From an uncultured Bacteroidia bacterium (GTDB lineage: Bacteria > Bacteroidota > Bacteroidia > Bacteroidales > UBA932): a stretch of 61,137 nucleotides of DNA. Position 1 is the first letter of the stretch. Each line of letters opens with the position of its first letter. The notes under the pieces were generated by a model that was not told where the DNA came from, ran no database searches, and worked only from the letters and a program-made list of their open reading frames with translations. This document shows, piece by piece, positions 1 through 61,137 of the stretch. The stretch lies in NCBI GenBank assembly GCA_902762435.1, contig CACWOH010000012.1:1-61137 (forward strand). Reading direction: 5' to 3'. The position numbers were made by a program, and so were the translations under genes.

Positions 1-24
1 CGTTTCAGGAAAGAACGCATAGGC

Positions 25-1463
25 TCAGAACTGGAAATAGATGAAGTCCGGCGACTGGTTGTCGAAGAACAGGGCCACCAGGAAAAGGAGTGCTATGTAG
101 ACTGCATAGCGGACCGGCCGGGAGTGGATGCCCTGCATGGACAGGCCGTGTTCCAGCCGCCGGTCCCGCCATTCGACGAGCAGCATGGGTATGATCCAGA
201 TCATCCGCTGCAGGAATTCCCCGGTAAGCAGGAAAGAAAGTCCGGTTCCCGGCGTCCATTGCACCATCCGCAGCAGCATGTCTCCTGCCTGGGAGAGCGT
301 ATCCGAACGGACGATGGTGTTGCCGATGGTCGTCAGTACAAGGGTCAGGGCGATCTGCGCCGTTTCCTTGAGGGAAGGGAGTGCCCGGTCCTGGGCGACT
401 GTATCCCGGTATTTCTTCTTTTTCCCCGATAGGATATAGGGGATATAGAGTAGGGCGGTGTATGCGCCCCAAGCCAGGGCCGTCCACTTGGCGCCGTGCC
501 AGAAACCGCAGATCAGGAAGATGATAAGCGTGTTGCGGAACTGTTTCAGTTTGGAACAGCGGTTCCCGCCCAGCGGGATATAGATATAGTCCCGGAACCA
601 GAGCATCAGGGAGATATGCCACCTCTGCCAGAACTCCTTGACGCTCCGGCTGAACAGCGGGAACGCGAAGTTCCGGTGCAGGTGGATGCCGAAGAGCTTG
701 GCGGTGCCGACGGCGATGTCGGAATAACCGGAGAAATCCCCGTACACCTGGACGGTCCGGCCACGATGAGCTGCATCCCGGTGTAATCCGCGCTGTTGGC
801 AAAGACTTCATTGACATAGATGGCGCAGCTGTCCGCTACGACGACTTTCTTGAAAAAGCCCCAGAGCATCTGCCGGAGTCCGTCCACGGCGGTGGCGTAG
901 TCGAAGCTCCGCCGCCTGCCGAATTGCGGGAGCAGGTCGGCGGCGCGTTCGATCGGGCCGGCCACCAGCTGGGGGAAGAAGCAGAGGAAGGCGAAGAACT
1001 GGACGGGATCCCGGACCGGTTCGAACTGCCCCCGGTACACGTCAACCGTGTAACCGACAGCCTGGAAAGTGTAGAAACTGATGCCTACCGGAAGGATCAG
1101 GTGCAGGAGAAGCCCGTCCGAGCGTCCGCCGAGGAAAAGGTCCGCGAAGGACTGTGCAAAGAAGTCGTAGTACTTGAACAGGGCGAGGATGCCGAGATTC
1201 AGGACGATGTTGGCCGTCCGGATCCACCTGGCCCGCCGCAGGTTCTCTTCCCGGTATTTGCGGATCAGCAGTCCGCTTCCAAAGGTGCATAAGGACGTGA
1301 ATGCGATCAGCAGCAGGAAGCGCCAGTCCCACCAGCCATAGAAAACGTACGAGGCAGCTACGACGAAGAGGTTCTGCCATTTCAGGTTGCGTCCGAAAAC
1401 GAACCAGTACAGGCAGAATACGACCGGCAGGAATACCAGGAACGCCAGCGAATTGAAACTCAT
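25..1463 (-). pseudogene. MBOAT family O-acyltransferase (AlgI/DltB-like), frameshifted
   Basis: Membrane-bound O-acyltransferase that would acylate (usually acetylate) an exported glycan. The N-terminal half reads from the ATG at 1463 and the C-terminal half to the stop at 25, in two different frames. The first half is family-like up to MQLIVAG; the second resumes at TVQVYGDFSGYSD. Alignment from memory suggests a loss of 7 or 10 nt near 755-763. Hallmarks seen on both sides: SFYTFQAVGY, QLVAGPIER, DFSGYSDIA and GFWHGAKW with the probable catalytic His. The intact protein would be about 475 residues with many membrane spans. It is the last gene of the capsule operon in view, 14 nt after its upstream neighbour. 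A sequencing or assembly error is an alternative to a real pseudogene. Confidence 0.8.
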
Positions 1464-1477
1464 CGGAAACTACGCAT

Positions 1478-2410
1478 CTACGCACTTAAGAACCGGGCAA
1501 GCCGGATTCTAAGCTTCTGGGGCAGGCATCTTCTTGCAAAAGACCTCAGGGAGAACGCGACCGAAGCGATTGTGTCGAGGAGGACTCCCTTCAATTCCTG
1601 AAACAGGCCGGCCCGTTTCCCGCAGGCAATCATGTCTGCAAGCCGCCCGGTTTCCTCCTTGTAGAAGCTTCCGTCGGTTTCCGTCATAGCCCAATGGAGG
1701 AAATACCGGCCTTTCGGCATGATCCAGGTGTCATTGTATCGATAGTTCAGTTTTCCTTTCCGGATATCCGCCCTGACTGAACGGCAGAGCGGGTAGTAGC
1801 AGAACACTTCTTTATATCCTTTGGCAGGTTTGTAGGCGTGGACTGAAGACGCAAGTGCAAAAATGGGCTCATCAACGGGTACGCCATACGGATAACCCGA
1901 GAACGAGAAGGCGTCATAGTGATCGAGAATATACCTGCAGGTTCGGGAAAAACCTTCCAGTTTTCCTTTCCTCATAAAGAACAGCCCGCCTTGATAAATG
2001 ACAGAAAAACCGACCTTTTCGCTAAAAACGGAGGTGTCTTCCTTCCGGAACCATCCGAGCTGCTGGTGGAAAGGGTAGGCATATCCCAGATAGGAGAAGT
2101 CATTACAGCGGGAGAAAAGCTTCCATAGTCCGTTCAAGTCCCTGTACGCCAGGCAATCGGAATCTATGAATATCGTTTCCTCATACGGTGCGAGACCGGG
2201 TACCCGTAACTTGTCCAGGAAAGAATGAGCGGGATGGTCGATCAGGATAACCTTATCGAAATCCGCGGTATACTCATTCGTTCGATCGCAGATGATGGCG
2301 AACGGGAGCGGTGTCCTGGAGAAAAAACGGTAGGATAGCAGCAGGTTGTGCGCGACTTCGAAATACCGGATTCCTCCGGTCGCCATGGTGACGAATCCTC
2401 TTTCTTTCAT
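1478..2410 (-). CDS. Glycosyltransferase-like protein (GT8-like fold, capsule operon)
   Basis: A 310-residue protein resembling nucleotide-sugar glycosyltransferases with a GT-A fold. The N-terminus MKERGFVTMATGG is followed by strand/helix alternation and a DxD-like motif, FIDSDCLAYRD, around residue 95, which would bind the metal and sugar nucleotide. A further in-frame ATG lies 30 nt upstream at 2440, but the start at 2410 is preferred: it falls 1 nt after the stop of the preceding gene. It is visibly AT-richer than its neighbours. Acceptor and donor sugars cannot be assigned. Probable role: side-chain or backbone sugar transfer in the cytoplasm. Confidence 0.65.
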   Translation of the reverse strand: MKERGFVTMATGGIRYFEVAHNLLLSYRFFSRTPLPFAIICDRTNEYTADFDKVILIDHPAHSFLDKLRVPGLAPYEETIFIDSDCLAYRDLNGLWKLFSRCNDFSYLGYAYPFHQQLGWFRKEDTSVFSEKVGFSVIYQGGLFFMRKGKLEGFSRTCRYILDHYDAFSFSGYPYGVPVDEPIFALASSVHAYKPAKGYKEVFCYYPLCRSVRADIRKGKLNYRYNDTWIMPKGRYFLHWAMTETDGSFYKEETGRLADMIACGKRAGLFQELKGVLLDTIASVAFSLRSFARRCLPQKLRIRLARFLSA

Positions 2411-2411
2411 A

Positions 2412-3401
2412 TTAATGCGCACGAAGCCTGGACCGGACAAACGAGATCGTAATGTTGGGATTGAACCGGCTTCGGAAGTCGGCGTAATCCGCCGAAGAGA
2501 GCACGGCCTCCATCAGGAACAGGTCGACTGGCGCATACAACTCCGCATGGCGGCGGACTTCCGGGGCGATGGCGTTGAAAAACGGCTTCACGAATTCGAA
2601 CTTGTCTTCCGTGTCCAGGAGCACCTGGCCGCCGTAGAACAGGCGCAGGCCTTCCGTAGGGAGTCCCCGGGAAAGGCGCTGGTCGTGCAGGTACTTGAAA
2701 CTGACGATGTTATGGTAGCACAAGTCCCTTTGGTGCAGCAGGGATTCCGCCCGCTGTAGGTAGTGGTAGAAGGGACCGCGGAACACAAACGCCCGAGGCG
2801 TCAGCGAACCGGCCAGGCCCGCGTAATAAATGTCTTCCGTCCCGTCGCGGACGGTCCGGGCGGGGAAGCGTATCTGGTTTTCCAGCAGGAAACTGCGGCG
2901 GAACAGCCGCGCCCAGACGACCGGCGGGAAGCGGTTCTGTACCACCTCGGCGGGATAGTATCCGGGCTCGTCGCCCACGAAGCCGAAGCGGCTGCTGAAG
3001 GCCCTTTTGCCGGATTCCGGAAACTCTTCGACATAATTGGCGTTGACGACGATGTCCTCTCCTGTCCGTTCCGCCTGGGCCACCATCGCTTCCAGATAAT
3101 CCGGATCGAGCCGGTCGTCGGAATCCAGGAAATAGACAAACGTTCCCCGGGCGGCGTCCATCCCGGCGTTCCGGGCTGCCGAAACGCCTTGATTCTCGGG
3201 GAATTGAATAATGTGCAGGCGCGGGTCCCGAATCCCTTTGAGAATCTCAGCGGAGCGGTCTGCGGAGCAGTCATCCACGCAGATGATTTCGATTTCCCGC
3301 AGGGTCTGCTCCAGGGCGGAACGGACGCATTTTTCAATGAAAGCGCCGGCGTTGTACACCGGGATGATTACGGAAACTTTTGCAATTTCAATCATTTGCA
3401 C
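2412..3401 (-). CDS. Family 2 glycosyltransferase
   Basis: A 329-residue GT2 enzyme. The N-terminus VSVIIPVYNAGAFIEKC, ICVDDCSADRS and FLDSDDRLDP are the nucleotide-binding and DxD motifs of the GT-A fold. It has no membrane segment, so it acts at the cytoplasmic face on a lipid-linked repeat unit. The C-terminal half (GPFYHYLQR, then a FEFVKPFF block) is clearly paralogous to the next gene upstream (3427-4455), suggesting tandem duplication. It lies 25 nt downstream of that gene, within the capsule operon. The sugar transferred is unknown. Confidence 0.88.
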   Translation of the reverse strand: MQMIEIAKVSVIIPVYNAGAFIEKCVRSALEQTLREIEIICVDDCSADRSAEILKGIRDPRLHIIQFPENQGVSAARNAGMDAARGTFVYFLDSDDRLDPDYLEAMVAQAERTGEDIVVNANYVEEFPESGKRAFSSRFGFVGDEPGYYPAEVVQNRFPPVVWARLFRRSFLLENQIRFPARTVRDGTEDIYYAGLAGSLTPRAFVFRGPFYHYLQRAESLLHQRDLCYHNIVSFKYLHDQRLSRGLPTEGLRLFYGGQVLLDTEDKFEFVKPFFNAIAPEVRRHAELYAPVDLFLMEAVLSSADYADFRSRFNPNITISFVRSRLRAH

Positions 3402-3426
3402 AGCCGCCTAAAACGGCACAGGACAA

Positions 3427-4455
3427 TCAGTCGGTAACCCAGCGCGGGTCGTCCAGGATCTGGCAAACTGTAGGAAAAACCGTTTCCCGGAGCATTCTGG
3501 CTGCAAATTTCAAATGTGGCATCCGCCCGAAGCGGGATAGGAAAGTTTCATAATCCGGACTGGAGACGAAGGCCATCATCATATAGGCGTCCAGGGCTCC
3601 GTAAAGCTCCGGGCAGGCCCTGACGTCCGGCTCGACATCGACGAAGAACTTCCGCAGGAATTCGAAACGCTCCCGCGTATTGACATCCAGCCTGTCCAGC
3701 GTATAGAAACGTCTGGCCGACTGCGGCGGAATCCCGCGCTCGTGCAGGGCGTCCAGGAAAACCCTGAAATTCTCAAAATGACGGAACACGGCGTCCGGTT
3801 GCCTGACCAGGGAACCCTCCCGCTGATAATAATGGTAAAAAGGACCGTTGAAGATATAGCTCCGTTCCTGGAGGATCTCCGCCATGGCGGTGAAATAATT
3901 GTCCTCGACGCCTCCTTTCAGCAACGGGGACCGGATGCCTTTTTCCCTGATGTAATCCAGCCTGTAAAGGCGGGACCAGACCGTCGGGAAAAAATTGGAT
4001 TGGACTATGACCGGCGCGTAGAACCCCGCTTGCTCCCGGACGAAGCCGAAACGACCACAGTGACGTCTTTTTGACGGGTCGTCGTATTCCAGATACCAGT
4101 TGCCGTTGATGACGACATTCTGCCCGGTGCGCTCGGCGCGGACGAACATCTCCTCCAGATAATCCGGATCGATCCAGTCGTCCGAATCCATATAATACAG
4201 ATACTTCCCGCGCGCCTCGTCGATGGCGAGGTTCCGGGCATAGGGGACCCCGTGGTTCTCGGGAAGCGAGATGATCCGGATCCGGTCGTCGGAAACTGCC
4301 CGCTCCCGGAGAATCTCCGGCGTGCGGTCGGTGGATCCGTCGTCGATGCACAGGATTTCCAGGTCCCGGAAAGACTGTCTTTGGACGGAATCCAGGCAAC
4401 GTTCGAGATAACGCTCTGTGTTGAAGGAAGGTATGACTACAGAGATCGTTTGCAT
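3427..4455 (-). CDS. Family 2 glycosyltransferase (tandem paralogue)
   Basis: A 342-residue GT2 enzyme starting ISVVIPSFNTERYLERC, with CIDDGSTDRTPEIL and YMDSDDWIDPDYL as the catalytic GT-A motifs. Its C-terminal block (GPFYHYYQREGSL, RFEFLRKFF, SSPDYETFLSRF) parallels the adjacent gene 2412-3401, so the two are probably duplicated and then specialised on different linkages. The next gene upstream in the operon, the PqqD-like protein, ends 9 nt before this start, so the two are probably co-translated. Substrate unknown. Confidence 0.88.
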   Translation of the reverse strand: MQTISVVIPSFNTERYLERCLDSVQRQSFRDLEILCIDDGSTDRTPEILRERAVSDDRIRIISLPENHGVPYARNLAIDEARGKYLYYMDSDDWIDPDYLEEMFVRAERTGQNVVINGNWYLEYDDPSKRRHCGRFGFVREQAGFYAPVIVQSNFFPTVWSRLYRLDYIREKGIRSPLLKGGVEDNYFTAMAEILQERSYIFNGPFYHYYQREGSLVRQPDAVFRHFENFRVFLDALHERGIPPQSARRFYTLDRLDVNTRERFEFLRKFFVDVEPDVRACPELYGALDAYMMMAFVSSPDYETFLSRFGRMPHLKFAARMLRETVFPTVCQILDDPRWVTD

Positions 4456-4464
4456 TCCGGTCCT

Positions 4465-4884
4465 TTACTCGGGCTGCCAGCCCGTGTCTACGTCCACTTC
4501 GTGTATGGGATCTGCGAACAGGAGGTCCTGGACATCCTGATATTCTTTGCAGAGGGGAATGAATCCGTCTGCCTGGGCGGTTTCGGGATCGATCGCGGGC
4601 GTGACCGGGGATGCCCCTTCCGCCGGAAGAACGATCTCATATCCGACCAGTGAATCAATGAACTGCCCGAAGGCGGATTCCAGTTCCTCCGGGGCACCGG
4701 GAATGGCTTTGGCCGCGGCGAGGATGTCAGGGACGGATGCGCCGGACTGCAGGTTTTCGTATATGCAGGTCCCGAATCCGTTCATTCCATAGTAAATTCC
4801 GGTCAATGAATTGATGACGATGGCTGTCCCGTCGGTCACGTCGGCGAACATCTTCGCATCGTTGAGCTGATAATGGGTGGTCAT
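4465..4884 (-). CDS. PqqD-like protein (RiPP recognition element) with C-terminal tail
   Basis: A 139-residue protein whose first ~90 residues look like a PqqD/RRE winged-helix domain: LNDAKMFADVTDGTAIVIN, then LTGIYYGMNGFGTCIYENL, the usual 'expressed residue / no more than one copy of leader' style of PqqD. Such domains bind leader peptides in RiPP pathways or act as adaptors. PqqD is normally ~90 residues; here about 45 extra residues follow, ending in an acidic tail with QDLL, DPIHEVD and GW. It is followed by two glycosyltransferases and preceded, 9 nt upstream, by an HPr-kinase-like gene. No precursor peptide, transglutaminase or asparagine-synthase-like gene is nearby. Assignment to PqqD is firm on pattern; function is inferred. 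Confidence 0.75.
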   Translation of the reverse strand: MTTHYQLNDAKMFADVTDGTAIVINSLTGIYYGMNGFGTCIYENLQSGASVPDILAAAKAIPGAPEELESAFGQFIDSLVGYEIVLPAEGASPVTPAIDPETAQADGFIPLCKEYQDVQDLLFADPIHEVDVDTGWQPE

Positions 4885-4893
4885 AAAGGTAGT

Positions 4894-6009
4894 TTAGAGT
4901 GTTTTATCGATAAATGCCGCGAGGCATCTTGCGTTCGCTTCAATATCGGGACTGAGGACAATCCTGTAGCAGGGAAGTCCTGTCAGCATCCCGAGGGTTT
5001 TCCGGATGAAATCCGCGTCCCGCTGCTCTCCTTTGAGCCCGCTGATCCACATCTGGAAGGTGGTGGAGTGGGCGATCTGCACCAGGGTGCGTCCTTTCTC
5101 CTGCGCGGAGCAGGGGACGACGGAAGGCTCCGCCGCGTCGGGCGTAATCTCGGGGAAGAGCAGGGCCTTGACCGGGTAGTGCTCCCGGAAACGCTCGCCA
5201 TAACCGGAAATGTCCAGGACATATTTCCCCTTCCAGGAACTGATTCCGAGGAAACGGGCGCGGTCCAGGTCGTCGTACATCCGGTCGTACATCTGCGGGG
5301 AGAGCGTGATGAAAGAATAGATAGGGGAGGCGAACAGCCCCTCCCGGTCTTTTTCGAGGATCAGGTAATCGTCCGAAACAAACTCGAACCCCCGGAGCAG
5401 GGACGTTACGGACAGGGTGGATTTGCCGCCGTTGCCCCGGGCGCACATCAGTACGCCGGATCCGTTCCGTCCGATGCAGGCGCCGTGGACCAGGGAATGG
5501 TTGTCGTCCCGGTTGAGTATGCGGAAGAGCGCCTGGACAAAGAAGTGTCCGTCCTTGAACCAGGCCCCCGGCTCCAGGCCGTCCAGCCCGTAGAAATACT
5601 CGTTTCCGAGGGACATGTGAACCCCCCACGGCCCGTCCGAATCGATGGTCCCCATCGGGTAAAGCTCCCCGTCGGGGGCGCAGCGGATCAATTCCGTCCA
5701 GGATTCACCTTCGATTACCTGGCCGGGGTCGAGTCCCAGTACCCGGGAGACGAAGTCCCGGCAACCCGTTTCCTGCCAGAGCCGGATGGTGGCATCCGGA
5801 TGGGCGACGGGTGGAATCAGGGACCAGCCGAATTCCCGGGCCAGGATGCCGGCGGTTCCGGGATAATAAGTGAGGATGCGGACTGTCTTCAAGTTCCCGA
5901 GTCGGATGAAGAACTCCCGGACCAGGGAGTGGCTGCCGGAGATGTATGCTTTCAGCCGGTCGAAAAGGATGCCGGCTGAAGAATCTTTTATTTTGTATGA
6001 AACAGGCAT
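4894..6009 (-). CDS. HPr kinase-like P-loop protein
   Basis: A 371-residue protein resembling HprK-related kinases. A histidine-containing stretch, SLVHGACIGRNGSG (about residues 171-184), precedes a P-loop, CARGNGGKSTLS (about 188-199), followed by FVSDDYLIL, the usual HprK-type order. True HPr kinases phosphorylate a Ser of HPr; relatives in RiPP and exopolysaccharide loci act on other substrates. It lies 9 nt upstream of the PqqD-like gene and 2 nt downstream of a nucleotidyltransferase gene, forming a three-gene module. No HPr gene or PTS is seen in the window, so HPr itself is an unlikely substrate. Substrate unknown. Confidence 0.72.
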   Translation of the reverse strand: MPVSYKIKDSSAGILFDRLKAYISGSHSLVREFFIRLGNLKTVRILTYYPGTAGILAREFGWSLIPPVAHPDATIRLWQETGCRDFVSRVLGLDPGQVIEGESWTELIRCAPDGELYPMGTIDSDGPWGVHMSLGNEYFYGLDGLEPGAWFKDGHFFVQALFRILNRDDNHSLVHGACIGRNGSGVLMCARGNGGKSTLSVTSLLRGFEFVSDDYLILEKDREGLFASPIYSFITLSPQMYDRMYDDLDRARFLGISSWKGKYVLDISGYGERFREHYPVKALLFPEITPDAAEPSVVPCSAQEKGRTLVQIAHSTTFQMWISGLKGEQRDADFIRKTLGMLTGLPCYRIVLSPDIEANARCLAAFIDKTL

Positions 6010-6011
6010 TT

Positions 6012-7325
6012 CTATCTAAAGGATCTGCGCAGGCGCCAGATCGCGTATTGCAAGGGGGCCCAGCCGGAAATCTTTTTTACGGCAGCGACCAGTGCGACCC
6101 ACATGAAGACGGGAAGGCTCCAGTCTTTCTGGGCCGCGGCACCGACCTTGGTGCCGGCAAAAGCATCCCTGGACCGCGCCAGGACGTCCCGTTTGAACAG
6201 ATAATCGATGAAGTGCTTCTTGAAAGCCTTTCCCGGAATCTCCATTTTTCCCATCCATCCTGCGGGGAACAGTCCGGGGACGACCGATTCCGCCAGTTTG
6301 GAGGCGAAAAGGACCTCGAAGGCGCCGCCGCTGACCCGGGCGTCTTCCAGGACGATCTCGGTGTTGAAGTCCTCTTTCAGCGAAATCAGGTATTTCAGGT
6401 CGAAGAAAGTGGTCAGGCTGCTTTCCTGCGTCTGGTTCTTGGCCAGGTTCTTATACAGGTTGACCAGGGCGATGAAGACCATGTCTTCCGGACAGGGGAG
6501 CAGCCCCTGGATGGAGAAGAGTCTCCGGTCCATAGCCCGGGCGAACAGTCCGTCGTTCAGCGCCTCCTCCTTCCCGGTAAACATTTCGAGGTGCTTGTGG
6601 ATGTCCAGCAGGCCCTCGTCCGAGCCGGGAAGGCGCAGGTCCATGCTGTGGTCGGTGGGCATGGGATCCCCGTATCCGAGGTCGAGCGCGGTTCGGGTGG
6701 CGCGATCGTAGTCCGCAGCGGGGACGAGCACGTCGATATCGCTCATCCAGCGCGGGAAATCCGGACGGTATACCTTCATGGCCCCGCCTTTCAGGATCAG
6801 AAAGGGAATGCTCCGTTCCCGGAGGGCCGTGCCCAGTTTGCAGAAATGGGCTTCGCGCTTGAGGTTCTGGTACCGGCAGAAGGACAGGACGCCCGTAAGC
6901 CGGGGGGTGATGGCGGCCGGGAAATGCAGTTCCGGCCGGGTTTTCATCAGGTAGGCGACGAGCAGGACGCTCTTGATCGGTGCCGCCTCGATGTCCCAGT
7001 CCGCCAGGAATGCATCCAGTTCCTGCTGGCCCACATGCTCGGAAAGGGCCATCCGGAGCAGTTTCCGGTCCAGTTCGTCCAGGACTCCGTCGCCCTGCTC
7101 GCGCAGGGCCCGTTCCGGGTCGAACGGGCAGAAGAACCAGACTCCGGCAATCAGCAGCAGCAGTGCCAGGAGGACCCCGCCTGCGATCCACAGCAGGATG
7201 CGTCCCGGTATCAGCCGGGTGAGCAGGAAGATGAGACCCGCCGCCGCCAGCAGCAGGAGGATCCCGCTCAGGACGGCGCGGACGACGTATCCGCCGTTCC
7301 GTTTTATGCTCAGGTCTGCAGCCAT
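6012..7325 (-). CDS. Membrane-anchored nucleotidyltransferase family protein (PF14907-like)
   Basis: A 437-residue protein. Residues ~13-65 form two hydrophobic segments, so it is probably tethered to the inner membrane with a cytosolic catalytic domain. The core has LILKGGAMKVYRP (about 176-188) followed by SDIDVLVP, with two spaced Asp typical of the NTP_transf_5 family of the polymerase-beta nucleotidyltransferase superfamily. In other bacteria such genes occur beside PqqD-like and HprK-like genes. It is the first gene of the module, separated from the OmpA gene by 102 nt containing a hairpin. The nucleotide and acceptor are unknown. Confidence 0.72.
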   Translation of the reverse strand: MAADLSIKRNGGYVVRAVLSGILLLLAAAGLIFLLTRLIPGRILLWIAGGVLLALLLLIAGVWFFCPFDPERALREQGDGVLDELDRKLLRMALSEHVGQQELDAFLADWDIEAAPIKSVLLVAYLMKTRPELHFPAAITPRLTGVLSFCRYQNLKREAHFCKLGTALRERSIPFLILKGGAMKVYRPDFPRWMSDIDVLVPAADYDRATRTALDLGYGDPMPTDHSMDLRLPGSDEGLLDIHKHLEMFTGKEEALNDGLFARAMDRRLFSIQGLLPCPEDMVFIALVNLYKNLAKNQTQESSLTTFFDLKYLISLKEDFNTEIVLEDARVSGGAFEVLFASKLAESVVPGLFPAGWMGKMEIPGKAFKKHFIDYLFKRDVLARSRDAFAGTKVGAAAQKDWSLPVFMWVALVAAVKKISGWAPLQYAIWRLRRSFR

Positions 7326-7349
7326 CAGTTTTTCAAGAATTAAGAGAAA

Positions 7350-7388
7350 GGGAAGAGACCGGACGTCGTCCGACGCCCAGTCTCCCCC
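7350..7388 (-). terminator. Possible intrinsic terminator or attenuator hairpin
   Basis: Between the OmpA stop (7428) and the nucleotidyltransferase start (7325), the minus strand can fold GAGAC...GTCTC enclosing a GGCGTC/GACGTC stem, then runs into a pyrimidine-rich TTCCCTTTCTCTT stretch. The T-tract is interrupted, so it may be a partial terminator lowering expression of distal genes. It is the largest gap (102 nt) in the capsule operon after the leader. Confidence 0.4.
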
Positions 7389-7427
7389 GATTCAATCTAA
7401 TGAAGTATCGTCTTGGAACAAAACCGG

Positions 7428-9284
7428 TTACAGGGCGTAGAGGATCTGAACCTTCACACGGCGGTTCATCTTGGCATCCAGGCCGCGCGTGCTCTTGTCG
7501 GAGACGGGCTCGATGCCGCCGCACTTGTTGTTCGGGATGATCTGGGAAGCGGCGTGGCGCATGTTCTCGTTGCCCTTCAGCCAGTTGATGATGGTGTTCG
7601 CACGGTTGTTGGACAGCGCGGTATTACGGTCGATACCGACCTGCTTGGCGTCCGGACCGGTGAAGTTGTCCTGGCTGGTAGCCGTACCCTCGACCTGGAT
7701 CATGTAGATCTCGCCGTTGTTGATGATGTGACGGATGCGGGCCACGGTGGCGTCGTCGGCGAAACGGGAGATATAACCCTTGTTGGAGTTGATGGCCGCA
7801 TAGACGTCGGCGAAGCTGACGAGTTCCTCGGGTCCGGTGACGTCGAACCAGTCACGGATGGTCTGCAGGCCGCTGTGGGCGTTGAGGCCGTAGGTGGCGG
7901 TCTCCTTGTAGTTCTCGTCGCTGATCAGCTGCTGGCGGAGCGTGGCGTCGTCGATACGGTAGTTCCAGGTGTGCAGGCCGTCGTAGATAGGAGCGTAGTA
8001 GTAGCCCGTCTTGTCCTTGAAATCATTCATGTCGCCGGCCTTCAGGCTCAGGGAAAGCGGCGTGTCGTTCAGCATCTCATATCCGCGCGGGATGAAGTCG
8101 ATTTCGAAATCCTGGTCGGCGCGCTCGGTCGGGATGTCCTTGAACTCGAGGCCCTGGAGCGAAGCGCCGCGGCTCAGGCGGTCGGCCACCTTGTCGGGAT
8201 CGGAATACTGCTTCTGGGTGAAGATACCGCCGGCGAGGTAATCCACGGCGTTCACGGTGGCACCCGGGATGTTCGGGGCGTCGTTGCGGCCCGAGTAGTT
8301 GTTCGGGTAGAACACGTAGAAGGTGATCATGCCGTGCTCGGCCTTGCCTTCCGCTTCCTTGACCTTCACGATGGTGATTTCCCGTTCGCGGAGCTCGCGC
8401 TGGAGGATGTTGCTGCCGGCGTGGGTCCAGCCGTTGTTGCGGTTCTTGTCCAGGTAGAAGGTGAAACCTACGTCGAGACCGAGGTTGCTGTCGAACTTGT
8501 GTGCGGCGCCTTCAATCTGGCCGTAAGTAAGGTCGAAGTTGCTCTGATAGACGATGGCACGGGCCTTCAGGTCCAGGGAGACACGCTTCTTCTCGTTGAA
8601 GAACTGGCTGTACTGGAGTTCGGCGTGGCCGCTCCACTCGTTGTCGGAGCCGTACTGCTGCTCGAAGCCGGTGTGATGCACGCCGCCGATACCCAGGTTG
8701 ACCATCCACTGGCCCATGTGCTCCTTGTTGCCGGTACCTTCATACCCGCCGATGATGCGGGTCAGGTTGAGGCTGAGGAGTCCGGCCAGGTCCCACCAGC
8801 CGGTCTGCATCGCCTTGTAGGTGCCGCCGCCCGGCTTGGTCATCTCCTCGCCGATCCCGTACGGATAGTAGGAATAACCGTTGTGCAGGTGGAATTTTTC
8901 AACATATCCCCTGGAGTTGGATTTGGTGAACTCGAGTTTGAGCGCGACGCCCGGGGTGATCCACTTACCGATACCGACGCTGAAGTCGGGAGAGATCGTT
9001 CCCTTGAAGGGACCGTCGTTGGAGAAGTCGCCGCGGAAGCTGTGCGCACCGGCCGTTCCGTAGAGGAACCAGTTCCTCCCGAAAGCGTTGGTCACCACCC
9101 TGTGGCGGTCCAGCGGGGTGTCTTTCACGACTTCGACCGACCGGGGTTCGAAGGTGACCGTGTCGCGGTACACCTCCCGGTAGTCTTTGTACTGTTCGAG
9201 CTGGCCCCAAACAGGCGCGGAAACCAGCAGACCGAGGGCGAATACCGTCGCCGCCCTGCGGAACAAATGCATTTTTTCCATCAT
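7428..9284 (-). CDS. OmpA family outer-membrane protein
   Basis: A ~618-residue envelope protein. The start chosen is the ATG at 9284 (or the next codon, 9281), giving a signal peptide MHLFRRAATVFALGLLVSA; a farther upstream frame start would overlap the preceding gene. The N-terminal part is rich in aromatic beta strands and fits an outer-membrane barrel. The C-terminal ~110 residues are an OmpA-like peptidoglycan-binding domain, with NRANTIINWLKG, GIEPVSDKST and the terminal NRRVKVQI. It would link the outer membrane to peptidoglycan. Its position inside the capsule operon suggests a role in surface anchoring or assembly, but that is inference. Confidence 0.85.
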   Translation of the reverse strand: MMEKMHLFRRAATVFALGLLVSAPVWGQLEQYKDYREVYRDTVTFEPRSVEVVKDTPLDRHRVVTNAFGRNWFLYGTAGAHSFRGDFSNDGPFKGTISPDFSVGIGKWITPGVALKLEFTKSNSRGYVEKFHLHNGYSYYPYGIGEEMTKPGGGTYKAMQTGWWDLAGLLSLNLTRIIGGYEGTGNKEHMGQWMVNLGIGGVHHTGFEQQYGSDNEWSGHAELQYSQFFNEKKRVSLDLKARAIVYQSNFDLTYGQIEGAAHKFDSNLGLDVGFTFYLDKNRNNGWTHAGSNILQRELREREITIVKVKEAEGKAEHGMITFYVFYPNNYSGRNDAPNIPGATVNAVDYLAGGIFTQKQYSDPDKVADRLSRGASLQGLEFKDIPTERADQDFEIDFIPRGYEMLNDTPLSLSLKAGDMNDFKDKTGYYYAPIYDGLHTWNYRIDDATLRQQLISDENYKETATYGLNAHSGLQTIRDWFDVTGPEELVSFADVYAAINSNKGYISRFADDATVARIRHIINNGEIYMIQVEGTATSQDNFTGPDAKQVGIDRNTALSNNRANTIINWLKGNENMRHAASQIIPNNKCGGIEPVSDKSTRGLDAKMNRRVKVQILYAL

Positions 9285-9304
9285 GGTTTGAATGTTTGAA
9301 TATG

Positions 9305-9895
9305 TTATTTCGTCTTGCATTCTACAAGCATATAATCGTCGGGCATGGTCTTGACGATCCGCATCCGGGTCCCGTACTGACAGGATTTCAGGGAGGGGAC
9401 GTTCCGGTTGGAAATTGTCGCGAACATCCTGAAACGCATCTGCCGGCAGATGTCCATGCAGTGCGCCCAGATGCTGCGTCCAACGCCCTGGTTGGTGTAT
9501 TCTTCAGCGACGATGAGTCCCGCCACGGCGGCGCCTACGAAAAAGAAGCGCAGGAAGAAATAGCCTGCCAGACGGCCGTCGTCTTCATGCCGGACCTTCA
9601 TCATCAGGAAGGAGGGGTTGTCGAAGCGTTTGCGCAGGGACTTCTCGTCAAAATTATGGGGCCTGAAATACTGGAGCCTTTCTTCCGGCTGGGAGGACAG
9701 GAAGCGGGACAGCTCCGGGATGTCGGCGGCTTCGACGGGCAGGAAGCGGAACCCCTCCGGTACTTTGGCCGGCAGGGCGGAGGCCACGGACTCGGGCTTG
9801 CGGCTCCTCAAACGGAACAGACATCCGTTGAGGCGCTCGATCGCATCCCAGATCCAGGGGCAGCGGTGCTTGATATCCAGAAGCAACTTGATCAT
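9305..9895 (-). CDS. GNAT family N-acetyltransferase
   Basis: A 196-residue protein with a GNAT fold: an N-terminal segment, then FRFLPVEAADIPELSRFL, FLMMKVRHEDDGRLAGYFFLRF, and the acetyl-CoA loop VAEEYTNQGVGRSIW (the Q-x-x-G-x-G/A-like site). GNATs transfer an acyl group to an amine; in a capsule locus this is often an amino sugar. Its start overlaps the stop of the upstream GT4 gene as ATGA. The acceptor is unknown. Confidence 0.8.
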   Translation of the reverse strand: MIKLLLDIKHRCPWIWDAIERLNGCLFRLRSRKPESVASALPAKVPEGFRFLPVEAADIPELSRFLSSQPEERLQYFRPHNFDEKSLRKRFDNPSFLMMKVRHEDDGRLAGYFFLRFFFVGAAVAGLIVAEEYTNQGVGRSIWAHCMDICRQMRFRMFATISNRNVPSLKSCQYGTRMRIVKTMPDDYMLVECKTK

Positions 9896-11049
9896 GACAG
9901 GATCTTGTGATAGTAGGCCTTCAGGCAGTCTTGCACGAAATGCTGTTCGTAGCGGCCGGCCACCTTCTCGCGGGCGCAGGTGGCCATTCTCTCCCGTTCT
10001 TCGGGACGGGTCGCAAAACGCAGCATCTGTGTGTAAAGCGCATCCTCGTCCCGGGGCGGTACGATGACGCCGTTTTCTTCCGGAAGGATGATCTCCCGGG
10101 ATCCGTTGATGTCCGTGACGATGGCCGGGAGTCCCATGGCTCCGGCCTCGATAACCACGTTGGGGAAACCTTCGCGCCAGGAGGGATGCACGAGCGCATC
10201 CGCGGCCGCATACCAGGGCCGGACGTCATCCAGCCACCCCTGCGAAACGTGGATCCGGGAGCATTCCGCCATCCGGGTCCGGGTCGTTCCGGGGAGGGGG
10301 TCGGTCTCCGTTTCTTCGCAGCCGCAGAGCAGCAGGTGGACGGGGAGCCCTTCCTCGCAGAGCCGGAGGAATGCGCCGGCCAGTTCCACGATGCCCTTGT
10401 CCCGGACGATGCGTCCGACGAAGAGGAAGACGGATTCTTCCGGCCCGATGCCGAACCGGTTCCGGATCCGCTCCGCTTCGGCAAGCACCTCCGGCGTACG
10501 GTCGTAGTGGACGAGATCGATGCCGCGGAGGTTGCCGTAGCCCAGCACTTCCAGCGGCTTGTCCGTGATGCCCGCTGCCAGGAGGTCGGCCTTGACGCCT
10601 TCGCCTTCCGGAACGATGTGGGTCGCGCACGCAGCCGTCAGGCGGTCCGTCAGTTTCAGCACCCGGCGCTTCCAGCCGTCGGCATAGGGGAACAACAGTC
10701 CGGTGAACGTATGGAGACGCACCGGCACGCCGGTCAGCCGCGCGGCAAGCATCGAGAGCAGGCCCGCCTTCGGGGTGATGGAGTGGACCAGGTCCGGTTT
10801 TTCGTGCGAGAAGAGACGGCAGAGCCGGACCAGCGAGACGAGGTCCTTGCCGGGCGCCATCCTGCGTTGCATCGGGATGGCGACGGTCCGCACCCCTTCC
10901 CGGGCGGCGATCTCCTGGAGGTCGTCACCGGGCGAGGATACGGCCAGTACCTCGTACTCGTCGGACAGATCCCGCAGCAGTCCCCGGCAGAAAACGTTCA
11001 GGGACAGCGGGACCGTGGAAGTCCGGATCAGTTTCTTCTTCTGCTGCAC
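9892..11049 (-). CDS. Family 4 glycosyltransferase
   Basis: A 385-residue GT4 (GT-B fold) enzyme. The N-terminal domain has a Rossmann-like VRTVAI and DLVHSITPKAGLLS. The C-terminal donor-binding domain shows FLFVGRIVRDKGI and ADALVHPSWREGFPNVVIEAG, where E-G-F-P-x-x-x-x-E is the GT4 signature. It resembles N-acetylhexosamine or galactosyl transferases of capsule loci, but the sugar cannot be read from the sequence. It is coupled by ATGA to the GNAT gene downstream. Confidence 0.9.
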   Translation of the reverse strand: MQQKKKLIRTSTVPLSLNVFCRGLLRDLSDEYEVLAVSSPGDDLQEIAAREGVRTVAIPMQRRMAPGKDLVSLVRLCRLFSHEKPDLVHSITPKAGLLSMLAARLTGVPVRLHTFTGLLFPYADGWKRRVLKLTDRLTAACATHIVPEGEGVKADLLAAGITDKPLEVLGYGNLRGIDLVHYDRTPEVLAEAERIRNRFGIGPEESVFLFVGRIVRDKGIVELAGAFLRLCEEGLPVHLLLCGCEETETDPLPGTTRTRMAECSRIHVSQGWLDDVRPWYAAADALVHPSWREGFPNVVIEAGAMGLPAIVTDINGSREIILPEENGVIVPPRDEDALYTQMLRFATRPEERERMATCAREKVAGRYEQHFVQDCLKAYYHKILS

Positions 11050-11058
11050 GATATCAGG

Positions 11059-11922
11059 CTAGAAGCGGTAAACGAACGCCACACCGTTCGTGGACGGAGA
11101 CGGCTCGATGGAGAACTGGGGGCTGGGGGCGCCGGAAACGGTCACCCGGGAGCCGCCTTTCGCCGCCGCGGCGTCGATCAGGTTGTAGACGTACATGGCC
11201 GCCATGCCGATCAGGGACAGGTTGCGGAAACCGCGCCAACCGAGTTCCTTGCTCTCCCAGCTGGGACGCTCTTCGAGGTCTTTCTCGCTCAGGCGGCTCT
11301 TGTTGTAGGAATCCTGGAACTGGCAGACGATGGCGCTGGCCGCCATCAGGACCTCGGACCCGAGGATGATCTTCCCCTTGTCGTTGTCGCCCTTGTAGAA
11401 CTGGCCCAGACCGGGGACAATGGACATCAGGGTGGCGTTGAGGTTGCTGGTCGGTTCCTCCGTGAACCGGTCGAAGACAGGTTCTCCGTTCCTTCCGGTC
11501 ACGGCATAGAGCTGGTAGTAGTTGAACTCATAGTCGCTGTCCGAGAAATCCTCGAAGGCGGAGTAGACGGCGGGACGCTGGGCATAGACCACGGCATCTC
11601 CGTTCGCATCCCGGAAGCGGATCCGGTACGTGACCGGGTTCGTCGCGAGGCTGTCCAACTGCATCTTGGAACGGTCGGTCCCATAGCATTCCCCGAGGTA
11701 GTCCATGAGCGGAACGAAACGCTCTTCCCAGAGAAGATTGTAATCCCCGCTCCAGGTGTGGAACACCTTGAACTCGTAGTTGTCGCTGACGCGCGACTTG
11801 TTCATTTTGGCTTCCCCTTTCCGGACCCACTCCGGGTGAATGCCCGCCAGGGCTTCCGGGGCGGAGAAGAGGCAGACTGCTGCAACTGTCAGCAGGCCCG
11901 CGAGTTTGATCATTTTGTTCAT
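11059..11922 (-). CDS. DUF5683 secreted/membrane protein
   Basis: A 287-residue protein with a signal peptide (KLAGLLTVAAVCLFSAPEAL). The central segment, LMSIVPGLGQFYKGDNDKGK, with the following hydrophobic helix, is the DUF5683 signature found in Bacteroidetes envelope proteins; a second hydrophobic stretch, NLSLIGMAAMYVYNLIDAA, follows. The N-terminal region (about 25-150) is predicted soluble and exported. Function is unknown. It is placed between two GT4 genes in the capsule operon, with gaps of only 9 and 22 nt, so it is expressed with them. Confidence 0.75.
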   Translation of the reverse strand: MNKMIKLAGLLTVAAVCLFSAPEALAGIHPEWVRKGEAKMNKSRVSDNYEFKVFHTWSGDYNLLWEERFVPLMDYLGECYGTDRSKMQLDSLATNPVTYRIRFRDANGDAVVYAQRPAVYSAFEDFSDSDYEFNYYQLYAVTGRNGEPVFDRFTEEPTSNLNATLMSIVPGLGQFYKGDNDKGKIILGSEVLMAASAIVCQFQDSYNKSRLSEKDLEERPSWESKELGWRGFRNLSLIGMAAMYVYNLIDAAAAKGGSRVTVSGAPSPQFSIEPSPSTNGVAFVYRF

Positions 11923-11944
11923 ATGATGTAACTGATAAATGCAA

Positions 11945-13057
11945 TTAACTTTGCAAGTTAAAGATTTTCCCGTAAATATCCAAATATGCTATCGAATTAG
12001 CGTCGATTCCATACATTTCCGCCCTGTTCCGGCAGCGTTTCCGGATGGTTTCGGCGCCCGGAAGATCCTCGCACCCTTGCCGGATCAGCCGGGCGAGTTC
12101 TTCCGCATCGCCGCAGGGGAAAAGGAGTCCGGCGCCTTCCACCAATCCGTGCAGGCCTTCCACGTCGCTGGCTATGAATACTTTACCGGCCGCCATCGCC
12201 TCGACGGCGGACAGGGGCTGCCCTTCGTGGTGGCTGGACAGGACGATGACGTCGCTCGCGGACAGGAGTGCGGGGACGCCCGTACACACGCCCAGGAAAC
12301 GGACCCGGTCGTCCAATCCCAGGTCCCGTACGAGCTCGCGGCAGGACCGGAGGCAGGTCCGGTCTTCCTGCGTTTCGGCTCCGCCGGCCAGCAGCAGCCG
12401 GTAATCTTCCGGCAGGAACTGCATGGCGCGGATCAGGGTGGCGTGGTCTTTCTGGGGGCGGAAGGCGGCGACCATCGTGATTTTGCGCCCGGGCAGGGCG
12501 AGGATGTCCGGGTCGGGCACCGCATTCCGGAAACGGGACAGGTCTATGCCGTTCGGCACGACCTGCGTTTTCGCGGCGATACCTTCGTCATCCAGGTAGG
12601 CCAGAAGCCCGCTCCGAGTCTCTTCTCCCACGCAGATGATCTGCCGGTACTGCCGGTACATCCAGCGGTCCACCGGGCGGAATCCCTTCCAGTCACGGCG
12701 GCGGTTGGTGGTGTTGTGCTCCGTCGTCACCAGGGCGGCGGGCAGGTGGCGTGCGGCCGCTGCCGCCAGGAGCTGGCAAGCGGTATTGTGGGTGTGGAGA
12801 ATGTCTACGGGATGCTCCTTTAGGTATCTTTTCAACCGATTGATCAGCAGCGGATTGCGCATCGACCGCCAGCCGCTTGACAGGGCATCGGTCCGGATGC
12901 CTTTCCGCTCCAGTTCCTCATACAGGGGCGTGCGCGTCCCGTCCATCAGCAGCAGCGAAACCTCGTGCCCGGCGTCCCGGAAACGGGGCAGCAGGTCCGT
13001 AACCAGCCGCTCGGCTCCGCCGGTCCGCAGGGAGGTGATGAAATGCAGGATGCGCAT
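11945..13057 (-). CDS. Family 4 glycosyltransferase
   Basis: A 370-residue GT4 enzyme. The N-terminus ILHFITSLRTGGAERLV carries the GGAE acceptor-domain motif, followed by DILHTHNTACQLL. The C-terminal domain has ITMVAAFRPQKDHATLI and SDVIVLSSHHEGQPLSAVEAMAAGK, matching the GT4 donor site (E-G-x-P-x-x-x-x-E). It has no membrane segment. Its stop lies in a short TTAACTT/AAGTTAA inverted repeat. The sugar transferred is unknown. Confidence 0.9.
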   Translation of the reverse strand: MRILHFITSLRTGGAERLVTDLLPRFRDAGHEVSLLLMDGTRTPLYEELERKGIRTDALSSGWRSMRNPLLINRLKRYLKEHPVDILHTHNTACQLLAAAAARHLPAALVTTEHNTTNRRRDWKGFRPVDRWMYRQYRQIICVGEETRSGLLAYLDDEGIAAKTQVVPNGIDLSRFRNAVPDPDILALPGRKITMVAAFRPQKDHATLIRAMQFLPEDYRLLLAGGAETQEDRTCLRSCRELVRDLGLDDRVRFLGVCTGVPALLSASDVIVLSSHHEGQPLSAVEAMAAGKVFIASDVEGLHGLVEGAGLLFPCGDAEELARLIRQGCEDLPGAETIRKRCRNRAEMYGIDANSIAYLDIYGKIFNLQS

Positions 13058-13060
13058 CGG

Positions 13061-14032
13061 TCAGAAGATATAGGGACGCAGGGCCCGGAAAGAATCTGCG
13101 TGTACGGTTTTCCAGCCGTCACGAAGTCCGCGCAGGTGGGCGGAAAATACTTTCGGCTTCAACAGGACCAGGGCACTGACCGCCATCCCGATCGTCAGCC
13201 AGCAGGCTTTGAGAGCAAAGGCGCTTCCGCTCAGCAGGCGTGAGCACGGCGTGTCCGTCCCGTTCCGGTACAGGCTCCGCCACCACACCATCAGGAGGGC
13301 CTGGCTGCGGATCCGGAAACGGTCCGGATCCCGGCGGTAGCGGTCGCTGGAACTCCGTGCGTCGCGGTTCTCGACGCCGCTGTCGTACCGGATTCCGAGT
13401 CTTCCGCCGTTGCGGTACAGTTTGTAGCTGACCAGGGCGTCTTCCCCATACGGGAATCCCAGGGCGTCGAGCCAGAGTTCATCCTCCAGATGCAGGCGCA
13501 GGAAGGCGTCTTTCCGCCACATCGAACAGGGGCCGCCGCAGGTCTGGGACCGGTAGTATTCCCGCTTGGGACGGGCCAGGTAGGAAAAGGACCCGTTGCG
13601 ATGCATCCGGAAGGCCCAGGTGCGGCTGCAGTGGGGGAAAACGAGGTTGACGACCGCTGCCTTCATCTTGGCCCCGGGGCGCATCCGCTGGGGGCGGAAG
13701 ACGTCCGCGCCCACGCAGTCCGCCCCGTCTTCCTCCAAGGAGGAGAGCAATCTCTCCGCGCTGTCGGGGGCCAGGCAGACGTCGTCGTCCAGCAGCAGGA
13801 TGCAGTCGCTGGCGATCTCGTCGTAGGGGAGCATCCGCTGGGCCATCATCCCTTTCCGGACCCATCGGTATTCCTCGTTTCCTACCTGGAAATCCGGTCG
13901 CGGGAACCCCTCTGCGATATAGATCATCACCCGCTCGGGCGGAACGGTCTGCCGCCCGAGGGACAGGAGTTCTTCGCGGAAAACTTCCCCGGCCGTGCCG
14001 AGGGTGCGGATGGCGACGGAGTAACTGAGCAT
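13061..14032 (-). CDS. Family 2 glycosyltransferase
   Basis: A 323-residue GT2-type enzyme: YSVAIRTLGTAGEVF at the N-terminus, LLLDDDVCLAPDSAE as the DxD motif around residue 90, and LDALGFPYGEDALVSYKL as the acceptor or base region. The C-terminus carries two hydrophobic segments, so it may be membrane-associated. The start at 14032 shares one base with the TGA of the upstream gene (TGATG). The sugar is unknown. Confidence 0.85.
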   Translation of the reverse strand: MLSYSVAIRTLGTAGEVFREELLSLGRQTVPPERVMIYIAEGFPRPDFQVGNEEYRWVRKGMMAQRMLPYDEIASDCILLLDDDVCLAPDSAERLLSSLEEDGADCVGADVFRPQRMRPGAKMKAAVVNLVFPHCSRTWAFRMHRNGSFSYLARPKREYYRSQTCGGPCSMWRKDAFLRLHLEDELWLDALGFPYGEDALVSYKLYRNGGRLGIRYDSGVENRDARSSSDRYRRDPDRFRIRSQALLMVWWRSLYRNGTDTPCSRLLSGSAFALKACWLTIGMAVSALVLLKPKVFSAHLRGLRDGWKTVHADSFRALRPYIF

Positions 14033-14994
14033 CAGTTGTTTGTGATCTTCATCATCAGCCAGACCGCCCAGGGGCAGGACAGCAGGAAACGGATCATGGC
14101 TTTCTCTCCGATTGAAATGTCCGGATGAGTAAAATACTCATGGCGGGTCTTTTTCAGGAAGGGGCGGTAAACGGCATACAGACGTTCTTTCTCTTCGGGG
14201 CCCTTCGTCTGGTAGCGCCGCGTGAGGAAGACGTGGTAGAGTTTTTTCAGGACCAGTGCCCGGCAACCCTTATCCTCTTCCGGGGTCAGTTCCAGCATCC
14301 TGGCATACAGCGGGAAACGGGCTTCTTCCCCGAGATAGCCGGCCTGGGTAGAAAGACTGTCCGGCCGATCCACGTAAAAGTAAGTCGTCTCGCCTACGAG
14401 GACGGTCCGTCCCATCTTCCGGAACAGGCAGTAGCATAATAGCTTGTCCTCCTGGAAGAGGCTTTCGAAACGGAGTCCGGAGAAAAACTTCCTGGGAATC
14501 AGGTGATTCCAGACGACCATCCAGCGGATGTCGTGGCCGGAGATGCATTCCCGGAGGCAATCCTCGCCGGAAAACTCCCGATAGCCCGGATCCTCCTGCT
14601 GGGCGGCTGCTTCGCCGGTCCGGGTGACTTTCAGGAAATCCGCGGTCGCCATGTCGTACGGGCCGCTCCGAAGTGCATCGTGCAGGACTTCCAGGGCGCG
14701 GGGAGACAGATAGTCGTCGGCGTCCGCAAAATAGATAAAATCACCCTGTGCGGCATCGAGTGCCGCGTTTCTGGCGGCGGATACGCCGAGGTGTTCCTGG
14801 CTTATCAGACGGAAGCGCGGGTCTTCCCGGCAGAAACGTTCGCAGGTCTCCCGGGAGCCGTCGGCGGATCCGTCGTCCACCAGGATGACTTCCAGGTTCC
14901 GGTAGGTCTGCGCCGCGATGCTGTCCAGGCAGTTCTGAAGCCAGGCTCCGGCATCGTACACCGGTACGAGCACGCTGATCAGATCGTCATTCAT
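14032..14994 (-). CDS. Family 2 glycosyltransferase
   Basis: A 320-residue GT2 enzyme. The reading frame is open far upstream, but the start is the ATG at 14994, which forms ATGA with the preceding stop and places the family N-terminus LISVLVPVYDAGAWLQNC correctly. Motifs: VILVDDGSADGSRE and FADADDYLSPRAL. The C-terminal domain (FSGLRFESLFQEDKLLCYC) is typical of capsule GT2 enzymes with a ~150-residue extension. Confidence 0.88.
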   Translation of the reverse strand: MNDDLISVLVPVYDAGAWLQNCLDSIAAQTYRNLEVILVDDGSADGSRETCERFCREDPRFRLISQEHLGVSAARNAALDAAQGDFIYFADADDYLSPRALEVLHDALRSGPYDMATADFLKVTRTGEAAAQQEDPGYREFSGEDCLRECISGHDIRWMVVWNHLIPRKFFSGLRFESLFQEDKLLCYCLFRKMGRTVLVGETTYFYVDRPDSLSTQAGYLGEEARFPLYARMLELTPEEDKGCRALVLKKLYHVFLTRRYQTKGPEEKERLYAVYRPFLKKTRHEYFTHPDISIGEKAMIRFLLSCPWAVWLMMKITNN

Positions 14995-15878
14995 CGGTTC
15001 TTGAAGCGGATGAGGAAGTGAAGCAGGAATCCGGGCAGGGCGGCCAGCAGGACCAGTCCCTTCCGGGGTGCGTTGCGGAGCCATCCGCGGTCCCGTGCCA
15101 GCAGGCATTCCGCCACATAGTGGACGGCGCTGCGCAGCCGGCTCGACGCCGTGGTGTGCTCCAGCGTCATCTCCAGCCGGCGCATCTTGGCGAAACTCCG
15201 CGGGCTGTCGATGTATTGTCTCCAAATGTTCCGGGACATGCTGTCGCCTGTCTGGTACTGTACCAGGCAGAAGGCCTCGTTGGCAATCAGCAGGGGATAC
15301 TTGTCCGATACCTGCAGCAGCATATAGACGGGGTTGAAGTTCTTTTCGCCGGGGAATCCCTCCTGGGGGGCGACCTGTTTCATCAGGTCCGTCCGAAGGA
15401 CCGGTTTCGTGTCCCCCCGGTGGATGTTCCTGGCATAGAGTTCCGGGAAAAAGCAGCTGTCCATCCCTTCCGGAAAGGTGCCTCCGACGGCTTGCCGCGT
15501 ATCCATGTCCAGATCCAGGCCGAGCAGCCCGGCGTACCGGTCCGACCCGCGCCCGCGCCATAGCTGCAGGATCTTTCCGACGGCATCCGGGGGCATGGCG
15601 TCGTCGCTGTCGATGCACACGTTCAACTCGGTTCCGATATTGGTATAAGCGGTGTTGTAACCTGTGTACAGGCCCCCGTTCTCCTTGCGGATGTATCGGA
15701 TCGGAACGGTGCTTTCCGCCATCCATCTGCGCACCAGCTCTTCCGTCCCGTCGGTAGAACCGTCGTCGATGACCAGCCACTCGAAATCCGGGCAGGTCTG
15801 CCCCTTCAGGCTTTCGTGGAGCCGGGGAAGGGTATGGGCCCGGTTGTAGGTGGGCGTGAATACGGTAAGCGTCTTCAT
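14991..15878 (-). CDS. Family 2 glycosyltransferase
   Basis: A 295-residue GT2 enzyme starting MKTLTVFTPTYNRAHTL, with WLVIDDGSTDGTEELV and CIDSDDAMPPDAVG. The start at 15878 is fixed by the ATGA overlap with the upstream gene and by the family N-terminus; the ~110 frame-open codons upstream have no family character. A C-terminal hydrophobic/basic end (LALLPGFLLHFL-like) may touch the membrane. It resembles GT2 enzymes annotated as glycosyl or galactosyl transferases in capsule loci. Confidence 0.86.
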   Translation of the reverse strand: MKTLTVFTPTYNRAHTLPRLHESLKGQTCPDFEWLVIDDGSTDGTEELVRRWMAESTVPIRYIRKENGGLYTGYNTAYTNIGTELNVCIDSDDAMPPDAVGKILQLWRGRGSDRYAGLLGLDLDMDTRQAVGGTFPEGMDSCFFPELYARNIHRGDTKPVLRTDLMKQVAPQEGFPGEKNFNPVYMLLQVSDKYPLLIANEAFCLVQYQTGDSMSRNIWRQYIDSPRSFAKMRRLEMTLEHTTASSRLRSAVHYVAECLLARDRGWLRNAPRKGLVLLAALPGFLLHFLIRFKNR

Positions 15879-16831
15879 GATCTTGCCGAGAGGTCCCGGA
15901 GCCGGGAGAAAGGTTGGCCCAGTCTGCAAAACAGATTCTGGAAGAACACGAACGTGCGGGGATGCTTCGTGAGCCGGAACAGGAAATGCGAAAACAGCAT
16001 TTTCAGTTTGCCGAAATGGCTCGGATGATAGAACCCGGCCCCGAGTCCCTTGGGGTCCCGCGCGATCCGGTCGGCTTCGGCATCGATCCCTCCCGTCTGT
16101 TTGACGTGGGGGAGGATGATCTTGCCGGGGACCCAGCTGATGGAACCGTAATAGTGGAGGATGACCGCTTCCTTGAAGTAGTGGAGCCCGACGGACGTGC
16201 CGATCTGGCAGTTCCATTTTCCGTGAAGCTCCCGGATCGGACAGCCCGTATCCAGGTTGGCCTGGCAGAGGGCGGGCTGGTCATATGGAACCCCGTTCTC
16301 CAGGGACTGCCGCCAGCGTCTGTGCCAGCAGTCGTAAAAACGCCGGGATACGTCCGAATCGCGGACAAAGAGCACTCCGCCGTTGTAGAAAGGGGCTTTT
16401 GCCAGGTCCGTAAAGCCGGCGCGCCGGCATTGCCCGACCAGTTTCTTGCTGTTCGCCACGGACAGGCCGTTTTCGTTGGACACCGCGGCCAGGTCGGCTT
16501 GCGTGCTTTCGATGTCCGAGAGGGGGGCGCAGACAATCGTATCCGTGTCGATGTACAGGTAGTCCCCGTCAACCAGGCTCCGGAGCCGGGTCTTCAGGTA
16601 TCTGGACTTCTGAAGTCCGTCCAGGTCGGGCGGAATGGCCGCCTCCGTGAACCTGACGCCCCGGAGGACCGGCTCATCCTTGGCGAGCACCCGTGTGTAG
16701 GTTTCCGGGTCCAGCACGACCTCCATGTCCCTGCCGGGATCGTGCACTTTCAGCGAATGCAGGGACAGGAGGAACATCTCATAGAAGAGATCCTCTTCCC
16801 TTGACACCAGGACATAGACGGCCTTTACCAT
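15875..16831 (-). CDS. Glycosyltransferase, GT8-like
   Basis: A 318-residue GT-A protein from MVKAVYVLVSREEDLFYEM, with YLYIDTDTIVCAPLSD as the DxD metal site, APFYNGGVLFVRDS as the acceptor loop and YFKEAVILHYYGS near the active-site His. This pattern matches the nucleotide-diphospho-sugar (GT8-like) fold. The start at 16831 overlaps the EpsG-like gene by 7 nt. The sugar is unknown. Confidence 0.8.
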   Translation of the reverse strand: MVKAVYVLVSREEDLFYEMFLLSLHSLKVHDPGRDMEVVLDPETYTRVLAKDEPVLRGVRFTEAAIPPDLDGLQKSRYLKTRLRSLVDGDYLYIDTDTIVCAPLSDIESTQADLAAVSNENGLSVANSKKLVGQCRRAGFTDLAKAPFYNGGVLFVRDSDVSRRFYDCWHRRWRQSLENGVPYDQPALCQANLDTGCPIRELHGKWNCQIGTSVGLHYFKEAVILHYYGSISWVPGKIILPHVKQTGGIDAEADRIARDPKGLGAGFYHPSHFGKLKMLFSHFLFRLTKHPRTFVFFQNLFCRLGQPFSRLRDLSARS

Positions 16832-17919
16832 ACGAACAGCAGCATGAAGACGGAGAACCCGCTGTAGGCGAGGAGGATCCATCCGGTTTTCCGGTCCTGG
16901 TCCTCCCAAATGGGCAGGTTGATGAGCGGATAGGCGATGACGAGCGGATACAGGAACCAGGACAGGTAGGCGAAGCGGTTGCTGAAAGCGGCACGGATCA
17001 CCATGATCCAGAATGCATTGCACAGGCAATAGGCCGTGCAGATGACATCGTACCAACTGTCCCGGATCTGCCGCTTGACGCAAACGTACCAGGCCATGAC
17101 GACCGGTGCGGCGCTGTAGAGCAGGAAGTCCCAGCGGAAGCCGGTCCTGGAAAACAGGCGCATGTCGATGCCCCGTGCGGTCGTGTATTCCGTCATGCGG
17201 TCGTCAAAACCCAGCGACGCGAAAAAGCCCGAGACCATGTCGCCGGCAACCAGGGAAATGAAGATGCTGGCTACCCAGAAAATGATGGAATACCGGGTGT
17301 CCCGGATGAGGAAAATGCCGGCAAAGGTTGCCGCAATGGGCAGCAGGGTACTCCGGTGTATGCCGAAAGCGGCCAGGCAGAGGAAGATGCCCACAAGATA
17401 CTTGTCGTCCAAGAGGAAACTGATGGCCAGCAGGACCAGATGGCAGGCGAGCCCGTTCCGGATTCCGTTTACGCCGTACGCGAAGAACATCAGGCTGGCG
17501 AGCACGAACAACATGCCCAGCATCGGGTTGTTCGGCATCAGGCGCTTGACCGCCCAAAAGGCCGACAGGATGTATCCGGTGGCTACGAGGGTGAAGAACT
17601 CTTCCACCCCGAGTCCGGCCGTCCTGCAGAGGATGATGAACCATTGCCAGACCCATTCCTGGTGCCAGTTCATGGTCACGTTCCGGATTTGGGTACTCCG
17701 GTATATGTAGGCATAATTGCCCGTGTCGCCGAACAGGTAACTGATGGGCCGGTACCCGATCCAAAAGGCCAGTACGATACAAAGAATCAGCGGGAACAGG
17801 GAACCGCCCCCCTTTTCCTGGCGGGAATAATCGGGCGAGTTGATATACCTGAACCCGATCCAGCAGGAAAGGAGCAGGATCAGCGCCAGATAGACCGGTT
17901 CGTAGAGGGAGGCTCTCAT
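16825..17919 (-). CDS. EpsG-like polysaccharide polymerase / membrane protein
   Basis: A 364-residue polytopic membrane protein with about ten hydrophobic spans. The N-terminal part has WIGYRPISYLFGDTGNYAY and then YRSTQIRN, the Asp/Arg-rich periplasmic loop region of the EpsG (PF14897) family of Wzy-like polymerases. The ATG at 17919 is chosen because it forms ATGA with the upstream GT gene and starts a hydrophobic helix at once. It would polymerise repeat units at the inner membrane. It is the only Wzy-type candidate in the window. Confidence 0.78.
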   Translation of the reverse strand: MRASLYEPVYLALILLLSCWIGFRYINSPDYSRQEKGGGSLFPLILCIVLAFWIGYRPISYLFGDTGNYAYIYRSTQIRNVTMNWHQEWVWQWFIILCRTAGLGVEEFFTLVATGYILSAFWAVKRLMPNNPMLGMLFVLASLMFFAYGVNGIRNGLACHLVLLAISFLLDDKYLVGIFLCLAAFGIHRSTLLPIAATFAGIFLIRDTRYSIIFWVASIFISLVAGDMVSGFFASLGFDDRMTEYTTARGIDMRLFSRTGFRWDFLLYSAAPVVMAWYVCVKRQIRDSWYDVICTAYCLCNAFWIMVIRAAFSNRFAYLSWFLYPLVIAYPLINLPIWEDQDRKTGWILLAYSGFSVFMLLFVW

Positions 17920-18659
17920 CGCTTGTTCTTCAACTTGTTCCCGAGTGCGGAAACCCTTTCCGTCCCCAGGATCCTGCGGATCATCCGTTTCAGGAACACC
18001 CGGCTTTTCGCTTCCGGCGGGCACCAGGATTTCGCGTACCAGTGGATGGTGCGGGTGTCGGCGGTTTTCTTCAGCTGTCCCGTCGCGTCATCGTAAGGAT
18101 TGAACCAGGATGCCGGATACACCCGGATCCCGGCCACCTCCTCGATCCCGGCGTTACCGGTCAGGCCTTTCCGAGCCAGCAGTTCCGTGACCATCGGAAT
18201 CATCGTATAAGCATCCATCATCCCGTCCGGGGCGAAGAAAGACATGGAATCGTAGTGTTCCAGGATCTCCCGGAACAGTTCCATCCCGGGTTCGGCGGCC
18301 AGCCCCAGGCCGGGGTTTACGGCCATCCGCCCGTCCGCCCCGTCCAGTTCAAACCCCATGAACGGGCCTTTTTCCAGGATGTCGTCCATCGGTCGGATCA
18401 CTTCCACGTCCGTGTCGAAATACAGCCCGCCCTGCCCATACAGGACCTTGAAGCGGGCGTAGTCGCTGACGAAGGCGTATTTCCCGGCCCGGTATGCGTC
18501 CCGGGTGTAAGGATGTGCGTTCACGTCGAAACTGTCCTCGTCCCACCGCCGGATTTCGAATGTAGGCAGGAACCTGCGCCAACTGTCGATGCATTTGCGC
18601 GCCAGGGGCGGAAGCGGCTTCCCCCCGAACCAGCAGTAATGGATGGTTTTGGGAATCAT
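17916..18659 (-). CDS. Capsular glycosyltransferase, GT32/OCH1-like
   Basis: A 247-residue enzyme starting IPKTIHYCWFGGKPLPP, a hallmark of the Gly_transf_sug (DXD) family. AFVSDYARFKVLYGQGGLYFDTDVEV carries the DxD motif (FDTDV) and its usual prefix, SDYARFKVLYGQGG. These enzymes commonly add mannose or galactose in capsule loci. The start is at 18659, forming ATGA with the upstream acyltransferase gene. Confidence 0.9.
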   Translation of the reverse strand: MIPKTIHYCWFGGKPLPPLARKCIDSWRRFLPTFEIRRWDEDSFDVNAHPYTRDAYRAGKYAFVSDYARFKVLYGQGGLYFDTDVEVIRPMDDILEKGPFMGFELDGADGRMAVNPGLGLAAEPGMELFREILEHYDSMSFFAPDGMMDAYTMIPMVTELLARKGLTGNAGIEEVAGIRVYPASWFNPYDDATGQLKKTADTRTIHWYAKSWCPPEAKSRVFLKRMIRRILGTERVSALGNKLKNKR

Positions 18660-19204
18660 CGGGCCTCTCCTTTTCGCAGGGTTTTCTCCTGCCTGACCGT
18701 GAGCACCGTCCCGTCCGGGATGTCTTCCCGGACTACGCAGCCCGCTCCGATCACGCAGTTGTTTCCGATGCGGGCCCCTTTCAGGACGACCACGTTCGAG
18801 CAGAGCCAGCAACCATTCCCGATGGAGATCGGCGCGGTGGTAAGTTCCTGGTTTACACCATTTTCCGGATTGTACTGATGGCTGTTGTCGAAAATCTTCA
18901 CGCCGGGAGCGATCATGCACCGGTCTCCGATGGTGACACTCTCCTGGACGCTGATCATCACGAATCGGTTGAAACAGCAGCCATTTCCGATCTTCAGGGT
19001 ACCTTTCCGGTGGACCTCCAGGTCGCAATAGGGAGGGATGTCGCAATTCCTCCCGATCTCGAGCGTGCCCTTGTCGTAAACCTTCAAGGCGCATTTTGGG
19101 CTGATCCGCTGGATCCAATGGACGCGGTACCGGCCCGGATGGAACAGTTTCCCGAAAGCGATCCGGAACCAGTTATAAATAATCAGCAGCAACGAGTTGA
19201 TCAT
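18656..19204 (-). CDS. Hexapeptide-repeat acyltransferase
   Basis: A 182-residue left-handed beta-helix protein. Tandem hexapeptides run from about residue 45 (LEIGRNCDIPP, LKIGNGC, VTIGDRC, ISIGNGC, ARIGNNC, CVIGAGC). The His in the loop NSHQYNPENG is the likely general base. It resembles serine/sugar O-acetyltransferases and would acetylate a capsule sugar using acetyl-CoA. It overlaps its neighbours by 4 nt on both sides. Confidence 0.88.
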   Translation of the reverse strand: MINSLLLIIYNWFRIAFGKLFHPGRYRVHWIQRISPKCALKVYDKGTLEIGRNCDIPPYCDLEVHRKGTLKIGNGCCFNRFVMISVQESVTIGDRCMIAPGVKIFDNSHQYNPENGVNQELTTAPISIGNGCWLCSNVVVLKGARIGNNCVIGAGCVVREDIPDGTVLTVRQEKTLRKGEAR

Positions 19205-20343
19205 TTCGTTTTTTCTTTAACAATGCCGCGGGCGATTTCCGCGAGAGCCCGGGCGCAGCCTTCGTTGTCCGTCGGAACGATCCGGATGCCCCCGTCCGCT
19301 GCGGCAATGCCCCGGGCGGTCGGGAAGTCGGTCAGGACTACGGGCTTGCCCAGGGAGCGGGCCTCCAGCACGGTCATGGGCCACCCCTCGTAGCGGGACG
19401 GCTGGACGTAGAGGTCGCAGGCGAGCATATAAGGATAGGGATTGTCTTTTTTTCCGGTCAACCGGACGTATTCCTGCATTCCGGCCTCGGCAATGCGCTC
19501 ACGGACAAGCGCTTCGGTTTCGCCGAAACCCACAAGGTACCAGCAGGCGTCCACGCCGTCCTGCCGGATGCGCCGGCAGATGTCCGGCACGTTGTCGTAA
19601 TTCTTGGCATAGCAGAACCTCCCGACCGACAGCAGGTTGATCCGGCCGGGGCGGCGGGGCATCTCCTCCTCCACGTCTTCCGGGGTCATCTCCCCGGTCC
19701 GGGACCGGATGTATGCGGCCGGTACGACGTTCGGCCTCTCCACCATTTTGTCCTTCAGGGAAGGGAACACGTCCAGGAAATGCCTGGTCACATCCGGGGA
19801 GATCGAGACGATGCGGTCGTAGCCGGCCCAGACGGGGAGTTCGAGCGCCGCATCGACTTCCACCTGGGAATAATCCGTGTGGATCCACGCGACCTTCCGC
19901 TTCGCCCTGACTTTGGTGAGCACGTAATCGTGCGGCATCAGGTAACTGACCGCGATGTCATATTCTTTCTCCGGCCGGATGGACGGGAGGAGGAGGGCCA
20001 GTTCATTTGCGATGTACGAATAAACGGCCGCTCCGTCTTTGGGATGATGGGTCCTGACATAGCCGCGAAAGCGGCGTTTCGCCCGCAGCCGTGCCAGCGC
20101 GATGCGGAAATAACCGTCCCGGACCACCTCCCGCAGGGGGCGTTCCACCTGCGCATATTCCGGAATTTCCGGCAGCAGGTGTACCTGCGGGGGGATATGC
20201 CGCAGCAGCTCTCCCCGGTGGCTGTACACGAACAGATCCACCTCGTACTTGCTGTAGTCCAGAGATTCCAGCAGGCCGAGCAGGCTCATTTCGGCCCCGC
20301 CCAGCTCCATATAGTGAATGGTAACTAAAACCTGGGTTTTCAT
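19201..20343 (-). CDS. Family 4 glycosyltransferase
   Basis: A 380-residue GT4 enzyme. The N-terminus VLVTIHYMELGGAEMSLL carries GGAE; KKVAWIHTDY-type and INLLSVGRFCYAKN motifs follow, with CDLYVQPSRYEGWPMTVLEAR as the donor-site signature (EGWP...E). It is a distant paralogue of the GT4 at 25622-26773, which has the same EKEYD and K-(V/L)-A-W-I motifs. The stop at 19201 overlaps the acyltransferase start. Confidence 0.9.
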   Translation of the reverse strand: MKTQVLVTIHYMELGGAEMSLLGLLESLDYSKYEVDLFVYSHRGELLRHIPPQVHLLPEIPEYAQVERPLREVVRDGYFRIALARLRAKRRFRGYVRTHHPKDGAAVYSYIANELALLLPSIRPEKEYDIAVSYLMPHDYVLTKVRAKRKVAWIHTDYSQVEVDAALELPVWAGYDRIVSISPDVTRHFLDVFPSLKDKMVERPNVVPAAYIRSRTGEMTPEDVEEEMPRRPGRINLLSVGRFCYAKNYDNVPDICRRIRQDGVDACWYLVGFGETEALVRERIAEAGMQEYVRLTGKKDNPYPYMLACDLYVQPSRYEGWPMTVLEARSLGKPVVLTDFPTARGIAAADGGIRIVPTDNEGCARALAEIARGIVKEKTK

Positions 20344-21476
20344 CGCTTTTTATTGACCGACAGCCGGTTGAACAAGTCTACCCATTCACCCATGATTCTC
20401 TCGATACTATATTGAGCCGCCTTTTTCAGGGCGGATTGACACATCCTTTTTCGGATATCCGGGTGCTCGATTAAAAAACAGATCCTTTCTACCAAGGTCT
20501 TTTCGTCCCCCGGGGGGACCAGATATCCGGTTACCCCATCGTCAATGATCTCCCTGGGGCCGAACGGGCAGTCAAAGGAAATGACGGGAATGCCACAGGC
20601 CATCGCCTCCAGGACCGCCAAAGAGAATGTCTCGCAAACCGAGGTGTGAACCAGGAACAGGGATTGTTGCAGTTCCTGCTGGATATTCGATACTGTGCCC
20701 CTTAAATAAAAGTTGTCGTCCAGATGGTAATCGGAAACACTGGATAACAGAACCTCCTTCATCGGGCCGTCGCCATACAGGACAAAGTGAACGTCCGGAT
20801 GCCGGTCGACCACAGTCCTCGCTGAACGGATCAGGTGATGAAAGCCTTTGGCTTCCTCCAGACGGCCGATCGAAATCACTTGATTTGTTCCTGCAGGTTG
20901 CGGAGCGGAGCCGTAATCATCATGAAACCGGATCGGGTTGGGGATGACGCTGATGTTTTGCTGATACTTATATATGTTTTTTTCTCCCTGGGTAAGGACG
21001 ACGACCCGATCATATTTCCGATTGATCAGATCGATCTTCAACCTGGTGAAAACGCCCTTCAACCCTTTCCCGCCCAGATAAGCCTCGGGATCCACATTGG
21101 AATGCATTTCCCGGATTGTCGCCCACGGCCCTTTGATGAACGGCAGAATGACATAGGATTCGCCGGAAACAAAAATAACGATATCGGGTTTATTCTTGCG
21201 TAAGAAACCGGCCAGCATCCTTTTATGACGGACCTTCTTGATCAGCACGGCCGGGATATTCCAGGGGAAATGCGTGCGGATACCCGAATATCCTAAACCG
21301 CAATCTAAAACCGTAACGCTTTTGTCGATGGACAGTTTGTCGTTGATGGGGAGATGATCGTCAAGAAGGATCGAGACATCGTGCCCTGTTGAAGACAAGT
21401 AATTCGCTTTCGTGCAGATAATGGTCTCCCTTCCACCTAAAACGGACAGACCATAAAGACAATAGACGATTTTCAT
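20340..21476 (-). CDS. Family 4 glycosyltransferase (AT-richer gene)
   Basis: A 378-residue GT4 enzyme starting MKIVYCLYGLSVLGGRET; an upstream MLRRT extension is possible but less family-like. Motifs: NQVISIGRLEEAKGFHHLI and SLFLVHTSVCETFSLAVLEAM, i.e. the E-x-F-x-x-x-x-x-E donor site. Codon use is visibly AT-richer than in the surrounding genes, hinting at separate acquisition. Related enzymes are often GalNAc or galactosyl transferases, but the donor is not certain. Confidence 0.88.
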   Translation of the reverse strand: MKIVYCLYGLSVLGGRETIICTKANYLSSTGHDVSILLDDHLPINDKLSIDKSVTVLDCGLGYSGIRTHFPWNIPAVLIKKVRHKRMLAGFLRKNKPDIVIFVSGESYVILPFIKGPWATIREMHSNVDPEAYLGGKGLKGVFTRLKIDLINRKYDRVVVLTQGEKNIYKYQQNISVIPNPIRFHDDYGSAPQPAGTNQVISIGRLEEAKGFHHLIRSARTVVDRHPDVHFVLYGDGPMKEVLLSSVSDYHLDDNFYLRGTVSNIQQELQQSLFLVHTSVCETFSLAVLEAMACGIPVISFDCPFGPREIIDDGVTGYLVPPGDEKTLVERICFLIEHPDIRKRMCQSALKKAAQYSIERIMGEWVDLFNRLSVNKKR

Positions 21477-21500
21477 AGTTCTTCTCAACAACAGGATCCC

Positions 21501-22490
21501 TTACCAGGCATTCTTTGTCACTTTCATGACGAAGTGGGCAAAAGAAGGAAATGAAAGCAGCAGGATACAGACGATCTTCTTCCCGACACGGATCCTTCTG
21601 CAGCGAATGTATCTCCATAACGTGGCTTTCGTATAGTTCCGGCATTTCGTCCGGACCGCTTTGAAACGACCGCTTTTGCGGCTCCTTTCTTCCCAGAAGA
21701 CCATGGCACGGTAAAGCGCATCCAGCAACAGGTAATCGTACTTGCGGTTCTCTTTCGAGAGGGACGCCAGGTTGTCGGACAGGATGGCCGTCCGGCATTC
21801 AATATAGATGTCCCAAGAGTCAGGCTGATGCGTCTTTGATCCGCTCCACTGGACCCAACGGTAGAGATTGCGGTCCACATAAACGGCTTTTTCCGCCCGG
21901 AGGAAGACCCGCAGGTTGAAATCAAAATCCTGGTGCCTGGGATAATCCCCGGACCGGAGACCCTCGAGCAGTTCTCTTCGGTAGAGTTTGTTCCAGCCAA
22001 AAACGAAACGGTCATCGTGCTTGCGGAAAAGTCCCTGGACCAGTTCATCTTTGGAATAAACCACCGTTTGTATCTCAGCGTCGGAATCATCGGGACTTAT
22101 CGTGCCGGTGTCCCGGCCGGAAACCATTTCCATTCCTGATATAGCCAGATCATATTCGGGATCCTTTGAGACTGCCTCATACAGGATCCTGACCATGTCC
22201 CGGCTGAAGATATCATCACCGTCAGGGAAAAAAAGGAACTCTCCGGAAGCGATGGCCAGACCCGCATTCTTGGCCGAGCCTTGACCGCCGTTGGCCTTAT
22301 GGATAACCTTACAACGTCCGTCGGTTTCAGCAAACCGGTCGCATATCGCACCGGAAGAATCGGTCGACCCGTCGTCCACCAGAATGATTTCCAGATTGCG
22401 GTAAGTCTGGTCCGCAATGCAGGAAAGCGTCTTCGGGAGAACGCTTTCCGCATTATAAACCGGGACTATGACACTTACCAATTCGGCCAT
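21501..22490 (-). CDS. Family 2 glycosyltransferase
   Basis: A 329-residue GT2 enzyme: VSVIVPVYNAESVLPKT, IILVDDGSTDSSGAI, FFPDGDDIFSRDM (DGD in place of the usual DSD). The C-terminal half contains FGWNKLYRRELL and a basic, hydrophobic end. Like its downstream neighbour it looks AT-richer than the flanking operon. It is separated by 24 nt from the GT4 gene and 10 nt from the membrane protein gene. Confidence 0.87.
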   Translation of the reverse strand: MAELVSVIVPVYNAESVLPKTLSCIADQTYRNLEIILVDDGSTDSSGAICDRFAETDGRCKVIHKANGGQGSAKNAGLAIASGEFLFFPDGDDIFSRDMVRILYEAVSKDPEYDLAISGMEMVSGRDTGTISPDDSDAEIQTVVYSKDELVQGLFRKHDDRFVFGWNKLYRRELLEGLRSGDYPRHQDFDFNLRVFLRAEKAVYVDRNLYRWVQWSGSKTHQPDSWDIYIECRTAILSDNLASLSKENRKYDYLLLDALYRAMVFWEERSRKSGRFKAVRTKCRNYTKATLWRYIRCRRIRVGKKIVCILLLSFPSFAHFVMKVTKNAW

Positions 22491-22500
22491 CCAGATTATT

Positions 22501-23736
22501 TCAGGATGATACGGATTTCGGCCGGACCATCATCGTGCAGGCGAGCCCGATCAGGATGAACAAAAGCGGCGTCGAGGGGAAATCCAGCCTGGCCCAGTCA
22601 TTCTGGGCGCCGAGAACGGTCACCGCACAATTGGCGATGATAAGCGCCAGCACGGTCAGGGTAAACCAGGGCGCCCGTCGTTTCATGCACATCCGGACGA
22701 CGATGAAACCGCCAAAAAGGATCAGGAACAAATAGGCGGCTGAAATCCTGATTCCGACAACTTCGCGGACCCCGTCCAGCCATCCGTGGTTCAACAGCCG
22801 CTCCGATGCGGAGGCTTTGAGGCGTTCCCACGCCGCAAGGATCCATCCTTCCGGCGTTTCCGCCCGGGACAGCCGCACTTCGTCGCGGATCGCGATGATG
22901 CCGAACCTGTCACGGACGTCGCCCATCTCTTTATAGAAATACCCTTTCGGATAATTCTCCGGATTGGAAGCGTATTGGGCCAGAAACTCCGCCATATCCC
23001 GGTTCCGGATGGTTCCGGGCGTGATCAAACCATGCTGGCGGCCGATATAGTATTGATTCTCGATGCCGACCCCGCTGGGTGCGAAAACGCCGTAGTGCGC
23101 CTGGAAAATGCCGCAGTAAAACAATGCAAGCAAGCTGGTCAGCAGTACGCCGGACAGTCCTTTGATTCCTTGTTTCCGGCTTTTTTTTGCCAGGCTCATG
23201 GCGAAAAAGACCAGGAGCAGGACCGGCAGGAAATAGATCTGTGCCGGGCGGAGGAAAACCAGCAGGGAGAGAAAGACCGTGAGCAGCAGGACGGATTTCC
23301 AGGAGCTCCCTTCCAGGATGGCCTTGACCTCCCAGACGATGAAGATGGTGAGGGAGACGGCCAGATACTCTGTCATTATGTAATTGTTCCAGCAGAGGAT
23401 TCCCGGATGCACCCCATAGAGCAGCGTCAGCCAGAATGCGGTCCGTTCTGAGGAGCCCGTCCAAAGCAGCAGGTCGTACAGGTAGCGGAGGGAAAGGAGG
23501 AAGACCAGGTTCTGGACGGCGATCACGCCCCACAGGAATCCTTTCCCGAAGATGATTTTCATCAGACCGACCAGCAGCGGATAAGTGGGTGTCCTCCAGT
23601 AAAAGTTAAGATAGTCCCACGCATCGACATAGGACTGGCTGTCATAGGTAAAGCCCACGCCCTCGACGATGCAGATGACAGCCGCGAGTGCCGCGGAAAG
23701 GCCATAGATGATGGACAGTTTCCCGTTGCGTGTCAT
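22501..23736 (-). CDS. Multi-pass membrane glycosyltransferase-like protein (GT39/ArnT type)
   Basis: A 411-residue protein with about 9-11 hydrophobic spans. The first loop after helix 1, TYDSQSYVDAWDYL, holds acidic residues where PMT/ArnT-type enzymes place catalytic Asp, and NNYIMTEYLAVSLTIF resembles the conserved region of that clan. It would use a lipid-linked sugar at the periplasmic face to modify the glycan. No enzyme activity can be read directly; O-antigen-polymerase-like roles remain possible. Confidence 0.6.
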   Translation of the reverse strand: MTRNGKLSIIYGLSAALAAVICIVEGVGFTYDSQSYVDAWDYLNFYWRTPTYPLLVGLMKIIFGKGFLWGVIAVQNLVFLLSLRYLYDLLLWTGSSERTAFWLTLLYGVHPGILCWNNYIMTEYLAVSLTIFIVWEVKAILEGSSWKSVLLLTVFLSLLVFLRPAQIYFLPVLLLVFFAMSLAKKSRKQGIKGLSGVLLTSLLALFYCGIFQAHYGVFAPSGVGIENQYYIGRQHGLITPGTIRNRDMAEFLAQYASNPENYPKGYFYKEMGDVRDRFGIIAIRDEVRLSRAETPEGWILAAWERLKASASERLLNHGWLDGVREVVGIRISAAYLFLILFGGFIVVRMCMKRRAPWFTLTVLALIIANCAVTVLGAQNDWARLDFPSTPLLFILIGLACTMMVRPKSVSS

Positions 23737-23742
23737 AGAGGT

Positions 23743-24666
23743 TTATCCGTTGGCGGTGTGCTTCTGCGCCCTTCTGTCCAGCAGCCGGATCAGGGCCGGC
23801 CCGAGCAGGGGATACCTGAAGGACAGGCCGTCGATGACGCAGAGCCCGTCCAGCGTATTGAGGGTATGGAGGCAGTATGAGTTGGGCTGGGTCTCGTCCG
23901 GTTCGATCCGGGACAGGCAGCGCTCGGAAAACAGCCCGTTTTCGTATTTCAGTTCCTGGAGCAGGACGCATTCGCCGTATCGCCTTTCGCAGGACTGGGT
24001 GGGACGGATCCAGGTGCCTCCGGCGGTGCGGAAAATGCAGCCCGCCCCGCGTTCGACGCGCTTGCGGTTCTCGATGGTCTGCACCGGGGAGAACGGCCCG
24101 TTCAGCGAATCCGACGCGTAAATCCGGAGCCGGGTATCCGCCAGGCGCCGGTCATTTGCGCCTTCGGTCCCCATCAGGAAAAACTTCCCCTCCATTTCAA
24201 AAAGGGACGGGTCGAGCAGGGATGCCCCGACCAGCACCCGTCCGTCTGTCAGCGTCGCGCTTTCCGGGTCGAAACGATAGAGGGTGACTTTCCCGCTCTT
24301 GTGGTTTTCCGGAAGGACGTAGGTTGTGCCTCCGCTGCGGAAAACATAGGGGAAGGAAAGGTGTGTGCGCAGTTCCAGGACCGGTTTGACCCCGGTCAGC
24401 AGGAAACGGCTTCCCTCGCGTTCGACTTCCAGCAGGGAGATCCTTCCCCGGCCCCTGTCCGGCCGGAATTCTTCTGCGAAGAGCCGGATAACATCCCCGT
24501 CGATGTCGCAGAAGAACGGGTCCGCGAACCATCCGTCCCGGTAATCTCCCGTATCCAGCCAGGCGACCTGCGAATAGCGGGTCTCCTTGTCCGCCGTCAG
24601 GAACTTCTCGTCAAAGAATCCGACGCAGTAGGACAGGCTTGTCAGCGAGCGGATCAGTTTGTTCAT
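23743..24666 (-). CDS. GINT1-N-like beta-propeller protein
   Basis: A 307-residue protein with repeats of the five-bladed propeller type seen in GH43-like and in the N-terminal domain of glucosamine inositolphosphorylceramide transferase-like proteins: WFADPFFCDIDGDVIRLFAEEF, LSFPYVFRSGGTTYVLPE, LLDPSLFEMEGKFFLM. Acidic residues at propeller openings could be a sugar site. It has no transferase domain, so it may bind or trim a sugar. It overlaps the pyruvyl transferase gene by 4 nt. Confidence 0.6.
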   Translation of the reverse strand: MNKLIRSLTSLSYCVGFFDEKFLTADKETRYSQVAWLDTGDYRDGWFADPFFCDIDGDVIRLFAEEFRPDRGRGRISLLEVEREGSRFLLTGVKPVLELRTHLSFPYVFRSGGTTYVLPENHKSGKVTLYRFDPESATLTDGRVLVGASLLDPSLFEMEGKFFLMGTEGANDRRLADTRLRIYASDSLNGPFSPVQTIENRKRVERGAGCIFRTAGGTWIRPTQSCERRYGECVLLQELKYENGLFSERCLSRIEPDETQPNSYCLHTLNTLDGLCVIDGLSFRYPLLGPALIRLLDRRAQKHTANG

Positions 24667-25625
24667 AAGCGGATACCTCTCCGTTGCAGGAGATCTTCGA
24701 TCCGGTCGTTCAGCCCGTCGGGGCGGGGGACGAACACGAATTCCTTCCCGAAGATCAGGCTGAAGGCGACGGCGTGGAAGGAGTTGGTGACGACCGCATT
24801 GGCGTTCTTGACCAACGATACGAAGGTCTCGGGCCCGGAGGCGCCGAAATCCCGGTCCGCGTACCGGTATCTGAACGGCCCGGCGGAAAGGATTTTCAGG
24901 TTTTCCCGGCCGGCTCTTTCCCGGGCTTTCCGCCGGATCGCGGGGTCGGCGAAGAAGTCATAGACGAGGACGTAGCCTTCTCCTTCTCCGGTGCCGTCCG
25001 CGATGGCTTCCCATTCTCCGGCGGAGAGCAGGAAAACGGGATCGTCCAGCAGTTCCCCTTCCAGTCCGAGGCTCTCCAGGATTCTCAGGCCGGAGGATTC
25101 CCGGACCGTGATCCTGTCGAAGCGGGACAGGAGATCCCGAACAAGGTCCTCGGTACCGGGCTTGAGCCTGCTGGTGCCGAAACTGGCCGCGTAGCTTTCC
25201 CGGCGGACGGATGCCGGACCGAAATCCAGGTAGAAGGCCGGGTCCGTTCCGTTGGGCAGGTCCGTATTCCAGATCTGGTCGCTGCCCGCGAGGTACAGGT
25301 CCGCCTCCGGCGGGGACTGCCGCAGATCTTTTACGTGGTAATAGACTTTCTCCGTCAGCGGGATGGTTTTCCGGGCGAACTCGCTGAAGGCAAGGTGCGC
25401 TTTCCGGGCCCGCTTCCGCTCGGGGTACTGCAGCCAGAGTTTTCCCAGTGCTTTCGGGGAGCGCGGGACGTACCACAGGCGCGGATTGTAACTGATGTAG
25501 CCCGGCCGGTAGTCGATGACCTGCACCTCATGTCCTTCTTTCTGGAGGTGCCGGGCCAGCGCATAGGTCTGGAGCAGGGCTCCCTGGTTGTCCGCGTACG
25601 AACAGGTAATCGTGCAGATCCTCAT
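24663..25625 (-). CDS. Polysaccharide pyruvyl transferase family protein
   Basis: A 320-residue enzyme of the PF04230 family. NQGALLQTYALARHL, LYLAGSDQIWNTD, RESYAASFG and NAVVTNSFHAVAFSLIFGKEF are the family motifs. It would add pyruvate ketals from phosphoenolpyruvate to a capsule sugar, giving negative charge. It overlaps the GT4 gene downstream and the propeller protein gene upstream by 4 nt each. Confidence 0.88.
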   Translation of the reverse strand: MRICTITCSYADNQGALLQTYALARHLQKEGHEVQVIDYRPGYISYNPRLWYVPRSPKALGKLWLQYPERKRARKAHLAFSEFARKTIPLTEKVYYHVKDLRQSPPEADLYLAGSDQIWNTDLPNGTDPAFYLDFGPASVRRESYAASFGTSRLKPGTEDLVRDLLSRFDRITVRESSGLRILESLGLEGELLDDPVFLLSAGEWEAIADGTGEGEGYVLVYDFFADPAIRRKARERAGRENLKILSAGPFRYRYADRDFGASGPETFVSLVKNANAVVTNSFHAVAFSLIFGKEFVFVPRPDGLNDRIEDLLQRRGIRL

Positions 25626-26773
25626 TGCAACAGGGCGTTGACCTTGACGATTTCCGTCTCGGCGGTCGTGTTCCTTTCCGCCGCCACGTTCTGTTCGATC
25701 TTCCGGCGCAGGCCGGGATCTCGTTCCAGCAGGAGGATCTTTTCGGCGACGGATTCCGGGGTCATCCGGGCGATCAGCCCGTTCTGCCCGTCCCGGATCT
25801 GGTCCAGGGCGGACGGGAAGTCGGTGGAGACCACGGGTTTTCCGAGTATCTTCGCTTCGCTCAGCGTCAGGCAGAATCCTTCCGCGGAGGAGGTTTGGAC
25901 GTAGATGTCGCAGCCGGCCATGTACGGGTAGGGGTTTTCCCGCATGCCCGGCATCCGGATGTTCTCCGACAGGCCGTAGTCCTTGACCAGGGCGGATACC
26001 CGCGGGTAGTCGGAGCCGGTGCCGATGAAGTACCAGATGAAATCCAGGCCGGCATCGCGAAGGCGCCGGGCGGTTTCGACCGCCAGCGGATAGTTCTTCT
26101 GCGGGGTCATCCGGCCGACGCTGACGAGGCGGAGGCCCGCGGAGGCCTGCGGCATGTCGCCGACAGGCTCCGCCGCCATGTCCCGGATCATCCGCTCGTC
26201 CAGGATGTCCAGGACCGTATGGAGCGGCAGGTCACCGTCCAGGAATCCGGTCCGGGTCAGTTTCTCCCGGATGGCATCCGAAACCACGCAGATGGCGTCC
26301 ATCCGGCGATAGAAGGGACGGTTGAATCCCGCCCGGTATCCGGCCGGTTCCAGGTCCATGTTGATCCACGCCAGTTTCTTCCCGGCGCGGACTTTCTCCG
26401 CCACATAGTAGGTTGGGAAACCCTGCTGGTAGGCGACCGCAAAGTCGTACTCCTTTTCCGGAGGCAGGAACGAAGGCCCCAGGCATGTCCAATGGACTTC
26501 CGCGCCGTGCCGCCTCACGTGCAGAAGCCGGAGCAGGCGGAGGGTGGCGGAAAAAAGCAGGTCCCGCAGCTTCCGTCCCCGGCTCCTGCGGGCGGGTGCG
26601 GGAATCCGGTGCACCGCTGCCGGTACGAAGCGTTCGTGCATCCCGCCGCCCCGTACGACCATCAGGTCCACGTCCAGCCGGGAGTAATCCAGCCGGTTCA
26701 GCAGGGCGACCAGGCTCTTCTCGGCGCCGCCGCAGCCCAGCGCGTCGATCAGGAACAGGACCGATTTCTTCAT
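25622..26773 (-). CDS. Family 4 glycosyltransferase
   Basis: A 383-residue GT4 enzyme starting MKKSVLFLIDALGCGGAEKS (GGAE). KKLAWINMDLEP, RLVSVGRMTPQKNY and CDIYVQTSSAEGFCLTLSEAK give the acceptor and donor sites (EGFCLTLSE). The ATG at 26773 shares a base with the upstream TGA; more upstream in-frame codons lack family features. Likely transfers a sugar to the repeat unit. Confidence 0.9.
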   Translation of the reverse strand: MKKSVLFLIDALGCGGAEKSLVALLNRLDYSRLDVDLMVVRGGGMHERFVPAAVHRIPAPARRSRGRKLRDLLFSATLRLLRLLHVRRHGAEVHWTCLGPSFLPPEKEYDFAVAYQQGFPTYYVAEKVRAGKKLAWINMDLEPAGYRAGFNRPFYRRMDAICVVSDAIREKLTRTGFLDGDLPLHTVLDILDERMIRDMAAEPVGDMPQASAGLRLVSVGRMTPQKNYPLAVETARRLRDAGLDFIWYFIGTGSDYPRVSALVKDYGLSENIRMPGMRENPYPYMAGCDIYVQTSSAEGFCLTLSEAKILGKPVVSTDFPSALDQIRDGQNGLIARMTPESVAEKILLLERDPGLRRKIEQNVAAERNTTAETEIVKVNALLQ

Positions 26774-27704
26774 CAGGAAATGAACTTGAGCGCCTTTTCC
26801 CGGGTAATGAGCCGGTCCTTCCTCTTTCCGGGGAATACGATGTTCCAGGCGAAAAGTTTCAGGAGGTCCAACCCCTTGAGCGAGTATTTCCGGACCACGG
26901 GATGCCGGAGCATCTTGTTGTATCGCTGCCAGTCTTCGTGGAAGAGCATCCGGGACAACTCCTTTTTCCAGGGGGCGTTCCCGGCGAAATGGATGATGGC
27001 GGGATTGAGCAGGCATTCCCGAAGCTCTTCCTTGCTCCCGATCCGTCCGACCCATGCCGGCCAGAAGAAACAGCTCATCACGCCATATCGCAGGGGAAGG
27101 ACAAGCTTGGTGTCCCGGCAGACATAGTTGACCGCATCCTGGTCCCAGAACCGGAGCCGTTCCGCCTGGTCGGTGGCGAAGGCGATGATCCGCTCTTCCA
27201 GGCCGTGTTCCCTCCAGTAATCGAGGTTGATCATCAGGACCCCGGCGCAGAGATACTTCAGCGCCGGATCATATTCCAGCCTTTCGAAGGTGTCGGCGTT
27301 GAAACTGAGCGGATCCAGGCACCCCGCGACGGAGCGTCCGTCAAGATCCAGCTCGAAAAGGGCGTCCAGGCTTCCCGTCACGAGCGTATCGGCATCGAGG
27401 AACAATATCCGGTGGACGTCGTCGGACAGGTATTCCGGAAGCAGCACCCGGTACCAGACGCTTTCGTGCTGCTTCCCCTTGCGCAGGCGGCAGACTTTGC
27501 TCCGGTCCACCGTGATGATGTGGCAGCTGACACCCGGATCGTCCGCCACTTCATCCTGCAGCCGTGCCCGGTTCTTCTCGGATACGCCGTCCGTCAGGAT
27601 ATGGAAAACGAGTTCCTCGTCCGGGTGATGGACCCGGATGCTCTTGATGGTGACGGCTATGTAGGGAACGTATGCGTCGTTGACGCAGAACGCGAAATGC
27701 TTCA

Positions 27705-27705
<1 letters not shown>
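26773..27705 (-). CDS. Family 8 glycosyltransferase
   Basis: A 310-residue GT8 enzyme: HFAFCVNDAYVPYIAVTIKSI at the N-terminus, RILFLDADTLVTGSLDALF as the DxD motif, CAGVLMINLDYWREH and IIHFAGNAPWKK as the acceptor and His motifs. These match LPS/glycogenin-type galactosyl or glucosyl transferases. The ATG at 27705 forms TGATG with the upstream gene's stop; a TTG one codon earlier is the only alternative. Confidence 0.9.
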
Positions 27706-28999
<1,294 letters not shown>

Positions 29000-29003
<4 letters not shown>

Positions 29004-29842
29004 ACGGTGTCCATGAAATTGCGTTCCACCCGGTTGAAGAGGATCAGGGAAAGGAACAGGGTGACGGTCATGAAGAGCGTGCTGTACAGGAGCCCACCCC
29101 AGGAAAGGGACCCGCAGCCCAGGCAGCCGTACTTGACGGCCTCGAAGATGGGGGTCAGCGGGTTGAGTTCCAGCGCCCAGCGGAACTTTTCGGAAGCCGC
29201 GCTGAGCGGATAGATGATGGGCGTGGCATACATGAAAAGCTGCAGGCCGAAACTGACCAGGAACTTCAGGTCGCGGTACTTGGAGGTGAACGACGAGACG
29301 ATCAGTCCCCAGGACAGGGCGTGCAGCGCCGTCAGCAGGACCAGCAGCGGGAAGAGCAGCGCCGTCGCGTTGAGGGACAGCGGCGTGCCCGTGAACACGA
29401 AATAAAGATAGACCAGGATGAACAGGATCAGCTGGATCAGCAGTTTGAGCAGGTTGGAGGTCAGCGCCGCGAGCGGCACGACCAGGCGCGGGAAATAGAC
29501 CTTGCCGAAGATGCCGGCGTTGGCCGTAAAGGTGCCGGACGCCCCGTTGAAACAGTCGCTGAAATAGTTCCAGAGCATGATGCCGGAAAGGTAGAACAGC
29601 GGCTGGGGCGCCCCGTCCGTGGAGATGCCGGCCAGCCCGCCGAACACGAACATGTACATGATGGTCGTGAGGATGGGCTGGATGAAGAACCACAGCGGCC
29701 CCAGGATGGTCTGTTTGTAGAACGTGACGAAATCACGCTTGACATACATATACCACAGGTCGCGGTACCGCCAGATCCCTTTTAGGTCCAGGTCCAGCAG
29801 CCGCTTCTCCGGCTTGATGACCAGCGTCCAGTCCTCTTTCAT
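29000..29842 (-). CDS. wzm: Polysaccharide ABC transporter permease (Wzm/TagG-like)
   Basis: A 280-residue ABC-2 permease with six hydrophobic spans; YKQTILGPLWFFIQPIL is the family N-terminal signature. The start chosen is MKEDWTLVIKPEKRLL at 29842, 4 nt after the kinase stop; an ATG 22 codons earlier would overlap the kinase's repetitive Tyr-rich end and is unlikely. It moves the lipid-linked polysaccharide across the inner membrane with Wzt. Confidence 0.9.
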
Positions 29843-29846
29843 GCCG

Positions 29847-32285
29847 TCAGGCCTTCGCCTTTTCTTCCGTGCTGCCGTACCCGTAGCCATATCCGTATCC
29901 GTAGCCATACCGGTGGTAGCCGTATTTGTGATAGCCGTACTTGTGGTAGCCGTAGCGGCCGCCGCCGTTTTCCGTGCCGTTCAGCACGATGGACAGGTTC
30001 TTGTATTTCTGGTCACTGTACCACTTCTCGATTTCGGGAAGCAGGGTCTTTTCCATCACGCCGGCGCGGATGACGAAGAGCGTCAGGTCCACGTAGCGCC
30101 CCACGATGGCGGCGTCGGTCACGATTTCTACCGGCGGACAGTCGATGAACACGTAATCGTATTCCGTCTTCATCTGCTCCAGTGATTCGGAGAAACGCGG
30201 AGAGTAAAGCAGCTCGGCCGGGTTCGGCGGCAGCTGGCCGCAGGGGAGGATGTCGATGCTCTCGAGGGAGACGATCAGGTCGTGGTAGTCTTCCTTCTTT
30301 CCGCTCAGGTAATCCGAGAAACCGTGGTGCGGGGTGCCGGCATATTCGGACAGGGATCCTTTCCGGAGGTCCAGGTCGATGGCGAGGACTTTCTTGCCCT
30401 TGATGCCGATCGCGGCGGACAGGTTGGCCGTAATGAAGGTCTTGCCGCTGCCCGGGTCGAAAGAGGTGAGCATGATGATCTTGTGCGTGCTGTCGAAGCC
30501 GAGCATGAATTCCAGGTTGGACCGGACCACGCGGAATGCCTCGTTGACGACATCCCGTTTGCGCTCGGCCACCAGGATGACGGGTTTCTCCTTTTTGGCC
30601 GCCTTTTTCTTTTTCTTCGAAACGGGCAGCAGTCTCTTCTTCTTTTTCGTGCCGATCTGCGGAATCTCTCCGGCGAAAGGTACGGTAAGCTGCTTGATGT
30701 CTTCCCGGTTCTGGACGGTGGTGCGAAGCAGTTCGGTGGCGAACAGGAACAGGGCCGGGACGGCGAGACCGAGCAGGAAGGCGATCAGATAGATGCTCTT
30801 GGCCACCGGCTTGATGGGGGAACTGCTGCCGTGGGGCGGTTCGACGAGCTGGGTGTTATAGGCGGTGAAAGCCTGGGAAAGCTCGTTCTCCTCGCGCTTC
30901 TGCAGCAGGAACAGATACAGGGACTCCTTGACTTTCTGCTGGCGCTCGATGGAGAGCAGGTCCTTGGCCTGCTGGGGGTTGGTCGCGATCTTGGCCACCG
31001 CCGTCCGGTGCTGGGCGTCCAGGCTCCGCTGCTGGGTCTGGAGCAGGGTGATCTCGCCGTCCAGCGAAGCGATGATGGATTGGCGCATCAGCTCCAGTTC
31101 GCGGTTCAGGTCCTGGACGAGGGGGTTCTGCATCGACGAGTTGGCCAGGTGGTTGTTGCGCTCGAGCATCAGGGTGTTGTAGGCGGAGATGCGCCCCATG
31201 ATGGCGCTGTTGCTCAGGCCGGAATTGAACGGGATGAGCTGTTCGTTGTGGCTGCTGTCGGAGAGGTAGGACTGGATGAAGCGGGCGAGGTAGAGCTGGT
31301 CCTGCAGGTCGATGGAGCGCTGCTCCACGCTGGTGGCCTGGGAAACGGCGATGCTTCCCATCTGCCCCACGTCCGGGACCAGGTTGTCCGACTTGTACTT
31401 CGAGATGTCCGTGTCCACGTCGCCGAGTTCCTGCTCGATCACGGCCAGACGGTCCTTGATGAACTCGTTGGTGCTGATGATCTGCTTGTTGCGGTCCCGC
31501 ATCCAGTTTTCACTGTAGACGGCTACCAGCGTGTTGAGGATGTCTTCCGCCCGGGCGGGGGAAACGTCCCGATAATGGACGTTGATGATGGTGGAGTTGT
31601 TGTCCTGCAGGGAAACGGCGACGTTGCCCCGGATGACTCCGGTCGCCGTTTCGATGCTGGAACGCCGGGCGTTCAGGTCGCAGGCGGTCCCTTCGTGCCA
31701 ATAAGGGGAGGGGATCACGGCGACCCGTCCGAGTTCCGTCGCCAGGGTGTCTCCGAGGTGCATCTTGAACTCTCCTTCGAACTCCGTCCTGCCCCGGGTG
31801 AGACCGGAGAGGGTGACGTCCCCGTTTTCGTCCAGCCGGACCCGCAGGGAAGCGAATTCGTTGTCGTTCAGGTCCGGGAAGCGGACATACAGCGGCAGGG
31901 AGACACCGTAGACCGTGCGCTTGTAGAAGGGGGCGTCCCGGAGATAATTGACGTCCAGGTTCAGGCGCCGGACGATTTCCGTGGCCGTCTGGCTCGAGTT
32001 CAGGGTCAGGATTTCGTTGGTGATGTTGGCCGGCGTCTGGCTGACGCCCAGTTCCCGCAGGACATCGTCCCCGGCGCCGTTGTTGCCGGGCTTGATGAGG
32101 ATGGATACGGTGCGGGAATAGACGGGCGGGGTTTTCTTGATGTACAGGAATGCGATGCCCATGGAGAGGGCAAGGCAGATCAGGAACCAGATCCAGTTGG
32201 ACAGGATCAGGAAGACGATCCGCTTGAGCATCATTACGGCAGAGCCCGGTTGGGAGGCGCTGGCGCGGGTGAGGGTCCGTTCCAT
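29847..32285 (-). CDS. wzc: Wzc-like chain-length determinant and tyrosine kinase
   Basis: An 812-residue inner-membrane BY-kinase. Hydrophobic helices near residues 20-45 and ~500-525 flank a long periplasmic region with coiled coil. The cytoplasmic kinase has Walker A TSFDPGSGKT (607-616), Walker A' VLAIDLDLRKG and Walker B YVFIDCPPVEIVTDA. The C-terminal cluster (about 777-803) has 12 Tyr, mostly in G-Y and Y-G-Y-H-(K/R) repeats: the autophosphorylation tail. It regulates polymer length with the Wza-like protein, 6 nt upstream. The tail is unusually regular. Confidence 0.92.
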   Translation of the reverse strand: MERTLTRASASQPGSAVMMLKRIVFLILSNWIWFLICLALSMGIAFLYIKKTPPVYSRTVSILIKPGNNGAGDDVLRELGVSQTPANITNEILTLNSSQTATEIVRRLNLDVNYLRDAPFYKRTVYGVSLPLYVRFPDLNDNEFASLRVRLDENGDVTLSGLTRGRTEFEGEFKMHLGDTLATELGRVAVIPSPYWHEGTACDLNARRSSIETATGVIRGNVAVSLQDNNSTIINVHYRDVSPARAEDILNTLVAVYSENWMRDRNKQIISTNEFIKDRLAVIEQELGDVDTDISKYKSDNLVPDVGQMGSIAVSQATSVEQRSIDLQDQLYLARFIQSYLSDSSHNEQLIPFNSGLSNSAIMGRISAYNTLMLERNNHLANSSMQNPLVQDLNRELELMRQSIIASLDGEITLLQTQQRSLDAQHRTAVAKIATNPQQAKDLLSIERQQKVKESLYLFLLQKREENELSQAFTAYNTQLVEPPHGSSSPIKPVAKSIYLIAFLLGLAVPALFLFATELLRTTVQNREDIKQLTVPFAGEIPQIGTKKKKRLLPVSKKKKKAAKKEKPVILVAERKRDVVNEAFRVVRSNLEFMLGFDSTHKIIMLTSFDPGSGKTFITANLSAAIGIKGKKVLAIDLDLRKGSLSEYAGTPHHGFSDYLSGKKEDYHDLIVSLESIDILPCGQLPPNPAELLYSPRFSESLEQMKTEYDYVFIDCPPVEIVTDAAIVGRYVDLTLFVIRAGVMEKTLLPEIEKWYSDQKYKNLSIVLNGTENGGGRYGYHKYGYHKYGYHRYGYGYGYGYGYGSTEEKAKA
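29878..29956 (-). repeat. Short tandem repeat encoding the kinase Tyr-rich tail
   Basis: On the minus strand, units of TATGGCTAC type (codons for Tyr-Gly) repeat as 6-nt steps, and the Tyr-Gly-Tyr-His-Lys blocks repeat as 15-nt units. This is coding, but such arrays can change length by slippage. A change in copy number would alter the number of phosphorylatable Tyr without changing the frame, because each unit is a multiple of 3. Confidence 0.75.
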
Positions 32286-32291
32286 AGGCGA

Positions 32292-33092
32292 CTATTTACG
32301 GAAAAGGCTGATAAGCATCATGATATACGAAGGTGCGGACATCCAGAAACTGAGATTCCGGAAGGTGTTGGCGTTGAGGTCGGCCTGGCCGGCCCGGACA
32401 TCGGTCGGCTCGACGATGATCATGTCGTTCTGCCGGAGGTAATAGACCGGGGAACGGTACAGGTCGTCCTTCTTGGTCAGATCCACGCGGTAAGGGACCT
32501 GCTCCCCGTTCTCCGTGCGGAGCACCAGGACGTTGTCACGCCGGCCGGTCAGCTGGATGTCGCCGGCGAGGGTGATGGCTTCCATCAGGGAGATCTGGTC
32601 CTTGGGAATCTGGATGCGGCCCGGCGACCGGACCTCTCCCAGGACATAGAAGGCGAGGTCGGCGTATTCCACGATGACGGTCGGGTCGAGGATCAGTTCT
32701 TTGTCGATCAGTTCCTTCTTGATCATCTCGGCCAGCCCTTCCCGCGTCATTCCCTGGACGTGGACCTGACCCAGGACGGGAACGTCGATGTTGCCTTTGG
32801 TGTCGACGGTATAAGGCAGGAAACCGCCTCCGCCGTAACTGCCGTTGTTGCCTCCGTAGCCGGGGCTCCGGTGGTACAGGTTGAAGATGTCGGCGAGCTC
32901 GTGGTCCCGGCTGTGTACGGTGATGCTCATCCGGTCGCCCGGCTGGAAGGTTAGCAGCTGGACGTCCTGAATGCCGTTCGGAACCTGGGTTTCGAGGTCT
33001 TGCAGATAGACGACTTTGGCGGCGTTGCTGCAGGAGGCGAGCAGCCAGACGGCAAGAAGTACCGTAAGGGTGTGTAAGATGTTTCGTATCAT
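32292..33092 (-). CDS. wza: Polysaccharide export outer-membrane lipoprotein (Wza-like)
   Basis: A 266-residue protein. The N-terminus ILHTLTVLLAVWLLASCSN is a lipoprotein signal (lipobox LASC). LLTFQPGDRMSITVHSRD begins the poly-export (PES) domain; PVLGQVHVQGMTREGLAEMIK and VLGEVRSPGRIQIPKD mark SLBB-type domains. A Gly/Tyr/Asn-rich insertion (GYGGNNGSYGGGG) is typical of Bacteroidetes versions. The C-terminus has a membrane helix as in Wza. ATGA overlap with the antiterminator gene. Confidence 0.92.
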   Translation of the reverse strand: MIRNILHTLTVLLAVWLLASCSNAAKVVYLQDLETQVPNGIQDVQLLTFQPGDRMSITVHSRDHELADIFNLYHRSPGYGGNNGSYGGGGFLPYTVDTKGNIDVPVLGQVHVQGMTREGLAEMIKKELIDKELILDPTVIVEYADLAFYVLGEVRSPGRIQIPKDQISLMEAITLAGDIQLTGRRDNVLVLRTENGEQVPYRVDLTKKDDLYRSPVYYLRQNDMIIVEPTDVRAGQADLNANTFRNLSFWMSAPSYIMMLISLFRK

Positions 33093-33640
33093 TTCGTTGT
33101 GTTTTCTGATATCAACTGGATGAATTCGGGTTGCACTTCGACCGCGAGGGCGATCAGGTTCGGAAGCTCCACGATGACGCGTTTGGCCCGGGCGCCGCGC
33201 AGGCGCAGCAGGCGCCCCTCGTAGCCGTCCAGCGGCCCGCCGATGATCCGGACCGCGCGTCCGACCATTTCCGGGGTAAGTTCTTCGGGGAGGTAGTATT
33301 TCGGGCCGGGAACGGCGCCGGCGGCGGCGATGAACGGGAGCATCTGCCGCTCCGGCACGACGACCGGCTGCCGGTAGCCGAGGCCCTTGGCGTAGCGGTA
33401 CTGCAGGGTAGGCGTCCGTTCGACCACCGGATCCAGGAACTCGCGTTCCGCGTGGACGAACAGCAGGTCCTGCAGATAGGGGCGCAACACCTTCCGCCGG
33501 ATCCCGAAACGGAGGGCGAGCGTCTCGCGCATCGGCGTGAACACTTCGAAGCCCATCTGGCCGAGCGCCAGATAGGCGGGATTCGAGGCGTTTCCCCGCT
33601 TGAGGTCGCGCATGGCGAACCACTGTCTCGGATCTTTCAT
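33089..33640 (-). CDS. upxY: UpxY-like NusG paralogue, transcription antiterminator
   Basis: A 183-residue protein with a NusG N-terminal domain (WFAMRDLKRGNA, LGQMGFEVFTPM) and a C-terminal KOW motif (RIIGGPLDGYEGRLLRLRG). Known UpxY proteins of Bacteroides act in cis on capsule operons to suppress premature termination. Being the first gene of a ~33-kb operon, it fits that role. The usual companion UpxZ is not seen beside it. The leader between promoter and start holds hairpins that could be its target. Confidence 0.85.
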   Translation of the reverse strand: MKDPRQWFAMRDLKRGNASNPAYLALGQMGFEVFTPMRETLALRFGIRRKVLRPYLQDLLFVHAEREFLDPVVERTPTLQYRYAKGLGYRQPVVVPERQMLPFIAAAGAVPGPKYYLPEELTPEMVGRAVRIIGGPLDGYEGRLLRLRGARAKRVIVELPNLIALAVEVQPEFIQLISENTTK

Positions 33641-33780
33641 TCCGATGCCGTTTTTTGTTTGTTAAAAACAAAAGACCCGGGCCGCCGGAAGGCGGAGTAC
33701 ACACCTTCTAGTCCAGCCGGACTGCGCAATTGATTGTGCGTCAGGCTGTTGGAGGAAGTGCCCTGGAACAGGTCGATTGT
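33641..33780 (-). promoter_or_regulatory. Structured 5' leader of capsule operon
   Basis: About 140 nt between the predicted transcription start and the antiterminator gene. On the minus strand it has stems AGTCC/GGACT (33710-33723), CCGCC/GGCGG (33682-33695) and a weak CGCA/TGCG stem near 33724-33740. The CCGCC/GGCGG stem is followed by TCTTTTGTTTTT, so it may be an imperfect attenuator for UpxY control. Inference; no such element is annotated from the sequence alone. Confidence 0.4.
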
Positions 33781-33786
33781 ATCATA

Positions 33787-33816
33787 CAAATATAGGGAAA
33801 AAAACGAAAAAAACAA
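33787..33816 (-). promoter_or_regulatory. Capsule operon promoter (Bacteroidetes sigma-ABfr type)
   Basis: Minus strand: TTG at 33816-33814, exactly 19 nt of spacer, then TATATTTG at 33794-33787, a full match to TTG-N19-TAnnTTTG. Transcription would start near 33780. The -33 element lies in the T-tract of the preceding terminator. Confidence 0.85.
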
Positions 33817-33840
33817 CCGGCAGCCCTGTCGGGCCGCCGG
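33797..33840 (-). terminator. Intrinsic terminator of the GH97 gene
   Basis: Twenty nt after the GH97 stop, CCGGCGGCCC-gaca-GGGCTGCCGG forms a 10-bp stem (one G-U), followed by TTGTTTTTTTCGTTTTTTT on the minus strand. Confidence 0.88.
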
Positions 33841-33860
33841 TGAGAAGCGCTTGCAAGTAC

Positions 33861-35732
33861 TTATTCGCTGACCAGGACGAAGCCTCCGCGGGCGCGGCAG
33901 GGGATGGTCATTGCGCCGCCGTCCGGGGCGGCTGTCCCGATCTGGAAACTGCGGTCTTCGTCCCCGTCGCCGAACAGCCGGAAAGCGGCCGGGGCCCCGG
34001 TCAGCCGTTCCGTCGGGAAGGTGATGTCCGCCGTCTCTTCGCGGCCGTTGATGCCGGCGATGTACCACCGGTTACCTTTGCGCCGGGCCAGCACGGCGTA
34101 TTCGCCGGGGTAGCCGGCCAGCAGCCGGGTGTCGTCCCAGGCGGCGGGGAGGCCGGACAGGAGCTCCCGCACCTCGGCGGGCAGCCCGGCGTAGGCTTCC
34201 GGCCGGTCGGGCATGTGCTGGAGGCCGGATTCGAAGAGGATGGGCAGCGCCAGTTCGTGCGCGTAGGTCGTGATGTGCGGGAACTGGCTGTCGGAGAAGG
34301 TGCCGGGGGTATAGTCCATCGGCCCGATGACGTTGCGCGTGAAGGGGAGCGTGGCGTTGTGGCCGGCGGCGCGGGGTGTCAGGAAGGGGCCGTTGTTGTA
34401 CCACTCGGCGCCGAGCACGCTCTCCATCGACATCAGGTTCGGCCAGGTACGCTGCCAGCCGCGCGGAATCGTGCAGCCGTGGAAGTCCACGAGCAGGTGA
34501 TGCTTTGCGGCGTCTTCGAGGATGTCCAGGTAGTAGTCCACCATCGTCGCGTCGTCCGGCAGGAAGAAGTCCACCTTGATGCCGCTCACGCCGAGGCTCT
34601 CCAGCCAGGCGAGCTCTTTTTCGCGCCTTTCCGGGTCGTTCAGGCGGTCCTGCGGCTGCGGTGCGCCGTCGCCCACCCAGGAGGTTCCGGAGTTGTACCA
34701 GAGGTTGATCCTGACGCCCTTTTCCTTCGCGTAGGAGAGTACGTCGGCGATGTCGCCGCCATTTTCCATTTCCGGCCATTCCCAGTCGATCAGGCAGTAC
34801 ATCCAACCCATTTTTACCGCCAAATCGATGAAATCCTTATTGATTTGGAAATCCTTGGAACCATGGTTATAGGCCCAGTAAACCCACGAGGAAACGCCCG
34901 GTTCCACCCAGTCCATCTCATCGGATTTCGGGGTGGAAAGGTCGGTCACGAGGGTGGATTCGACGACATCGGACAGGGAGCCGATGATGGCCGCCCGCCA
35001 GGGGGAGCGCCCGTCGGCAAAGCGGGCGGGTCCGGTCAGTTTCACCCGGTACCATTCGCGGTCCGCGCCGTTGTCGAGCGACGCCGCGCTGTCTCCGTGG
35101 CGGAGGTCCGCCTCGCACAGGAGGGCGAAAACGCCGTCGGCGGGCTCAACCAGGGCGGGGAAGCCCCAGGCCTGGGAGATGACGCCGCGCCGGAAGCGCT
35201 CCGGGGTGCCCTGTCCGTCGGTGGCAAGGGGGTAATAGCCCTCGTAGTCGGTCTTGAGGGAGGCGATCCAGCGCCGCGTCCCGTCGGGGATGTGCCAGGC
35301 GGTCCGGTCCTCGAGGGTTTCCGTGCCGTCCGGGAGCTGGTAGCACAGGGCAACACCGTCGTCGTAGAGCCGGAGGACGGCGTCCAGCATCTGGCCGTCG
35401 GGGTTCCGGAACCGGAGGGTCCGCTGCATCGCTTCATTGTGGCAGCGGCTCCGTTTGCCGGTCTTCATTCCATAGTCGTCGTTGATTTTCCGGCGGTCGG
35501 AAAACCCGGCGAAAGTGAGGGCGGAGTCAAGGTCCGCCTCCGCGGTGACGAGTCCGATGTGCAGCTGCGCCGCCAGGACTTTTTCCGCGCCTGCGCCGGC
35601 GTGGAAATAAACGGAAACGGTCTGCCCGTCGGGGACGGCGGACAGGCGGCCGCCGGGGGAATGGAATTCTTTTCCGCAGGAAACGGCCAGCAGGGCCGCC
35701 AGGGAAAGGGTCAGGAGGATAGGTTTCTTCAT
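33861..35732 (-). CDS. GH97 family glycoside hydrolase, lipoprotein
   Basis: A 623-residue protein with a lipoprotein signal (KKPILLTLSLAALLAVSCGK). The ATG at 35732 gives it; the longer frame to 35780 would put the promoter inside the gene. GH97 features: the N-terminal beta-sandwich, the (beta/alpha)8 core with WVYWAYNHGSKDF, GVSGIKVDFFLPDDATM and LLVDFHGCTIPRGWQRTWPN, and a C-terminal beta domain. The Asp of KVDFF fits the nucleophile of retaining GH97 enzymes (alpha-galactosidase-like); SusB-type inverting members differ there. Substrate is likely an alpha-galactoside or alpha-glucoside at the cell surface or periplasm. Single-gene unit with its own promoter and terminator. Confidence 0.88.
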   Translation of the reverse strand: MKKPILLTLSLAALLAVSCGKEFHSPGGRLSAVPDGQTVSVYFHAGAGAEKVLAAQLHIGLVTAEADLDSALTFAGFSDRRKINDDYGMKTGKRSRCHNEAMQRTLRFRNPDGQMLDAVLRLYDDGVALCYQLPDGTETLEDRTAWHIPDGTRRWIASLKTDYEGYYPLATDGQGTPERFRRGVISQAWGFPALVEPADGVFALLCEADLRHGDSAASLDNGADREWYRVKLTGPARFADGRSPWRAAIIGSLSDVVESTLVTDLSTPKSDEMDWVEPGVSSWVYWAYNHGSKDFQINKDFIDLAVKMGWMYCLIDWEWPEMENGGDIADVLSYAKEKGVRINLWYNSGTSWVGDGAPQPQDRLNDPERREKELAWLESLGVSGIKVDFFLPDDATMVDYYLDILEDAAKHHLLVDFHGCTIPRGWQRTWPNLMSMESVLGAEWYNNGPFLTPRAAGHNATLPFTRNVIGPMDYTPGTFSDSQFPHITTYAHELALPILFESGLQHMPDRPEAYAGLPAEVRELLSGLPAAWDDTRLLAGYPGEYAVLARRKGNRWYIAGINGREETADITFPTERLTGAPAAFRLFGDGDEDRSFQIGTAAPDGGAMTIPCRARGGFVLVSE

Positions 35733-35736
35733 AGCC

Positions 35737-35766
35737 CAAAGATAGCGAAGATTTTTCGCTTCGCAA
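35737..35766 (-). promoter_or_regulatory. GH97 gene promoter
   Basis: Minus strand: TTG at 35766-35764, 19 nt, TATCTTTG at 35744-35737, perfect consensus. Only 4 nt separate the -7 box from the ATG at 35732, so the transcript would be leaderless or nearly so. Confidence 0.78.
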
Positions 35767-35770
35767 CTGT

Positions 35771-35800
35771 TTGTTTTCATCGTAAAAAATCCTAAATTTG
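35771..35800 (+). promoter_or_regulatory. gapA promoter
   Basis: TTG at 35771-35773, 19 nt, TAAATTTG at 35793-35800, perfect consensus. It lies back to back with the GH97 promoter, their -33 elements separated by 4 nt. The leader to gapA is about 60 nt. Confidence 0.85.
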
Positions 35801-35842
35801 CACGATTTTTAAGTTAAGAATCGCAAGCAATTGATTTATTAA

Positions 35843-36862
<1,020 letters not shown>

Positions 36863-36890
36863 TCCGGAGAATCCGAGACATTTTTCAGCG

Positions 36891-36920
36891 AGGATGGCAG
36901 AATTCTGCCATCCTTTTTTT
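36891..36920 (+). terminator. gapA intrinsic terminator
   Basis: AGGATGGCAG-AATT-CTGCCATCCT is a perfect 10-bp stem (24-nt palindrome) followed by seven T. Confidence 0.95.
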
Positions 36921-36927
36921 ATATTTG
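36920..36927 (+). promoter_or_regulatory. Possible promoter -7 element of the peptidase operon
   Basis: TATATTTG directly after the terminator T-run matches TAnnTTTG. No TTG is found 19-20 nt upstream (that position lies in the terminator stem), so it would be a weak or extended promoter. About 30 nt before the peptidase ATG. Confidence 0.5.
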
Positions 36928-36956
36928 TGGATGGAAACTTATTAATCAAGACGATC

Positions 36957-38147
36957 ATGAAAAGATTCACCGTTCTGGCAGCCGCCCTTCTGTGCCTGGG
37001 CGTCTCCGCCCTTGCCCAGCAGCGTACGGCTCCGGCGTTCCCGGAGTATACCTTCACGACGGTCAAGGCCAACCCCATCACCTCCATCAAGAACCAGGCG
37101 AGCAGCGGCACCTGCTGGGCCTTCTCGGGCATCAGCTTCCTCGAGTCCGAGGCCATCCGCCTGTGCGGTATCAAGGACGAAGCCCAGTATCCCGACTTTT
37201 CCGAATTCTACGTCGTCGGCACTTCCTATAAGGAGCGTGCCGAGAAGTATATCCGCCTGGACGGCAAGCTGAACTTCAGCGTGGGTTCCGGCTGCGGTGA
37301 CGTCATGGATGTCGTCAAGAACCACGGCATCGTGCCCAACGAGCAGGTGACGGGCGTCAACTACGGCACCCCGCTCCCGCAGCAGTCCGAACTGGACGCC
37401 ATCCTGCTCGGCTACGTGCAGGCCGTCGCCAAGAGCCGCAAGCCCTCCACCGCCTGGAAGCGCGGTTTCGCTGCCATCGTGGATGAGTACTTCGGCAAGG
37501 CTTCCGACACGTTCGTGGTGGACGGCAAGACCTACACCCCGGCCTCGTACCGCGACGCGATGAAGATCAATCCTGACGACTACATCGAACTGACTTCCTT
37601 CACGCACCATCCGTTCTATACCTGGTTCGCCCTCGAGGTGGCCGACAACTGGCGCGGCACGCAGTCCTACAACGTGCCCATCGATGAGATGATCGCCGTC
37701 CTGGACAACGCCCTGGAGAACGGCTACACCGCCTGCTGGGGCGCCGACGTGAGCCACACCGGCTTCACCCGCAACGGCCTCGGCATCTTGATCGACGAGC
37801 AGGCCACCGCGTCCGCCGGTTCCGACCAGGAGCACTGGGTGGGCAAGGAGGAAGGCGCTCCCGCCCCGATCGTCAAGGTCGTGGAGGCCGTGACCAACCA
37901 GCAGACCCGCCAGGAGGAGTTCGACAACAAGACCATGACCGACGACCACGGCATGCACATCTACGGCATCGCCCGGGACCAGGACGGCAAGAAGTATTAC
38001 ATGGTCAAGAACTCCTGGGGCGAGACCGGCAAGTACAAGGGCATCTGGTACTGCACCGAGGCCTTCGTCCGCGCCCAGACCCTGGACATCACCGTCCACA
38101 AGGACGCCCTGACCAAGGACCTGAAGAAACGCCTTGGCGTCAAGTAG
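36957..38147 (+). CDS. C1 family peptidase (bleomycin hydrolase/PepC-like), exported
   Basis: A 396-residue papain-fold peptidase. The ATG at 36957 gives a signal peptide (RFTVLAAALLCLGVSALAQ), so it is exported, unlike the cytosolic PepC. Catalytic Cys53 lies in ASSGTCWAFSG, His in DDHGMHIYG and Asn in VKNSWGETG. The family members are aminopeptidases acting on short peptides. It heads a plus-strand operon; its stop is directly followed by the pssA start (TAGATG). Confidence 0.93.
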   Translation: MKRFTVLAAALLCLGVSALAQQRTAPAFPEYTFTTVKANPITSIKNQASSGTCWAFSGISFLESEAIRLCGIKDEAQYPDFSEFYVVGTSYKERAEKYIRLDGKLNFSVGSGCGDVMDVVKNHGIVPNEQVTGVNYGTPLPQQSELDAILLGYVQAVAKSRKPSTAWKRGFAAIVDEYFGKASDTFVVDGKTYTPASYRDAMKINPDDYIELTSFTHHPFYTWFALEVADNWRGTQSYNVPIDEMIAVLDNALENGYTACWGADVSHTGFTRNGLGILIDEQATASAGSDQEHWVGKEEGAPAPIVKVVEAVTNQQTRQEEFDNKTMTDDHGMHIYGIARDQDGKKYYMVKNSWGETGKYKGIWYCTEAFVRAQTLDITVHKDALTKDLKKRLGVK

Positions 38148-38867
38148 ATGACGCTTAGGAAGTATATCCCCGACCTGATCACCTCGATGAATCTCGTTTG
38201 CGGACTCCTCGGGGTGGTCTTTACGCTGAGATCGCGGCTGGACATCGCCTTCGCCTGCATGCTGGCGGCGGCGGTGTTCGATTTCCTGGACGGCCTGGCC
38301 GCCCGGGCGCTGGACGCGTATTCCGATATGGGCAAGGAGCTGGACTCGCTGTGCGACCTGGTCAGTTTCGGCGTCCTGCCGGCCCTGATGCTCAGTTTCC
38401 TGATGCAGACATATCGCTTCGACGGCAGCTGGATCTGCTGGCTGCCCCTGCTGTTGGCGGTCTTCAGCGCGCTCCGTCTGGCGAAGTTCAACGTGGATCC
38501 GCGCCAGAAGGACAGTTTCCTGGGCCTTCCGGCACCGGCTTCGGGCCTGCTGTGCGGCGCGCTCTGCAGCTATTGCTGCCACACGCCCGCCGAGTTCCTG
38601 TCCACCTGGGTTTCCGGCCCCGTGTTCATCCCGCTCCTGACCGCCTGCCTCTGCGTCCTGCTGGTCTGTGAACTGCCCATGTTCTCCTTCAAGTTCCATA
38701 AGGGGGACGCCCGGACGCTGACCGTCAAGCGCCTGACCCTGGTCGCATTCATCCTGGCCGCGGCGGTATTCTGCCTCGTGGCCGGGCACCACTGGTCGCT
38801 CGCGGTGCTGCTGGGCTTCGTCTTCTACATCCTCAACAACCTGGTTTACGCCCTTTTCAAGCTATGA
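38148..38867 (+). CDS. pssA: CDP-diacylglycerol-serine O-phosphatidyltransferase
   Basis: A 239-residue integral membrane enzyme making phosphatidylserine from CDP-diacylglycerol and serine, the precursor of phosphatidylethanolamine. The CDP-alcohol transferase motif D-x2-D-G-x2-A-R-x8-G-x3-D-x3-D is complete (DFLDGLAARALD, then GKELDSLCD). About seven hydrophobic spans are seen. It overlaps the next gene by 4 nt and is 0 nt after the peptidase. Confidence 0.92.
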   Translation: MTLRKYIPDLITSMNLVCGLLGVVFTLRSRLDIAFACMLAAAVFDFLDGLAARALDAYSDMGKELDSLCDLVSFGVLPALMLSFLMQTYRFDGSWICWLPLLLAVFSALRLAKFNVDPRQKDSFLGLPAPASGLLCGALCSYCCHTPAEFLSTWVSGPVFIPLLTACLCVLLVCELPMFSFKFHKGDARTLTVKRLTLVAFILAAAVFCLVAGHHWSLAVLLGFVFYILNNLVYALFKL

Positions 38868-39982
38868 TCCCTTCCGTCCTGCGCCGCTCGGCCCTGCCGC
38901 TCTCGCTGCTTGCGCTGCTGACCTTGTCCGCCGCCTGCCGGCGGCAGGTCGTGGAGACGCGTCCCACCATTCCGCTGGTCCGGGAGATCCTCGCCGACAA
39001 GTCCGGCCCCCGGATGCAGATGCTCCGGGACCTGCAGCCGAAACCTGCTTCGGACATTACGCTCATCGGCTCGGATTTCGCCTGCGAGCGCTTGGCGGAG
39101 CAGTTCTATTTCCGGGACCTGAAGGATAACGTGGACGCCCGTTTCGAAGAGGACGGGCTGCCGGATTTCTCCGGCGAGACGTTCGCCTGCATCGAGGATT
39201 CGCTGGATTACCGGACATTCGTCGCCGCTGGACAGACGGAGGAACTGCGGCGGCAGACGGTGATGCGCGTTCTCGCCGCCCTGGATACCGTCGTGCACAT
39301 CAGCCCCTACGACCTGGAAGGCCTGGCCACCAAGGCTTCTTCCAAGATGATCGTGCTGGCCGATCCGTTCCTGGCCGAATACGGCGGATTCGACGTGGAC
39401 ACCCTCCTGCAGAGCACCGGTTGCGGCATCCCGGTCATCCGTCCCATCGAACTGATGATCGACCGCGCCTTCGAGGAGGGCGGCCGCTGGGATTTGTCCG
39501 TTGGCATCATCTGCGATCCGCGTTTCGCGGATTCCCGCATCTACGAGCGGATTTTCGCCCGCAAGGCCGCCGAGCGCGGCGCGAAGGGCGCCAGCTGCGT
39601 GGTAATGGGTGTCGCGGAGCGGGACAGCGTGCTGCACCATTTCCTGAGCGACTATCTCGAGGCCGGCAATACCAAGCCGCTGGACGCCATCCTGATCGAC
39701 GACCTGGCCGTGCGGCCGGATTCGCTGAAGAACGAGCTGGCTGACATCGTTTCCGTGATGAACGAGAGTTCGATGACCTTCGGCCGGCTGATTTCCCGCA
39801 ATTTCGTTTTCCTCGATACTTTTGATTCGGTGGCGGACTGCTGTTACGCGCTCCTGCGCGAGAACAACCTGTTTACCCACAATATCGCCAAACCCCAGGT
39901 GTCGGTCTATCGCCCGGTGCGCAAGCCGGAAAGCGGTGACGGGTCGATCATCCTGATTCCCGGTTCTTATGTTCAAAATTAG
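38864..39982 (+). CDS. Lipoprotein of unknown function
   Basis: A 372-residue protein with a lipoprotein signal (PLSLLALLTLSAACRR; Cys25 as the acylated residue). The mature part is mixed alpha/beta with two Rossmann-like halves (ITLIGSDFACERLAEQ; DAILIDDLAVRPDSLK), which weakly resembles periplasmic binding proteins. Not recognised as any named family. It overlaps the exonuclease gene by 14 nt, so the two are translationally coupled. Confidence 0.75.
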   Translation: MIPSVLRRSALPLSLLALLTLSAACRRQVVETRPTIPLVREILADKSGPRMQMLRDLQPKPASDITLIGSDFACERLAEQFYFRDLKDNVDARFEEDGLPDFSGETFACIEDSLDYRTFVAAGQTEELRRQTVMRVLAALDTVVHISPYDLEGLATKASSKMIVLADPFLAEYGGFDVDTLLQSTGCGIPVIRPIELMIDRAFEEGGRWDLSVGIICDPRFADSRIYERIFARKAAERGAKGASCVVMGVAERDSVLHHFLSDYLEAGNTKPLDAILIDDLAVRPDSLKNELADIVSVMNESSMTFGRLISRNFVFLDTFDSVADCCYALLRENNLFTHNIAKPQVSVYRPVRKPESGDGSIILIPGSYVQN

Positions 39983-40724
39983 CATCCTGCCGGAAGAAAT
40001 AGAAAAAATGCCGCTGGGAGCCTTTCCCGGCAAGATCCACGTCATTGACAAGACCGGCATCGAGTTCGTCAAGGCCGTCGCCTACCTGCGGACACAGAAG
40101 GTGATCGGCTTCGACACCGAGACGCGTCCGGTCTTCTCGCCGGGCCAGCGCCACAACCACGTCGCACTCCTGCAGCTTTCCGGCGCAGGGCAGGCGTACC
40201 TGTTCCGGGTGGACCGGCTGGGCATGCGCAAGCTCATCTGCGGCATCCTTTCGAATCCGCGCATCGTCAAGGTGGGCGCGGCGGTGCACGACGACGTGCG
40301 CGGCCTGCAGTACTACCAGCATTTCGACGCGAAGGCCTTCGTGGACCTGCAGAAGATTGCCTACGAGTGGGGGATCCGCGACAAGAGCGTCAAGAAGCTG
40401 GCGGCCAACATCCTCGGCGTGCGGATTTCCAAGTCGCAGCAGCTTTCCAACTGGGAGGCCGAGCAGCTGACCGCCCCGCAGCAGATGTATGCGGCTACGG
40501 ATGCCTGGATCTGCCGGGAGATGTATCTGAAACTCCTGAAGTGCGAGAAGCATCCGCTCACGCCGGAGGAACTCAACCCGCCGCAGCCGCAGCCGGCACA
40601 GCCGCCCAAGGTGGAAGATCCCGCGCCGGCGCAGGACAATCCCGACAAGCCGAAGGCGAAGCGCCGCCGGCACCGTCACCGCAAACTCAGGAAGCCGCAG
40701 GAGGCTTCGCAGGAAAATGGTTAA
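39969..40724 (+). CDS. DEDDy 3'-5' exonuclease domain protein (RNase D-like)
   Basis: A 251-residue protein. Catalytic motifs of the DEDDy class are present: VIGFDTETRPVF (DxE), KVGAAVHDDVRGL (D), and MYAATDAWICREMY (Y-x-x-x-D). The C-terminal ~55 residues are a Pro/Lys/Arg-rich tail ending in RRRHRHRKLRK, probably nucleic-acid binding. It may trim RNA or DNA 3' ends; it lacks the HRDC domains of true RNase D. It overlaps the methyltransferase gene by 8 nt. Confidence 0.88.
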   Translation: MFKISILPEEIEKMPLGAFPGKIHVIDKTGIEFVKAVAYLRTQKVIGFDTETRPVFSPGQRHNHVALLQLSGAGQAYLFRVDRLGMRKLICGILSNPRIVKVGAAVHDDVRGLQYYQHFDAKAFVDLQKIAYEWGIRDKSVKKLAANILGVRISKSQQLSNWEAEQLTAPQQMYAATDAWICREMYLKLLKCEKHPLTPEELNPPQPQPAQPPKVEDPAPAQDNPDKPKAKRRRHRHRKLRKPQEASQENG

Positions 40725-42063
40725 GATCATTCTGAAGCGCGGCCGCGACGAGTCGTTGCGCCGTTTCCACCCGTGGGTGTTCAGCGGGGCTGTCGCCCAG
40801 GTGCAGGGCTCGCCCGCCGAGGGCGACATCGTGGGCGTGTACAGCGCCGAAGGGCAGTTCCTGGCCTGCGGGCACTGGCAGGTCGGCTCCATCGCCGTAC
40901 GCATCCTTTCCTTTGATGCGGACCCCACCGCGCCCGGATTCTGGGTCGATTCCCTCTCCCGCGCCCTCGCCGTCCGGGAGGCCGTCGGCCTGTATCGGGT
41001 GGGCAGGAGCGGCGAACTGCCTCCTGAAACGTCCCAGACCAATTGCTTTCGGCTGGTACACGGAGAGGGCGATGGGTTACCCGGGCTGATCATCGACTGG
41101 TACGACGGCGTCTGCGTGATGCAGGCCCACTCGGTGGGCATGTTTCGCGCGAAGGGGCAGATCTGCGAGGCGCTGAAGGCCGTCTTCGGCGATCGCTTGA
41201 AGGCGGTTTACGACAAGAGTTCCGGGACGGCCCCCTTCAAGGCGGGCCTCGACCTGGTGGACGGCTACCTGTACCGCGCCGAGGGCTTCGACGTCTCGGA
41301 GGCGGTCGTCCTCGAAAACGGCCGCAAGTTCCTGGTAAACTGGGAGGAAGGTCAGAAGACAGGCTTCTTCCTGGACCAGCGCGACAACCGCGACCTGGTG
41401 GGCAGATATGCAGCCGGCCGGCGCGTACTCAATCTTTTCTGCTACACCGGCGGTTTCAGCATCTACGCCCTCACGGCCGGCGCCGCGCTCGTGGATTCGG
41501 TCGACTCCTCCGCCCGCGCGATGGACCTCGTCGCCCGCAACATTGAATTGAACAGCACGCCGGGGAGCGGCAGCCAGCCTCTGGAAACGTCCGGCTGTGC
41601 CGGACCCCTCCCATCTGACGATGGGCCCCTCCCTCTTAACGTGCCGAGGGTGGCAGTGTTTCCTGAGGCAGCTGCCGCCTCCCCGGCAGCTGAATGCAAT
41701 AACTACTGCGAGGATGCGATCGAGTTCCTGCGGAAGACGCCGGAAGGGAAGTACGACCTGATAATCGTGGACCCGCCGGCATTCGCGAAGCACCGCGGTG
41801 CCCTGCAGAACGCCCTCCGCGCCTACCAGCGCCTCAATGCGGCGGCCATCGCGAAAGTGGCCCCCGGCGGCCTCGTGTTCACCTTCAGCTGCTCGCAGGT
41901 CGTGGATAAGATCACCTTCGCCAACACGGTCTTCTCCGCCGCCGCCCAGACCGGCCGCAGCGTCCGCATCCTGGACCGCCTGTGCCAGGGCTCGGACCAC
42001 CCCGTCAGCATCTACCATCCGGAAGGAGAATACCTCAAGGGCCTGCTGCTTTACGTGGAATAA
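40717..42063 (+). CDS. Class I rRNA methyltransferase (RlmI family) with in-frame insertion
   Basis: A 448-residue protein: a PUA domain at residues ~1-75 (HPWVFSGAV), then a Rossmann SAM-dependent methyltransferase with VLNLFCYTGGFSIYAL and IIVDPPAFAKHRG (the DPP(A/S)F motif). RlmI-type enzymes make m5C in 23S rRNA. Residues ~282-324, between LVARNIELN and NNYCEDAIEFL, are an extra Gly/Ser/Pro-rich segment; the DNA there is a 127-bp inverted-repeat element (41560-41686). It lies on the surface loop after beta strand 2, where insertion could be tolerated. Family assignment is firm; exact rRNA target is not. Confidence 0.88.
   Translation: MVKIILKRGRDESLRRFHPWVFSGAVAQVQGSPAEGDIVGVYSAEGQFLACGHWQVGSIAVRILSFDADPTAPGFWVDSLSRALAVREAVGLYRVGRSGELPPETSQTNCFRLVHGEGDGLPGLIIDWYDGVCVMQAHSVGMFRAKGQICEALKAVFGDRLKAVYDKSSGTAPFKAGLDLVDGYLYRAEGFDVSEAVVLENGRKFLVNWEEGQKTGFFLDQRDNRDLVGRYAAGRRVLNLFCYTGGFSIYALTAGAALVDSVDSSARAMDLVARNIELNSTPGSGSQPLETSGCAGPLPSDDGPLPLNVPRVAVFPEAAAASPAAECNNYCEDAIEFLRKTPEGKYDLIIVDPPAFAKHRGALQNALRAYQRLNAAAIAKVAPGGLVFTFSCSQVVDKITFANTVFSAAAQTGRSVRILDRLCQGSDHPVSIYHPEGEYLKGLLLYVE
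41560..41686 (+). repeat. In-frame palindromic element inside the methyltransferase gene
   Basis: Left arm 41560-41588 and right arm 41658-41686 are ~29-nt inverted repeats (about two mismatches and two one-base gaps). The interior contains hairpins GTCCGGC-tgt-GCCGGAC (41589-41605) and CCCATC-tgac-GATGGG (41610-41625), plus a CCCTC/GAGGG stem. No stop codon is created in the gene frame. Confidence 0.8.
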
Positions 42064-42078
42064 CCCGCAACTTCATAT

Positions 42079-44298
42079 ATGAGAAAACCGATACTTCTGT
42101 GCGGACTGCTGGCCCTGGCGGCCTGCGGCCGGCCGGCCGTTTTGCCGAAAGACGGCCCCTATGTGGAAACGGTACGCGTCGAACCCGGCGACACGCAGGA
42201 AGAAATCGTCCGGAAAGCCGCGAACCTCGTGCCTTCGCCGCGTCAGGCCGCTGCGTTGGAGAACGGTTTCATCGCCTTCATCCACTTCGGCCCCAACACC
42301 TTCACCCGGCGCGAATGGGGCACGGGTTTCGAGGATCCGGCGGTCTTCGACCTGAAGGAACTCCACACCGACGACTGGTGCCGCCGGATGAAGGAAGCCG
42401 GGATGAAGATGGCCATCCTCACCGTCAAGCACCACGACGGCTTCTGCCTCTGGCAGACGCGCTACACCACGCACGGCATCATGTCCACGGGCTACCGCGA
42501 CGGGCAGGGAGACGTGCTGCGCGAACTGGCGGAATCCTGCAGGAAATACGGCCTCAAACTGGGCATCTACCTGTCTCCCGCCGACCTGTACCAGATCGAG
42601 TCGCCGGACGGCCTGTACGGCAACCTCAGCGCCAGGACGCCCCGCGTCATCCCGCGTCCGGTGGAGGGGAGACCCTTCGCGGACACGCGCACCTTCAACT
42701 TCACGGTGGACGACTACAACGAATACTTCCTGAACCAGCTGTTCGAACTGCTGACCGAATACGGCCCCATCTCGGAGGTATGGTTCGACGGCGCGCATCC
42801 CAAGCGCAAGGGCGGGCAGACCTACGACTACACCGCCTGGCGCGAACTCATCCGCACGCTGGCCCCCGACGCGACCGTCTTCGGCCGCGAAGACATCCGC
42901 TGGTGCGGCAATGAGGGCGGCGCCACGCGCGACGCAGAGTTCAACGTCGTCACCTTCGCCGAGGACCCGGCCGAAATGACGGAGTTCTACGATATGTACG
43001 GCGAGTTGGGTACACGCGAGGTGTACGCCGCGCGGGAGAAGCCTTTCTACCTGCACTACGAGCCCTGCGAGACCAACACCTCCATCCGCGCCGGCTGGTT
43101 CTACAGCGACGACGACACGCAGGAGGTCCGCACGGCCGACGACGTCTTCGACATCTACGAGCGCGCGGTGGGCGGCAATTCCATCTTCCTGCTGAACATC
43201 CCGCCGACCCGCGAGGGGCGCTTCTCCGAACGGGATGCGGCCGTGCTGCAGGAGGTGGGCGCGCGCATCCGCGAGACCTACGGCGAGGGTTGCAACCTGC
43301 TCGCCCGCGCCCGCGCCCCGAGGCAGGTGCGCGACGGCAGGGATGATACCTTTGTGCCGGCCGACGGCCTGGTCATCCGGCTCCGCAGGCCCGCCACCCT
43401 GAACCGCATCGTGCTGCGTGAACCGGTGACCACCGTGGGCGAGCGGGTGGAAGGCTGCGCCGTGGACGCCCGCGTGGACGGGCAGTGGAAGGAGATCGCC
43501 ACCGGTACCAACATCGGCTTCCGGCGCATCCTGCGCTTCGCCGACGTCACCGCCGACGCCCTGCGCATCCGCATCACCGCCTCGCGGGCGGAACCGTTGC
43601 TGAGCGAGGTTGAGGCTTACCGGTACCGGACGCGTCCGCCCGCCGTGGAGGCGGTGCAGGCCCCGGACGGCAGCGTGACCCTGAAACCCGCCTTCCGGTC
43701 CATGCACTGGTGGAGCTACAAGAACAACGACGCCGCGGACCTGTATGCGGGTTGCACCATCCTCTATGCGACGGAGCCGGGCGGGGAAATGAAGCCCTAC
43801 GAGGGCCCGTTCCATCTGGAGAACGGAGAATTGCGGGCCGTCGCCGTGCTGAACGGGGAACGCGGGCCGGAACTGGTCCGCCGCTTCGGCTGGGCCAAGC
43901 AGGACTGGAAAGTGATCGACTGCAGCAGCGAGTACCCCGGACAGTTTGCCCGCCAGGCCATCGACGGCCGGAGCGACAGCTGCTGGCAGTCCCGCGACGG
44001 AGTCCGGCAATACATCAGCATCGACCTGGGCGAAGAGCGCGAACTGCGCGGCTTCGCCTACACGCCGCACACTTTCACGAAAGAAAGCATGATCGAGAAG
44101 GGAATCTTCCGCATCAGCGCGGACGGGAAGCATTGGAAAGATGCCGAGCCGTTCGAGTTCGGGAACCTGGTCAACGACCCGACCCGCCGGGTCCACAATT
44201 TCGCGAAGCCCATCCGGACCCGCTACGTCCAGATCCGCTCCACCGCTATCGCCGCGGGCGGAAACGCCGCCGGCATGGCCGAACTGGACCTGTTTTAG
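42079..44298 (+). CDS. GH29 alpha-L-fucosidase, lipoprotein with C-terminal F5/8 type C-like domain
   Basis: A 739-residue protein with a lipoprotein signal (PILLCGLLALAACGR). The catalytic (beta/alpha)8 domain has MAILTVKHHDGFCLW and ISEVWFDGAHPKRKG, where the Asp of WFDG is the GH29 nucleophile. A C-terminal galactose-binding-like module (DIDLGEERELRGF-type, from ~600) follows. It would release fucose from host or dietary glycans. The gene starts 15 nt after rlmI and its stop overlaps the convergent ispG stop. Confidence 0.9.
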   Translation: MRKPILLCGLLALAACGRPAVLPKDGPYVETVRVEPGDTQEEIVRKAANLVPSPRQAAALENGFIAFIHFGPNTFTRREWGTGFEDPAVFDLKELHTDDWCRRMKEAGMKMAILTVKHHDGFCLWQTRYTTHGIMSTGYRDGQGDVLRELAESCRKYGLKLGIYLSPADLYQIESPDGLYGNLSARTPRVIPRPVEGRPFADTRTFNFTVDDYNEYFLNQLFELLTEYGPISEVWFDGAHPKRKGGQTYDYTAWRELIRTLAPDATVFGREDIRWCGNEGGATRDAEFNVVTFAEDPAEMTEFYDMYGELGTREVYAAREKPFYLHYEPCETNTSIRAGWFYSDDDTQEVRTADDVFDIYERAVGGNSIFLLNIPPTREGRFSERDAAVLQEVGARIRETYGEGCNLLARARAPRQVRDGRDDTFVPADGLVIRLRRPATLNRIVLREPVTTVGERVEGCAVDARVDGQWKEIATGTNIGFRRILRFADVTADALRIRITASRAEPLLSEVEAYRYRTRPPAVEAVQAPDGSVTLKPAFRSMHWWSYKNNDAADLYAGCTILYATEPGGEMKPYEGPFHLENGELRAVAVLNGERGPELVRRFGWAKQDWKVIDCSSEYPGQFARQAIDGRSDSCWQSRDGVRQYISIDLGEERELRGFAYTPHTFTKESMIEKGIFRISADGKHWKDAEPFEFGNLVNDPTRRVHNFAKPIRTRYVQIRSTAIAAGGNAAGMAELDLF

Positions 44299-45566
44299 GC
44301 GGTTTCCGCCTCGATGAGCTCCAGCAGGCGGTCGATGGCCTCGGTGTCGGGAATGTGCCGCAGGACGGGCTGTCCGCGGTGGTAGATGGCCACGCGCCCG
44401 CCGCCTTCGCCTACATAGCCCCAGTCGGCGTCGGCCATCTCGCCGGGGCCGTTTACGATGCAGCCCATCACGGCGATGACCAGCCCCTTGAGGTGGGCGG
44501 TGCGCCGCTGCACTTCCTCGAAGGTCTCCTGCAGGTTGTACATCGTGCGGCCGCAACCCGGGCAGGCAATGTATTCCGGCTTGTAGAAACGGCGCCGGGC
44601 CGCCTGCATGATCTCGTCTTTCAGATACTCCGACAGTCCCGCCTCGTCGGGAATCTCGTCGATTTCCCGCTTCAGCAGCTTCGGCCCCCATAAGATCGCC
44701 GCATCCAGCATACGCCTATACGGGGGCATATCCCCCGAAGCGGACGTCACTTCGCTCAAACTGCCTGCTCCATGGGTGGCGAGAAATTGTGCGACGGGAA
44801 GTTCGTTTACAGGAGGCTCCGTCAAGGAAACCCGGATCGTGTCGCCGATGCCCTCCTGGAGGAGGGAAGCGATTCCCACGCAGGATTTGATGCGCCCGCT
44901 GTCGCCCCCGCCGGCTTCCGTCACGCCGAGATGCATCGGGAACACCACGCCCCGCTCCTGCATCCGCCGGGTGAGTTCGCGGTAGGCCTCCACCATCACC
45001 ACGGTGTTGCTCGCCTTCAGCGACACCACCACGTTCAGGAAATCCGCCGCGATGCACATCTCCAGCCACTCCATCGCGGCGATGGCCATCGCCTGCGGCG
45101 TGTTGCCGTAGCGGTCGGTGATGTAAGCGCCCAGCGAGCCGTGGTTGAGGCCCACGCGCACGGCGGTGCCGTGTTCCTTGCATACGGCCAGGAAACGGGC
45201 GAACTGGCGGCGCGCCTCGTCGTGGTCCTTGTGGAAATTGCCCGGGTTGATGCGGACCTTCTCCACGACCGGGGCCACCGCGATGGCGGTCTCGGAGGAG
45301 AAATGGATGTCCGCGACCAGCGGAACGCTGCAGCCGGCCGCCCGCAGCCGGGCCTTGATTTCGGCCACGTGCGGGACGTCCTGCAGGCCGGGCACGGTGA
45401 TGCGCACCAGCTGCGCGCCGGCGGCGGCCAGTTCCAGGCTCTGCGCCACGGTGGCGGCTACGTCGGAGGTATGGGTGTTGCACATCGTCTGCACGACGAC
45501 GGGATGTCCGGCGCCGATGACCAGCGTGTCACCGACCCGGACCGGAAGTGTCTCGATTCTCGCCAT
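44295..45566 (-). CDS. ispG: (E)-4-hydroxy-3-methylbut-2-enyl-diphosphate synthase, compact form
   Basis: A 423-residue enzyme of the MEP isoprenoid pathway. MCNTHTSDVAAT, PLVADIHFS, VRINPGNF and GGGDSGRIKSCVGI mark the TIM-barrel domain; ACPGCGRTMYN and MGCIVNGPGEMAD hold the three Cys and the Glu of the 4Fe-4S site. Bacteroidetes IspG usually has a large (~250-residue) insert; here only about 75 residues separate the two domains. That linker includes GSLSEVTSASGDMPPY, encoded by two adjacent hairpins (44721-44754). Its start overlaps the barrel gene by 38 nt. Confidence 0.93.
   Translation of the reverse strand: MARIETLPVRVGDTLVIGAGHPVVVQTMCNTHTSDVAATVAQSLELAAAGAQLVRITVPGLQDVPHVAEIKARLRAAGCSVPLVADIHFSSETAIAVAPVVEKVRINPGNFHKDHDEARRQFARFLAVCKEHGTAVRVGLNHGSLGAYITDRYGNTPQAMAIAAMEWLEMCIAADFLNVVVSLKASNTVVMVEAYRELTRRMQERGVVFPMHLGVTEAGGGDSGRIKSCVGIASLLQEGIGDTIRVSLTEPPVNELPVAQFLATHGAGSLSEVTSASGDMPPYRRMLDAAILWGPKLLKREIDEIPDEAGLSEYLKDEIMQAARRRFYKPEYIACPGCGRTMYNLQETFEEVQRRTAHLKGLVIAVMGCIVNGPGEMADADWGYVGEGGGRVAIYHRGQPVLRHIPDTEAIDRLLELIEAETA
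44721..44754 (-). repeat. Two adjacent hairpins in the ispG linker
   Basis: CGGGGG-catat-CCCCCG (44721-44737) and CGAAG...CTTCG (44736-44754) sit side by side in the coding frame at residues ~271-282. Possibly a third, degraded palindromic element, but no outer arms were found. Confidence 0.4.
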
Positions 45567-46341
45567 ATACGATTTCCCGGGCTTCCCGGCGCAGCTGCGC
45601 GCTGGTCTTTCCGGAGCGTTTGGTCAGCTGGAAATGCACGCCTACCGTGGCGATGATGTCCAGCGGATAGGCGTAGCGGTAATAATACTGGCTGGCGTAG
45701 TCGGGGTCGTACAGCGACGACCAGGACCAGCGCAGCAGGGCGTTGAAGTGGATCTCGACCGGGTCGAACATCAGGGCGAAGCCGGCGCCGCCCTGCAGGC
45801 CGTACTCCCAGCGGTGCTCGTAGGGGCGGAACGCGTGTTCGAACTGCGGGTCCAGGTTGGGCCCGGAGCGGGAGATGCTGTTGCGCCAGCCGCCGTACAC
45901 GCCCACGTTCGCCATGATTTTGCCGGGATGGAAGTCGACGTGGACCTGCGCGAGGGCGGGGATTTCGAAGACCTCGATTTGCGCCTGCTCCGCGTCGTCG
46001 ATGGTCTGCGTATAGCCCGTTTCGGGGTCGCGCTTGAAGCCGAATCCTTCATATCCGTGCGCTACGCCCGCCACCAGCGCGAAATAGGGCATCGTGTCGA
46101 ACATCTTGCTGAACTTGGTGAAAGTCACGGAGATATAGTTCGGCGCGAACTGCCAGGCGCGGTTGTGCCGGGTGGGCGCGTAATACATGTTGGAGAAGGA
46201 GACGCCGTAGTTCACCCCGATGAGCAGGTAGTCGTTGATCAGCGGCTTGCGCTTCTGTACGGTCAGGGTGTCCTCCTGCGCCTGCAGGCCGGCGGCGGTG
46301 AGCAGGAACAGCGCGAAGACGAGGGCGAAGGTCTTTTTCAT
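45529..46341 (-). CDS. Outer-membrane beta-barrel protein
   Basis: A 270-residue protein with a signal peptide (TFALVFALFLLTAAGLQAQ). Alternating aromatic strands (YLLIGVNYGVSFSNMYY, YISVTFTKFS, GGAGFALMFDPVEIHF) fit an 8- to 10-stranded outer-membrane barrel, of the kind annotated PorT-like or DUF3575-like; the exact family is not certain. It overlaps the ispG start by 38 nt and sits 4 nt after the lipoprotein gene. Confidence 0.75.
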   Translation of the reverse strand: MKKTFALVFALFLLTAAGLQAQEDTLTVQKRKPLINDYLLIGVNYGVSFSNMYYAPTRHNRAWQFAPNYISVTFTKFSKMFDTMPYFALVAGVAHGYEGFGFKRDPETGYTQTIDDAEQAQIEVFEIPALAQVHVDFHPGKIMANVGVYGGWRNSISRSGPNLDPQFEHAFRPYEHRWEYGLQGGAGFALMFDPVEIHFNALLRWSWSSLYDPDYASQYYYRYAYPLDIIATVGVHFQLTKRSGKTSAQLRREAREIVYGENRDTSGPGR

Positions 46342-46345
46342 GGCG

Positions 46346-48145
46346 TCAGGGCGTTTTGAAAAGGCTGGCGATATCGACCGGCTGGGAGATCTCCGCGCTT
46401 GCCGGAATGTCGATATATGAACTGCCGGACAGTTCCAGGAACACCACCCGCTCGGGCTGGCGGTGCTCCAGCAGCGAACCGGTGTCCACGATGGAGTTCC
46501 GGTTGCCGTCTTCGGTGATGCGGATGCTGTAGCGGCCCTTTTTCAGATACGGGAAACTCACCGTGCCGTCCGTGTCGATGACGTAGGTGCGGAGCACGCG
46601 GTCGCGTTTCTCGCCCAGCAGGTCCACGATGAACTTGCGGTCCACGCCGGAGAACTCCAGGTCCAGCAGGCTCAGTGTCTCGTCGTCGGGCAGGCTGACC
46701 TTGACCTCAGTGCTGTCGGACCAGAATCCGTTGATGTCGCGGAAGGCCCGGTAGGGGAGTTTCATGTAATACTGGTACCCCGGCTGGAGTTTATTCTTGG
46801 GCCGGAGGACATAGCGGCGCAGGTTGAGGCTGTCCTGTTCCACCGTGAACTCCTCGCGCGCTTCGCGCTGACGGGGATTGATGGAGCGGAAGACCACCGA
46901 GTCGAAGCGCTCGTAGATGATGGGGTTGCGGAACTCCAGCGAGAAGCCGTTTTGCTCGACGGTCTCGGCTTCGACCTTGAAGCTGTAAACGCAGGACGTG
47001 TCTTCGTGCTTGAGGTTGCGGCGCTGCGTCTTGGAGTAGGTCCGCCTGTCGTTGGGCATGGCCAGCTTGACGATCTCCTGCGTGGGAACCAGGTGCCCGA
47101 GCGAGTCGGTCTTGCGGTAATTCACGTAGATGCGCATCGTATCCGGGGCGGCGCGGCGGCTGTTGATCCACAGTTCCAGGCTGTCCTGGAGGATGTTGAA
47201 CTGGCTGATCACCTGGTCCGCGCGGTAGCCGCGGATCCACAGCGAGTCGATCCAGGCGCCGGGCGCCTGGAAGGTCAGGTAGGCGGAACGCTCGGCGGTG
47301 CGCTCCTGCCGGGCGATGAACTGCCGCGTCGGCTTTTCGCGGAAGAGCTTGAGCTCGTGCTCGCTGCGGCGCGCGAGGCACCTCAGCGTGTCCAGCATAT
47401 CGTACTTGAGCAGCTCGGGCAGGGTGTCGTAGGCCACCATCACGGGCCGGACCAGCGAGTCGATGAAGGCGACGGTCTCCGTCTCGGGGTTGTAGATGTA
47501 GTCGTTGCTGGCGTCCTTGATGGCATACAGGCGGTAGAGGGTGTCCTTGACGTAGGGGAAGGTGAAATAGCCCCAGTCGTCGGTCCGGGCGGTCGCGTAC
47601 GGCTTGTGCAGGAAGATGGCGGAGTCCGCGTGGTCCTTGTGCAGCAGGACGGTCGCGCCCTTCACCGGGGCGAGCGTGTTGCAGTCCACCACGGTGCCCG
47701 TGACCAGCATCGAGTCGATGTGCTCGCCGGTGGAGAAGACGTAGGTGTAGCCGGGGAACAGGTTGCCCTCGTTGGCGTCGGCGATGGCGTCGTTGAAATT
47801 GAGGGTGTAGGTCATATCGGGGAGCAGCGGCTCCTCGAAGGTGACGACCAGGTCGCGGCCGCGCAGGCGCGCCTTCGGGGGCCGGTTCTGCGGCGGGGAC
47901 AGGACGATGCCGGAAGGGGTCTTGATCTGGACGTATTCGTTGAAGGAGAAGATGAGGCGGGCGCCTTCCAGCGGAACGCCCACCACGCCCGGCAGCGGAC
48001 GGATGTCGATGATGTAGGGCGGGATGGTGTCCTTCTTGCCGCCGGAGGGCGCCTGCGAGGTGTTGGCGCAGGAAGGCAGCAGCATCGGCAGCAGGACCGC
48101 GCAGACGGCCAGCAGCAGGAAGATCAGCGGGGTTCTCTTTTTCAT
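46346..48145 (-). CDS. Lipoprotein with Ig-like (Big_5) domain
   Basis: A 599-residue lipoprotein (LLLAVCAVLLPMLLPSCAN). Residues ~40-140 form a Big_5-type Ig domain (PPYIIDIRPLPG, SFNEYVQIKT, TYTLNFNDAIADANEGN). The next ~100 residues look like a carboxypeptidase regulatory-like fold (VTGTVVDCNTLAPVKGATVLL). The C-terminal third is beta-rich. Common in Bacteroidetes, often in the Sec-independent outer-membrane set; function unknown. It lies 6 nt after the rel gene. Confidence 0.8.
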   Translation of the reverse strand: MKKRTPLIFLLLAVCAVLLPMLLPSCANTSQAPSGGKKDTIPPYIIDIRPLPGVVGVPLEGARLIFSFNEYVQIKTPSGIVLSPPQNRPPKARLRGRDLVVTFEEPLLPDMTYTLNFNDAIADANEGNLFPGYTYVFSTGEHIDSMLVTGTVVDCNTLAPVKGATVLLHKDHADSAIFLHKPYATARTDDWGYFTFPYVKDTLYRLYAIKDASNDYIYNPETETVAFIDSLVRPVMVAYDTLPELLKYDMLDTLRCLARRSEHELKLFREKPTRQFIARQERTAERSAYLTFQAPGAWIDSLWIRGYRADQVISQFNILQDSLELWINSRRAAPDTMRIYVNYRKTDSLGHLVPTQEIVKLAMPNDRRTYSKTQRRNLKHEDTSCVYSFKVEAETVEQNGFSLEFRNPIIYERFDSVVFRSINPRQREAREEFTVEQDSLNLRRYVLRPKNKLQPGYQYYMKLPYRAFRDINGFWSDSTEVKVSLPDDETLSLLDLEFSGVDRKFIVDLLGEKRDRVLRTYVIDTDGTVSFPYLKKGRYSIRITEDGNRNSIVDTGSLLEHRQPERVVFLELSGSSYIDIPASAEISQPVDIASLFKTP

Positions 48146-48151
48146 GGCGCG

Positions 48152-50341
48152 TCAGATATCGGTCCGGACGACATCCTGGATGCCGTCGATCTTGGAAAGT
48201 CCGTCCACCATCCGCTCCAGGTTCTTCTTGTCGCGGACGAGCAGTTCGATGAAGCCCTCGAACAGTTCCCCGTCGGTGGAGAGCTGCAGTTTGCGCATGT
48301 TGATGCCGAGGGTCTGGGAGATGTAGCTGGAGATGTCGCTCAGCAGCCCCACCCGGTCGATGCCCTTGAGGGAGATACGGATGGGATACTCCTGCTGCAC
48401 GGCGCCCCACTGCGGCACGACCATCCGGTTGCCGTACTTGCTGGCGAGGCTCTCCGCCACCGGGCAGGATTTCTTGTGCACGATGACCAGGTTGTCGCTC
48501 ATCGAGAAGCCGATCACGGGGTCGCCGGGAATGGGATGGCAGCACTCCGCGATCTTGTACTCGATCATGTGGGCGTTGTCCTCGTGGATGGAGAACTTGC
48601 GCTTTCCGCCCGTGGACAGGTCCTTTTCGTTGATGATGGCCTTGAATTCCTCGGGGCCCAGCAGGCCCAGCCCGATGCGGAAGAACAGTTCGTCCTCGTC
48701 GTGCAGCTGGGTGTAGTCCTGGAACTTGCGGAGCAGTTCGCGGGTGTTCTGCAGGCCCATCAGGCGGACGCGCTCCTCGAAGATGCGCTCGCCTTCGCGG
48801 GCGATCGAGGCGAAGTCGCGGCGGAAGTACTCGATGACGCGGTTGCGCGCGTAACGCGTCTGCAGGAAGGACACCCAGTCCATCCTGGGCCGGGCGTTCT
48901 CCGCGGTGATGATCTCCACCTGGTCGCCGGCCTTGAGGGTGTGCGAGAGCGGGACCAGTTTCATGTTCACCTTGGCTGCGATGGCGCGGTTGCCGATCTC
49001 CGTGTGGATCTTGTAGGCGAAATCGAGGGCCGTGGCGCCGCCGCGGATGGCCTTCTGCTCGCCCTTGGGCGTGAAGACCACGATCTCGCTGCTCACCAGG
49101 TCCTTGTGGATGATGTCCAGCAGCTCCAGGGCGCTGAGGTCGTCGCTCAGCAGGATGTCCTGCACCTCGGCCAGCCATTTGTCCATCTCGGAGTCGTTCT
49201 CGGAGATGTAGCCGTCGTTCTTGTAGGCCCAGTGGGCGGCGATGCCCTTCTCCGCGATGTCGTCCATCCGCCTGGAGCGGATCTGCACCTCCACCCAGAA
49301 GCCGGAATGGCTCATCAGGGTGCAGTGCAGGGCCTCGTAGCCGTTGCTCTTGGGCTGCGAGATCCAGTCGCGCCGGCGGCTGAGGTTCTCGCGGTACAGG
49401 TGGGTGATGGTGGAGAAGATCAGGTAGGCCTGCCCGCGCTCCGTCTGGACGCTGTTGTCCGACGGCTCGAAGATGATGCGGACGGCGTACAGGTCGTAGA
49501 TCTGCTCGAAGGGCACCTGTTTCGTGCGCATCTTGAACCAGATGGAGTAGGGAGTCTTGATGCGCTTCTTTATGGTGAAGCGGTAGCCCGCCTGGCGGAG
49601 GGCCTCCTCGATGGGGGCGATGAAGGTGTCGATGTCCTTGTCCCGGTTCGCGATGTTGCCCTTGATGCGGTCGGAAATCAGGCGGTAGTCCTCGGGTTCC
49701 TTGTAGCGGAGCCAGATGTTCTCCATCTCGGACTTCACGCTGTACAGGCCGAGCCGGTGGGCGAGCGGGATGAAGATGAACATCGTCTCGGAGAGGATCT
49801 TGTCCCGCTTGTGCTCGGGCATATACTCGATGGTGCGGCAGTTGTGCAGGCGGTCCGCCAGCTTGATCAGCACCACCCGGACATCGTCGCCCAGGGTGAG
49901 CAGGATGCGCTTGAAATTCTCCGCCTGGAGGCTCTCGGTGCTGGCCACGCCGCCCTTGCGGTCCTCGTTGTCCAGCACGGTCTTGATCTTCGTGAGCCCG
50001 TCCACCAGGGAGGCGATCTTGTCCCCGAAGAGGTTCCGGATGTCTTCCACCGTGTAGCCGGTGTCTTCCACCACGTCGTGCAGGAGGGCGGCGCAGATGG
50101 ACTTGCAGCCCAGGCCGATCTCGGTCACGACGATCTTCGCCACGGCGAGCGGATGCAGGATATAGGGTTCGCCGGAGCGGCGGCGGACGTTCTTGTGGGC
50201 CTGGTTCGCAAAATTGAAGGCTTTCCGGACGGTCTCCACCTCCGAAGCGTCCTTGCAGCGCTTGGCCGCGACCTCCATCAGCGAGGAGAACTCCTCGCCG
50301 ATCAGGCGGTAATCATCGGGGGTGAACTGGGAAAAACTCAT
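48152..50341 (-). CDS. rel: Bifunctional (p)ppGpp synthetase/hydrolase
   Basis: A 729-residue RelA/SpoT homologue. The HD hydrolase domain is intact (HPLAVAKIV; LLHDVVEDTGYT). The synthetase region has TPYSIWFKM, YDLYAVRIIFE and NGYEALHCT. A TGS domain (VVFTPKGEQKAIRGGATALDFAY) and a C-terminal ACT domain (VGLLSDISSYISQTLGIN) follow. The start at 50341 is fixed by ATGA overlap with yihY; the frame is open further upstream without family sequence. Makes and degrades the stringent-response alarmone. Confidence 0.95.
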   Translation of the reverse strand: MSFSQFTPDDYRLIGEEFSSLMEVAAKRCKDASEVETVRKAFNFANQAHKNVRRRSGEPYILHPLAVAKIVVTEIGLGCKSICAALLHDVVEDTGYTVEDIRNLFGDKIASLVDGLTKIKTVLDNEDRKGGVASTESLQAENFKRILLTLGDDVRVVLIKLADRLHNCRTIEYMPEHKRDKILSETMFIFIPLAHRLGLYSVKSEMENIWLRYKEPEDYRLISDRIKGNIANRDKDIDTFIAPIEEALRQAGYRFTIKKRIKTPYSIWFKMRTKQVPFEQIYDLYAVRIIFEPSDNSVQTERGQAYLIFSTITHLYRENLSRRRDWISQPKSNGYEALHCTLMSHSGFWVEVQIRSRRMDDIAEKGIAAHWAYKNDGYISENDSEMDKWLAEVQDILLSDDLSALELLDIIHKDLVSSEIVVFTPKGEQKAIRGGATALDFAYKIHTEIGNRAIAAKVNMKLVPLSHTLKAGDQVEIITAENARPRMDWVSFLQTRYARNRVIEYFRRDFASIAREGERIFEERVRLMGLQNTRELLRKFQDYTQLHDEDELFFRIGLGLLGPEEFKAIINEKDLSTGGKRKFSIHEDNAHMIEYKIAECCHPIPGDPVIGFSMSDNLVIVHKKSCPVAESLASKYGNRMVVPQWGAVQQEYPIRISLKGIDRVGLLSDISSYISQTLGINMRKLQLSTDGELFEGFIELLVRDKKNLERMVDGLSKIDGIQDVVRTDI

Positions 50342-51276
50342 GACTTGCTTTCGGCGTCCCACTCGGAGACATTGTATTGGTCGACATTCTGGAAACTGTA
50401 GGTCAGCTGCGCGCCGTAGATGATGATCTGCCAACTGAAGTTCAGCCAGATCAGGAAGAGCGGAATGGCGGCGAGGATCCCGTAGGCCTGGTTGAGCCGC
50501 CCCACGAACATCTGCGTATGCAGGTAGAGGTACTGGAAAAGCATGAAGATCACGCCGGCGATCAGCGCCGAGCGGAAGGCGTAGCGGTATTCCACCTTCA
50601 CGGCGGGGATGTACTTGTACATCACTGACAGGGTGCCCACCAGGATGAGGTAGAAGACGACGTAGCCGATCAGCTTGAACAGGAAGCGCACTTCCTTGAG
50701 GTCCAGGCCGAACAGGTTGGGCAGGTTGGTCGCATACACCACGCTCGAACCGAAGATGATGACGAAGAAGGGGGAGAGCAGCAGCACCAGCAGGTAGAAG
50801 CCGAAGCGCTTGTAGATCTTGCGGGGGATCTTGAGGATGCCCCAGACGTTGTTGAACACGCGCTCCACCTGGAACATCATCCACAGGATGGCCCAGAGGA
50901 AGAACAGGGCGGAGACGGTCCCGAGCCCGCCGCCCAGCGCGGAATCGAGGATGACGCTCGCCCGTTCGGACAGCATGTCGGCGATTTCGGGATGGGTGGG
51001 GATGGCGGCCCGGAGCATCTCGGTGATCTTGCCGTCCAGTCCCAGGCCACCGGTGACGGCGAAGGCGAAGGCGATGAACGGTACCAGGGCCAGGGTGATG
51101 AAGTAGCTCAGCGACACGCACTGGAAGCCCATCCGGTTCTCCATGAAGGTCTTGAAGGTGATGCGGATCAGCTTGACAATCCGGACCAGTTCGGCATAGA
51201 CACGGCCGGACCCGCCGGTGTCGAGGGTCCAGATCCTGTCCGTGAAGAGGTCGGTTATCTTGCTGGCTATCTTCAT
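50338..51276 (-). CDS. YihY/BrkB family membrane protein
   Basis: A 312-residue inner-membrane protein with six hydrophobic segments; FQCVSLSYFITLALVPFIA and YGILAAIPLFLIWLNFSW are the conserved YihY family blocks. Function is not established for the family (often mis-named RNase BN). It is 5 nt after ligA and overlaps rel by 4 nt. Confidence 0.9.
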   Translation of the reverse strand: MKIASKITDLFTDRIWTLDTGGSGRVYAELVRIVKLIRITFKTFMENRMGFQCVSLSYFITLALVPFIAFAFAVTGGLGLDGKITEMLRAAIPTHPEIADMLSERASVILDSALGGGLGTVSALFFLWAILWMMFQVERVFNNVWGILKIPRKIYKRFGFYLLVLLLSPFFVIIFGSSVVYATNLPNLFGLDLKEVRFLFKLIGYVVFYLILVGTLSVMYKYIPAVKVEYRYAFRSALIAGVIFMLFQYLYLHTQMFVGRLNQAYGILAAIPLFLIWLNFSWQIIIYGAQLTYSFQNVDQYNVSEWDAESKS

Positions 51277-51281
51277 CTTAT

Positions 51282-53540
<2,259 letters not shown>

Positions 53541-53900
53541 CTACCGGTCGCCTTTCAGGAAGTCCTCGATGCCCTGGACATCCACCTCGACCTCTTCGAC
53601 CGGCGGTCTTTCGCTCAGCACGGGCGTATTCGCCTCAAGTTCGCGGAATCGTGCCAGGTATTCCTCCACTTCCCGGACTTCCGAGCGGGACAGGGTGATT
53701 TTCTTCTTCTTGAATTCGGCCGTGAGGCGGTCGCAGGTGGCGTTCGCTTCCGCCCAGTCCTCGGCGGTGTAGTTGGGGCAGCGGGCTTCGACTTCGTTCA
53801 CGAAAATGCGGAAAGTGGCCGGGATGGAGACCGGGCTGCAGGAAACGGCAAACAGGGCGGCGATCATCGCCGTCAGGGCCAGGAAGGTCAGTCTTTTCAT
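53541..53900 (-). CDS. Small Bacteroidales lipoprotein (DUF6565-like)
   Basis: A 119-residue lipoprotein (TAMIAALFAVSCSPV; Cys21). The mature part is a helical domain with WAEANATCDRLTAEF and KITLSRSEVREVEEYLARF, like small Bacteroidales lipoproteins that repeat the pattern 'W..... Y.......L...E..'. Function unknown. It lies 66 nt after the response regulator gene; a CCGGGTGG/CCGCCCGG stem (53932-53951) without a T-run sits between. Confidence 0.7.
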   Translation of the reverse strand: MKRLTFLALTAMIAALFAVSCSPVSIPATFRIFVNEVEARCPNYTAEDWAEANATCDRLTAEFKKKKITLSRSEVREVEEYLARFRELEANTPVLSERPPVEEVEVDVQGIEDFLKGDR

Positions 53901-53966
53901 ATTACGAGATAATTGGATGACGGGCGTGGGGCCGGGCGGAAAGCCACCCGGCGGCTGGCGAAGCGG

Positions 53967-54713
53967 CTATCGCAGCATCCGCTGTGACAGGTACTGCTCG
54001 AAGGCGGGCTTGTACGCGTCGGAAACGTGGATGAGGGTGTCGCCGATGGAGATGTCGTAGGAGCCGCCGATGGACTCGATCTTGTCCAGGGCGACGATGT
54101 AGGAGCGGTGCACGCGCATGAACACGCCGGCGGGCAGCAGGTCCTCCACGGCCTTCATCGTGATGTGCGTGACCAGGGGCCGCTTCTCCGAGCAGAGGTG
54201 CAGCAGCACGTAGTCCTTCATCCCTTCCACGTAGCGGATGTCGGAGAAGGCCACCTTGCGCAACTGCCCTTCGCTCTTGACGAAGATGGAATCCTGCTGC
54301 GCGGAAGCCGATCCGGCCGGCTGCACGGCCGCCGACTCCACGCTCTCCAGGAGCTCGAACCAGCGGCGCGCCTTCTCGGCCGCTTCCAGGAACTTCTGGT
54401 AACGGATGGGCTTGAGCAGGAAGTCCAGCGCGGACACCTCGTAGCTGTCGAAAGCGTAATCCTTGAAGGCGGTGGTGAAGATGATGCGCGTGCCCTCCGG
54501 GACCATCCGGGACAGTTCCATACCGTTCAGGTCGGGCATCTGGATGTCCAGGAACACCAGCTGCGGCTGCCGGCTGCGGATGGCCTGCAGCGCGGCCACG
54601 GGGTCGGTGAAGGAAGCCTCCAGGGCGAGGAAGGAAGTCTTGGAAATGAAGTTCTCCAACATCTTGACGGCCAGCGGCTCGTCATCGACGACCATGCAGC
54701 GCAGCGCTTTCAT
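53967..54713 (-). CDS. LytTR family response regulator
   Basis: A 248-residue regulator. Receiver domain with VVDDEPLAVKML (acidic pocket), FLDIQMPDLNG (phospho-Asp55) and LLKPIRYQKFLE (Lys). A ~25-residue linker leads to a LytTR DNA-binding domain (FVKSEGQLRKVAFSDIRYVEG, MRVHRSYIVALDKI). LytTR proteins bind pairs of direct repeats spaced by about two helical turns. The start overlaps the kinase stop by 4 nt, so they are a cognate pair. Confidence 0.93.
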   Translation of the reverse strand: MKALRCMVVDDEPLAVKMLENFISKTSFLALEASFTDPVAALQAIRSRQPQLVFLDIQMPDLNGMELSRMVPEGTRIIFTTAFKDYAFDSYEVSALDFLLKPIRYQKFLEAAEKARRWFELLESVESAAVQPAGSASAQQDSIFVKSEGQLRKVAFSDIRYVEGMKDYVLLHLCSEKRPLVTHITMKAVEDLLPAGVFMRVHRSYIVALDKIESIGGSYDISIGDTLIHVSDAYKPAFEQYLSQRMLR

Positions 54714-55762
54714 CCCAACAGGTTTTTCAGGGCGATCCGGACGGAATAGACGCCGTCCTCCTCGCTTTGTTCATACGTATAGGCCCCCGGATAGATCAGC
54801 TCCAGGCGGCGCCGGAGGTTCTCCACGCCGATGCCGGAACCGATGTGGTCCTCCCCGCTCTTCTCGAAGACGGAGTTCTCGCAACGGAACACGAGGTCCT
54901 GCGCCTCGGGCTTCAGGCCGATGTGCACGAACGAGGCCATCCGCGCGTTCACACCGTGCTTGAAGGCGTTTTCGATCGGGGAGATGAACAGCAGGGGGGC
55001 GATCTTCACGTCACCCGCCGGCAGCTCCCAGGAAGTCGTGACCTCCGTGAGCTCGTTGCAGCGCAGTTGCATCAGGCGGATGTAATTGTCCATGAAGGCC
55101 ACCTCGCCCGACAGGGGCACCTTCTCGGTGTCGGTGTCGTAGAGGGCGTAGCGCAGCGTGTCGCTGAGCTGGCCGATGCTCTCCTGCGCCTTGTCGGGGT
55201 CGATCTGCGTGAGCGAGGAGATGTTGTTCAGGGTATTGAAGAGGAAATGCGGGTTGAGCTGGTGCTTGAGCCAGGTGAGTTCGGCCTCGGTCGTCTTGCG
55301 CTTTTCTTCCTGCAACTGGTACTGGATGTCGTTGGAGCGCTGGATGGAACGCACGCCGATGGCGAGGAAAATGAACACCAGCTGGAAGAAGGCGGCGGTA
55401 ATGAGCGTCGGGATGCGGAACGCGAGGATGTCGCGCCGGTGCAGATGCTCGCGGATCGGCTCGGGGATCTCCCCGCGGGGGAACAGGCTCGGGGCGTTGA
55501 GCAATGCCAGCAGCAGGACGTTGATGACGATGAACCAGACAATCCGCTTGCGGAACAGCATCCCGGGTACCAGCAGGAAGTAGTTGACCAGGTACACCAG
55601 GCAGATCGGGAGCATCATGTAGAAGGACGGCCAGAAAGTCATCCCGAACCGGTTGCTGTCGCCCGAAATCAGCCAGGTAACGGCGGCGGGCAGCAACATC
55701 GCGCAGGCCCAGGCAAGGACTTGCGCGACGTCGAGGATGAGACGGTTGTGTTGTCGGTTCAT
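54710..55762 (-). CDS. LytS-type sensor histidine kinase
   Basis: A ~350-residue membrane kinase of the His_kinase (PF06580) family. Four hydrophobic spans in the first ~150 residues form the sensor; LKHQLNPHFLFNTLNNIS holds the phosphorylated His, and GSGIGVENLRRRLEL the ATP-binding G box. A GTG at 55771 is an alternative start; the ATG at 55762 leaves a 15-nt leader after the predicted transcription start. It pairs with the adjacent LytTR regulator. Confidence 0.92.
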   Translation of the reverse strand: MNRQHNRLILDVAQVLAWACAMLLPAAVTWLISGDSNRFGMTFWPSFYMMLPICLVYLVNYFLLVPGMLFRKRIVWFIVINVLLLALLNAPSLFPRGEIPEPIREHLHRRDILAFRIPTLITAAFFQLVFIFLAIGVRSIQRSNDIQYQLQEEKRKTTEAELTWLKHQLNPHFLFNTLNNISSLTQIDPDKAQESIGQLSDTLRYALYDTDTEKVPLSGEVAFMDNYIRLMQLRCNELTEVTTSWELPAGDVKIAPLLFISPIENAFKHGVNARMASFVHIGLKPEAQDLVFRCENSVFEKSGEDHIGSGIGVENLRRRLELIYPGAYTYEQSEEDGVYSVRIALKNLLG

Positions 55763-55781
55763 CTCGGACACTTTAGTTTTA

Positions 55782-55789
55782 CAAAGATA
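55782..55789 (-). promoter_or_regulatory. Possible promoter -7 element of the kinase gene
   Basis: TATCTTTG on the minus strand, 20 nt before the ATG at 55762. No TTG lies at the right distance, so it is weak by sequence; the kinase may also be read through from the receptor gene upstream. Confidence 0.45.
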
Positions 55790-55801
55790 GCAATTATTCC
55801 T

Positions 55802-58288
55802 TTACATCATACCGCCTCCCATCATGCTGCTGCCCAGGCTCTCGGTGGTGCTCTCCGTGTTGATGATGTCGTCGTTCTGGATGGTCTTGCGGGTGCTCTT
55901 CACGCGGATGTTGCCCTGCTTGCCGAAGCTCCAGCTGATGCTCACGTTGAGCTGCTGCATCGGGATCACGTTCACGCTCTCGGAGCGGAAGTCCTTGCCG
56001 GCGGAGTAGCTGCGCATCTCCATGCCCTTGCCTCCGGTAAGCGGCAGGGTGTAGTTGACGCTGATGCCGAGGCGGTCGCCGAGGAAGCTCTTGGTCAGGC
56101 CGACCATCGCCATGCTCATGCCGGTGCTCCAGCCCTGCAGGGAGTAGTTGCGGCCCATCGCGATCACATTGGCGCTCAGCTGGAAGTCGGCGGGCAGGGT
56201 CTGCTGGAAGCCCAGCATCGCGTTGTAGCCGAAGCCGCTGTTGGCCTGGGCGAGGACCTCGCTGCGCAGGTCGGTATAGGTCAGTCCGCCGTTCAGGAAG
56301 ATACGCGTGGTGGGGCTGGCGTTCCAGTTGATGAAGGCGTTCAGGCCGGTGGTGCTGTTGCGGACGATGTTGCCGTAGGTGGTGTTCAGGAGCTTGTTCT
56401 CGTCATAGAAGCTATAGGAGGAGATGCCGTTCGCGACGAGCTGCTCGCGCAGGGTCAGGTTGACGATCCACTTGGGGCTGTAGAGGTTGTACACGAGGCT
56501 GATGTTGTGGCCGCGCTCGACCTCGAGGTCGCTGTTGCCGTAGCTGCGGGCGGTCGGGTCGGAGATGTCCACGTAAGGGTTGAGGTAGCTGATGCCCGGG
56601 CGGCTGATCCGCATGTTGTAGGACAGGCCGATGTTCTGCGTCATGCCGAGGTTCAGCTGGATGCTGGCAGTGGGGACCAGGCTGCCGTACCGCGTGCTGA
56701 AGTTGTTGCCCTGGCCGGCGGAGTAGGTGACGTTCTGCCAGGTGTACTCGTAGCGGAGGCCGCCCATCAGGGACACGGGGCCGAAGGAGGTCTTGTATTC
56801 GGAATATACGGCGCCGATGCGGTTGTAGAAGTCGTAGTCCAGGCTGCCGGCGGCGTTGTAGGCCCAGTCGGAACCGTTCCAGAGGTAGAACTGCTGGTCG
56901 GAGCCGTTGTGGCGGTTGATGAACTTCAGGCCGCTGCTCAGGGTGCCGGCGGCGCCGAGGGGGGTGGTGAAGTCGGCCTGGAATGTGTGGTCCCAGGAGC
57001 CCTGGAGGCCGTCCGTGCGGCGATTGGTAAGATCCAGCGCGGCGCTGAGGCCGGTGTTGAACTTGTTCTCGCTCAAGGTCTTGGCCGGGGTGCCGGAGAA
57101 CTGGTAGGACAGGACGAGGCTGCGGCCGGGGTTGTCCGCCCAGAGGTGCTGGTAGTCCAGGCTGGCGGTGAGCGCGTTGGAGGTCATCTTCGTGAAGGTG
57201 GTACCGTCGTAGCTGAGGCCCAGGCTGCCGAGGCCGCTGATCGTGGTGGAGGTCAGGCCGTCCATCGTGCTGCCCATATGCATCAGGCCGACGGTGGCGG
57301 AGAGGAGGTTGTTCGCGTCGATCTCGTAGCTGGCGCTCAGGTTGCCCATCCCCATCGGCATGGTCATCGCGGACTCGCTGTGCGTCTTGGTGGTCCCTGC
57401 GGCGGCGCCGAGGAGCTCGCGGGTGACGTCGGTGGTGGTGCCGGGCATCTTCATGTACATGCCGTTGGCGTTGAGGCTCCAGGTGAACTTGCCGGCCTGC
57501 TGGCTCAGGAAGAGGCCGCCACCGCCGCCGCGGGTGCTGCCCATCGCGCGGACCGTGCCGTAGAAGCCGTCGGTGACGCTCTGGCCGCCGGTGACCTCGC
57601 GGTTGGTCACGAGGTTGAGCACGCCGCCCACGCCCTCGGCGTCATAGCGCACGCCCGGGTTCGTGATTACCTGGATGTCCTTGACGGAGCTGGCCGGCAT
57701 CATCTTGAAGATCTGCGCGGGGTTGCTGGAGAACATCTGGCTGGGCTTGCCGTCCACGGTAACCTGGAAGCTGGAGGAGCCGTTCACGGTGATGTTGTCC
57801 TGCGCGTCCACGGTGACCATCGGGACCTTGCGGAGCATCTCCAGGACCGTCTGGGTCTGGGAGTCCACGTCGTCGGCCACGTTGTAGGTCATGCGGTCCA
57901 CTTCCATCTTCACGAGCGGGCGCTGCGCCACCACGGAGGCACTCTCGAGGGCCTCGATGTCGTCTTCGATCAGGATGTCGCCCAGGTCGAGGGACTCCTG
58001 GCCGTCGAGGGTGAACTCGACGTTGCGGCTCTGGCGGCCGACGCCGGAGAAGAAGAGCGTATAGACGCCCCGGCCGCTGAGGACCTGGGAGAAGTTGCCG
58101 TCCAGGTCGGTGGTGGTGTAGGCGACCGGCTTGTCGGCGGCGCCGGCCTTGAAGAACTGCAGGACGGCCGCGGGCTCGCCCTGGCGGGTGAGGGCGTCGA
58201 GGATGTCGCCCGTGACGGTGGTGTTTTGTGCTGAAAGGGCCGTGCAAGCTGCCGCGGCGAGGATCAGGGTGGTGAGGATGCGTTTCAT
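55802..58288 (-). CDS. PF14905-like outer-membrane beta-barrel receptor
   Basis: An 828-residue outer-membrane protein with a signal peptide (LTTLILAAAACTALSAQ), a carboxypeptidase-regulatory-like N-terminal domain (TVTGDILDALTRQGEP), a plug domain (LRKVPMVTVDAQDNITVNG; GVRYDAEGVGGVLNL) and a C-terminal barrel. This is the OMP_b-brl_3 group of TonB-receptor-like proteins; a TonB box is not evident. It ends in a Met/Gly-rich MMGGGMM. Paralogue of the upstream gene at 58449. Its promoter carries four 9-bp repeats. Confidence 0.88.
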   Translation of the reverse strand: MKRILTTLILAAAACTALSAQNTTVTGDILDALTRQGEPAAVLQFFKAGAADKPVAYTTTDLDGNFSQVLSGRGVYTLFFSGVGRQSRNVEFTLDGQESLDLGDILIEDDIEALESASVVAQRPLVKMEVDRMTYNVADDVDSQTQTVLEMLRKVPMVTVDAQDNITVNGSSSFQVTVDGKPSQMFSSNPAQIFKMMPASSVKDIQVITNPGVRYDAEGVGGVLNLVTNREVTGGQSVTDGFYGTVRAMGSTRGGGGGLFLSQQAGKFTWSLNANGMYMKMPGTTTDVTRELLGAAAGTTKTHSESAMTMPMGMGNLSASYEIDANNLLSATVGLMHMGSTMDGLTSTTISGLGSLGLSYDGTTFTKMTSNALTASLDYQHLWADNPGRSLVLSYQFSGTPAKTLSENKFNTGLSAALDLTNRRTDGLQGSWDHTFQADFTTPLGAAGTLSSGLKFINRHNGSDQQFYLWNGSDWAYNAAGSLDYDFYNRIGAVYSEYKTSFGPVSLMGGLRYEYTWQNVTYSAGQGNNFSTRYGSLVPTASIQLNLGMTQNIGLSYNMRISRPGISYLNPYVDISDPTARSYGNSDLEVERGHNISLVYNLYSPKWIVNLTLREQLVANGISSYSFYDENKLLNTTYGNIVRNSTTGLNAFINWNASPTTRIFLNGGLTYTDLRSEVLAQANSGFGYNAMLGFQQTLPADFQLSANVIAMGRNYSLQGWSTGMSMAMVGLTKSFLGDRLGISVNYTLPLTGGKGMEMRSYSAGKDFRSESVNVIPMQQLNVSISWSFGKQGNIRVKSTRKTIQNDDIINTESTTESLGSSMMGGGMM

Positions 58289-58313
58289 ATCTCGTTTCTT
58301 TTGTTTTCTGCTG

Positions 58314-58344
58314 CAAAACTACCTCACGGACCGGGCCGCGTCAA
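58314..58344 (-). promoter_or_regulatory. Receptor gene promoter
   Basis: Minus strand: TTG at 58344-58342, 20 nt, TAGTTTTG at 58321-58314 (TAnnTTTG); about 26 nt before the ATG at 58288. Confidence 0.68.
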
Positions 58345-58350
58345 CGTTCT

Positions 58351-58421
58351 TTCGACGAACGTCCCTATGCCGTCGACGAAAAATCCGGCCTTTCGACGAG
58401 ACCGGATTTCCTTTCGACGAA
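58351..58421 (-). promoter_or_regulatory. Four 9-bp direct repeats at ~21-bp period (candidate LytTR operator)
   Basis: TTCGACGAA at 58351-58359, GTCGACGAA at 58372-58380, TTCGACGAG at 58392-58400 and TTCGACGAA at 58413-58421; start-to-start 21, 20 and 21 bp. They begin 6 nt upstream of the -33 TTG. The period of two helical turns and 9-bp unit is the layout known for LytTR binding. The 9-mer itself is nearly palindromic. Confidence 0.65.
58379..58409 (-). terminator. Likely terminator of the upstream barrel gene
   Basis: AAATCCGG...CCGGATTT (58381-58409) on the minus strand ends in five T (58383-58379). The loop contains the third 9-bp repeat. A second perfect stem, TTGCCCG-gtg-CGGGCAA, lies at 58422-58438 just after the stop at 58449. 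Confidence 0.55.
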
Positions 58422-58448
58422 TTGCCCGGTGCGGGCAAGGGGAGAGGG

Positions 58449-61137
58449 CTATAGCAAATTGAACATCGCGTCCTGGACGCGGCCGTTCTTGGCCGGGTTC
58501 ATCTTTCCGAAGCTCCACTTGACGGAGAACATCGCATAGCGGCCGATGATGAGGCTCCGGGTATCCTCGACGTATTCTGCGCTGACGCTGCGCCGCAGCG
58601 CGCGCTCCTGGTTCAGCAGGTCCGAGACGCCCAGGCTCAGCGTGACTGCCTTGATGTTCTTGCTGACGGACAGGTTCCAGAGGCAGTACGGGTCGTTGTA
58701 GCCCTGGGTGTAGCCCTTGAAGGTATAATAGCCCACGTCCGTCTTGAACTCCCAGCCGTGGAGGGTCTCGTAGAGCAGCGCGAGACGCTGGATGAATTCC
58801 CAGTAATTCGTGTTGGCGGTAGGATCCAGGCTGTATTGGCTCCGCTCATTATTGAAAACGAGGTCGACGTCGATGGAAAAACGCTCCAGTTTGTACTCGG
58901 CACTCAAGTTGGCGTAGCCGTCGAATCCGGTGGTGCGGCTCTCGGCGAAGCCGCTCTGCCCGCTGTAGAAGCGGCTCCCGCTCGCGTCACCCCAGAAATC
59001 CGCCATAAAGGCGTTGTAATCGAAGGTCAGCAGGTCCATCCCGGCCCGCCGGGCGGTGGCTTGATAACTGGTGTTCGCGCTCAATCCCGCATTGATGGTG
59101 GCGCTCACGGTGAGGCGCTTCTTTTCGCCAACCGGCTGTCGCCAGGTGAGATAAGCGCTCAGCGAGTAGGCCGGCTTGTTCGTGTTGACGGGTACGGAAT
59201 AGCGGACGCCGTCCGTGTCGAACCACGAAGCGGACTGGATGCCGCGCTGGGTCATCGAACCGGAGAGATAGAAGTCTAGGTAGGAGAGCGTTTTCCGGTT
59301 GTTCCAACTCCAGTCAATGTAGGCGCGGTGCGAATAGGTCGGACGGAGATAGACGTTACCCGTGGAGATCTGGAGCGGGTTGGAGATGTCCAGCACCGGC
59401 GTGATCCGGCTGCCGGATACCTGGTTGGAAGATCCTTGATAGGAGGCATACAGGGTGTGGCCTTCTTTGTTGCTGTATCGGAAGTTGATGTAAGGCGACC
59501 AGTCGTGCAGCCACTCGCCGATGCCGGTTTCCGTGTCCTTGCCCAACGAGCGGGAGCGGACCTCGTTGCGGGTCTGGTCGTGCTGGACGCCGAAGTAGAA
59601 CTGGTTGCTCTCCTTCCGCCACTGCATCTGGAGGCTTTCGCGCAGCAGCAGGTAGTCGCTGCGCGACGTGGAGGAGTAATAGTCGTTGGCCGAGCCGTCC
59701 GCATTGAAGGCGTCCTTCCCGCTGTTGCGCTGCTGCCACATCGGGGTGAATATGGCCGCCAGGCCCCAGTGCTCCCCGAAGGGCTCCAGATAGCTCAGGT
59801 TTCCGGACAGCATCCGGTTGTCGGAGGCGTTGTCGTAGCGCAGGTTGCGCGGGGTGACGGTGGCGCCGTACCAGGTCCGGGAGTCATCCCGGCTCTCGCC
59901 GAGGCTCCGGTTGAAATTGTAGTTGAAGGTAAGGGTCAGGCTGCGCCGCTCCTTGCCGAAGTCCTTGACGCCGCCGGAGATGCGGCCGTTGGCCTGGAAG
60001 CCGCGCGAGGCGGAGGATTGAAGGGCGTCCGTACCGTTGATCTCAAGGCCTTTTGCATCTGTCGTGACGGACTGCTTGCTGGTCGTTCCCGTGCTGTTGC
60101 TGAAGCGGAACCGGGGCGAGAAGACGAAATTGTATTTCTTGGTGTCCTTCTTGTTCAGCTCGAAGTTCACGTTGACCCGGTTTGTGCGGGTGGAGCCGGA
60201 GGACAGGCCGTTCGTGTAGAGCGGGTCCTCGCCAACCAGCGTCGACTGGCGTGAGAATCGGTATCCCGAGAGCTGGTCGGAGAAGTTGTAGCTGACGCTG
60301 GCCGTAGTCTCCATTCCCTTGATGCGGTCGGAGTTGAGGTTGGCGCCCGCCATCGCCCCGGTCTTCAACCCGCCGATCAGGGACAGGATGTCCAGATCGT
60401 CCAGGTCCTCTTCCGCACTGACCATAAAGAGGCTCCCGCCGCCGGGCTCCGTCGCATTCTGGCCGTTCGCGAGAAGGGTCAACTGGTCCTGCTCGTTATA
60501 GCCGCTGAGCATCAGATTGCCGTTGAACAGCGCGTGGCGGTTGTCACCCAGGCCGTCCTCGTCAGTTCCCGGGCGGTAGCCTCCGCCCAGCTTGGCGTTG
60601 CCGAACCAGCCCTGCTTGTATTCTTCCTTCAGCTGCAGGTCCATCACCGTTTCCCGGTTCTCCTGCGAGGCGATGCCGGAGAAGGCCGCCTCCTTGTTCT
60701 CCTGGTCCACGACCTTGATCTTGTCCACGATCTTGGCCGGCATATTTTTCAGGGCGGCTGCCGGGTCGTTGAAGAAGAAGGTCTTACCGCCCACCGTGAT
60801 CTTGTCCACGGCCTTGCCGTTCACCTTCACCGTGCCGTCGTCGCCGACTTCCATACCCGGCATCTTCTTGATCAGGTCCTCGAGCATCGCGTTGTCGCCC
60901 ACGTGGAAAGCCGCGGCGTTGTAGATGAGCGTGTCCTGCCGGACCTCGATGGCATTTCCCACGGCCGTAATGGTCGCAGCGTCAATGATTTCCGGGTTCT
61001 CTTCCATTTTGATCACGCCCAGGTCCTCCTCATAATTACGGAAGTTGTAATCCTTGGCGAAGGGTGTGTAACCGATCAGTTCCACGTTCAGCCGGTAGCG
61101 GCCCACGGGCACCTCCGGAATCTCCACCTTGCCCTCC
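58449..61137 (-). CDS. PF14905-like outer-membrane beta-barrel receptor (5' end outside window)
   Basis: At least 895 residues; the reading frame is still open at the window edge, so the signal peptide and most of the N-terminal domain are missing. What remains begins in a carboxypeptidase-regulatory-like domain (GRYRLNVELIGYTPF), then a plug (LIKKMPGMEVGDDGTVKVNG, ALKNMPAKIVDKIKVVD) and a long barrel with many aromatic strands. It belongs to the same group as the downstream receptor but is longer. Probably co-regulated with, or upstream of, the kinase/regulator pair. Confidence 0.88.
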   Translation of the reverse strand, partial: EGKVEIPEVPVGRYRLNVELIGYTPFAKDYNFRNYEEDLGVIKMEENPEIIDAATITAVGNAIEVRQDTLIYNAAAFHVGDNAMLEDLIKKMPGMEVGDDGTVKVNGKAVDKITVGGKTFFFNDPAAALKNMPAKIVDKIKVVDQENKEAAFSGIASQENRETVMDLQLKEEYKQGWFGNAKLGGGYRPGTDEDGLGDNRHALFNGNLMLSGYNEQDQLTLLANGQNATEPGGGSLFMVSAEEDLDDLDILSLIGGLKTGAMAGANLNSDRIKGMETTASVSYNFSDQLSGYRFSRQSTLVGEDPLYTNGLSSGSTRTNRVNVNFELNKKDTKKYNFVFSPRFRFSNSTGTTSKQSVTTDAKGLEINGTDALQSSASRGFQANGRISGGVKDFGKERRSLTLTFNYNFNRSLGESRDDSRTWYGATVTPRNLRYDNASDNRMLSGNLSYLEPFGEHWGLAAIFTPMWQQRNSGKDAFNADGSANDYYSSTSRSDYLLLRESLQMQWRKESNQFYFGVQHDQTRNEVRSRSLGKDTETGIGEWLHDWSPYINFRYSNKEGHTLYASYQGSSNQVSGSRITPVLDISNPLQISTGNVYLRPTYSHRAYIDWSWNNRKTLSYLDFYLSGSMTQRGIQSASWFDTDGVRYSVPVNTNKPAYSLSAYLTWRQPVGEKKRLTVSATINAGLSANTSYQATARRAGMDLLTFDYNAFMADFWGDASGSRFYSGQSGFAESRTTGFDGYANLSAEYKLERFSIDVDLVFNNERSQYSLDPTANTNYWEFIQRLALLYETLHGWEFKTDVGYYTFKGYTQGYNDPYCLWNLSVSKNIKAVTLSLGVSDLLNQERALRRSVSAEYVEDTRSLIIGRYAMFSVKWSFGKMNPAKNGRVQDAMFNLL

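Follow-up and report, generated by a model that had tools for sequence, protein, structure and literature searches.

The window, a stretch of 61,137 nucleotides, is contig C12 of the genome of a gut-type Bacteroidales bacterium, which has 2.30 Mb in 46 contigs and is labelled G000. It contains an rlmI-like 23S rRNA methyltransferase gene that carries, in frame, a palindromic element of 127 nt composed of two long arms and a folded core. The features are listed below, each with the evidence on which it is based.

40717..42063, + strand: rlmI-like 23S rRNA methyltransferase gene with the in-frame element (ORF; homology matches split in two around the insert)
41011..41034, + strand: 24-bp piece inside rlmI resembling the 5' arm of other copies (a second full element, L060:1378-1491, lies at the same place in the rlmI of the sister genome G008)
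41542..41556, + strand: host flank ATTGAATTGAACAGC, which may pair with the imperfect inverted copy at 41689-41700 (pairing by eye, weak here)
41560..41686, + strand: palindromic element, arms and folded core, 127 nt (arm pairing, DNA and RNA folds, covariance-model match)
41566-41679: covariance-model match to the element in the window (113 bits)
41560..41588, + strand: 5' arm, stem P1 with bulges (arm complementarity, DNA fold, covariation)
41589..41605, + strand: hairpin P2, GTCCGGC-TGT-GCCGGAC (DNA fold, alignment of copies)
41610..41625, + strand: hairpin P3, CCCATC-TGAC-GATGGG, varying among copies (DNA fold, alignment of copies)
41631..41655, + strand: pseudoknot; in stem one CCCTC (41631-41635) pairs with GAGGG (41646-41650), in stem two TGCC (41642-41645) with GGCA (41652-41655) (covariation in alignments of 17 copies, WGCC/GGCW, and of 66 copies, both stems)
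41658..41686, + strand: 3' arm, stem P1 (arm complementarity, DNA fold, covariation)
41689..41700, + strand: GCTGAATGCAAT, which may be an imperfect inverted copy of the host flank on the left (stronger examples at other sites)

The product of ORF 40717-42063 is an RlmI-type methyltransferase, as indicated by NCBIfam and Pfam matches and by its PDB relatives; the NCBIfam scores do not reach the curated cut-offs, which is what a match broken in two would give. The alignments of E. coli 3c0k and of 2as0 to it come in two pieces, the first up to query residue 281 and the second from residue 333 or 335. The earlier note on this DNA had located the insert where the RlmI family has no residues, between the SAM-site strand and CEDAIEFL, and had described it as open in frame. 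Both statements hold, since the two alignments break there and the ORF continues uninterrupted through the insert. The comparison of orthologous rlmI genes that it had proposed gave a clear result. The gene is found at E<=1e-40 in 37 of 41 genomes of the genus, and 30 genus loci were compared, of which 29 were readable and the thirtieth was left unparsed. In 27 of the 29 the two RlmI motifs are separated by 43-45 residues and the insert is missing; the distance is 86 residues in the window genome and 96 in G008. The net addition is therefore about 41 aa, close to the 43 residues of the original estimate. The rlmI of G008 has a copy in reverse orientation in the same gap and a second one, in forward orientation, near residue 100. 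The 24-bp piece at 41011-41034 is probably the deletion relic of an element.

The arms (41559-41588 and 41658-41687) form an inverted repeat that is 73% complementary in an ungapped count. When bulges are allowed, the DNA fold of the 127 nt reaches -47.1 kcal/mol, in comparison with -24.0 +/- 2.8 for shuffled sequences (z -8.36; none of 200 shuffles as good). The corresponding RNA fold (-81.7, z -7.45) was not equalled by any of 200 shuffles either. Arms of about 29 nt are thus real, and only the qualification "near-perfect" given to them previously was slightly generous. With regard to the two or more further hairpins described in the interior, those at 41589-41605 and 41610-41625 are good ones, but the third inner element reads better as a pseudoknot.

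A dispersed family with a pseudoknotted core

About 30 copies of the element are present in the window genome. A DNA search of this genome with the element yielded 29 matches with E up to 10, of which 22 have E<=0.0041, and a covariance model built from the alignment of 17 of its copies gave 37 matches at E<=1 and 34 at E<=2.1e-4. Two of the 34, C35:15 and C1:2, sit at contig ends and may be the two halves of one copy. The search for repeats elsewhere in the genome, through which the earlier note had left its proposal exposed to refutation, was thus positive. A lineage-specific protein loop was ruled out as well, since the segment repeats elsewhere in the genome. Two other candidates were discarded: a plasmid-borne repeat, given that a plasmid collection yielded no match at E<=1, and a known RNA family, given that the five Rfam matches in 41300-41900 were all below their gathering scores, the best one over the element having an E of 1.3.

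The covariance model has matches at E<=0.01 in 32 of 37 genomes of the same genus, the window genome included, and in none of 24 genomes of other families (61 genomes searched in total). An order-wide search of 247 genomes, carried out with stricter filters and of such low sensitivity that only 14 of the matches of the window genome were recovered, detected matches at E<=1e-5 in four genomes: the window genome, a genome from another genus of its family, with 2 copies, and two genomes, with 11 and 3 copies, that belong to two other families. A further genome of the genus of the window genome was without matches in that search. Four copies from relatives outside the genus retain the arms and most of the core. 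Besides, a scan of named genomes with the core pattern found at least 119 stretches, and the 80 loci listed, many of them from ruminant sources, are all titled Bacteroidales or Bacteroidia; none of these hosts belongs to the Rickettsiales. The copies gathered amount to 152, or 151 distinct ones, because the copies at loci L114 and L041 are identical and probably come from one genome under two names. This sample is not random, 86 copies coming from loci fetched by the core pattern.

From the outside to the inside, the element consists of long P1 arms (usually with a bulge), followed by hairpins P2 and P3 and by an H-type pseudoknot, which across the family is made up of CCCTC paired with GAGGG and of WGCC paired with GGCW. 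The length of the copies ranges from 96 to 216 nt (146 of the 152 measured). In the alignment of 17 copies, two-sided changes affect 15 of 20 arm pairs and a one-sided change occurs in one cell; the CCCTC/GAGGG stem is invariant, and the CGTC at the foot of P2, which is altered in other subtypes, is found in all 17 rows. A larger alignment of 66 copies was fitted to the covariance model, the pseudoknot being added by hand. Its cells are paired in 91.7% of cases and 35 of 44 pairs have changed on both sides, with 579 cells so changed; shuffles give 151 +/- 12 such cells and slid structures no more than 96. In this set the CCCTC/GAGGG stem varies at two of its five pairs (U-A 42, G-C 18 and A-U 2; C-G 49 and U-A 10; five cells unpaired). 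Among the copies, pseudoknots of the subtypes CCCGT/ACGGG, CCCGC/GCGGG and CCCAT/ATGGG have been seen. The weakest helix is P2, with 76.4% of its cells paired. Helix 4 (P3), in which the long and the short hairpin types are out of register, has many G-U cells.

Selection on an RNA of the top strand would predict an excess of G.T mismatches in the arms. The extended arms of 146 of the 152 copies contain 4448 Watson-Crick pairs, 96 A.C and 59 G.T mismatches, 307 transversions and 312 gaps. This absence of a G.T excess over A.C favours pairing at the DNA level or copying from arm to arm, and we consider it probable that the element folds as DNA.

According to a codon score based on a model trained on the window, coding ORFs contain 42 of the 152 copies in frame, with 27 running against the gene and 15 with it. 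The others do not span an ORF, being intergenic or of low score (96), lie at contig edges (13) or show a same-strand coding signal in other frames (1). The count of 42 is unaffected by the identical pair of copies, and 22 of the 86 copies from core-pattern loci are in frame. In the window genome 14 of 34 copies are in frame by score, to which three (in trmH-, xerC- and queH-like genes) were added by hand. Judging by eye, we take the carrier genes to be of the TrmH/SpoU, XerC/D, RibF, RNase R-like, ComEA-like, HI0933-like, TldD and PmbA kinds, and further ones to be of the DsbD-like, THUMP-like methyltransferase (two copies), YgiQ, RecG, UvrD-like and QueH kinds. The THUMP-like methyltransferase gene, so identified by eye, holds two in-frame copies about 500 bp apart (L209:2479-2594 and 3091-3206). 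On average, 2.77 of the six frames are free of stops in 146 copies, in comparison with 1.92 in mononucleotide shuffles.

The pseudoknot, the strong covariation in both alignments and the stability of the RNA fold could also be understood if the element were a structured RNA acting in the transcript, through self-splicing, ribosomal bypass or as a ribozyme, so that the gene product would be made without the insert. Nevertheless, a self-splicing intron would be expected in one orientation, and the 27 copies against and 15 with the gene imply that no one strand is always transcribed. The mismatches of the arms and the Rfam scores mentioned above also speak against a function in the transcript. 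Moreover, excision would not need the frame to be kept, as it is in the in-frame copies. We regard a transcript-level RNA as very improbable. We have hardly any doubt that the copies form a real, genus-wide family of palindromic elements that are predicted to be translated.

Comparison of sites and host flanks

Fifteen sites, strung together in one query, were compared with the sister genomes G008 and G015. The recG and HI0933-like sites were read as empty in G008; the uvrD-like site in G015 and the pmbA, dsbD-like and ribF sites in both genomes were also read as empty, with a diverged junction sequence. The HI0933-like gene is uninterrupted in seven genomes, three of which have a slightly longer spacer. 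MITEs make direct target duplications. None was noticed by eye at the sites read here, where the empty alleles are not near-identical; the check for target duplications suggested previously gave instead, at two sites, an inverted copy of a host flank, described below.

Nine sites occupied in common with G008 or G015 were compared for the orientation of the core, taken as the gene strand relative to the element strand, the sequence itself being read for rlmI, trmH and recG. The core is reversed in six of them (rlmI, trmH, recG, ygiQ, the RNase R-like gene and tldD) and has the same orientation in xerC, uvrD and comEA. The genomes compared are assemblies, and switching was not seen in them. This count leaves out the queH-like site, contig C84 of G015, the second rlmI site and a second trmH comparison (with G015, also reversed). 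On contig C84 of G015, queH-like and xerC-like pieces join at an element, possibly as an assembly chimera caused by the repeat.

These reversals recall the intragenic invertons, in which a recombinase would flip the core between the inverted arms and thereby switch protein variants. The available text of PMC11892184 reports such systems in gut Bacteroides, and the element agrees with the definition given there in having inverted arms around a segment that is found in both orientations. After an in silico flip, 27 of 41 frames are still open, in comparison with 2465 of 5647 segments of equal length elsewhere in the same genes. However, orthologous copies differ in their arms and, at several sites, in their core types, which is unexpected from simple flipping. 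Unlike invertons, the Bacteroidales element is mobile and multi-copy, its carriers resemble housekeeping genes, and orthologues without it exist. An inverton is thus a quite unlikely explanation.

In ten comparisons, the orthologous copy ranked, out of 32, at positions 1, 2, 5, 15, 20, 4, 1, 1, 1 and 20 for the core and 14, 11, 1, 7, 3, 29, 24, 21, 1 and 5 for the arms. That is, orthologous cores are the closest ones in four of ten cases and orthologous arms in only two, so transposition, conversion between copies and flipping in place look alike here, and the arms and cores of these ten comparisons do not preserve a clean history of flips. Judged from these sequences, turnover of elements at old sites would be at least as likely as flipping. 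The same host genes (rlmI, ribF, HI0933-like, trmH and ygiQ) have apparently been hit in other species (L092:3147-3308, L145:4190-4309, L103, L112, L031 and L039, by eye), which suggests that the insertion sites may be recurrent or long-held.

Two sites, the HI0933-like and the ribF-like ones, were compared for copies of the host flanks, with the boundary between arm and flank cut by hand. In the four filled HI0933-like alleles read (a fifth, G089, was left out), an inverted copy of the left flank of that same species is contained in the sequence on the right side of the element. G143 and L112 have clear copies of about 20 bp with gaps; those of L103 and G000 are short, at about 11 bp, part of which possibly belongs to the arm. 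A perfect inverted copy of 21 bp is present in the ribF-like allele L145, where the right side was taken by eye as the host side from the empty allele G201. The mirror scores of six filled alleles are 14, 13, 9, 9, 21 and 7.5, whereas those of ten empty alleles (seven HI0933-like and three ribF) are 5.0-7.5 at the best split; consequently, five of the six filled alleles exceed every empty one and the sixth ties with the best of them. Across the family, complementarity outside the modelled stem exceeds the 99% level of a null made of mismatched pairs in 46 of 146 copies at offset 0 (15 nt) and 16 of 144 at offset 5 (30 nt), most copies not exceeding it. At larger offsets the numbers are 8 of 144 (offset 10), 3 of 144 (offset 20), 1 of 143 (offset 40) and 2 of 140 (offset 100).

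These mirror copies point to fold-back copying of the host flank at insertion, to which we give slightly less than an even chance. An old insertion whose arms correct each other would look similar. Several independent entries at the HI0933-like site are the simpler reading, because the gene of the sister G008 is uninterrupted. The outermost helix is copy-specific and host-like, as would also be the case if the element entered host sequences that were already palindromic, its outer arms being old target hairpins. The low mirror scores of the ten empty alleles at the two sites, under those of five of the six filled ones, make this origin of the arms highly unlikely.

Candidate mobilisers and known systems

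Matches to Y1 (IS200/RAYT-like) transposases are present in 33 of 41 genomes of the genus. The window genome has five weak ones, one of them above the family cut-off, and one of its Y1 proteins weakly matches the NCBIfam RAYT model NF047646 (E 1e-6, 28.7 bits, cut-off 80). In 37 genus genomes, unevenly complete and uncorrected for ancestry, the number of element copies correlates with that of Y1 genes (Spearman 0.50, p 0.0015); the value is 0.75 (p 0.003) in the 13 genomes of at least 90% completeness. Genome size and copies give 0.26 (p 0.12). Y1 matches are missing in four of the five copy-free genomes versus four of the other 32 (Fisher p 0.0048). There are counter-examples, such as G010, with three Y1 matches and no copy, and G014, with 11 copies and no Y1 match. 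Mobilisation by a retro-element was rejected: reverse transcriptases were not found in the copy-rich G016 and G027 and are present in the copy-free G013, yet they are also present in the copy-rich G017. Read by eye, the table of reverse transcriptases does not match copy number as the Y1 genes do.

The 40 regions read out of the 118 Y1 regions listed (243 kb from 11 genomes) contain two element matches in all, a clear one about 1.5 kb off and a weak one (E 0.029) about 0.7 kb off, and the five Y1 genes of the window genome have one weak match nearby (E 0.55). In those 40 regions, flanking of Y1 genes by the element does not go beyond the two or three matches that we estimate to be expected from scatter, and no classical REPtron was found in them or at the Y1 genes of the window genome. 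For the mobilising gene of RAYT type whose search had been proposed, the Y1/RAYT-like genes are candidates; their number correlates with that of the copies, but in the regions covered the element does not flank them beyond scatter. Action of a Y1/RAYT-like mobiliser in trans is conceivable, and we propose it tentatively.

One could also view the element as an atypical REP of a Bacteroidetes RAYT, in the REPtron (TnpAREP) sense of the literature. The available text of PMC6006769 describes a RAYT subclass 2.6, mostly from Bacteroidetes, that is flanked by "atypical secondary structures" with copies elsewhere, and another subclass, numerous in Bacteroidetes, whose own RAYT genes contain REPs in frame. 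CGTC-type palindromes occur in Bacteroidetes according to the available text of PMC3733652. The correlation of Y1 gene number with copies and the weak match to NF047646 agree with such a relationship. In these accounts, REPs are palindromic, non-autonomous, sometimes in frame within genes, 20-40 bp (PMC3733652) or 21-65 nt (PMC6006769) long, provided with a short tag and often found flanking their RAYT gene. In contrast, the Bacteroidales element measures 96-216 nt in the 146 copies, outside the 20-40 bp of a REP hairpin unit, and it has several inner elements. REP hairpins bear a GTAG or CGTC tag at their foot; in the element, CGTC occupies that position of P2 in the 17 aligned copies and is altered in other subtypes. 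The 40 Y1 regions hold two matches to it, one of them weak, and one RAYT-like gene of the window genome bears other palindromes. An atypical REP is thus an unlikely identity for the element.

The reading that we prefer, with a probability of roughly 0.55, is that of a non-autonomous mobile palindromic element of a Bacteroidales genus that acts at the DNA level and is predicted to be translated through. It would move in the form of a single strand that is folded, with HUH/Y1 (IS200/RAYT-like) transposases probably acting on it in trans. Once the target has been joined to one end, the other arm would fold back, and a polymerase would copy some 10-20 bases of the adjoining host strand, the resulting mirror copy becoming the new outer arm. 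Repeated rounds, together with exchange between copies, could lead to arms that differ among copies and are still complementary. Those copies that land in permissive loops, free of stops and with a length that is a multiple of three, would add about 40-60 residues to the protein, the arms being translated as well.

That this would constitute a new mode of movement, in which a pseudoknotted single-stranded hairpin joined at one end copies the flank with its free arm and so acquires fresh outer arms at each insertion, seems to us rather doubtful. If it were true, the element would be self-complementary by construction, tolerated in either orientation and preadapted to translated residence in genes. 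The mirror copy of the host flank provides a specific signature of entry into DNA that is open to test, and a genus-wide family with different states at the same sites in many species offers a natural series in which to study insertion and turnover and what it costs to translate palindromes.

In-frame palindromes in genes are best known in Rickettsia and Wolbachia, plus some REPs elsewhere. The RPE and WPE elements are described, in the available text of PMC3767692 and PMC3733652, as repeats of 100-150 bp located in frame in many protein genes, with different elements sometimes near the same place in orthologues. The Bacteroidales element resembles the RPEs in being a palindromic repeat of about 100-150 bp, dispersed in many copies, in frame in many conserved genes and missing from most orthologues seen. 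With regard to these features it works like them, as the earlier note had surmised; the likeness is one of features and not of compared sequences, so the element is not placed in the RPE family. It differs from the RPEs in belonging to another phylum, in its pseudoknotted core with covarying arms and in the inverted host-flank copy at some sites. A literature search mostly confined to papers outside subscription brought up no account of palindromic elements lying in frame in genes of Bacteroidales, in agreement with the remark that none was known in Bacteroidetes, nor one of an inverted flank copy at such elements. The MITEs RUP and NEMIS, as presented in the available text of PMC3733652, share with the element its small size, the lack of coding capacity, the inverted ends and the many copies; their terminal repeats are as in an IS, while the arms of the element vary from copy to copy.

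Other palindromes were observed in the window genome. The RAYT-like Y1 gene at L227 (G000 C10, gene 880-1821, minus strand) is flanked by three palindromic dimers of its own, different from the element. Dimers of this type occur at six places in all, the further copies being at C1:2740, C32:21354 and C35:10857. Those of C1 and C35 lie 25 and 18 bp, respectively, from copies of the element, in segments that are 86-95% alike. Two other Y1 genes of this genome also have a hairpin near a gene end (L229:503-602 and L231:2310-2352). Finally, a second hairpin-rich repeat family is found at ten places at E<=2.5e-10 (G000 C7:13667-13779, C2:82286-82400, C9:67389-67497 and seven more). Three of these places have their start 116-150 bp away from copies of the first family, and the repeat is read through in frame in TldD- and PolA-looking genes.
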